From the NCBI GenBank assembly GCA_900319005.1, contig ONMV01000022.1, forward strand, positions 1 through 33,331: DNA of 33,331 nt. The letters run 5' to 3'. Shown in pieces: positions 1 through 33,331 of this stretch (position 1 is its first letter; the number at the start of each line of letters is the position of its first letter). The DNA comes from an uncultured Bacteroidales bacterium (lineage in GTDB: Bacteria; Bacteroidota; Bacteroidia; Bacteroidales; Paludibacteraceae). The notes under the pieces were generated by a model. That model was given only the letters and a program-made list of their open reading frames with translations. It did not search any database and had not been told where the DNA came from. The translations under genes and the position numbers were made by a program.

Positions 1-98
1 AGCAGCATTTTGCTGCATGAGTGTTGCGGGTTCTTACCCGGCTTTGCGAGCGCTCCGGAAACATGCTCTATTCCGGGGCTCCATGTTACTTTTGCCAT
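1..98 (-). CDS. Small unknown protein, N-terminal part only (runs off window start)
   Basis: The minus strand reads from an ATG at 98 for 32 codons to the window edge without a stop, beginning MAKVTWSPGIEHVSGALAKP. I recognise no named domain. The opening resembles two other small proteins nearby (1308-1646 and 3244-3504) in the pattern I-[ED]-x-[VLM]-[SR]-[GK]-x-[LV] around residues 10-17, so all three may be divergent paralogues. From memory, proteins opening in this way occur near smalltalk and amidase genes in Bacteroidales; this is recall, not a search. It would be the last gene of the accessory module seen here. No ribosome-binding site is visible, as is normal for Bacteroidetes. The existence of the gene is likely; its function is unknown. 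Confidence 0.62.
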   Translation of the reverse strand, partial: MAKVTWSPGIEHVSGALAKPGKNPQHSCSKML

Positions 99-118
99 AG
101 TGGTTCGGCGTTAATTTA

Positions 119-262
119 ATTGACGATTTACAGATTTACGATTTACGAGTTATTTACGATTTAGTTGAATTTACGATTGTTCGTAGTATGATCAATCGTC
201 AATAATATTCAATCGTCCAATCACTCGTACCTCGTCAATCGTCCAATCGTCAATATCTCCAC
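119..262. repeat. Degenerate short direct repeats (GATTTACGATTTACGA and CAATCGTCCAATCGTCAAT types)
   Basis: About 140 bases consist of imperfect copies of ATTTACG (119-180) followed by CAATCGTC/CCAATCGT (200-255). There is no coding frame of note. It lies between a leader-like motif at 280-309 and the start of the small gene at 98. I infer repeat expansion within an old leader; a function is not evident. Confidence 0.6.
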
Positions 263-279
263 GCCGTGAGGGGGTTTAG

Positions 280-309
280 GTTAAATTGTTAAACTGTTAA
301 ATTGTTAAG
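280..309 (-). promoter_or_regulatory. Orphan copy of the TTTAACAATTTAAC leader motif
   Basis: This is four tandem heptamer-like units of the GTTAAAT type. Read on the minus strand they give TTTAACAGTTTAACAATTTAAC. The same motif sits directly in front of the start codons at 1646, 2023 and 3504, but here no start codon follows for about 180 bases, only the degenerate repeats. It may be the displaced leader of the gene starting at 98. Confidence 0.45.
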
Positions 310-704
310 TGAAGAAAAATGCGGCGGAACGACCTTGCGGTCTAATGTTTATCGTCTATTGGTCTCTCGTGAGCGAGCTCACAGAGCCCACTACCCGCTA
401 ACCATTCCGTACAACTAATGTTGTCCGTCCGCCTTACGAAAATGCGCTTTGCTTTCGAAAATACCGAAAATCCATGCGGCATGCTTCCTTCTTCCTTCGT
501 CCTTTCTTCGTCCTTTCTTGATTTTTGTCATTTTCTAATCCCGAAGGGATATTTTTGTAAGCAGCCAAGCGAGTGCCTATTGAGGCTGTCGATTGATTCC
601 GAGGGCATGGAGGACGGTAGGAAGCTTGCTTACTGACCGGCATACAGGCTCTTGGGATCGAGAGCCATTAGGCTCGGTAGGCTGCACATTTTTCTTTACT
701 TTTT
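310..704. other. Gene-poor stretch, no convincing gene
   Basis: Both strands hold only short overlapping reading frames with unlikely composition. Visible features are a GTGAGC/GCTCAC palindrome at about 368-381, a CT-rich direct repeat (CGTCCTTTCTT twice) at about 498-520, and the motif CTAACCATTCCG, which recurs at about 979. In the related Bacteroidales modules I recall, an N-acetylmuramoyl-L-alanine amidase gene often follows smalltalk; none is present here. Confidence 0.5.
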
Positions 705-905
705 TTAATGGTTCCGGGAGCCGTCGTAGCTCTCTACGGTTTTGGTTTGGATGACGACGGAGGTGTCGCCTTTTTGCCATGCCTCGGAGCGGGTGGTGAC
801 GGTCCGCGTGACGTTGCAGGAGGTCAATCCCAGTCCTGCCGCAAGCGCCGTCAGCGCCGCTATCAGCACGGAGATAACCAGTTTCAGAATTTCTTTCTTT
901 GTCAT
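705..905 (-). CDS. Smalltalk-like small membrane or lipoprotein, 66 aa
   Basis: A positively charged start (MTKKEILK) is followed by one hydrophobic segment (about residues 9-27) ending in LGLTSC, the hallmark of the short 'smalltalk' proteins of Bacteroidales. Those usually stop close to this Cys. Here about 35 polar residues follow, rich in Thr, Val and Arg (NVTRTVTTRSEAWQKGDTSV). The segment plus Cys could be a transmembrane anchor or a lipoprotein-type signal with Cys30 as the lipid site, though the residues before Cys are not a perfect lipobox. The function of the family is unknown. It is probably co-oriented with the genes at 1308-2023, though 400 bases separate it from the nearest one. 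Start chosen at the ATG after an A/T-rich leader containing CCAATTTAAAC. Confidence 0.72.
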   Translation of the reverse strand: MTKKEILKLVISVLIAALTALAAGLGLTSCNVTRTVTTRSEAWQKGDTSVVIQTKTVESYDGSRNH

Positions 906-1307
906 AATTCAGTTTGTTTAAATTGGTTAGATTTTTTATTAATCGAAAACGCGGCGATTGGGTCTTAACTACCAATATCTAACCATTCCGGTATTTGCTC
1001 GCGAGTAAACTCCCGGACAAATTCCGGTATGCTTATCTATTATATGGTGTAAACACCATCTCATCGCCTTTTAGAAAACAGGGAAGAAAACCTTCTTTAC
1101 ACAAGTAAGCTAACCCGCTTACTTTTAACCGCGTGAAAGTTTCTCGCATTAGCAGGTCTATCTATAGTGATGGTACTTTTCAACACTATACATATTACCC
1201 ACATCCCGCATGGTGTTTACTCGAATGATGAACTCGCGGGTTAGCGATGTTCACGGGTAAACAAGTTTTCTTTTGCACGCTGCGCGTTTTCGATTTATAA
1301 TAAAACA
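906..1307. other. 400-base gap with several small palindromes, no gene seen
   Basis: No plausible frame on either strand. Perfect inverted repeats are visible: ATGGTGT-aa-ACACCAT at 1044-1059 and AAGTAAGC-taaccc-GCTTACTT at 1103-1124. ATTCCGGTAT is repeated at about 984 and 1021, and GTAAAC/GTTTAC occurs at least four times. This could be a structured RNA leader, a small RNA or terminators; the sequence alone does not decide. Confidence 0.45.
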
Positions 1308-1646
1308 TTAGCCGCCGATTTCGTCGCCGTTCTCGTCGTAATTGCCGTTGAGCTTGTGCATCGCGTAGCCGAAGAGCGAGCCGATCTTGGTCTGAGCTTT
1401 GTACTCAGCCTTCAGTTTGGCTTTCTCCGTGGGGTCCGCGAGGATAGCGCGTACAGCGGCTACCACTTTCGCAAAACGTGCTTTCGCGGCGATCTGTGCC
1501 GCAGACGGTTCCTGGTCGCTGGGGTTACAGAGCTTGCCGGTCGTCGTCTTACCGGTCTGTTTGTTCGTGCGGAAATACACATCGCTGTGCATACAGACCT
1601 TCTTGCGCATTGATTCGATCAATGCCATGGGCTTAATTTCTGCCAT
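1308..1646 (-). CDS. Small basic hypothetical protein, 112 aa
   Basis: Unrecognised by any named domain I can place. The core HSDVYFRTNKQTGKTTTGKL, followed by A.IAAKARFAKVVAAV and a helical C-terminal half, lines up with the 86-aa product of 3244-3504 (GYYFRKYRGQQ ... AEIANQKRFSIIASEV). They share YFR, a Gly, a Pro and an A-x-x-RF-x(5)-V block, so I infer a small paralogous family. It is basic and lacks signal peptide and membrane segments, which suits a cytoplasmic, perhaps nucleic-acid-associated role; this is inference only. It lies 32 bases downstream of the 114-aa gene, most likely in one transcript. The leader just before its ATG carries a 22-nt sequence identical to that before the 114-aa gene. 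Confidence 0.8.
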   Translation of the reverse strand: MAEIKPMALIESMRKKVCMHSDVYFRTNKQTGKTTTGKLCNPSDQEPSAAQIAAKARFAKVVAAVRAILADPTEKAKLKAEYKAQTKIGSLFGYAMHKLNGNYDENGDEIGG

Positions 1647-1653
1647 AGTTAAG

Positions 1654-1676
1654 GTTAAATCGTTAAATTGTTAAAT
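1654..1676 (-). promoter_or_regulatory. Leader motif TTTAACAATTTAAC upstream of the 112-aa gene
   Basis: On the minus strand this gives ATTTAACAATTTAACGATTT seven bases before the ATG at 1646. Twenty-two bases are identical to the leader of the next upstream gene (2024-2045), and a shorter version precedes the ATG at 3504. With no Shine-Dalgarno site, an A/T-rich leader of this kind could aid translation initiation. Confidence 0.55.
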
Positions 1677-1678
1677 GG

Positions 1679-2023
1679 TTATTTCTCCGCGATCTCGATG
1701 CGTACCTCTTCGTGTTCATGGAGCGCGATAGTGAGTTCCATAAAGAACCGGTCGCGTGCGTGATAATCGATAAGGTGCAACATCGAATAGCGGGAGGGTA
1801 TCCCGAAAGCGAGGCGATAGCGGCCGTCTATAAACACCGTTCGCACGGGATAAATAAGCGTTAATGGAAGACTTTCTCCCGAAGCAACCTCGTACACGTC
1901 GCTGATGTAGATAAGGTGTTCGTTATACCCGCCCTTTTCATTGGGCTCGAAGTGAACGGCATAGAGGGTGCCTCGTTGCAATTGTCCCCATAGACGCTTG
2001 TGTCGGATGTATTTTAAGTACAT
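1679..2023 (-). CDS. Hypothetical protein, 114 aa
   Basis: I do not recognise a family. It is a compact mixed protein without signal peptide or membrane segment. It begins MYLKYIRHKRLWGQLQRGTL, has an aromatic middle (YRLAFGIPSRYSMLHLIDYH) and an acidic end (ALHEHEEVRIEIAEK). Strand-like alternating segments around residues 20-80 suggest a small beta fold. It appears to be first in a short transcript with the 112-aa gene, with a -7-like TATCTTTG at 2076-2083 upstream. The start codon is fixed by the leader motif, which ends immediately before the ATG. Confidence 0.78.
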   Translation of the reverse strand: MYLKYIRHKRLWGQLQRGTLYAVHFEPNEKGGYNEHLIYISDVYEVASGESLPLTLIYPVRTVFIDGRYRLAFGIPSRYSMLHLIDYHARDRFFMELTIALHEHEEVRIEIAEK

Positions 2024-2045
2024 GTTAAATCGTTAAATTGTTAAA
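2024..2045 (-). promoter_or_regulatory. Leader motif abutting the ATG of the 114-aa gene
   Basis: The minus strand reads TTTAACAATTTAACGATTT directly into the ATG at 2023. It is identical over 22 bases to the leader at 1654-1676. Confidence 0.55.
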
Positions 2046-2075
2046 GGGTTAAACCGTTATTTCCGAAATCGAGTG

Positions 2076-2083
2076 CAAAGATA
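2076..2083 (-). promoter_or_regulatory. Possible -7 box (TATCTTTG) for the 114-aa gene
   Basis: It matches the Bacteroidetes TAnnTTTG consensus on the minus strand about 53 bases before the ATG. The -33 position reads ATG rather than TTG, so this is a weaker candidate than the other promoters in the window. Confidence 0.4.
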
Positions 2084-2151
2084 AGGGGTTTTGGAAAATA
2101 CCTCATAGGACATCTCCACACATCGCCGCACAACGCGTTATTTGCTGCAAT

Positions 2152-2185
2152 AAACAACAAAAGCGGCTGCATTTCTGCAACCGCT
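2152..2185 (-). terminator. Rho-independent terminator after the GNAT gene
   Basis: On the minus strand AGCGGTTGCA and TGCAGCCGCT form a 10-bp stem (one G-U pair) with a 4-base loop, then TTTTGTTGTTT. It lies about 65 bases past the GNAT stop codon and closes the two-gene 53-aa/GNAT unit. Confidence 0.75.
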
Positions 2186-2248
2186 AATGGAACTCGCTAT
2201 TTAACGTCTTAGATCTGACGCTCGGTTTTTTACTGGCGAAGCCAGCGA

Positions 2249-2785
2249 TTATTTATAACTTTCTAAGTCAAAGTATAACAAACGCGTCGGTGCGTCTTCG
2301 TCTTCTTTCGACAAAGGAAGGAAGCCTAGCTTATAGTAAAAAGGCAAAGCTTCTGCATATGCGTCTACCGTAATGAAACGGCAACCGGCTTTATTGTCAG
2401 ACTTATACGAAGTGATGATCATATTGACCATCATTGTACCAAGACCTTCTCCGCGGAATTTTTTGTCAGTAGCCAAACGACATATTTTCAAAGCCGGATA
2501 GCTCTTGAACATCTTGCCCTGCGCAAAAAACTGCTTACGGAAACGATTGTAGGCGGAGTTAGTAGGAAAATCCGTTAACGAAATGCGATCATGGGCAAGA
2601 CTAAAATACCCGATAGTATCTTTTGTGTTCTTGTCTTCTAATACATAACTGGTGGCTAGACGCACCTTATAATATAACAAAGCATCATTGAAGATAAAGT
2701 CATTTAAGTCCTCATCTCCACAATCGAACTTGGAAATAACATCTTCTTCTCCAAGCCGACGAAGCACTATGTCCTCCTTATTCAT
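2249..2785 (-). CDS. GNAT-family N-acetyltransferase (possible toxin of a TA pair)
   Basis: About 178 aa. It transfers an acetyl group from acetyl-CoA to an unknown amine. The acetyl-CoA loop is visible as RLATDKKFRGEGLGTMMVN (about residues 102-120; R-G-x-G-x-G), with the downstream FYYKLGF motif near residues 147-153. Length and layout resemble TacT/AtaT-type GNAT toxins that acetylate aminoacyl-tRNA, but housekeeping GNATs look similar, so the toxin role rests on context. It follows the stop codon of a 53-aa gene by only 11 bases, sits in an accessory module, and has a dedicated promoter and terminator. I chose the ATG at 2785; an upstream TTG would overlap the 53-aa gene and adds no conserved residues. 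Confidence 0.85.
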   Translation of the reverse strand: MNKEDIVLRRLGEEDVISKFDCGDEDLNDFIFNDALLYYKVRLATSYVLEDKNTKDTIGYFSLAHDRISLTDFPTNSAYNRFRKQFFAQGKMFKSYPALKICRLATDKKFRGEGLGTMMVNMIITSYKSDNKAGCRFITVDAYAEALPFYYKLGFLPLSKEDEDAPTRLLYFDLESYK

Positions 2786-2796
2786 TGGCAACGATA

Positions 2797-2958
2797 TTAA
2801 AATGCACAATTTACACAACGAGAGCGTAAAAATTCATAGTCGCTCTGCATGCGTGCCTGACGCTCTGCAGAAAGCGGCTTTGGATTTAACATCTGCGTCT
2901 CAAAACGACGCGCCTCGTCGCCAAAAAGAATAGGTGTTTCTCTAATAGGTCTTGCCAT
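2797..2958 (-). CDS. 53-aa protein before the GNAT gene, candidate antitoxin
   Basis: A complete small gene from ATG 2958 to TAA 2797, beginning MARPIRETPILFGDEARRF and ending in FLRSRCVNCAF. It is charged and helical (residues 13-46 rich in E, R, Q and A), with a Cys pair near the end. It is first in a two-gene unit with the GNAT acetyltransferase, 11 bases between stop and start, under a well-formed promoter at 3002-3032. From memory similar short proteins (MARPI.ETP.L.G..A..F) precede GNAT genes in other Bacteroidales; I could not search. It is not the ribbon-helix-helix (DUF1778) antitoxin usual for TacT. By position it could be an antitoxin or a DNA-binding autoregulator. Confidence 0.82.
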   Translation of the reverse strand: MARPIRETPILFGDEARRFETQMLNPKPLSAERQARMQSDYEFLRSRCVNCAF

Positions 2959-3001
2959 AGTTTATACTCCTTTGTTTTGCTGTCTTTGCAACTTTCGGCT
3001 G

Positions 3002-3032
3002 CAAAGTTACACAAAATATTTGACATACGCAA
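3002..3032 (-). promoter_or_regulatory. Promoter of the 53-aa/GNAT operon
   Basis: On the minus strand TTG (3032-3030), a 20-base spacer and TAACTTTG (3009-3002) match the Bacteroidetes -33/-7 consensus exactly. Transcription would begin near 2995, about 37 bases before the ATG. Confidence 0.75.
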
Positions 3033-3064
3033 ATCTTTACACACTTTTTTGTGATTTTTCATCA

Positions 3065-3247
3065 TTATGTATTTTCTATATCGTATTTTTCACATAGGTA
3101 CCGTACGACTTGGGGAGGAAGCATTTTGGCTTTAGGGTTGAGACCTTGGGAGCGGAGGTAATCGGCATCGGAGTGGAGCCAGCGGCGGAGGGTATCCCGA
3201 GAGACACCCGCCGCTGCTGCCAGTTCGGATTTAAGCATGGCTTTCAT
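3065..3247 (-). CDS. Small helix-turn-helix protein, DUF4248-like, 60 aa
   Basis: The sequence MLKSELAAAAGVSRDTLRRW is a helix-turn-helix start of the kind found in DUF4248 proteins, followed by a Pro/Lys segment and PQVVRYLCEKYDI at the end. The role is probably DNA binding or recruitment at the element's own DNA. The ATG at 3247 overlaps the stop of the preceding 86-aa gene in an ATGA arrangement, so the two are translationally coupled. This fixes the start, even though the frame is open 10 codons further upstream. In Bacteroidales DUF4248 genes commonly neighbour VapE and smalltalk genes, which agrees with the context here. Confidence 0.82.
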   Translation of the reverse strand: MKAMLKSELAAAAGVSRDTLRRWLHSDADYLRSQGLNPKAKMLPPQVVRYLCEKYDIENT

Positions 3248-3504
3248 AGGCCCAACTCCTTGATCACCTCTCGCCATAATTTCTTTCGGCTCTTCTGCGC
3301 ACCGGCTCCGATGCGTTTGTTTACCTCAGAAGCAATGATCGAAAACCGCTTCTGATTGGCAATCTCGGCAAAAGTACGTTCATGGTACGTCCGGTTCGGA
3401 CAGCGCTGTACAAGCTGCTGACCGCGATACTTACGGAAATAATAACCGTCGTTGTTCAACTTGCCCCGAAGGACATCAATCGGAATAATCAATTCTGCTT
3501 TCAT
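3244..3504 (-). CDS. Small basic hypothetical protein, 86 aa
   Basis: No named domain recognised. It begins MKAELIIPIDVLRGKLNNDG, then GYYFRKYRGQQLVQRCPN and a helical, basic C-terminal half (AEIANQKRFSIIASEVNKRI). The YFR...P...A.IA..RF pattern aligns with the 112-aa protein at 1308-1646, and the opening I-D-V-L-R-G-K-L aligns with the partial protein at 1-98. Overlapping the HTH gene by the ATGA junction, it is clearly a real expressed gene. The leader carries the TTTAACAATTTAAC motif and a TTGTCGCA hairpin. A nucleic-acid-binding role is possible given the charge; it is not shown. Confidence 0.8.
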   Translation of the reverse strand: MKAELIIPIDVLRGKLNNDGYYFRKYRGQQLVQRCPNRTYHERTFAEIANQKRFSIIASEVNKRIGAGAQKSRKKLWREVIKELGL

Positions 3505-3516
3505 ACCTGTTACTTG

Positions 3517-3531
3517 GTTAAATTGTTAAAT
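3517..3531 (-). promoter_or_regulatory. Leader motif ATTTAACAATTTAAC upstream of the 86-aa gene
   Basis: Third clear copy of the shared leader motif, 12 bases before the ATG at 3504. Confidence 0.5.
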
Positions 3532-3542
3532 ATTTTGCATTT

Positions 3543-3562
3543 TTGTCGCATTTTTGCGACAA
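3543..3562. repeat. Perfect 8-bp hairpin TTGTCGCA-tttt-TGCGACAA
   Basis: It lies in the leader of the 86-aa gene between the VapE stop and the leader motif. On the minus strand it is followed by AAAAATGC rather than a T-run, so it is not a standard terminator for these genes. It could limit read-through or protect the mRNA end. A direct repeat CTCGCGACCAT occurs twice just beyond it (about 3581-3602). Confidence 0.55.
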
Positions 3563-3617
3563 TCTGTTTACCTGTCTCCCTCGCGACCATCTCGCGACCA
3601 TTACGGACATCTGCGTA

Positions 3618-3715
3618 GGGTGACGGGTGACAGGGTGACGGCTGCTTTTATAAACTCATACACACGCGTGGGTGAGTTTATAGGAATAGGGTGTCACCCC
3701 GTCACCCTGTCACCC
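3618..3715. repeat. Nested palindrome with three GGGTGAC repeats on each arm
   Basis: GGGTGAC occurs at 3618, 3625 and 3633. The inverse GTCACCC occurs at 3693, 3701 and 3709. Inside are a perfect 10-bp inverted repeat TATAAACTCA/TGAGTTTATA (3649-3658, 3673-3682) and a central 8-bp palindrome CACGCGTG (3663-3670). All share a centre near 3666. The VapE gene ends inside the right-hand repeats. Iterons around a large palindrome next to a VapE-type ATPase suggest a replication, nicking or regulator-binding site; a very stable 3' mRNA hairpin is the alternative. Confidence 0.8.
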
Positions 3716-4930
3716 CCTTCCTTCAATATTTCGATTAGCATTTACCTCTTCTGCATCTCGCTCACGCACTACCCACCCTCGTATTTTTCCATGAGCAATC
3801 CGCTTGCTCTGGAAACCTGCCTGTTGCAGTACCATCCCTAAGCGGCTCATACTCATCGGCTTCTTGATGGAGCCCTTGATGACGAGTTTGTCGCTGATCT
3901 CGGCGGTGGTCATGAAGGTGCCATAGCCCTCGGCGGGGATGTCGAAATAGACGGCGAGGAGTTGTTCCTCGTTCTCCTGCGCCCGGAAATCCTCGTTATG
4001 GTGCTCGATAGTCTCGATGTCCTCAAGGTCGAACCAGTACTGGAAGCCCTTGTCAATGAGGTACTTGGCTTCTCCGTAAATCCGTTCGTACGGGAGGGAG
4101 ACGAAGAAGGGGTTTTGGATGTTCTCCACCTGAAAAGGCAACCACCGGCGGTTACCGGTGAGGTCGGTGAGGAACTCCTGCTTGTTGCCCGAAGCGCAGA
4201 ACGAGGCGAGGCGTACCCTCCGCTCTTTCGTATAGCCGTACGCCGCGCGTTCGGAGATGTCCGAGGCGGTGATGACGGATTTCATGACGTTCAGTTCCTT
4301 GGCGGACATAGCGTCTATCTCATCGAGGGCGATGAGTCCGTACTCTGCGATTCGCAGCCGTTCGTCTTTGTTGAGCTGCGTGCTGTTCGCCATCTTGCAG
4401 CTATAGGCGCGCAACTCGGGCGGGAGGAGGTGCTCCAACCATGTGGTTTTGTAGATACCCTGCCGCCCGATGAGGACGAGCACCTGCTGGTTGACCACCT
4501 CGTCCTTGAGCCAACTCGCCACCATGGCGACGAACCATTTGGTGAAGCACACCCGCCATAGTTTCTGCGCCTCTTCGCCGCCGGCGACCGTCACTTGCTC
4601 GGAGAGCCACCCTATCCAATCGGGATGCCCCTCTTCCCACGGCTTGGAGTCCTCCACGTACTCGCGCAGGGGATGCACGTCGGGGATGCGGTGCGACTGC
4701 AGCACCGCCATCACCTCCCGCGCCGTGATCTGCAACCCGCTCTCCGCCGAGCAGTCGCAGACGATGTCGTTAATGTCGGAGGTCGTGATATCCCGCCAGC
4801 CCGTAAGCTGTAACCCGTCCCCCATCACAGCGATCTGCACTTTGTTGGAAATCACATCATGCCGCAGCCGGCTGAACTGCACGTAGTTGTCATAGATGTA
4901 ATTACACACGATTTCTTGCCTGTTTGCCAT
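3710..4930 (-). CDS. VapE-family P-loop ATPase / primase-associated protein, 406 aa
   Basis: Virulence-associated E family: AAA+-type ATPases resembling superfamily 3 helicases, used in mobile elements for DNA replication. Walker A is visible as VLIGRQGIYKTTWLEHLLP near residues 172-190 and Walker B as YGLIALDEIDAM near residues 218-229. The family block TGNRRWLPFQVENI lies near 279-292. The N-terminal 100 residues match the usual VapE lead-in, but no separate primase domain is fused or encoded next door within the window, so this may be a reduced version. The stop codon lies within a GGGTGAC repeat of the palindrome just downstream. It heads the run of small genes toward the HTH gene. No strong promoter motif is seen directly upstream. 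Confidence 0.88.
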   Translation of the reverse strand: MANRQEIVCNYIYDNYVQFSRLRHDVISNKVQIAVMGDGLQLTGWRDITTSDINDIVCDCSAESGLQITAREVMAVLQSHRIPDVHPLREYVEDSKPWEEGHPDWIGWLSEQVTVAGGEEAQKLWRVCFTKWFVAMVASWLKDEVVNQQVLVLIGRQGIYKTTWLEHLLPPELRAYSCKMANSTQLNKDERLRIAEYGLIALDEIDAMSAKELNVMKSVITASDISERAAYGYTKERRVRLASFCASGNKQEFLTDLTGNRRWLPFQVENIQNPFFVSLPYERIYGEAKYLIDKGFQYWFDLEDIETIEHHNEDFRAQENEEQLLAVYFDIPAEGYGTFMTTAEISDKLVIKGSIKKPMSMSRLGMVLQQAGFQSKRIAHGKIRGWVVRERDAEEVNANRNIEGRG

Positions 4931-5296
4931 ATCTCAATTGATAATTTATGTTTTCTGGTTGTTTGAGGGTAAAGAAAAATGCTTTTAAAAATACCGAAAA
5001 TAAATTCGCATAATTAGCATAATTAGCCGTTTTATTTCCGTCCACAGATTACACAAATTACACAGATATATGCGCCGAATGGATTTTCTCTATTTTTGTT
5101 TATTTTCGGAAGGCTGCCGGACGACTTATCAAAGTTGTGCGGAATGGTTAGCGGATTTTGGACTCCGGGAACTCGTTCACGGGAGGGCGAAAGCCGTTAT
5201 CCATTAGGCTACATCGGTAGCCGTTCAGCCGCATTTTTCTTTTCAAAATCTCAAAGACCATCAATTCCGACGACAAAGGTACGGAATTTTGGGGGA
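4931..5296. other. 366-base intergenic region upstream of vapE
   Basis: No convincing gene; a minus frame at 5148-5393 has poor composition and overlaps the next gene. The region holds A/T-rich direct repeats (GCATAATTA twice near 5009-5027; TTACACA twice near 5049-5065) and a -7-like TACCTTTG on the minus strand at 5274-5281 without a good -33 partner. It presumably contains the vapE promoter and leader. Confidence 0.5.
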
Positions 5297-5545
5297 TTAT
5301 GCGTTCCGCAGTTTTGGAACGGTACCTATGTGAGGTGATTTCATAAACTGTACAGCGCGGTAAATGGTACTGCGTGTAACATGAAAATAGCACGAGAGTT
5401 CCGAATAACTCATCGTGCTATGCGCGCAGTAAAACTCATAATACTCCATCCATTGGGGATAATAGGACGGAAATCCGTAATCTTTAATGAGAATGCTCAG
5501 TTCTCCACTTTCTTTTTTGCTGAGCAAATACTGATATTTATTCAT
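5297..5545 (-). CDS. Small HTH-like hypothetical protein, 82 aa
   Basis: It begins MNKYQYLLSKKESGELSILI, then DYGFPSYYPQWMEYYEFY, and ends with a helix-turn-helix-like block MSYSELSCYFHVTRSTIYRA. The last part (SELSxxFxVTRSTIYRA) resembles the recognition unit of sigma-like or resolvase-like HTHs. I infer a small DNA-binding protein, possibly a regulator of the VapE module, which lies downstream on the same strand. I chose the internal ATG at 5545 because the longer frame would start inside the terminator hairpin of the neighbouring operon (5614-5653). Its relation to any named family is unknown to me. Confidence 0.68.
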   Translation of the reverse strand: MNKYQYLLSKKESGELSILIKDYGFPSYYPQWMEYYEFYCAHSTMSYSELSCYFHVTRSTIYRAVQFMKSPHIGTVPKLRNA

Positions 5546-5613
5546 GTAAGTACACCGGAAGGCGGGAATTCTCAGGGACGACGTGTCCAAGAGTGTGCCT
5601 CCGGCATACTTAC

Positions 5614-5653
5614 GAAAAAAAGAGACGGTAACCCGCATGGATTACCGTCTCTT
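5614..5653 (-). terminator. Strong rho-independent terminator of the surface-protein/peptide unit
   Basis: AAGAGACGGTAA (5620-5631) and TTACCGTCTCTT (5642-5653) form a perfect 12-bp stem with a 10-base loop. On the minus strand a run of T follows (A-run at 5614-5619). It lies 37 bases past the stop of the 43-aa peptide gene, which makes that gene the last of its transcript. Confidence 0.9.
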
Positions 5654-5689
5654 GCGATACGGATAGCCTAACGGCGAATGACAGGGGAT

Positions 5690-5821
5690 TTAGATACCGC
5701 TGTCGGGATCGCCGCCAATGGGGGCACCGCTAAAGCCGGGATCGGGGCTTCCGGCAAGAACCATCGATTGCAATGCAATAGACGCTACGTTTACTTCCGG
5801 TTGGTTATAATGCTTTTTCAT
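5690..5821 (-). CDS. 43-aa peptide, MKK-Y--P type, downstream of the giant surface protein
   Basis: A complete short gene (ATG 5821, TAA 5690). It starts MKKHYNQPEVNVASIALQSM, passes through MVLAGS, and ends in a Gly/Pro/Asp-rich tail (PGFSGAPIGGDPDSGI). It begins exactly 34 bases after the stop of the tail-bearing surface protein and ends before a strong terminator, so it is co-transcribed with that gene. A 42-aa gene at 32721 has the same opening (MK[KR]xYxxP), the same S-[MV]-[VL]-L/C-A step near residues 19-23, a GF pair after it, and the same 34-base spacing. The function is unknown. A leader/core organisation as in ribosomal peptide precursors is one reading, but no modifying enzyme or transporter is visible. 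Confidence 0.8.
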   Translation of the reverse strand: MKKHYNQPEVNVASIALQSMVLAGSPDPGFSGAPIGGDPDSGI

Positions 5822-5855
5822 AATAATATTCCTTTCATTTTTCAATTTTCACCTT

Positions 5856-7364
5856 TCACTTTACTACTTGTCCTTGTGCATTGTAGCGCACGTCATTCTT
5901 GATAATAATGAGTTGTCCGTTCACAATGACTTTGGTGCTCTGATTTGCGCTTTGTGCATTCTCTACACCGGTAGCCACGTTCTTACCCTCCACGATGCGT
6001 GCGGGCATGCCGCGGTATTTAGGAGCATTGCCCGGAGTCGAAGACTCTACATTCACATAGAAATATGCACGGAACGGCTTGAGCGGGTTGGGGGTGTTCG
6101 GCCAGAAGAGTTGGTTGTTCTGTCCGAGGAACAGATAACCGCCTTGGAAGTTGAGACCGTTCGGCATCTCGAACGGAGTGAAGGTACCCTTGAAGGTCAC
6201 GCCGTCGAAGGTGACAGCCATATTGTCAAGAAGCGCATTGTTGATGGTTACGTCCTCAAAATGCAGGTCATCCAGTTGCGAAGCCGCGCTGTATTTCACG
6301 AAGTACGGACGACCGGCTACAACAGCATTCACCGGATCGCCGACAGACAGGTTGAGGGTCGTACCTTCTACGCTTGCGCCGGTGAACTCACGGATCTCTA
6401 CGCCGTTGAGCGAGCTGGCAGCAATCTGCGCAGCGTTCATGTCGAACGGCAGGCAGAGGGTGTTGTACATGTTATTCAGTACAGGACGGTCAATAATCAG
6501 TTCGTCAATCGTCTGTCCCTCATAAGTGTCCAAGAAAGCAGTTACTTGGTCTACATTGTTCGGATCACCGATAACAACTGCCGTTGTCGAAGCCGAAGCA
6601 GGATACGTTACCTCGATAAAGCTGTAGTAGTCGTTCTCACCGCAGGTTACCTTACCTTCTGCGTCTTCGATATAATAGGTCACATTGGACTTATAGTTGT
6701 CCACATTTACCGTCATGCCCTCTTTGTACGGATAAGTGAAAATGGTACCTACATTCACTTGTGCCCACTCGGTAGTAGACTGAGGTGCGAACTTACCGGA
6801 AGTAGCATCGATACCAAGTTTGACATCAACGGTCTTGTCGCCGATGGTAGCCTTAGCAACCAACAGACCGGAAGTACCTTCATAGGACGTGGTCGGAGCA
6901 CCGTTGTCCCCACCGAAATACCATTTAACGGTCACATCGGTACTTGCATTAAGCAGGTCAGCCTCGTTAGCCGTGAAGACCGGAGTCAGGACTACGTCAT
7001 TAGCCGGAGTGAAGGACTCGCCGATAGGATAGGTGTTCACACCGTCCGACCAACCGGTCAGGGTGTAACCCTCTTTGTACATCGTCTTGTTCACCGGCAT
7101 GGTGATGTCCTCGCCGATTGTAACGTCCACAGCTGCCGGAACAGTACCATCTGCTTCACCTAAAGCGAATACTACATGGTATTCCGTGATCTTCTCCAAC
7201 TTCATGTACGGCATGTACGCACCGCCATTGATCGTAATGGTCTGGTCCATATCCACCGTGAAGATCGTAGAAACAATGTTGGCTGCCGTATTGTTATGAT
7301 AGCAGTTGCCTTCACCCAAGTTCGAGTTGAACGAAGCCAATTCTGCATTCGTCTCGCTCATCAC
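5856..7364 (-). CDS. C-terminal part of the frameshifted giant surface protein
   Basis: About 500 aa. The frame is open from about 7406 and continues the protein encoded at 7400-12277. The start of this frame (GACQYG ... NCYHNNTAANIVSTIF) completes the second FRTDPY module begun there (compare TCYHQNTATNVVGAIF in the first copy). Next come an InlB/Listeria-Bacteroides type repeat (about residues 62-132, GYTLTGWSDG), a central beta region, an 'NTLCLPF' module (about 303-440) also present in the 929-aa protein at 29897, and the sorting-type tail VNGQLIIIKN-DVRYNAQGQVVK. Without the upstream part it has no signal peptide, so an independent gene is unlikely. The listed start is the first in-frame Met only. 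A 43-aa peptide gene follows after 34 bases. Confidence 0.75.
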   Translation of the reverse strand: MMSETNAELASFNSNLGEGNCYHNNTAANIVSTIFTVDMDQTITINGGAYMPYMKLEKITEYHVVFALGEADGTVPAAVDVTIGEDITMPVNKTMYKEGYTLTGWSDGVNTYPIGESFTPANDVVLTPVFTANEADLLNASTDVTVKWYFGGDNGAPTTSYEGTSGLLVAKATIGDKTVDVKLGIDATSGKFAPQSTTEWAQVNVGTIFTYPYKEGMTVNVDNYKSNVTYYIEDAEGKVTCGENDYYSFIEVTYPASASTTAVVIGDPNNVDQVTAFLDTYEGQTIDELIIDRPVLNNMYNTLCLPFDMNAAQIAASSLNGVEIREFTGASVEGTTLNLSVGDPVNAVVAGRPYFVKYSAASQLDDLHFEDVTINNALLDNMAVTFDGVTFKGTFTPFEMPNGLNFQGGYLFLGQNNQLFWPNTPNPLKPFRAYFYVNVESSTPGNAPKYRGMPARIVEGKNVATGVENAQSANQSTKVIVNGQLIIIKNDVRYNAQGQVVK

Positions 7365-7399
7365 GTTACCCGGAGTGCCATATTGGCAAGCGCCTACTG

Positions 7400-10300
7400 T
7401 CAGACGCCAGCCTCTACAGGAACAGTCGCTTCCACGTTCTGATAGCCATGATATTCGTCGTGATAAGAACCTGCGATGACTGTACCCTCCGGTTTTGCAC
7501 CGCTGATCATATCGTACGGATCGGTACGGAAGTTAATCTCAAAGTCTGTAAATGCCGGAACTGCTTCCATCTTCTTGATAGAGAAGAACGGAGTATATTC
7601 AGCACCATAAACCTTGATGATCTGGTCGCTCGGTACATTGAAGATAGCACCTACGACGTTCGTAGCGGTATTCTGGTGATAGCACGTACCGTTGTTTGTC
7701 TCCAAAGTAGCGTAAGTATAGGAATTATCCTCAGTCTTAATGGTAGCATCTTGATTGCTGTAGGAACAAGTACCCATCATCACTTTGTAGTTACCGGCTG
7801 TTACAGGAATCGTGATTACCGGCAGACGATAACCGTGCTTAGCGTCACTCGTATTCATCGAACCTTCCACCTCTACACCTGTCGGCAGCGAACCACCGCC
7901 TACTACGGTATAAGGATCGGTACGGAAGTCAATAGCAAAGTCTGCATCGGTATATACCGGTACAACAGGTGCAGCCGGATGTACAGTCAGATGGAATGCA
8001 CAAGAGTCGTAGCAATAAAGATTGGTAATATCATGTACTACATAGATATCGCACTCACCTGCTTGATGGAACGTAAGGGTACCCAGACCATCCATAGAGA
8101 GTGTATATGCGATAGTAGCCACCGTCTCATCGGTCGAACCCAAACGAACTTGATCCACTCCATTTGCGATATTGGATACAAATGCCATACTGGTTGCCCA
8201 AACTTTCGGGATGGTCACTTCGCCTTCCTGACCAAGTGTCACTTCGAAATTACCCGCCGTTACATCCTTCCAGTACATGCCGCATACACGTGAATAATCG
8301 ATTGACAAGCGGTTGTCATCATAATACCAGAAGAAGGAGTAGTAGCCCTTGACATCTACATTGATAGTCAGATTACCCGTATGACCTTCATCTATGATAT
8401 ACGAATAATTATCGCGTGTGTACGCAGAACCGTTCGCTCTCCACTCGCCGTTCACCTTGACACCAAACTCATAGGTACCCGGCTCAAGGAGCTTTGTCAA
8501 TTTAGCATAACTATGCATTGGCAGCTCAGATACTTCAAACGCCTCGGTATCAGCCCACTCGCCGGAGAAATTACCATTCAGTTGAATGGTCGGTTTGGCA
8601 ATCTTCTCTGCCGATGCAGAAATCACATTTCCAACCGGGTTATAGGTGATCGTGATCTTATAATCACCTAAGCTGGGTATTTCAAATGTAGCAGCATCCT
8701 CGCTTGTAGCGGGATACGCTACACCCCATGCATGGTCTTTGCAAACGCGGTACTGGATAGTAGTAGCACCGGTGAATGAAACGTTCTCTTTCTCCCATTT
8801 ATAGGAACCGTCCTCCTGAAGAACCAGATCATTGTCGGTGATGCTTGGATCCCACGAGTTACTAAAGATCGCTAAGTTATGGCCCACAGCGGTGTACGTA
8901 TGCGGATAGCCGATAGTAAGCGTGTTGGTCGCGTACTCCCATGTGAAGGAATAGTTACCTGTTACATCGGCTTGGAAGTAGTACACGTCTCCAGAACCGC
9001 TGCTAATAACATAACTCGGGTTCTGACGTGTGAATTCATGGTTGTCAGACATCGACACACCATCTACTTTCACGCTGAAGTTATAATAGTAACCAGCCGT
9101 CAGCGCTATATTGCTCAGGGTTGCTGTACCGTCACCGTTATCCGTGAAGGCCTCTGTATCCGCCCAGTCATACGTGCCACCGAAATTAGCATTCAGCTTG
9201 ATTTCCGGAGTAGACGGTGTCGAACCACCGCCGGAGCTTGTATAGAAAGTCTTAATCCCACTATTGGCATTCGAGTAAACAGTACCCAGGTCGTACCACC
9301 CCTCTTCGCTTTCCACGAAATTTCCATTATTGAAATAATGGTAATACATTTTATCATCCCCATATTGCTCAGCTACATGATATATCAGAATCGAGTTGCA
9401 GTTTGTGGGAGCTTCCCATGTTTTTGCGAGCTCGGCGTCTGTTTCCTCAAAGCCCGGCATATCAGCAACCGCAAGGTAAGTCGATTTACCACTCCACGAA
9501 GCAGGAGCTTCAAGTTCGGTTACGTGAAGATTGCTCGGCGGTGCCGGACAATTGTACATCTTATCATGATAATAAGCAATATCAGCTTGCATATCATTGT
9601 AGTACTGTGCTCTGGATTCGCACGGGTAATAGATGATGAGATCGTTGTGACAATTCTCGAATGCATTTCCGCCAACACGCGGAGGAGTGGTAGGCTCAAA
9701 CGTTACCGTAGCCAAGGACTGGCTGCTGATAAATGCACTCGCACTGATACCCTTCACGTTCTCAGGAATAGTAACACTCGTCAAACCGCACCCTGAGAAT
9801 GCATTCATTAATATATATTGCAGCGTGCTCGGAAGAGTGATCTGAGAGAACGTATTGATAAACGCAAATGCATTTTGACCAATACTGATCAAGCCTTCCG
9901 GCAGCACTACCGAGGTAATGTTCTGACCGTACCACGGCATAGAGAGAGGATCATCATAGTTGTCCATAGAGCCGGTACCGATGCCGTCGTACGAAATTGT
10001 GAGCACGCCGTCGTTAACAGCCCATGTCAGACCGTCACCACACGAATTAGCCGGAGTGGAGGTATTCGGGTCGATCGTAAACTTAATCTGCGTTATACCT
10101 CCAAAATTCGATACCAACGATACGAGCGCCGCAGGAGTACCCTCCCATACCGCATTCGTTCCGTCCAGTGTCCATCCGTCGCCGCTGAAAGCAGGCTGTT
10201 CATAGAGGTGCGAGTTCGTAACCTCAATCTTTGTGAACTTACCTAAGCTGGTAGTAAAGACGAAGGGGCCGCCGAAATATGCGCCTTCATAACTGCCGTA

Positions 10301-12277
10301 ACCGCCAATACCGTTATCCACGCCATAAGCCATGAGGGTTATACCCTTCGCTTTAAAGTATCCGCCCTGGTTCCCCATTGACTCCATGTCAGACAAATCC
10401 CAGGTAACAGTAGTTTCGCTCGGTTCCGGTGTCGAACCACCGCTCGGAGCTGTTTCGGAAACAAGACGAACGGACATACCAAAATAGCGAGGATTTGTAC
10501 CGATTCCTAAAGTGCCGTTTCCAACTGCAATGCTTTGGGGATCTTCAGGTTCTCCGGAATATAGTGTTGAGGACCAATAGTTACCCATTTGGTTTACATC
10601 GAGAATTGCAAATTCTTCTCCAAAATTCTGACGAGAACCCGCCGAAGGTAAGAAAACACAACCCATACTCTCCAGAGTCGCCCAACCTGCTGTCGTACAA
10701 TAAGTGGGGTATGATGAGTAGAAACTGGGATTGATACTTCCCCATGTTACACCATCAATGGATTCGCCACCATCGTTAAAGTCATCCGGGAAGAGGATGA
10801 TGCCTTTGATATCCTTTTGTGGAGCTGTACCATCCGTTAAGATCTGTGCGTTCGTATAACGGGGATAGTTTGTATAATTTGCCGAAGAAGAACCCGGATT
10901 ACGTTCTTGGAGGAGATATTGCCATTCATTGATGGTCAGTGTGCGCCAATCGGAACCCTTCTTCGCGCCCCAGTCTTTGAAATCACCACTATAGTCAGCC
11001 TCGTTTATGCTGTTATTAATTCCGAAGTAGTTGTTGTCGGTTGAACTCCATGCAAATAAGTCCACAGGGCCGTTGGAAGAAACAGTGCCTCCACCGTTGA
11101 TAGCGTTGTTAGCAGCGCTATTACCAACATAATCCCATTGGTTTTCTGCAAAGCCCCAAGTCCATGTTGCACCATTATCAGCAGTAGTAGCCTGCAAGTT
11201 AGCCTTCGAGAAATAGACAACTTTGTCGCCTCCTACAGAGAAAGCTCCCGCTAACTTATCTCCATCACCCGAAGGAGTCGGAGTCGGATCTACTGCCGGT
11301 GCCGGTTCACCATGCAAATCAGCAAAACCGGTAGAAGCATCTTCATTGAAAGTGATATAAATGTCATCATTATAAGAATGCGTGTTACCAGTTAAGTAAC
11401 ATCCATAATGACCATTTGCTTCAAAGAAGGCAGCATGCTCCACCGGATTGTTCTCATTGGCGTATGCATAGAGCACACCGTATGCTACCGGCTGGTATGC
11501 TCCGTTTTGCCACTGATAGAGACGATAAACCTCCATTTGTTCAGGAGATTTTCCATATTGGTTAGCAACAGATTCATCAACTATCGATCCATATTCAGTG
11601 CTTGAATTTGAAGGGTTATAATACTCAACGAACTCCAATTTCCACGGACCGGAAGGGTTTCCATTACCAACGTAAGGGTTACCGAAATAAAACAAATTGC
11701 AATACCCTGAATTAGTAGGATAATTCGGGTCACGCCAGCAGTCATAGCAGTTGGCAAAGATACCGCCTGTTGCCGAAGGAGTCGGATCTACCGCCGGTTC
11801 CGAACCGCCACCATTTTCTATTGTAAATTCAATAGAGGTAATATCATCTATATGCCTGGGAGCGTCTCCTGTCAACGTAATCGATGCGGCAGGAGTGCCG
11901 GACCATGTGAATATTCCTCCTTCGAAATTTTCATAATACGGGCTGATCCAGTCTCCATTGGCATTGTTCCATTCTCCAGCACCCGAGTGATAAATATCAA
12001 TTTGGGCAATGTTTCCTACACTGGATGTGAACGTTAAATAACCTCCACCACTTCCTTCGCCATTGCCTATTTCGATAGCACCGCCATAGCAAAATCTAAC
12101 AAACTCCCCAGTGCTTACAGCCGTTACCTCAATGCCGTCACTGGCCTTACTGCCAGAGCCCGACTCAATGTTCATAGCCATACTGGATAATTTGGACTGA
12201 TCCCACGTGATGACTGTTGCCCAGCTCAACCCCACGCTTGTCACGAGGGCGAGAAGAAATGTAAATAGTTTTCTCAT
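7400..12277 (-). CDS. Giant modular secreted/surface protein, N-terminal 1625 aa (BspA repeats, starch-binding-like modules)
   Basis: Signal peptide MRKLFTFLLALVTSVGLSWA. Visible modules, by approximate residue: two related 'TWD' beta domains (21-155, 622-735); a domain rich in Trp/Asn resembling Fibrobacter-type paralogous or DUF1566-like domains (340-610); BspA-type leucine-rich repeats (752-870; ITSVVLPEGLISIGQNAF); and starch-binding-like beta modules (1030-1130, 1135-1325; DGSYKWEKENV, YKITITYNP). Two copies of an FRTDPY module follow (from 1449 and 1582). The frame ends in TGA at 7400 in the middle of the second FRTDPY module; the rest is encoded in another frame (5856-7406). Likely role: cell-surface adhesion or glucan binding beside the amylases. 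It has its own promoter (12510-12540) and a 230-base leader with a terminator-like hairpin. Confidence 0.85.
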   Translation of the reverse strand: MRKLFTFLLALVTSVGLSWATVITWDQSKLSSMAMNIESGSGSKASDGIEVTAVSTGEFVRFCYGGAIEIGNGEGSGGGYLTFTSSVGNIAQIDIYHSGAGEWNNANGDWISPYYENFEGGIFTWSGTPAASITLTGDAPRHIDDITSIEFTIENGGGSEPAVDPTPSATGGIFANCYDCWRDPNYPTNSGYCNLFYFGNPYVGNGNPSGPWKLEFVEYYNPSNSSTEYGSIVDESVANQYGKSPEQMEVYRLYQWQNGAYQPVAYGVLYAYANENNPVEHAAFFEANGHYGCYLTGNTHSYNDDIYITFNEDASTGFADLHGEPAPAVDPTPTPSGDGDKLAGAFSVGGDKVVYFSKANLQATTADNGATWTWGFAENQWDYVGNSAANNAINGGGTVSSNGPVDLFAWSSTDNNYFGINNSINEADYSGDFKDWGAKKGSDWRTLTINEWQYLLQERNPGSSSANYTNYPRYTNAQILTDGTAPQKDIKGIILFPDDFNDGGESIDGVTWGSINPSFYSSYPTYCTTAGWATLESMGCVFLPSAGSRQNFGEEFAILDVNQMGNYWSSTLYSGEPEDPQSIAVGNGTLGIGTNPRYFGMSVRLVSETAPSGGSTPEPSETTVTWDLSDMESMGNQGGYFKAKGITLMAYGVDNGIGGYGSYEGAYFGGPFVFTTSLGKFTKIEVTNSHLYEQPAFSGDGWTLDGTNAVWEGTPAALVSLVSNFGGITQIKFTIDPNTSTPANSCGDGLTWAVNDGVLTISYDGIGTGSMDNYDDPLSMPWYGQNITSVVLPEGLISIGQNAFAFINTFSQITLPSTLQYILMNAFSGCGLTSVTIPENVKGISASAFISSQSLATVTFEPTTPPRVGGNAFENCHNDLIIYYPCESRAQYYNDMQADIAYYHDKMYNCPAPPSNLHVTELEAPASWSGKSTYLAVADMPGFEETDAELAKTWEAPTNCNSILIYHVAEQYGDDKMYYHYFNNGNFVESEEGWYDLGTVYSNANSGIKTFYTSSGGGSTPSTPEIKLNANFGGTYDWADTEAFTDNGDGTATLSNIALTAGYYYNFSVKVDGVSMSDNHEFTRQNPSYVISSGSGDVYYFQADVTGNYSFTWEYATNTLTIGYPHTYTAVGHNLAIFSNSWDPSITDNDLVLQEDGSYKWEKENVSFTGATTIQYRVCKDHAWGVAYPATSEDAATFEIPSLGDYKITITYNPVGNVISASAEKIAKPTIQLNGNFSGEWADTEAFEVSELPMHSYAKLTKLLEPGTYEFGVKVNGEWRANGSAYTRDNYSYIIDEGHTGNLTINVDVKGYYSFFWYYDDNRLSIDYSRVCGMYWKDVTAGNFEVTLGQEGEVTIPKVWATSMAFVSNIANGVDQVRLGSTDETVATIAYTLSMDGLGTLTFHQAGECDIYVVHDITNLYCYDSCAFHLTVHPAAPVVPVYTDADFAIDFRTDPYTVVGGGSLPTGVEVEGSMNTSDAKHGYRLPVITIPVTAGNYKVMMGTCSYSNQDATIKTEDNSYTYATLETNNGTCYHQNTATNVVGAIFNVPSDQIIKVYGAEYTPFFSIKKMEAVPAFTDFEINFRTDPYDMISGAKPEGTVIAGSYHDEYHGYQNVEATVPVEAGV

Positions 12278-12358
12278 AATGTTTAATTGTTTTAAGTTGT
12301 TTTTAATTGTTATTGTTGTTATGAATCTTAATAATCGTATATTTTTTTATGTACAAAA

Positions 12359-12395
12359 AAAGGCAGCACATAGCATGAGACTATGCGCCGCCTTT
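12359..12395 (-). terminator. Terminator-like hairpin in the leader of the giant surface protein
   Basis: AAAGGC..GC.CATAG pairs with CTATG.GC..GCCTTT around a 7-base loop. On the minus strand it is followed by a T-run (TTTTTTTG). It could terminate the deoxynucleoside kinase transcript ending at 12572. However, the promoter at 12510-12540 lies upstream of it, so the surface-protein transcript must also cross it, which fits attenuation. Confidence 0.65.
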
Positions 12396-12420
12396 GTGGC
12401 TGCGAATTTGCTGATATTCT

Positions 12421-12483
12421 TTACATTCCGCCCGTTCGTATGGGGGGGGTAAATTTGAACGCGCTATTTGTCGTGAGTAACAT
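12421..12483 (-). CDS. Possible 20-aa leader peptide
   Basis: A short frame MLLTTNSAFKFTPPIRTGGM begins about 20 bases after the predicted transcription start and stops 25 bases before the terminator-like hairpin. A run of seven C's encodes its Pro-Pro-Ile part. The position is that of an attenuation leader peptide, but no amino-acid bias explains regulation, and expression is unproven. Confidence 0.3.
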   Translation of the reverse strand: MLLTTNSAFKFTPPIRTGGM

Positions 12484-12509
12484 AGAGGCTATATTTTCCA
12501 AATCCGGTG

Positions 12510-12540
12510 CAAAGGTACGAATTTTTTTTGACATATGCAA
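12510..12540 (-). promoter_or_regulatory. Promoter of the giant surface protein
   Basis: On the minus strand TTG (12540-12538), a 20-base spacer and TACCTTTG (12517-12510) match the Bacteroidetes consensus exactly. Predicted start near 12503, giving a leader of about 226 bases. Confidence 0.75.
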
Positions 12541-12571
12541 GTAAAAAGGGGAAAAAAAGAAAAATCGCTCA

Positions 12572-13219
12572 TCAGATCTCCTTACCTGTTTTCTCTTCAC
12601 TCTCGAAGGGGAAGAGACCGAAGAGCTCTGCATCAATACGATCGGTCACCCAACGGAAATCCTCGGGGTTATCGCCGAACTTGATCTTGTCGCCTTCTAC
12701 TATCAGCAATTTGCCTTTATAATCCTTAATCCAGTTCTCGTACTTATCGTTGAGACCTTGCAGGTAATCCAGCTTGATCGACTGCTCGTATCCTCTTCCG
12801 CGCTTCTGAATCTGCGCCACCAAAGTCGGCAGCGAAGCACGCACATAAATCAGCAGATCCGGCATCTTAACCAGCGACATCATCAAATCGAACAAATCAC
12901 GATAATTGTCAAAATCGCGGTCGGACATAAAGCCCTGCTCATGCAGGTTCGGCGCAAATATACGCGCATCCTCATAGATTGTACGGTCTTGGATGATGTA
13001 CTTCTCCGATTTCCCGATTTCCACCACGTCCTTGAAACGTTTGTTCAGGAAATAGACCTGCAGATTAAACGACCACCGCGCCATATCGGCATAGAAATCC
13101 GACAGATACGGGTTATACTCCACGCTCTCAAAACGAGGTTCCCAGCCATAATGTTTGGCTAACATGTTGGTGAGGGTGGTTTTGCCACACCCGATGTTTC
13201 CTGCTACTGCTATATGCAT
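12572..13219 (-). CDS. Deoxynucleoside kinase (first-listed of a tandem pair), 215 aa
   Basis: Phosphorylates deoxynucleosides to dNMPs for nucleotide salvage in the cytoplasm. The P-loop is IAVAGNIGCGKTTL at residues 3-16. The family ERS/DRS motif reads IIQDRTIYEDARIFAPNL near residues 72-90. The lid-like arginine segment is QIQKRGRGYEQSI near 131-143. Length is normal for dAK/dGK-type kinases. The neighbouring 13360-13995 is a close paralogue, as in lactobacilli where paired subunits form a dAK/dGK heterodimer; which base each prefers cannot be read from the sequence. Start chosen at MHIAVAGN by comparison with the paralogue (MYIAIAGN). An in-frame ATG at 13231 sits in the loop of a 10-bp hairpin just upstream and is an alternative. 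Confidence 0.9.
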   Translation of the reverse strand: MHIAVAGNIGCGKTTLTNMLAKHYGWEPRFESVEYNPYLSDFYADMARWSFNLQVYFLNKRFKDVVEIGKSEKYIIQDRTIYEDARIFAPNLHEQGFMSDRDFDNYRDLFDLMMSLVKMPDLLIYVRASLPTLVAQIQKRGRGYEQSIKLDYLQGLNDKYENWIKDYKGKLLIVEGDKIKFGDNPEDFRWVTDRIDAELFGLFPFESEEKTGKEI

Positions 13220-13220
13220 A

Positions 13221-13243
13221 TTGTTCGGCATTTTGCCGAACAA
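13221..13243 (-). promoter_or_regulatory. Perfect 10-bp hairpin one base before the kinase start codon
   Basis: TTGTTCGGCA-ttt-TGCCGAACAA. On the minus strand the loop region reads AAAATG, offering an alternative in-frame ATG, and the stem ends one base before the ATG at 13219. A stem so close to the start would be expected to affect translation initiation, or to protect the 5' end of a processed message. Confidence 0.6.
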
Positions 13244-13256
13244 GACCGTCCTACGG

Positions 13257-13327
13257 ACTGAAAGACCGTTCCACTGAAAGACCGTTCCACTGAAAGACCG
13301 CTCATTTCATTCGCTGAAAGACTTTCT
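13257..13327. repeat. 16-bp tandem repeat between the two kinase genes
   Basis: ACTGAAAGACCGTTCC is present twice perfectly (13257, 13273), once with a changed end (13289, ..CGCTCA) and once degenerate (13312). It fills most of the 140-base gap between the kinases. With no spacers, it is not CRISPR. Copy number is likely to vary between strains. Confidence 0.85.
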
Positions 13328-13359
13328 TGCTCAAGCACCCTGTGCCAAGGGCTTATTCG

Positions 13360-13995
13360 TTATTTATTCCAGTTATTTTCGCTGAAGAGTCCGAATAACT
13401 CGGCATCTACTTTGTCTATCACTTTGCGGAAATCCGCGGGGTTGTTCTCAAAATCCATCCCGTCCGAATCGATGACCAGCACACGACCCTCATATTTATG
13501 GAAGATAAAATCTTCATATTTCTCATTCAGGTCCTTCAGGTAATCAATCTGCATGCTCTGCTCGTATTCACGGCCGCGCTTTTGTATCTGCGAGATTAGA
13601 GCCGGCACGGATTTGCGGAGATAAATCATCAAATCCGGCAAATTCATCTGAGACTTCATCAAATCAAACAACTCCATGAACGTCTCAAAATCACGTTGAC
13701 TCAAATCGCCTCGTTCGTAGTTATTGCGCACGAACACATACACGCCTTCAAAGATAGACCGGTCCTGCACAATGGTATGAGATGCCCGCTGGACTGCCAT
13801 CATATCCTTGAATCGTTCTTTCAGAAAATAGGTCTCCAAACAGAATGCCCAACGCTCAATATCTCCATAGTAGTCCTCCAGATACGGATTGAAGCTCACG
13901 GATTCAAACCGTGGCTCCCATCCGTAGTACTTCGCTAACATCTTCGTCAGCGTTGTTTTTCCTGCTCCAATATTTCCCGCTATCGCAATATACAT
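13360..13995 (-). CDS. Deoxynucleoside kinase (second of a tandem pair), 211 aa
   Basis: A paralogue of 12572-13219 with the same layout: P-loop IAIAGNIGAGKTTL (residues 3-16), HTIVQDRSIFEGVYVF near 70-85 (the DRS motif of the family), and the basic lid segment QIQKRGREYEQSM near 131-143. Its product supplies dNMP from salvaged deoxynucleosides. The ATG lies 3 bases after the stop of the amylase gene at 13999, so the two are almost certainly on one message and probably translationally coupled. That is an unusual pairing of a secreted glycosidase with a salvage enzyme. It ends in LFGLFSENNWNK, comparable to LFGLFPFESEEK in the partner. Confidence 0.9.
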   Translation of the reverse strand: MYIAIAGNIGAGKTTLTKMLAKYYGWEPRFESVSFNPYLEDYYGDIERWAFCLETYFLKERFKDMMAVQRASHTIVQDRSIFEGVYVFVRNNYERGDLSQRDFETFMELFDLMKSQMNLPDLMIYLRKSVPALISQIQKRGREYEQSMQIDYLKDLNEKYEDFIFHKYEGRVLVIDSDGMDFENNPADFRKVIDKVDAELFGLFSENNWNK

Positions 13996-13998
13996 ATA

Positions 13999-16251
13999 TT
14001 ATTGTACGCGTGCGCCCGTAATCGTATACATATTATCTCCGCGGAGAATACGCAACTGACCGTTAACCAGTATTTTACGGGCTTTTTCGGTTACCTCGAT
14101 ATTTTCTGTCGCCTGTACTTGAGGGATAATATGATAAGCGTCATACGTTTTCTTATCCACGCTCTCCAGAACTATCTCTCCTTTAAATTTCACCTTCCGC
14201 ATGATGATATAATGCGTACCTTCTACGAGCGCCCATTTCCGGCAAGGAGACCATCCATTCGCCCAGTAACAGGTAGCTTTATTGCCTTGGGTATCTGAGT
14301 TCCCTTTCGTATAATAGTAATTCCCCTGTTCGTCCTTAATGCCGATATAACTGCCTTGCTTGCATTCAATCGTTAATTTGCCGTCCTTGAAGAGATATTT
14401 GTCATCATACGTCTTGGATGCCGATTCTCCGGCATCACTACTATTAATCCATCCCATAGCATAGAACTTATACGTCACACCGTCATACACATCCGGGTCA
14501 ATCTCCGGCAGAACCTCACCGCCTTCTCCACCTGTGTCTGTTCCGGGCACATAAGTCTCACCGGTATAATACATCGCAACCTTACTTTCCTTGAGCGCTA
14601 AGGTGTAGCCTGCAGGGGCAGCTTTCGTAGCTGAGGAACCAATGTATAACACCACGTTGCCATACTTACCCGTCACGGTCGCTTCATACCAACCGTTACC
14701 GCTTTGCTCAGATACCGCACTCTCCGAATGAATACCCGCTGACTTACGGGCGATGATCATCTTCTGTATCTCATTTTTGTACTTCACCCAATGAGGCCAG
14801 AATACACACGGCACACCGGGCATAGAAAGTATGTACGCATTGCATTGCAGCATCAGTGCACGGTCATTCACACTCGCACCATCCGTACTGTTCTTGATAT
14901 CCGATTCGGTGTTCGTCCGCTGGAACGTATCATGGTTATCCACGAACGTCACGGCATACTTACTACATCCTTTTCCACGCATTCCGGCGTTGATACATTT
15001 GCTATAATCATTCTTCGCGATACCTTGTTTGAAAGCCGCAGCACGACCCGGGAAATCAAACGCCAAGGTGTTCTGACTTGCCTCATTTACGCGTGTCTTG
15101 ATCTCATTCGCATCCTCTACCCAGTACTCCATGACGGAGAAATAGGGACCGGAGGCCGCATTGTAATCATTAAGGTGTCTCACATTAAAACCACCCGCAT
15201 AATCGTACCGGAAGCCGTCATAACCTATGGTATTCTTCAGGAACTTCAGGTATGCTTTGCACATATTCTGAACGTTTACGTTTTGGTGATCCCAATCGCG
15301 CGCCGAACCGTAATTGGCATCATGCTGACCATCATCCGGATGACTACCCGACTGACCATGCTCGTCATTCTGCGTAATCCAACTTGTCTGCGGATAGTAA
15401 TGACCATATTTTCCGAAATCCTGATCCATAAACTCTACGGTATTCACATCGCCCGAGTGATTTATCACAATGTCTGCAATGACACGCGTACTTCCGTTAT
15501 GAAAGGCATTGATGAGAGCTTTCAATTCGTACTCGTTGCCCCATATATTACTATTTTGGTTCGAATACTGCGCGGGGATATATCCCATGTTATCCTTGGT
15601 CTTGCAGGAAGGCGCCAACCAAACCATATCGAAATACGGATTGATCTCTGAAGCTTTGTTTTTGAGATCCATCCATTTGCTGGTTCCAAAACCGTGATCG
15701 TTGGAACTATCCCAATAGAAAGCTTGCAGCATAATGTCTTCGCACTCCGCCGGAACAGCTTTGTCATAATCACCCGGCGTCACGGGATCAATCGGATCAC
15801 CGCCACCCGGCGTATCACCACCTCCGGGGTTGTCTCCTCCTCCCGGGGTGTCACCACCGCCTGCAGGGGTATAAGTGGACCAAGTACCATTACCGTAATC
15901 CCACGCACCCTCAGCGATCGTGTACATATTCTCTGTACCCAGCGTCAGATCAGCGGTCTGATTCCATTTAACACCTTGATTCCAGTTGTTCTCCGTCGTA
16001 GCAGGATTCATACGACAGAAGATCACTTTCGGATACTTGTCGTCAATCGTTCCCTGATACAAATCGGTCTCACCGGAGACAGAAGTCATACTGGTCCATC
16101 CATCACCGTTGCCAAACATATAAATGGCAAAACGGGCGTTGTCTTTTTTCCAATTGCTGCTCGGCCTTAGATATAAGGTTCTTGCGCACGCGAGGGCAGC
16201 TATGATTAGGCCGCCCCACACGCATACTATTCGATTCAAATTTCTTCTCAT
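13999..16251 (-). CDS. Secreted GH13 alpha-amylase with N-terminal beta module and sorting-type tail, 750 aa
   Basis: Hydrolyses alpha-1,4-glucan outside the cytoplasm. An N-terminal hydrophobic segment (about residues 8-24) is followed by a beta module (about 25-125; LYLRPSSNWKKDNARFAIYM) like that of the next amylase, then a Gly/Asp/Thr/Pro linker with GGGDTPGGGD repeats (about 130-155). The GH13 barrel has all four conserved regions: ADIVINH (about 262), GFRYDY with the nucleophile Asp (about 349), SVMEYW with the acid Glu (about 374) and FVDNHDT (about 439). A C-terminal domain (about 580-715) precedes the tail LVNGQLRILRG..MYTITGARVQ. The start is the ATG at 16251; the frame extends to a TTG at 16263. 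It is the third amylase gene in the operon. Confidence 0.92.
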   Translation of the reverse strand: MRRNLNRIVCVWGGLIIAALACARTLYLRPSSNWKKDNARFAIYMFGNGDGWTSMTSVSGETDLYQGTIDDKYPKVIFCRMNPATTENNWNQGVKWNQTADLTLGTENMYTIAEGAWDYGNGTWSTYTPAGGGDTPGGGDNPGGGDTPGGGDPIDPVTPGDYDKAVPAECEDIMLQAFYWDSSNDHGFGTSKWMDLKNKASEINPYFDMVWLAPSCKTKDNMGYIPAQYSNQNSNIWGNEYELKALINAFHNGSTRVIADIVINHSGDVNTVEFMDQDFGKYGHYYPQTSWITQNDEHGQSGSHPDDGQHDANYGSARDWDHQNVNVQNMCKAYLKFLKNTIGYDGFRYDYAGGFNVRHLNDYNAASGPYFSVMEYWVEDANEIKTRVNEASQNTLAFDFPGRAAAFKQGIAKNDYSKCINAGMRGKGCSKYAVTFVDNHDTFQRTNTESDIKNSTDGASVNDRALMLQCNAYILSMPGVPCVFWPHWVKYKNEIQKMIIARKSAGIHSESAVSEQSGNGWYEATVTGKYGNVVLYIGSSATKAAPAGYTLALKESKVAMYYTGETYVPGTDTGGEGGEVLPEIDPDVYDGVTYKFYAMGWINSSDAGESASKTYDDKYLFKDGKLTIECKQGSYIGIKDEQGNYYYTKGNSDTQGNKATCYWANGWSPCRKWALVEGTHYIIMRKVKFKGEIVLESVDKKTYDAYHIIPQVQATENIEVTEKARKILVNGQLRILRGDNMYTITGARVQ

Positions 16252-16273
16252 ATCACAACTCAATTATTCATTC

Positions 16274-19200
16274 TCATTTTACTCTACCCATGATATCATA
16301 TACTTTATCGCCTAAGCGGATATAAAGCTGACCATTCTGAATAAATTTCTCAGCTTTCACGGCGTCTTGATTCTCAAAGACGTCCTCTATTCCCTCAGCG
16401 ATCGGTGTACGCTCCGTTTCCTTGCTGCCTCGCGGAGTAGTCATCTTGTAATATACTCCGTAGTTAACGCCCTTGGAAGCTAAGGTATAGCCTGCCGGAG
16501 TGGTATTATACCCCGATGCCGGACCCATCAACAGACGAATCTCACCGTTCGTACCATAGATTGTAGCCTTGTAATAATCATGACCCGCCTCGTCTTCTAC
16601 GCGACTCTGGCTGTGTACGCCTGTCTTATAACGAGCATCTATCATCGCCTTGATCTCTTTCTTGAACGTGATCCAGTGAGGGAAGAAGACACACGGAACA
16701 CCCGGCATCGACAGGATGAACGCATTACATTGCAGCACTTTTGCTTTGTTCTCATCGTTAGCCAACGAATTGCCATAACCAAGGAACTCATTGCTGAAAC
16801 CGTTATCATCCTTACGCAGGAACGTATCGTGGTTATCAATGAATGTTACAGCATAACGGCTCTCTCCTGCACCCAACAAACCGCATCCTTTCAATGCACC
16901 GTAGTTGCCGTTAGCAATTCCATCGTTGAATGCCGAGAACTTCGTTGCAAAGTCAAAGGTAGTAGAGGTACGTCTTGCTTCATTCAAGTGGTATTGAAGA
17001 TCGCCCACGCGACCGTCCCACATCTCCATTACCGTAAAGTACGGATTGGCTACGGAGTTGTAATCCGCAATATAACCGTTCTTGAAACCCTTACAGTAGT
17101 CGTAACGGAAACCGTCCACATGTACATTGTTAATCAACCATTTGAGGTATGCTTTGCACATGAGCTGTACGTTCTTGCTCTGGTGATCCCAGTCACGACC
17201 GCCTTTGAAATCATCCAAACCGTCATAACCCGCATCGTTGTTACCGGATGCTTTTCCGAAGCAGTCACCCGCATCCTCTTTGGCTTCCTCCGACCAGTTC
17301 AAATCATCCGTGCGGCAGATCCAAGATGCTGTCGGCTGATATGTGCCATACTCACCGAAGTCCTGCTTAGCGAATGTACACCAACTCGGTTCGCCTTGAC
17401 CATGGTTGATTACGATATCTTCTATGACACGCGCTCCCAGACCATGCAGTTTCTTAATCAGTTTATTCAAGTTCGTTTTGGTTCCCCAAGCGCTCTCCAA
17501 ACTACTATATTGGATAGGCAGATAACCTGTACCTCCGGTCGAACGGGAGAATGGGGGTAACCAGATCAGGTCAAACCATTTACCCATCTCGTCTGCTATA
17601 TACTCACCCGTCTCTTTGGATTTATTCTTCATCAAACGAGCCCAAGCTGTACTACCGTAAACAGATGTGGTACTACCCGGCATTGTTTCCAGTTCGTTAC
17701 TATCCCAGTAGAAACCTTGAAGCATAACGTCCGTGCAGTTCTCCGGAGCCGAGTTGCGATAGTTAGGATTCGGCTTGAGGTTTTCCGGAACTTCCGGGTC
17801 GGGGTCTGGATCTACCGGCTTTATCGGCGTCGAAGGATCATACTCCCTCGGATCACTGCCATCAAACATATTTACCCATATCTCCAAACTCTCGTTGTGA
17901 CCCTCCATCGTACTATAGTTGGAAACCATCTTATAGTACTTATTCTCTGCTAACCATGATGCAGGATTGTCACCCTGCACTTTGTCGCCTAACATCAGAA
18001 TCAGGTTACCACGCTTTCCTACCACCGTAATCTTGTAACCGGTAGCCGAAACTTCCTCGTCATTCGTCAAACTCTCGCTATGAACGCCCGCTGCCTTACG
18101 CGCTGCAATCATCGGCTTCAAATCCTCTTTGTATTTCGCCCAATGCGGATAGAAAACACACGGAACACCCGGCAATGACAACAGCATAGCGTTACATTGC
18201 AACAAACGTGCCTTGACCTCCGGTTTCATCGAGTTACCGCGACCGCAGAACTCATTTTCGTTATCCGGACGGAGGAACCAATCATGGCTCTCCATGAATG
18301 TAACTGCGTGACGACCGTCACCGCGACTCATGATACAATCTCCGCGACCACGACTGTAATCCCAACCCGCAATCGAGTTGAACACATGCCATTTGAGGTC
18401 AAAATCCAGACCCATCAAATCACCTTTCGCATCATTAATCTCGCGCTGAATCTCATCCGTACCGTTATAACTCTCCATGAATGCGATATACGGTTTAGCT
18501 TGCTGGTTATAATTCCAGTGATGCCAGTTATTGAAACCGTCACCCTTGTCGTAACGGAAACCGTCATACTTCATCACGTTTCTCATCCATTTGAGATAAG
18601 CGATGAACATCTCTTGTACATACACCTTGTCATGACTCCAATCGCGTGCACCACTCCAGTTATCACCATCATCCTTGGAACCCGTGGCTGCACCATAGCA
18701 TTCGCCTGCTTTCTCTTTCGCTTCATCTGACGTATTTACCTCATCATTGGAACAGATATAAGAAGCATCCGGTTGGAATTTACCAAATTCTCCGAAATCA
18801 TTCTCATAGAAATCGCACCATGAGCTCTTGTTTGCACAGTGGTTAATCACAATATCGGCAACCACCTTACTACCAGCTTTATGGAATGCAGCGATCAGCG
18901 CCTCCAACTCCTCACGGGTACCCCAGTTCGAGTTCTGGTTGCTGTATTGTTTCGGGTGATAACCCATACCGTCTCCGTAGGCACTTGGCGGCAACCAGAT
19001 CAGGTCAAACGAATGCGCCATCTCCTCTGCCTGAGGCAAAAGGGTTGCCCATTTGGTATCTCCGTATTTATCCGTTCCCAACTCAGCACTATCCGGCCAA
19101 TAAGACTCGTTATAGAACGCCTGAATCATCACGTCCTCGCATTGACGGGGAACGGAACCGCTTGCTATCGGCTCCCCTTTGCAACTTGCGCACGAAACAT

Positions 19201-19900
19201 AGATCTCGTCCGCACCCATCTTGAACTTCAAATAGAAATCATAGGTGCTCGTCTCGCTTACTTTATAAGCATCATTCTCGATGGCAAACTCATAACTCGT
19301 GTTTGCATACTTGGTAATAACCCACGATGCGTCAGCACACTTGCTATGCACTTTGACGTACTGACCGGCAGTCAGTTGTACGCCTTGCAGATAATACTCT
19401 ATAAACGAAGGATCAAGCGGCTCTGCATTCTTCGTACCTGCATAGTACACACCGTCTATCAGCAGACCGTACGACTCTTCGCAGTCACCGCCGCCACCAG
19501 GTGTGTCTCCACCACCGGGAGTGGTGCTGTCATATACGCTCCACTCTCCTACACTGGGCTTGCTATCATCATTATTCTCATGCCATGCCGTAATCTTGAA
19601 AAAGTCCTTACCGGATGGAATCTGTAAATCAGCCGTACGATTCCACTCCTTGCTCCAATCAAATCCCCCTTCCGGATTCATACGAAGGAAAATCACAGAA
19701 GTCGTACCATCAGGCACCTCACCGCTGTAAACCGTTCCACTCACTTTTGCCAACTTTACATCAGCATCTCCTCCACCCCACACATGTGCATAGAAAGCAG
19801 GGGAGTCCACATCCCAGATGTTTGCATTCAAATAAATCCGCTTCGCCTGCAGCATCGTCACGCAAAGCATCAATCCCAAAAACAGAAAAACTTTTTTCAT
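16274..19900 (-). CDS. Double-domain secreted alpha-amylase (two GH13 modules in one protein), 1208 aa
   Basis: Signal peptide MKKVFLFLGLMLCVTMLQA, an N-terminal beta module (20-125), a short GGGDTPGGGG linker, a second beta module (about 145-255), then two complete GH13 domains. Domain 1: ADIVINH (about 352), GFRYDK (about 450), AFMESY (about 475), FMESHDW (about 538). Domain 2: EDIVINH (about 831), GFRYDY (about 931), VMEMWD (about 958), FIDNHDT (about 1021). Asp, Glu and Asp of the triad are present in both. Domain 1 has FMESHD instead of the usual FVDNHD, so its subsite differs. The tail IQNGQLYIRLG..VYDIMGRVK matches the other secreted proteins. It is separated by 27 and 22 bases from its neighbours, one operon. 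Confidence 0.92.
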   Translation of the reverse strand: MKKVFLFLGLMLCVTMLQAKRIYLNANIWDVDSPAFYAHVWGGGDADVKLAKVSGTVYSGEVPDGTTSVIFLRMNPEGGFDWSKEWNRTADLQIPSGKDFFKITAWHENNDDSKPSVGEWSVYDSTTPGGGDTPGGGGDCEESYGLLIDGVYYAGTKNAEPLDPSFIEYYLQGVQLTAGQYVKVHSKCADASWVITKYANTSYEFAIENDAYKVSETSTYDFYLKFKMGADEIYVSCASCKGEPIASGSVPRQCEDVMIQAFYNESYWPDSAELGTDKYGDTKWATLLPQAEEMAHSFDLIWLPPSAYGDGMGYHPKQYSNQNSNWGTREELEALIAAFHKAGSKVVADIVINHCANKSSWCDFYENDFGEFGKFQPDASYICSNDEVNTSDEAKEKAGECYGAATGSKDDGDNWSGARDWSHDKVYVQEMFIAYLKWMRNVMKYDGFRYDKGDGFNNWHHWNYNQQAKPYIAFMESYNGTDEIQREINDAKGDLMGLDFDLKWHVFNSIAGWDYSRGRGDCIMSRGDGRHAVTFMESHDWFLRPDNENEFCGRGNSMKPEVKARLLQCNAMLLSLPGVPCVFYPHWAKYKEDLKPMIAARKAAGVHSESLTNDEEVSATGYKITVVGKRGNLILMLGDKVQGDNPASWLAENKYYKMVSNYSTMEGHNESLEIWVNMFDGSDPREYDPSTPIKPVDPDPDPEVPENLKPNPNYRNSAPENCTDVMLQGFYWDSNELETMPGSTTSVYGSTAWARLMKNKSKETGEYIADEMGKWFDLIWLPPFSRSTGGTGYLPIQYSSLESAWGTKTNLNKLIKKLHGLGARVIEDIVINHGQGEPSWCTFAKQDFGEYGTYQPTASWICRTDDLNWSEEAKEDAGDCFGKASGNNDAGYDGLDDFKGGRDWDHQSKNVQLMCKAYLKWLINNVHVDGFRYDYCKGFKNGYIADYNSVANPYFTVMEMWDGRVGDLQYHLNEARRTSTTFDFATKFSAFNDGIANGNYGALKGCGLLGAGESRYAVTFIDNHDTFLRKDDNGFSNEFLGYGNSLANDENKAKVLQCNAFILSMPGVPCVFFPHWITFKKEIKAMIDARYKTGVHSQSRVEDEAGHDYYKATIYGTNGEIRLLMGPASGYNTTPAGYTLASKGVNYGVYYKMTTPRGSKETERTPIAEGIEDVFENQDAVKAEKFIQNGQLYIRLGDKVYDIMGRVK

Positions 19901-19927
19901 TGTATTAAAATTTTAAGAAATATATAT

Positions 19928-21397
19928 TTATTTCATCTCTCTACCTATTACGTCGTATATCCGACCATCGTACATGATATACAATCGTCCGTCTTTCATG
20001 AATTTCTTGCCTGACTGCGGCACACTCACGGCATCAATCGCTTGCACATTATTCGAAACATAAATCGTGAATTCAGCTCCATACTCAGCGCCATCAAGTG
20101 CCAAATAATACCCTTCAGGAATGGTAGTCGGACGTTTCGGCCCCAAGAAGAGTTTGACATCCCCACGATGACCATGAATAGTAGCACCATAGTATTTCTT
20201 GGTAGTCGAACCCACCTCGTCCTCAATCACCGACTCCGAGTGGATACCCGCCAATTTACGCACCGCTATCAACGCATTGATAGCCTCACCGTATTTCTTC
20301 CAATGCGGATAGAACACACACGGAACTCCCGGCATCATCAAAATATACGCATTCGCTTGCAAAATCTTATTCTTGATGATAGGATCATCCAGATTCGCGT
20401 CATCACCGGCGAACTCACAATCATTATCACGGTCAAACGTATCGTGGTTATCTACAAAAGTCACCGTATATTTAGCCAGACCCTTACCGCGAAGCGTACT
20501 CTCCAGCCCCTTCAACTTACCATAATTAGCATTAGTCGACTTAAACGCATCGTTCAAATCCCATTTCCGCGGAAAATCAAACACCATCGTGTTATACCCG
20601 GTAGCCGCCAAGTGGTCAGCAATAGAATTGGCATCCAACCAAAATTCTGAAACAGAGAAATACGGTTTGGCTGTCTCGTTGTACATACCTAAGTACCGAC
20701 CCGCATAACCGCGCGTCATATCATAGCGGAAACCATCATACTTCATCACTTCCAGCATCCAGCGCACGTACGCTTTTGCCCAACTCTGTACATACTCATT
20801 CGTATGGTCCAAATCACGACAACCTCCGTCATTCTCACCTGTATCCTCCGCTCCGCGGTTTGATACATCCGTACCATAACAAGGCGAAGAAGCCTTGGCT
20901 TCAGTCGATGTAAAACACTCGTCGTAACGGCAGATATGCTTCGTCTCCAATTGGAACGAACCATACCCTTCTCCGAAATTATCCGCCTCAAAACTGCACC
21001 AATTTTTATCTTTTCGGTGATTGATTACAATATCCGCAATCACTTTCGTTCCGCCGCGATGCAAAGCAGCTATCAATTTAGTGAGATAGGTCTTACGTCC
21101 CCATTCGCTATTCTGGTCGCTTAATTTATAGTGATAATAACCGACTCCACCGCCATTTGAATTGGCGCTCGGCGGAAACCATACAAGATCAAAATTATCG
21201 CGAATAGCTATACTGTCACGTGTCAAGTACGACCACATGGTACAGCCGTATTTGGAATTCATTTGATAGCTATTCCAATAAAATGCCTGAAGCATCACAT
21301 CCTCGCATTCTGCCGGAACGCCCACATTAGTCGCGCGGACAACGCCCACACTCGTGAGCATCAAAAAAGAAAGGATGCCAATTAGAATTTTTTTCAT
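19928..21397 (-). CDS. Secreted GH13 alpha-amylase, single-domain form, 489 aa
   Basis: Signal peptide MKKILIGILSFLMLTSVGVV, then directly the catalytic domain starting at VPAECEDVMLQAFYWNSY. Conserved GH13 regions: VIADIVINH (about 124), GFRYDM with the nucleophile (about 224), SVSEFW with the acid/base Glu (about 249) and FVDNHDT (about 318). The VPAECEDVMLQAFYW opening is shared by all four GH13 domains of the operon, showing recent tandem duplication. It lacks the N-terminal beta modules of the other two genes and ends in the tail KDGRLYIMYD..IYDVIGREMK. It is first in the operon, with a clean promoter about 60 bases upstream. The ATG at 21397 was chosen over a TTG two codons upstream. 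Confidence 0.93.
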   Translation of the reverse strand: MKKILIGILSFLMLTSVGVVRATNVGVPAECEDVMLQAFYWNSYQMNSKYGCTMWSYLTRDSIAIRDNFDLVWFPPSANSNGGGVGYYHYKLSDQNSEWGRKTYLTKLIAALHRGGTKVIADIVINHRKDKNWCSFEADNFGEGYGSFQLETKHICRYDECFTSTEAKASSPCYGTDVSNRGAEDTGENDGGCRDLDHTNEYVQSWAKAYVRWMLEVMKYDGFRYDMTRGYAGRYLGMYNETAKPYFSVSEFWLDANSIADHLAATGYNTMVFDFPRKWDLNDAFKSTNANYGKLKGLESTLRGKGLAKYTVTFVDNHDTFDRDNDCEFAGDDANLDDPIIKNKILQANAYILMMPGVPCVFYPHWKKYGEAINALIAVRKLAGIHSESVIEDEVGSTTKKYYGATIHGHRGDVKLFLGPKRPTTIPEGYYLALDGAEYGAEFTIYVSNNVQAIDAVSVPQSGKKFMKDGRLYIMYDGRIYDVIGREMK

Positions 21398-21458
21398 GGT
21401 CAATCGACTTTTTTAAGTAAACAAATTATTTTTAAAGTAAATTTTTATATTTCGCCTA

Positions 21459-21489
21459 CAAAAGTACTGCTTTTTTCTCATATATGCAA
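21459..21489 (-). promoter_or_regulatory. Promoter of the amylase operon
   Basis: On the minus strand TTG (21489-21487), a 20-base spacer and TACTTTTG (21466-21459) form a perfect Bacteroidetes -33/-7 pair. Start of transcription near 21452, about 55 bases before the first amylase ATG. Confidence 0.78.
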
Positions 21490-21526
21490 GCACGCGCGAA
21501 TTTTTTTCCAAAAAACGAGTGTTTTT

Positions 21527-22306
21527 TTACATTTTATCGATTTTTTTCACAATAACCGTTGTGTCTTTCACCACAAATGTTATCGTAAAACCCGCATAAT
21601 CCATTTTGTACTCCCGTTCCGGATCATCTTGGTACGCCGGACGTGGGTCTTGACGCAGAATATACGTTATGTCCTCCAACACCTTTTTCGGAAAAATCTC
21701 AACTTTATCGGTATTATGTACTGGTTTAGTACTTATCTCGTACTGGTTATTACCTATCCAGAATTCTTCAAATCTCACCTCCAGATGGTAATCTTTCGTC
21801 TCCTCTGCAAACCCGTTTTTCGACTCCGGATGACTGTCACTAAAACTCAGATACGGCTTGATATCATATATCGGTGTCCCGTCCAATACATCCGCTCCGC
21901 TCACAATCAACTCCATCCGCCCACTCTCTCCGATATACACTCCCTCTCTTGTGGAGAGGGTTGGGGTGAGGTTTCTCACGCTTGAAAGCCCAATAGGATT
22001 TGGTCTAAACGGACTCCGTGTAGCAAACACTCCCATCCGTTTATTTCCTCCCAACCTCGGAGGACGAACCGTCGGCGACCAGTCTAACTTATCTCCCTCT
22101 CTTGTGGAGAGGGTTGGGGTGAGGTTTGCCCCCCAAATAATCCATAAATGGCTATACCCTTCTATTCCGCGTAAGGCTTCCGGCACGTTATAATCCGGCT
22201 CAAAAACGATCCTTGTCAAGATGGGACTGTCTTCCCTGCTCTGCCGCGGAATTCCGAACTTGTCCGTGTGCCCGTTCCGGGCGTAAGCAATCACTTTTAA
22301 TGTCAT
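21527..22306 (-). CDS. trmO: TrmO/TsaA-type tRNA (t6A37) N6-methyltransferase with two inserted peptides, 259 aa
   Basis: TrmO uses S-adenosylmethionine to methylate t6A37 of threonine tRNA. The family core is plain: GYSHLWIIW (residues about 50-58), RPPRLGGNKRMGVFATRSPF then RPNPIGLS (about 82-108), and SGADVLDGTPIYDIKPYL (about 134-152). Two copies of the peptide NLTPTLSTREG (about 61-71 and 112-122) interrupt it, both encoded by the same 35-bp palindromic element inserted in frame. One lies between HLWIIW and the RPPRLGG block, the other just after GLSSVR; family members normally have short loops there. The gene appears intact and may be functional if the loops are surface-exposed. It has its own promoter at 22326-22356. 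Confidence 0.92.
   Translation of the reverse strand: MTLKVIAYARNGHTDKFGIPRQSREDSPILTRIVFEPDYNVPEALRGIEGYSHLWIIWGANLTPTLSTREGDKLDWSPTVRPPRLGGNKRMGVFATRSPFRPNPIGLSSVRNLTPTLSTREGVYIGESGRMELIVSGADVLDGTPIYDIKPYLSFSDSHPESKNGFAEETKDYHLEVRFEEFWIGNNQYEISTKPVHNTDKVEIFPKKVLEDITYILRQDPRPAYQDDPEREYKMDYAGFTITFVVKDTTVIVKKIDKM
21940..21974 (-). repeat. 35-bp palindromic element inside trmO, copy A
   Basis: It contains CCCTCTC-ttgtg-GAGAGGG, then TTGGGGTGAGGTTT. It is identical over 35 bases to copy B at 22093-22127. On the coding strand it reads NLTPTLSTREG in frame. It resembles a REP-type or protein-coding palindromic element. Confidence 0.85.
22093..22127 (-). repeat. 35-bp palindromic element inside trmO, copy B
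   Basis: Identical to copy A, same orientation, 153 bases away. It encodes the first of the two inserted NLTPTLSTREG peptides. Confidence 0.85.
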
Positions 22307-22325
22307 AATTCACACAAATTTGGTG

Positions 22326-22356
22326 CAAAATTACAAAAAATACACCAAAAATGCAA
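22326..22356 (-). promoter_or_regulatory. Promoter of trmO
   Basis: On the minus strand TTG (22356-22354), a 20-base spacer and TAATTTTG (22333-22326) match the consensus; the ATG follows about 20 bases after -7. Confidence 0.75.
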
Positions 22357-22382
22357 GTTTTTTCAAAAAAAATGCAAAAAAA

Positions 22383-22414
22383 TTTGGTCATGTCAAAAAA
22401 AAGCAGTACTTTTG
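22383..22414 (+). promoter_or_regulatory. Promoter of tRNA-Phe
   Basis: TTTG (22383-22386), a 20-base spacer and TACTTTTG (22407-22414). Transcription would start near 22421, giving a leader of about 70 bases that holds a CCCCG-attaa-CGGGG hairpin (22470-22484) before the mature tRNA. Confidence 0.78.
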
Positions 22415-22493
22415 CATCCGCTTTCGTTCGAAGAGCATTTTTTATGCCCCTTCCGGCGGAAGCCAGTTTCCCCGATTAACGGGGACACTTCCG

Positions 22494-22566
22494 GGTGCCA
22501 TAGCTCAGTTGGTAGAGCAAAGGACTGAAAATCCTTGTGTCACTGGTTCGATTCCCGTTGGCACCA
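22494..22566 (+). tRNA. tRNA-Phe (anticodon GAA)
   Basis: 73 bases. The acceptor stem GGTGCCA pairs with TGGCACC, followed by discriminator A. The D-loop contains AGCTCAGTTGGTAGAGC, and the anticodon stem AAGGA/TCCTT encloses loop CTGAAAA with GAA at 22527-22529. The T-arm is GGTTCGATTCC. CCA is only partly encoded (ACA follows). A terminator follows at 22570-22599. Confidence 0.95.
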
Positions 22567-22569
22567 CAA

Positions 22570-22599
22570 AAAAAAGAGACTCTTTCGGGTCTCTTTTTT
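22570..22599 (+). terminator. Terminator of tRNA-Phe
   Basis: AAAAAAGAGAC (22570-22580) and GTCTCTTTTTT (22589-22599) form an 11-bp stem with an 8-base loop, ending in a T-run. Because the stem has A- and T-runs at both ends, it could act in both directions. Confidence 0.88.
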
Positions 22600-22665
22600 G
22601 TGCCAATGGGGACTCGCACCAGGGTTCTTATCTCGCTACGCTCGAACGATTATTGCTACGCAATT

Positions 22666-22687
22666 TTCGATTCCCGTTGGCACCACA
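22666..22687 (+). repeat. Duplicate of the tRNA-Phe 3' end
   Basis: Twenty-two bases (TTCGATTCCCGTTGGCACCA plus CA) repeat 22547-22568 of the tRNA gene exactly, followed by a similar A-run and GAG. This is the kind of direct repeat left by integration into a tRNA 3' end, but only about 100 bases separate the two copies. Confidence 0.8.
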
Positions 22688-22740
22688 CAAAAAAGAGTGT
22701 AATGAAGCTCTTTATTATAATTTTATAATTGATAATTTAA

Positions 22741-25071
22741 CTAAATTACACCTAATTGCTTTTCTTTATACTCCGAAGGGGTGAGGGTTGTGGAGGCTTT
22801 AAAACAGGTGGCGAAATAATGAGGATTACTGAAACCGCAAGCATAAGCGACCTCTTTGACGGAGAGATCGGTCTGCGTCAGCAGCGAATAAGCATGTTTG
22901 ATACGCGCGGCTTGCAGGAAATCCTTGGGCGAGAGGTTGAATAACTCGTGCATCTTTCGGGTGAGCGACGAACGGCTCATGCCCATGGCATTCATCAAAT
23001 CATCCACACTGATATCCATATTACCCATATTCTTTTCCATGAAGGCAGTAAGGGTCTGGATGAACTGCTCGTTCTTGTTCAGATAGCCGACCACCATCAC
23101 TTCCGGCAACGGGTTCTGTTGTGTATCTTGTCTATTTTGCAAGGCAGCCAAACGCTCCTGAACGTCCAGATAAGCGTCTAAGGCTTCTTTACGTTTCTTC
23201 CTTAGGGCACGCATATGCAGCAGGGAAATGATGATGGTGAGCAGCGCTGCAAAAGCTCCGACAAGCACTATTGTCCGACCGAAAGTGCTTTCCATGAAGG
23301 TCGGTTCGACGATAATAACAAGCCGCCGTACATTGTTTTGCCATTGTTGGTAGGCGTTGGTGGAGCAGATATCCAAGATATATTCTCCCGGGTGCAGGTC
23401 AGGCAGTTGTATTTCTGCCACCGACGAAGCGGCACTCCAAGGAGCCTCCTCTGCATCTACTTTATCGAACCGATAGCGGTATAAGACAGCACCGCAGTTT
23501 CTGAAATCCAATGCCGAGAACCATACGCCAAGACTGCGTTCCTTAGGCGAGAGGATGATCCTGCTCACTGTGTCAACACCGTACTCCATTGGTCCGTTGC
23601 TGCGTTGGAGCGCGCTGATGGCGATCCGAACAGGTTTGGTCTCGGGTTGCAGATCCGAACGGTTCAATAGCATCAACCCGTCATGCGGAGCTACCAGAAG
23701 TCGTGCGTTACCGAGATCCAAGGGCGGTACTTCGCCTAAAATAAGGTGCTCATTGCCCGTATAATTGAAAAAGGCGCTTTCGAAATTGACAATCCGGTTC
23801 GTATGCGTATGGTGCAGACTTAAGGCATTATTGCCTTGCAGCAGTAGTGTACTATCGTTCCACGGCATGATCTCATAGACGATGTCGCTTGCCAAACCGT
23901 CCTTGGTAGTCAAGTGTTCAAAGCTCCATTTGCCGGCTTGAATATCGCTCAGCCGAATGCTGTTTAATCCTCCACCTTCCGTGCCGATAAATAGCTTCCC
24001 GTGATGCTCCAAAAGACACATAACGGCATTGCTACTAAGCGAATGACTATTCCCTGTTTCGCGTTGGTGCAAGGCGATAAGTCCGTCTCTCAATTCGAGC
24101 AAACCGGTAGTGGTGGCAGCGAACAAGGTACCGTCCGTACTTTTTAGCAAACGCCGAATATACATCCCTTCGGTGCCGGGTACTTGCTCAAAAACACCGT
24201 CTTTCCCCTGCCATAATCCGAAGCCGTAGGTAGCGATCCACATTCGTCCCTGCTCGTCCGGGAGGATGTCATACACATTGCGCACGTTCGAATACGTTTG
24301 CTTCCGTTTGCCGTCTATCTCAATGAGTGCCCCGGGTTTGGTACCTAACCACACATGCCCGTCTTCGGTCTCGCGGATACAATAGACAGGCGCACCGAAA
24401 TCTTCCGTCCGGATCATATGCAACGTACTGTCATAGACCGTCACTTGGTTCGTATATCGTCGGGCCGTCCAGATCTCACCGTTCGAGCGTTTGGCTATAT
24501 ACCGCACTTCATCCTCTCCTATCCGTTTTCCGTGCGGTATAACAGGCGTAGCGATATACAGACCATGCTCGTCTATCAACCATACATTCTCCGCTGGATC
24601 GACATACTTATAGCGGATGTTTTGCAGTCGGGTAAGACCGGTTTGGAAAGTGAGATCCTTACGCCTATAATTGGGGTCATGGTTCGCACGAAGCCGTTCT
24701 TGCACCTCTGCTCGTTGTGCTGCTGAGAGCGTGTCGAAAGTACACGCGCGTGTATTAAATAGGAATATACTGTCTTCTACCAAACAATAGAGGTTGTTGT
24801 CTTTTGTCAACTTGATGTGCCGAAACTTATCCGATGGAGTAGATATATTATCTCCCGGACGCGTCTTGAATGCTACAAACCGCGTTCCATCGAATCGGTT
24901 CAGACCGTTCCATGTGGCTACCCACACCATGCCTGTGGAGTCTTGTACTACATGCGACGTGAGCCAATGACTCAATCCATTCCTATCATCAAAAAAACGC
25001 AAACGGTACTCCGTAGCGGAAAGTGAAAGATGCAAAGTGAAAAGTGAAAGGATAATAACTAAGCGCTTCAT
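22741..25071 (-). CDS. Membrane-spanning sensor/AraC-family regulator (Reg_prop + Y_Y_Y + HTH), 776 aa
   Basis: Signal segment MKRLVIILSLFTLHLSLSAT, then a periplasmic two-component-regulator propeller with many W/G-rich blades (GMVWVATWNGLNRFDG near residue 48; GRMWIATYGFGLW; GKLFIGTEGGGL), a Y_Y_Y domain (about 510-590), one membrane helix (about 597-622) and a short coiled coil. It ends in an AraC DNA-binding domain (about 675-776; SVDDLMNAMGMSRSSLTRKM, LSVKEVAYACGFSNPHYFAT). No histidine kinase or receiver lies between, so it resembles a hybrid two-component regulator with the phosphorelay missing. It is divergent from the pectin esterase gene at 25270 and probably controls it in response to pectin fragments (inference). 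The ATG at 25071 is preferred; a TTG at 25095 would lie inside the -7 box. Confidence 0.9.
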   Translation of the reverse strand: MKRLVIILSLFTLHLSLSATEYRLRFFDDRNGLSHWLTSHVVQDSTGMVWVATWNGLNRFDGTRFVAFKTRPGDNISTPSDKFRHIKLTKDNNLYCLVEDSIFLFNTRACTFDTLSAAQRAEVQERLRANHDPNYRRKDLTFQTGLTRLQNIRYKYVDPAENVWLIDEHGLYIATPVIPHGKRIGEDEVRYIAKRSNGEIWTARRYTNQVTVYDSTLHMIRTEDFGAPVYCIRETEDGHVWLGTKPGALIEIDGKRKQTYSNVRNVYDILPDEQGRMWIATYGFGLWQGKDGVFEQVPGTEGMYIRRLLKSTDGTLFAATTTGLLELRDGLIALHQRETGNSHSLSSNAVMCLLEHHGKLFIGTEGGGLNSIRLSDIQAGKWSFEHLTTKDGLASDIVYEIMPWNDSTLLLQGNNALSLHHTHTNRIVNFESAFFNYTGNEHLILGEVPPLDLGNARLLVAPHDGLMLLNRSDLQPETKPVRIAISALQRSNGPMEYGVDTVSRIILSPKERSLGVWFSALDFRNCGAVLYRYRFDKVDAEEAPWSAASSVAEIQLPDLHPGEYILDICSTNAYQQWQNNVRRLVIIVEPTFMESTFGRTIVLVGAFAALLTIIISLLHMRALRKKRKEALDAYLDVQERLAALQNRQDTQQNPLPEVMVVGYLNKNEQFIQTLTAFMEKNMGNMDISVDDLMNAMGMSRSSLTRKMHELFNLSPKDFLQAARIKHAYSLLTQTDLSVKEVAYACGFSNPHYFATCFKASTTLTPSEYKEKQLGVI

Positions 25072-25092
25072 GGTTCTTTTCAATTGAGGGTG

Positions 25093-25123
25093 CAAAGGTA
25101 CTAAAAAAATCCGAATGCGCCAA
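25093..25123 (-). promoter_or_regulatory. Promoter of the AraC-type regulator
   Basis: On the minus strand TTG (25123-25121), a 20-base spacer and TACCTTTG (25100-25093). The leader would be only about 15 bases, which supports the ATG at 25071. Confidence 0.78.
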
Positions 25124-25185
25124 TATTTTTGTGTAAAAATTGATTGATTTGTGTGTTTTTTGTCATTTTATACGTCTTTGGTGAG

Positions 25186-25223
25186 TTTTTGTACGCTCCT
25201 ATGCGCGATTTATTGTACTTTTG
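25186..25223 (+). promoter_or_regulatory. Candidate promoter of the CE12-CE8 gene
   Basis: TACTTTTG at 25216-25223 fits the -7 box. The best upstream TTTTTG ends at 25191, giving a 24-base spacer, longer than the 20 bases of all other promoters here. A non-optimal promoter would suit one that needs an activator such as the divergent AraC-type regulator. Confidence 0.5.
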
Positions 25224-25269
25224 TCGCCGTATTTGAAAACAGTTTAACAATTTAATAATTTTATTCACC

Positions 25270-28200
25270 ATGAAAAAAATCTTATCGATTTTCGTAGCCA
25301 TGATGCTTTGCCTGCCGATGATGCAGGGAGCCATCAAAGTACACACCATCGGCGATTCGACGATGGCGGAGTATGATGAGAGCACGACGGATAAACGAGG
25401 CTGGGGTATGTACCTCGGTTCGTTCTTCGATCCGGCTTTCGTCACAGTTAATAACCGTGGTAAATCGGGAGCCGACACCCGTGGCTTCTACACCGGAGCT
25501 GCTTATTGGCCTTCCGTAAAGAGCCAGATGAGCGCAGGAGACTACCTCATCATCCAGTTTGCTCACAACGACGAAGGTACCGTGACCTACGGTATGGACA
25601 ACTTGGAGTACGCTGCTTATTGTGCAGCCAACGGTCTCCCTGCTCCTTCCGATGCACGCGGTACAAACCCGCAGACCACCTATCGCGAGATGCTGGGTCA
25701 TTTCATCGATGAGGCACGTGCGTTGGGTGTCACGCCGATCTTGGTAGGTCCGATCTGCCGTGCCTATTTTCAAGGCAATGACATCCGCCGTAATGGTCAG
25801 CACGACCTCGGCGATAAGTTCTCCAAAATCGAGAACGGTGTTCTCTACGAGAACCAGAGCCTGCCTGCCGGTGACTCCACGATGAGTTACGTACACGCTA
25901 TGCGTAAGGTGGGAAAAGCGAAGAACGTACCGTTCATCGACCTCACCGAAGCAACGCGCCAACTGTACCTGTCGTACGGCGAGACGCAGTGTTTGAGTCT
26001 GCTCTTCTGCGAAGGCGACAAAACCCATACCAACGCCATGGGAGGTAACCTCGTGGCACGTGCTGCGGCGCAACTGCTCAAGAACGCAGGCGTCTTAGCG
26101 GAGCATATCACGATTCCGACCGACATCACGGCCAACCCCAACGCTATCGAGATAGGCGAGACCTATTGCGGGGTAGCGCAGAACAAGGAGTTCCTGCTCA
26201 CCGGTTATGGTCTGGAACCGGCTAACGGTACGGTCGCTCTAACCGCTACAGCGAACTTGCAGATTTCGCTTGATAAAGTCAACTATGCGTCCACGGCCAA
26301 TGCTACCTACAGCGGCGGTTCGATGTTCCAGAAGGTGTATGTGCGTGCTAACTACAGCACCGGTGGAGAACAACTCGACACAGTCTATGCGACCTCCGGC
26401 GAACATGTGATTGCTATCCCTGTCAGCGCAACGGCTATCTCGTTGGACGGCGGTGCAGAGGTTAGTGCTAAATGGGCTATCAATGCCCGTCCGGTACCTG
26501 CTGCTGTCGTAGAAGGTCCGATCAGTGCCGCGTTCGCAATGAGTAACATGGCTTGTATGGATTATAGCAAGAATTATTTCACAGACGGCGATGAGACAGG
26601 TATCGTCCTCGCACGTTTCCATAACTCCGCTAACGGCAGCAGCCGTACCCCGTGGCCTGCCGGTGAGATAGATGAGAATGCCAGCCGTTATATCGATTTT
26701 GCCATCACCGCTCCCGAGGCGATGGACGTACGTATCACCGGCATATCCATGGATGTCACCGCAGACGCTACATCCACGATGTGCTATCATATTAATACCG
26801 GTTTCGGCGATGCCTTCACAAACGTGATGACCATCTATGAGAAACGTAACTTGCCTAACCGTGCCATCGAACATGTTAACCTTACGCCGACCCTTACCGT
26901 CAAAGCAGGTCAGACCCTTCACGTGCGCGTGCTGCCTTGGCATGACTACGGAGAGGAGAAGGACAGCAAATATATATGCCTTCGTAACGTCGTTATCTCC
27001 GGTCAGGCTTTTGCTGCAGAACCGGGAGATGAACCGGGAGATGAACCGGGCGAAGAGACCAACGAGCATGCTTTTGGTTTGACGGCTGACGTAGATATGA
27101 CCGATCATACTCTTACCGCCCTGTCTCCGCTGCCTTCGACAAGCGATAAAGTGACCTCTACCAATGTACAGGCCACCTATGCCGTTCTGACGAACCGTAA
27201 TGTTTATCACGGCGATGCAACCGCTTACACGGCACCGGTGACGTATCGTAACTTGGCGAATAATGTGACCATCAAGACGCAAGCGGATGCCGAATCCAGC
27301 GATGCGTATATTGCATTCAAGATGACGATTGCTGACGGTTATGTCTTCAATGCAAGCGAGATTAATACAGACCTTTATCTGGATAACAAATCCAACTGGT
27401 TCTATGAGTTTATCATCGAAGGCGCTAACGGTTTACCGCTCTTCAAGTCGGCTACCCAAACGATCGGCGCCGGTCAGAGCGGAACAGGCCATAAAGCCAC
27501 TTTGGCGCTGGAAAGCGAGACCGTCAAGAACCTCAAGGGTGAGATCACGGTGAAGTTCATCTATTGGATCAATAGCGGTTCGACACTGTTAGCTATCAAA
27601 GATTTTAATATCAAAGGTACCATAGAGGAGCAAGCTGCACGCACCTTCACGGATTTCAAAGTGGAGTTCCGTGACGACCCCTATACCGTTTTCCTTCCCG
27701 ATAACAATCAGTTGCCGGAAGGTGTAACGATTGCGGGCACCAACTATAACGGAGTCCAGCATGGTATCTACGGCGGTACCGTCACCGTACCGGTGGACGG
27801 ACCGGTGAAGTTCACTATCGGCGCATGTCAGTTTAGCAAGACCGATATCACCGTGAAAAAGAACGGTGTGAATTTTGCTACGTTTAGCAATGTCGGTCCC
27901 TGTGGCGAGCAGAAACCGAATTACAACCAGTTCGTTACATGGACTTATAATGTGGAAGAAGCCGCTACATTGACTTTCGAGTTCGGCAATCAGACTTTTG
28001 TCCCGTATTTCTTCGCTGAAGCATGTGACTACATTGCACAAGCAATGGTTAGTTATTATGATACGGACGGTACAACGCTCTTAGGTAGCGAGACCGTGGA
28101 CGGCGGTTCGGCTTTGGTATATGCTTATAGCGTTTCGGACGTAACCGTACCGGCAGGTAAGGCTTTCCGCGGTTGGTTCGCTTCGGCGGAGCCTAATGCC

Positions 28201-29877
28201 CTCAAAGTGGCAGAAGGAACGACCGTTATCGAGAGCCTCAAACTCTATGCCCATGCAACGGATATCGAGGTGGCAGAAGTAGGTAAGGTCTTCAACTACG
28301 ACCTGACCCAACGCTCTTTCTATCCGGAGGATCATGAACTCATCTCCATCACCGGCGGTACGTATAATGGAACACAGCACGGATGGCAGTTCAGCGCCAA
28401 TGGCACGATTACGATTGAGGTAGCCGGAAACGCCCTCATTAGTTTGGCGCTCTGCAAATACGGCAATGCCAGCACACTCGCTTGCGTGGACGCGAATAGC
28501 AATCCTGTCGGAGAACCGATCACTTTGCCGGTAGCTGCAGACGGGAACAAAGGTGTGTTCCGCTATACCGGTCCTGCCACTACGCTCACTTTCACCCTCT
28601 CTAACGGTGGTTACGTACACGCTGTCAAGGTGTATAACCTGGAGCAGGTACCGACCCTCAATGAAGCCGGTTACTACGTCATCGGAGCAGGTGATGCTGC
28701 CGGTTTGGTGTTGGCCTTGGAGACGGCACAGCCTTACGATAAGATCTTCCTTCCGAATGGTATATATGACCTCGGTACGGCAACTCTCACCCATATCGAC
28801 CAGACGGTCAGCCTGATCGGTCAGTCGATGGAAGGTGTACTCATTCAGAACCATCCGCTGGCAGCCGGTATGAATAATGCCGAGACGTTCTATATCGGTG
28901 CCGATAATGTCTATCTGCAAGACCTCGCTATCCGCTGCGATGTGTCCTATGAAGGCAGTTCAGCCAGTGGAGTAGGTATCGCCGTACAGGTGCGCGGAGA
29001 CAAGAGCATCATGAAACAAGTAGATCTGCAAGGTAACCAGGATACGTATTATTCTTCTTGCCCGGCTACCGCACGCGGTTATTTCGAAGACGGACGTATC
29101 GAAGGTACGGTGGATTATATTTGCGGGGGCGGCGATATGTGGTTTGAGAATACCTTATTATACAATAATGCACGAGCGCATGCAGATGTTATCCTCGCGC
29201 CTTCGACGGCCGCAGAGACCGTTTACGGCTACGTGCTCAATAACTGTACCATTGACGGTGATGAAAGTCAAGCCGGAAGATGGAATCTCGCACGCGGTTG
29301 GCATAACAGCCCTGCCGCTACCTTCCTCAATGCTACCTGTCTCATCGCTCCGTCGGCACAAGGTTACACCTATATGAGCGCTGACCTCCCCGTCCGCTTC
29401 CATGAGTATAACACGCATCTGGAAGGCGGTACGCCGGTTACAGGTCATAACCTGAACGGACTCAACTATGCCGCTAACTCCGATGCCATCTATCTCGAAG
29501 CTATCGGTAATTACACCTATGATAACGTGGTCAAAGGAGCCGACAACTGGGATGCACGCGCTATCGCAGCGCAGGCTGTCGCTAATCCCAAAGTTATCGA
29601 TGACGATGCGGCTTACCTCATTGAGGACGAAGGTACTTTCGTCGCCCTACTCAAAGGTAGTGAACTGAACCTTGCTTCCTACATCGGCAAGACACTCCGC
29701 AAAGCCAACGCCCGTGGCGGTTTCGGCAAACCGGCTACGATTGAAGATACGGAGACAGGAGTGGAGAATGTAAATTTGAAATCTGAAATCATAAATCATA
29801 AATTTATCCGTAACGGACAGTTACTGATAGTAAAAGATGGCAAGACCTATAACGCACAAGGAATTCAAATTCAATAA
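25270..29877 (+). CDS. Secreted CE12-CE8 double pectin esterase with sorting-type tail, 1535 aa
   Basis: Signal peptide MKKILSIFVAMMLCLPMMQG. Residues 21-285 form a CE12/SGNH rhamnogalacturonan acetylesterase-like domain: GDST with Ser30, NRGKSG (about 62), FAHND (97-101) and DKTH with Asp250/His253. A beta module follows (to about 580), then an EPGDEPGDEPGEE linker (about 584-597), an 'AFGLT' repeat domain shared with the next gene (about 600-780), an FRDDPY module (about 798-925), an InlB-like segment (about 930-1000), and a beta domain. The CE8 pectin methylesterase barrel is at about 1135-1430: GNQDTYY (about 1255), VDYICG with the nucleophile Asp (about 1281) and LARGW (about 1340). The tail is IRNGQLLIVKD-GKTYNAQGIQIQ. 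It de-esterifies pectin; no lyase is in the window. Confidence 0.92.
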   Translation: MKKILSIFVAMMLCLPMMQGAIKVHTIGDSTMAEYDESTTDKRGWGMYLGSFFDPAFVTVNNRGKSGADTRGFYTGAAYWPSVKSQMSAGDYLIIQFAHNDEGTVTYGMDNLEYAAYCAANGLPAPSDARGTNPQTTYREMLGHFIDEARALGVTPILVGPICRAYFQGNDIRRNGQHDLGDKFSKIENGVLYENQSLPAGDSTMSYVHAMRKVGKAKNVPFIDLTEATRQLYLSYGETQCLSLLFCEGDKTHTNAMGGNLVARAAAQLLKNAGVLAEHITIPTDITANPNAIEIGETYCGVAQNKEFLLTGYGLEPANGTVALTATANLQISLDKVNYASTANATYSGGSMFQKVYVRANYSTGGEQLDTVYATSGEHVIAIPVSATAISLDGGAEVSAKWAINARPVPAAVVEGPISAAFAMSNMACMDYSKNYFTDGDETGIVLARFHNSANGSSRTPWPAGEIDENASRYIDFAITAPEAMDVRITGISMDVTADATSTMCYHINTGFGDAFTNVMTIYEKRNLPNRAIEHVNLTPTLTVKAGQTLHVRVLPWHDYGEEKDSKYICLRNVVISGQAFAAEPGDEPGDEPGEETNEHAFGLTADVDMTDHTLTALSPLPSTSDKVTSTNVQATYAVLTNRNVYHGDATAYTAPVTYRNLANNVTIKTQADAESSDAYIAFKMTIADGYVFNASEINTDLYLDNKSNWFYEFIIEGANGLPLFKSATQTIGAGQSGTGHKATLALESETVKNLKGEITVKFIYWINSGSTLLAIKDFNIKGTIEEQAARTFTDFKVEFRDDPYTVFLPDNNQLPEGVTIAGTNYNGVQHGIYGGTVTVPVDGPVKFTIGACQFSKTDITVKKNGVNFATFSNVGPCGEQKPNYNQFVTWTYNVEEAATLTFEFGNQTFVPYFFAEACDYIAQAMVSYYDTDGTTLLGSETVDGGSALVYAYSVSDVTVPAGKAFRGWFASAEPNALKVAEGTTVIESLKLYAHATDIEVAEVGKVFNYDLTQRSFYPEDHELISITGGTYNGTQHGWQFSANGTITIEVAGNALISLALCKYGNASTLACVDANSNPVGEPITLPVAADGNKGVFRYTGPATTLTFTLSNGGYVHAVKVYNLEQVPTLNEAGYYVIGAGDAAGLVLALETAQPYDKIFLPNGIYDLGTATLTHIDQTVSLIGQSMEGVLIQNHPLAAGMNNAETFYIGADNVYLQDLAIRCDVSYEGSSASGVGIAVQVRGDKSIMKQVDLQGNQDTYYSSCPATARGYFEDGRIEGTVDYICGGGDMWFENTLLYNNARAHADVILAPSTAAETVYGYVLNNCTIDGDESQAGRWNLARGWHNSPAATFLNATCLIAPSAQGYTYMSADLPVRFHEYNTHLEGGTPVTGHNLNGLNYAANSDAIYLEAIGNYTYDNVVKGADNWDARAIAAQAVANPKVIDDDAAYLIEDEGTFVALLKGSELNLASYIGKTLRKANARGGFGKPATIEDTETGVENVNLKSEIINHKFIRNGQLLIVKDGKTYNAQGIQIQ

Positions 29878-29896
29878 TAACTAATTCATTAACAAC

Positions 29897-32686
29897 ATGA
29901 GAAACTTAAAGACATTTGCATTACTGCTCCTGATGGCAGTATGCAGCATGGGAGCAAAAGCAGCCACCGTGAACGATCTTGTGGCAATTGATTACGACTA
30001 CGTATTCATTGCCGATGACATGACCTACAATGGAACAGAGAAACCTGTCGCTAACACGCTTTATGCGGACGGACATATCTTTGCTCCGACTGCTAACACC
30101 GTGGCTACCAACAAAGGAAACAGTACCTTTGCCGGTGGAACGCACCTCAACAGCCTTCGTCTGAAGAATGCACAAGACCGTTTGGCATTCAAGGTAAGCG
30201 GTCCTTGTACTGTCACGTTCTACACCTATTCTGATGCAGCACGCGGAATCTATGTGTCCAAGGTGGACAATGTCACCACCGATGAGGAAGCGTATGCCAA
30301 ACAACCCGTTTCGACTCCGGTGTGGACAGTAGCTTTAGACGAAGCTGGTGTATATTATCTGACTTCTTACAATGCCGATTTCTTCTTTGCCGGTTTTGAG
30401 ATCGTCTTCCCCGATGATCCCGCAGCGGTGACCTTCGGCGTAGCACGCGAGGTGGCTTCCGTCACTTCGACTTCGACCGATGAGTTAGTTACCGGCTATG
30501 CTGTTGCAGAAGATCAGTTGGTGGATCCTTCGGTAGCAGGTATCAGCATAGCGATGAACTATCCAAGCGCAAACGTGCTGACCAATAAAGGTCGCGCCAT
30601 ATATTGGTACGATGGTACAGCAAGCAAAAACTGCTATGTAGATAAAGGCGTCAAGAACTACCGCAACCAAATAGGGGATGATGTCTTCACCGAACTCAAC
30701 GAAGGTATCTATTTCAGTTTTGACATGACGGTAGCAGATGGCTATAAGCTGTCCCTCCAACGTCTCATCTCCGACGTATTGAAAAGTAACAGTAACACGC
30801 ACTACGTAGTGAAAATCTACAATAACGGTTTGTTGCTCCGTACCTTTGATGAAGTGGAGGCAACGGCTACAACCTCTGACATGAAGCGTAGCATCGGCAT
30901 CGCCAATGATCCTTCCTTGCAGAACCTGACCGGTACCGTTACCGTCAAGCTGTTCTTCTGGAATACCGCCAGCGCACAGTACGTAGCTATCAAAGACCTG
31001 CAGGTGAAAGCACTCGTTTCCCATATCGCAGACGGTACGCAGACATTTGGTCTGACCCGTACGGTGGATACCGAAGTGACTACTTCGTCCGATTCACAAG
31101 CTTCCGGCTATGCCGTTTCCGATGACGCGTTGGTTGACCCTTCTGCAGAGGGGATCACGATTACCAAGAACTTTGGTTCGAAGAATTCATTGACCAACAA
31201 AGGTCGCAAACTCTATTGGTATAATGACGGTAAGCTGGAATGCTATGCTGACAAAGGCACTCCTAACTACCGCAACTATATCTATGATGCAGGAGAATAC
31301 GTGAATGCTTTGGATGAGCGTTGCTACTATGGCTTCGACATGACCATTGCATTAGGCAAACAAGTGTCCATTAAAATGCTCACCTCAGATGTCTTCTCTG
31401 ATGCTTTGGATGCTTCCTACCAAGTGAAGATTTACAATAATGGTGAGGTCATCAAGACCTTAGATATAGTTGGTCCGAATGCCGGAGGAACCGCAGATAT
31501 GAAGCGTGTCATAAATCTCTCCGAAGAGGCTGCGCTGCAAGGTCTGAAAGGAACCGTTTCTGTCAAACTATTTTGGTGGAGCGCTACCAACGGCAAGTAC
31601 CTCGATGTCAAAGATCTGAATGTAGCGGCTTTGGTAGAAGACGCACAGGGCGAAGGTGTCAAAGGACTCGTCTTTACGGACTTTGAGCCTGCAAAGAATC
31701 CGACCTTCACCGAAGGAGAAGTAACTGCTTCTTTCTCCAATGCCAATAACAATACCATCTCCCCTGCCTCTGAGAACCGTGGTGTCCGCATGCAGTCGCA
31801 ATACGGCATCACCAGCCTCAAAGTGGAGGTTCCTGCGGATTCCTATATCAGCGAAGTAGTCTTCGTTTGGAATAAGAAAGGCAACCTGAACGGAGGTGCG
31901 AATTTCCTTGATCTGCTCATTACCAACAGTAGCGACGTACAAGTAAGCACCTTACAAGAATCCGAGCAAAAGAATGAGACCACATGGTCTTGCGGCGAAG
32001 TACGCGAATCGGAACTTACGTTTGCACAGCAGACTCCGGGTGATTTCTATTGTCATTCGATCCGTGTTACCTATCTCCCGAAACCGACGGTTCAGCAGTA
32101 TGTTCGTACGCATACCCACATGAACCTCAACACCCTCTGCTACCCCTATCAGATTGATTCATACACCGGTGCTACTTTCTACACCATGCTCTACAAAGCA
32201 GGCGGAACGGCTGCTGAACCGGCTGAGATCTATCTCCAAGAGCACGTGGGCGCACTCGAAGCAGGCAAACCGTATTTCTATGTACCCGAAGGTACAGAAC
32301 TCGTTTGCAACTACTCCGGTGAGTATACCGCAGCAGGTAACGATGGTAATGGTACTTATGGCGTTTATGCCGATATGACGGATGTAACTTCGGGTATGTA
32401 CGTGACCTACAACAACCTCTTCACCAAAGCCGGTTCCAACGTCAAACTCCGTGAGTACCGCGCGTATGTGGATATGAGCGAAGTAAGCGTTGATCAGCAA
32501 GGTCCATCTTATGTCCCCGGACGCCGCGTGCTCCGAGTAAGCAATGCTAACGCACCGCAAAGTCCGACCGGCATCGAAAACACATCCGCCAAGGTTGGCG
32601 GATCTGAGAAGATCCTTGAAAACGGCGTCCTCTACATCATCAAGAACGGTGCTAAATACAACGCGCAAGGACAAATGGTAAAATGA
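29897..32686 (+). CDS. Large secreted protein with duplicated domain and sorting-type tail, 929 aa
   Basis: Signal peptide MRNLKTFALLLLMAVCSMGA. Two homologous beta domains (about 179-375 and 383-585; both with TFG[VL]xR, LTNKGR, YWY and YRN) match a third copy in the preceding esterase (AFGLTADVDMTD). The 'NTLCYPY' module near 745-885 also occurs in the giant protein's end (NTLCLPF). The tail is LENGVLYIIKN-GAKYNAQGQMVK. No catalytic motif is recognised, so binding or surface architecture is more likely than catalysis. It begins 19 bases after the esterase, in one operon, and is followed after exactly 34 bases by the 42-aa peptide gene. Its function may relate to pectin, by position only. 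Confidence 0.85.
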   Translation: MRNLKTFALLLLMAVCSMGAKAATVNDLVAIDYDYVFIADDMTYNGTEKPVANTLYADGHIFAPTANTVATNKGNSTFAGGTHLNSLRLKNAQDRLAFKVSGPCTVTFYTYSDAARGIYVSKVDNVTTDEEAYAKQPVSTPVWTVALDEAGVYYLTSYNADFFFAGFEIVFPDDPAAVTFGVAREVASVTSTSTDELVTGYAVAEDQLVDPSVAGISIAMNYPSANVLTNKGRAIYWYDGTASKNCYVDKGVKNYRNQIGDDVFTELNEGIYFSFDMTVADGYKLSLQRLISDVLKSNSNTHYVVKIYNNGLLLRTFDEVEATATTSDMKRSIGIANDPSLQNLTGTVTVKLFFWNTASAQYVAIKDLQVKALVSHIADGTQTFGLTRTVDTEVTTSSDSQASGYAVSDDALVDPSAEGITITKNFGSKNSLTNKGRKLYWYNDGKLECYADKGTPNYRNYIYDAGEYVNALDERCYYGFDMTIALGKQVSIKMLTSDVFSDALDASYQVKIYNNGEVIKTLDIVGPNAGGTADMKRVINLSEEAALQGLKGTVSVKLFWWSATNGKYLDVKDLNVAALVEDAQGEGVKGLVFTDFEPAKNPTFTEGEVTASFSNANNNTISPASENRGVRMQSQYGITSLKVEVPADSYISEVVFVWNKKGNLNGGANFLDLLITNSSDVQVSTLQESEQKNETTWSCGEVRESELTFAQQTPGDFYCHSIRVTYLPKPTVQQYVRTHTHMNLNTLCYPYQIDSYTGATFYTMLYKAGGTAAEPAEIYLQEHVGALEAGKPYFYVPEGTELVCNYSGEYTAAGNDGNGTYGVYADMTDVTSGMYVTYNNLFTKAGSNVKLREYRAYVDMSEVSVDQQGPSYVPGRRVLRVSNANAPQSPTGIENTSAKVGGSEKILENGVLYIIKNGAKYNAQGQMVK

Positions 32687-32720
32687 GAAAATAGGTAAAT
32701 GAAAAAATGTGAAAAATAAT

Positions 32721-32849
32721 ATGAAACGTATATATATTTCTCCGGCAACGGAAACAATGCCCATGAATCCGACATCGGTTCTTTGCGCAAGCAACGCCAC
32801 CGGTTTCGGTGTAGAAAACACACCAATAGATGACACTATTATCTCTTAA
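32721..32849 (+). CDS. 42-aa peptide, MKR-Y--P type, downstream of the 929-aa secreted protein
   Basis: A complete short gene, ATG 32721 to TAA 32847-32849. It begins MKRIYISPATETMPMNPTSV, passes through LCAS, then TGFGVENTPIDDTIIS. It shares with the 43-aa peptide at 5690-5821 the MK[KR]xYxxP start, a central Ser-Val/Met-Leu/Val step, a following Ala-Ser/Gly pair, a GF doublet and a TPI/API near the end. Both start exactly 34 bases after a tail-bearing secreted protein, behind similar A-rich spacers. From memory short proteins starting this way are frequent and unannotated in Bacteroidales. Function unknown; a secretion partner, anchor or peptide precursor are possibilities. A terminator lies about 100 bases downstream. 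Confidence 0.78.
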   Translation: MKRIYISPATETMPMNPTSVLCASNATGFGVENTPIDDTIIS

Positions 32850-32946
32850 GTTCGTATTGTATTATATTATACGTCTTTATAGTTAATAGCATAGGCCTTT
32901 GCCGCTGCATTCCTCCTTGCTATCATCTATGGAGTTGTAAAACGAA

Positions 32947-32980
32947 ATAAAATGCGCCCGATCGGACGCATTTTATTTTG
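32947..32980. terminator. Bidirectional terminator between the pectin operon and the convergent partial gene
   Basis: AAAATGCG(C/T)CC and GGACGCATTTT form a long stem with GATC-type loop, with A-run before and T-run after. It can serve the plus-strand operon and the minus-strand gene ending at 33094. Confidence 0.8.
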
Positions 32981-33093
32981 TTCAGTAAATACCATTCAAA
33001 GGCATGACACCATTTTCTTTTAGGGACTCCACGTAATCAGACCCCACATATGCAAATTTATTTGCAAAAATAGGCCGGAAGAGGCCGGTTTGG

Positions 33094-33331
33094 TCACTTT
33101 ACCAGCGCACCTTGCGCATTGTACACCTTGTCCCCGCGGAGGATGAAGATTTGGCCGTTGATGAGCACTTTGCGTGCGACATTGTTCGCGCAGTCAGATA
33201 CATTTTGTATATCTGTCGGTAATGTTGACGGTGTAGGTATATACTCGATCTTGCTTACCAGCACGATACCGTTGGTGGTACTTGTATTTGCCAGATCCCA
33301 ATAAACTTGGATCGCATAGCCTGCGCTCCAT
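33094..33331 (-). CDS. C-terminal end of another tail-bearing secreted protein (runs off window end)
   Basis: The minus strand is open from the window edge to a TGA at 33094-33096, about 78 codons, with no start inside. The readable end has a beta-strand-rich part (SAGYAIQVYWDLANTSTTNG, then IVLVSKIEYIPTP), a spacer (LPTDIQNVSDCANN), and the tail ARKVLINGQIFILRGD then KVYNAQGALVK, the same sorting-type tail as the six other secreted proteins of the window. What it does cannot be told from this end. It is convergent with the pectin operon across the shared terminator. Confidence 0.82.
   Translation of the reverse strand, partial: WSAGYAIQVYWDLANTSTTNGIVLVSKIEYIPTPSTLPTDIQNVSDCANNVARKVLINGQIFILRGDKVYNAQGALVK

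Follow-up and report, generated by a model that had tools for sequence, protein, structure and literature searches.

The window, by which we mean the whole 33,331-nt stretch of DNA analysed here, carries on its reverse strand a gene for a 43-aa peptide, P0001 (5690..5821), with its ATG at 5821 and its stop codon at 5690-5692. The peptide (MKKHYNQPEVNVASIALQSMVLAGSPDPGFSGAPIGGDPDSGI) begins MKKHYNQPEV in an MKK-x-Y-x-x-P leader, has LAGS at residues 22-25 and runs out in a variable, Gly/Pro/Asp-rich end; its reading frame is backed by a match to the family profile and by the family dN/dS, both given below. An A-rich spacer of 34 nt (5822..5855, reverse strand) separates its start from the stop of the tail-bearing cargo gene upstream, and an intrinsic terminator with a 15-pair stem and a T-run follows it (5620..5653, reverse strand; z = -4.2, with 0 of 200 shuffles equally stable). 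The interval 5690-5855 that a preliminary description of this DNA had singled out is the P0001 ORF plus this spacer, and its picture of a 43-aa gene that begins 34 nt after a tail-bearing gene and ends in a strong terminator agrees with the coordinates and with the stem. A promoter-like site in the spacer (5852-5823) is no more than chance would give (2 sites counted against 2.5 expected), and spacing and terminator together suggest that cargo and peptide are transcribed together. Neither P0001 nor the second peptide of the window, P0003, has a Pfam or NCBIfam match at E up to 0.1, and by eye peptides of this kind have no signal peptide.

The cargo frame next to P0001, P0002 (5856..7364, reverse strand), is the 3' part of a tail-bearing gene. 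Its C-terminal tail (NGQLIIIKNDVRYNAQGQVVK; 5859..5945, reverse strand) matches the tail profile at E 1.0e-15, being itself one of the 14 tails in that profile. The pre-tail module (YNTLCLPF...FRAYF...AP..R) and tail together (5859..6563, reverse strand) are predicted to be all-beta, with a pLDDT of 84; the module fell below every Pfam cut-off, and solved structures gave no useful match. Since P0002 has no signal peptide of its own by eye, and since a 1625-aa LRR-bearing frame (7400-12277, reverse strand) ends in a different frame 36 nt short of it, the two are probably one longer cargo gene starting at 12277 and broken by a frameshift, either real or introduced in assembly.

The second peptide gene, P0003 (32721..32849, forward strand), encodes 42 aa (MKRIYISPATETMPMNPTSVLCAS..., of the form MKRIYISP...LCAS...) and is homologous to P0001. 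It was absent from the four matches found with P0001 alone, and belonged to the four-peptide profile that recovers it. It starts 34 nt after the stop, at 32686, of a 929-aa cargo (29897..32686, forward strand) with a signal-peptide-like start, the module motif and a tail (32597..32683, forward strand; tail profile E 1.0e-15). The recurrence at 32.7 kb on the other strand reported in the preliminary description is thus real, with a homologous peptide behind a tail gene, but the peptide is 42 rather than 43 aa long. The equal 34-nt gaps, offered there as evidence, are a coincidence, since within the family the peptide starts anywhere between -4 and 260 nt from the long upstream frame, which is usually but not invariably a tail gene. 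No peptide accompanies the tail-bearing amylase-like and pectinesterase/GDSL-like genes of the window.

In the window's own genome (G000; 2.18 Mb in 41 contigs), the four-peptide profile found 19 places at E up to 10, and a 35-peptide profile, 15 of whose members come from this genome, gave 22 matches at E up to 0.05. Nineteen of these 22 peptides start no more than 102 nt behind a same-strand tail-bearing gene, two stand behind a tail gene with small unrelated genes intervening, and one (C25) precedes a lipoprotein-like gene. The preliminary description had proposed a functional pairing with tail-bearing proteins and had suggested looking for homologues within 100 nt downstream of their genes; that position proves systematic. 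The same pairing is seen from the side of the tails, which a profile (A2) of 14 tails, every one standing before a peptide, located at 79 places at E below 1e-3; as A2 was built from peptide-associated tails only, peptide-bearing genes rank first in its results. A YxxP peptide lies beside 22 of the 78 places examined: 19 within 300 nt, one a variant missed by the motif and two reached across small genes, three further motif matches near tail genes having been removed from the count as unrelated ORFs. Motif ORFs (K/R..Y/F/W..P, 35-75 aa) start within 300 nt downstream of 19 of the 78 tail genes; the antisense strand gave 1 of 78, and reversed sequence 0 of 78. Literature searches found no account of this arrangement.

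The small genes that stand between cargo and peptide at L003:1696-2244 (reverse strand), L107 and L291:799-1285 (reverse strand) look as if they had been repeatedly inserted; we take them to be an S23-like ORF with four helices, present in two genomes, and a pair resembling DUF4160/DUF2442. Simple intergenic repeats, ACTAGTC... and AATTTGATATTTG..., occur in the spacers round some peptide genes (L003 ~1640-2360, L002 ~1460-1500).

The cargos that carry a peptide are not the unrelated tail-bearing proteins that they had been thought to be. Ahead of the tail, a motif of the [FRAYF / HKAYV / NRAYI] type is present in 17 of 21 peptide-bearing tail cargos examined in G000 and in 1 of 42 that have no peptide (p = 1e-10), and by eye that one match falls outside the module. 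This comparison covers 63 of the 78 tail genes, namely 66 minus three shorter than 100 aa, one of which (C33) is a misread peptide-bearing gene. The module with the motif often opens with YNTLCLPF; the remaining four peptide-bearing cargos have a second module type, which the peptide-lacking L282 also seems to have.

A C-terminal tail at 79 places in 2.18 Mb marks a very large family of exported proteins. Like the T9SS type A sorting domain (PF18962), the tail is C-terminal on large exported surface proteins, and all six genomes searched for the T9SS translocon SprA contain it; Prevotella-type tails, moreover, end in GLYIVNGKKVIVK-like sequences. Unlike that domain, the tail of the window seems by eye to have its strand order swapped, and no tail in either of two genomes searched scored above the Pfam cut-off for PF18962, so that in calling these proteins T9SS-type we rely on position and machinery. 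The strand orders are NGxLxIxxNG-YNxxGxxVK in the window's genome and YNLxGQRV-GLYIVNGKKV in the Prevotella type.

The peptides extend well beyond this genome. A first, small profile run on 61 genomes (G000 and 60 relatives) had matches in 29 at E up to 0.1, including 27 of 37 genomes of the window's genus, with none in the other 10 of that genus. Most of the named relatives with peptides are MAGs from rumen or deer, with the labels Paludibacteraceae, Bacteroidales, Prevotellaceae, Prevotella or Bacteroidaceae, and in all eight of their ten loci that have enough upstream sequence a tail gene ends 8-55 nt before the peptide. In G147, which belongs to a different family of the order, a tail gene precedes 15 of 17 peptides; an eighteenth, seen only with another profile, does not. 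The tails of G147 have another form (NLAGQRV...GLYIVNGKKVIVK) and its peptides a conserved Trp near the end, so the pairing outlasts the divergence of both partners. At one locus of this genome (L176, on C28) two diverged peptide genes lie in tandem behind a single cargo.

Purifying selection acts on these reading frames, as it does on translated ORFs that are kept. Over 16 independent pairs, picked by a DNA identity of at least 60%, dN/dS is 0.26 (0.23 for the first 26 residues and 0.28 for the rest), and differences at codon positions 1, 2 and 3 number 170, 152 and 318; the selection that the preliminary description named as a check is therefore present at the level of the family. The closest pair, P0001 and its relative in G030, differs by 7.5 nonsynonymous and 1.5 synonymous changes, which are too few to judge by and give no support alone.

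The peptides are not exclusive to tail genes. In other families, peptide ORFs lie 16-78 nt before lipoprotein-like genes at 10 of 23 loci inspected, and one of four scanned lipoprotein-like products downstream of such ORFs matches the fimbrillin-like family PF13149. Four genomes of the window's own genus contain six ORFs of 360-374 aa (L051-L056) in which the leader is joined in frame to a lipoprotein-like product, ahead of the lipobox, and the stretch after the leader in these fusions (CASGGIKAQISGY...GGFTQ) is similar to the free-standing peptide of G393 (CTSGGPSVTMSGY...TGGFNQ). The peptides thus occur behind tail genes, before lipoprotein genes, fused to them or, in some families, beside RiPP-type enzymes.

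From 176 candidates, 117 peptides were collected by a Y/F/W..P match together with a profile E below 0.05. Both Y and P of YxxP are present in 117 of 117, entry having required Y, F or W and not Y itself. A hydrophobic residue at Y+10 follows, and the C-terminus varies among peptides, which fits the leader plus variable tail proposed for P0001 at the outset. A Ser lies at Y+18..20 in 98 of the 117, against 23% expected from composition, mostly at Y+19/20 rather than Y+18, and is missing from these positions in 19. This shape recalls the precursors of linear polyphosphorylated peptides (LPP) described from Bacillota (Popov et al., Nat Commun, May 2026; PMC13381572). As the available part of that paper describes it, an LPP gene set comprises a SpI peptidase, an RRE, an HprK-like kinase, an NTP transferase and an MsbA-like transporter, and its precursors combine a YxxP leader with ends that vary. 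In that system the RRE hands the leader over to the peptidase, S3 of the core is the residue that the kinase phosphorylates, and the positions are Y-16, P-13 and S3 = Y+18 (PMC13381572).

The YxxP leader motif suggests binding by an RRE, and exactly one PqqD-type protein is present in each of the six peptide-bearing genomes tested. A peptidase of ~150 aa adjoins this RRE in G000, G030, G281, G147 and G393 and shares an operon with it in G091. Residues N35 and D73 of the RRE are invariant in all six and align with N33 and D70 of LppB and with G42 and Q79 of PbaB1, the tag offset of the PDB numbering being allowed for. In LppB these residues contact YxxP, holding its proline kink and its tyrosine, and, according to the portion of the paper available, they are conserved in many other RREs and are not LPP-specific (PMC13381572). 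The RRE scores better against the actinobacterial lasso RRE TfuB1 (E 9.4e-6) than against LppB (E 0.098). The peptidase has an invariant Ser-His-Asp set (S30, H73 and D88, six of six); its sequence weakly matches SEC11 signal peptidases (SEC11A, E 0.006), two of three scanned gave a below-cut-off match to TIGR02228, and by structure its fold is S24/S26-like (best E 2e-3, probability 1.00).

An HprK-like kinase was found in nine of nine genomes tested, three of which are sources of the profile and six of which belong to the window's genus; in G000 it lies at C30:136416-137282. A match of the kinase to TIGR04352 is below cut-off. In G419, which belongs to the same genus as the window, the genes for peptidase, RRE and kinase are adjacent. 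In G000, G030 and G281 neither the kinase nor the NTP-transferase and exporter lie beside the pair of RRE and peptidase, the kinase of G281 neighbouring NTP_transf_5, and an exporter was not identified in G000. ABC exporter and NTP_transf_5 genes are found in the clusters of G091 and G055; the former holds the complete enzyme set, with no clustered precursor seen there. The exporter of G147 is within the cluster, with NTP_transf_5 ~1.7 kb away.

Across a sample of 393 genomes of the order, the peptidase occurs in 13 of the 15 genomes in which profile A4 detects a peptide and in 39 of the 378 others (p = 8e-11); leaving out five genomes that were sources of the peptidase profile gives 8 of 10 against 39 of 378 (p = 1e-6), both p values coming from Fisher tests that ignore relatedness. 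The two peptide genomes with no peptidase match are G125, with one weak peptide, and G329, with 6 peptides and a completeness of 89%; the 39 are peptidase genomes with no A4-detected peptide. At the best 30 peptidase loci an RRE lies within 3.4 kb in 22 and a kinase in 25, or in 18 and 22 of 25 once profile sources are removed.

Peptides and enzymes are also physically linked. The operon of G055, a genome of another family, has on one strand peptide, kinase, peptidase, RRE, NTP_transf_5 and ABC transporter, with a GH97 gene before it and dnaN beyond. Among ten genomes with a single peptide (a match that sits inside a long frame in G213 and G264), the peptide is less than 10 kb from the peptidase in five: ~1 kb in G055 and G423, 2 kb in G385, 3.8 kb in G294 and 9 kb in G214. 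The 15-kb region of G294 contains peptide and peptidase, and RRE and kinase were not found in it. Twenty peptidase regions gave a peptide in six; five of these were known beforehand, and the other 15 regions yielded one weak case (G266, E 0.06).

We consider it likely that the 43-aa ORF encodes a RiPP-like precursor served in trans by RRE, peptidase and kinase; binding, cleavage, phosphorylation, export and an action on or with the cargo we infer from motifs, conserved residues and analogy to LPP. A leader of ~22 residues (MKKxYxxP...LxAS) would be bound through its YxxP by the single PqqD-type RRE (C23 in G000), as motif and conserved contacts suggest. The signal-peptidase-like Ser-His-Asp peptidase next to the RRE would then cut just before the [A/C]-x-S step, the HprK-like kinase (C30 in G000) would phosphorylate the conserved Ser, both steps by analogy to LPP, and the variable core would leave through an ABC transporter. 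In P0001 the proposed leader is residues 1-22 (5756..5821, reverse strand), with Y5 and P8 as candidate RRE-binding residues, and the proposed core is residues 23-43 (AGSPDPGF...; 5693..5755, reverse strand), with S25 as candidate phospho-acceptor; this boundary was set by placing S25 on core residue S3 as given in the available LPP text (PMC13381572) and by the Ser positions in the 117 peptides. A single common enzyme set may thus act on about two dozen precursors. Because most of these follow surface proteins of the T9SS type that carry one particular pre-tail module, a cargo would be made together with its own peptide. Among the roles that the preliminary description had listed (secretion accessory, anchor, signal or peptide precursor), that of peptide precursor has gained support, and nothing was found for an anchor or a secretion accessory.

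A more specific version, which we put forward tentatively and regard as possible though doubtful, assigns one precursor to each surface adhesin: each FRAYF-module cargo would be co-expressed with its own phosphorylated peptide, which would be exported and would act on the cargo or become attached to it at the surface. If this is true, the leader-lipoprotein fusions of the same genus would be surface proteins modified directly by way of the same leader.

Other readings of the pairing have to be weighed against the precursor. The tight position behind cargos of one module (17 of 21 against 1 of 42), its retention in two families of the order and the presence of SprA in six of six genomes would all fit an unmodified accessory of the T9SS-type cargo, a chaperone or a folding or secretion helper in the cytoplasm or at the membrane. 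Such a helper would, however, be an odd thing to find before or fused to lipoprotein genes and inside an enzyme operon, where related peptides also occur, and it would not lead one to expect co-occurrence with RRE, peptidase and kinase; the peptides also have no signal peptide by eye, and we judge this reading quite unlikely. A regulatory or cis-acting ORF, such as a translation-coupled leader, an arrest peptide or a 3' stabiliser of the mRNA, is highly improbable: the gene is indeed the last ORF before a terminator, and in other species short ORFs of this kind lie just upstream of lipoprotein genes, but there is nothing downstream in the window to regulate, and neither amino acids conserved at fixed positions nor linkage to enzymes would be expected of such an element.

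It is also conceivable, if unlikely, that the peptide hitch-hikes, with the 3' end of the cargo gene (module, tail and peptide ORF) spreading by recombination among paralogues and the peptide having no role tied to the cargo. The many paralogues, and the way in which peptide and module go together, would fit such spreading, and the idea is compatible with the precursor reading. A dN/dS of 0.26 speaks against it, as does the persistence of the pairing where module and tail differ (the second module type, the Prevotella-type tails), and the small intervening genes have never permanently parted cargo and peptide.

On the precursor reading, the 40-60-aa ORFs of gut and rumen Bacteroidales, a large class, would acquire an identity that can be tested; none of those scanned reaches the cut-off of a Pfam or NCBIfam family. 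A RiPP class known first from Bacillota would then extend to the surface-protein operons of Gram-negative bacteria, and precursors dispersed in this way would escape genome mining that is based on clusters.

The peptide system most likely works like an LPP- or lasso-type RRE system. With paeninodin-type and actinobacterial lasso peptides it shares a [Y/W]xxP leader and a discrete PqqD-type RRE (PDB 6jx3 and 9x90 were matched), and paeninodin clusters, as the part of the LPP paper at hand states, contain a kinase and an NTP-transferase (PMC13381572). Unlike in lasso systems, no macrolactam cyclase was seen: neither an Asn-synthetase-like cyclase nor a B2 leader peptidase was among 20 proteins scanned from the cassette regions, the G055 operon included. 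The window's peptides match no lasso family, and one of 19 relatives gave a weak match (E 0.017). Judged by the genes seen, with no cyclase and no B2 peptidase among those scanned, this is no lasso peptide system.

In the part of their description available (PMC13381572), LPP belong to Bacillota, with one to three clustered precursors in capsule loci, whereas here we have Bacteroidales, about two dozen precursors dispersed in the window's genome, and T9SS-type cargos or lipoproteins; the word stem 'bacteroid' does not occur in the text of the LPP paper (PMC13381572). Of the full LPP leader consensus, YxxPxVLxHQxIxFETxxS, the Bacteroidales leaders lack the HQ-x-I-x-F-E-T part, with neither HQ nor FET in the peptides. 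We have not filed the peptides as LPP, since the remainder of the consensus is absent, a lasso RRE outscores LppB in comparison with the RRE found here, and the product is as yet hypothetical. The two have in common short precursors with an N-terminal YxxP leader and a variable C-terminus, a discrete RRE, a signal-peptidase-I-like Ser-His-Asp peptidase, an HprK-like kinase and a Ser near the LPP phosphorylation site. They also share, in the clusters of relatives such as G055 and G091, an NTP-transferase and an MsbA-like exporter, and scanning of cluster proteins revealed no cyclase. In the portion of their paper available, the discoverers of LPP call the role of these peptides unknown (PMC13381572), and a constant pairing with a single type of surface protein would offer a handle on that role.
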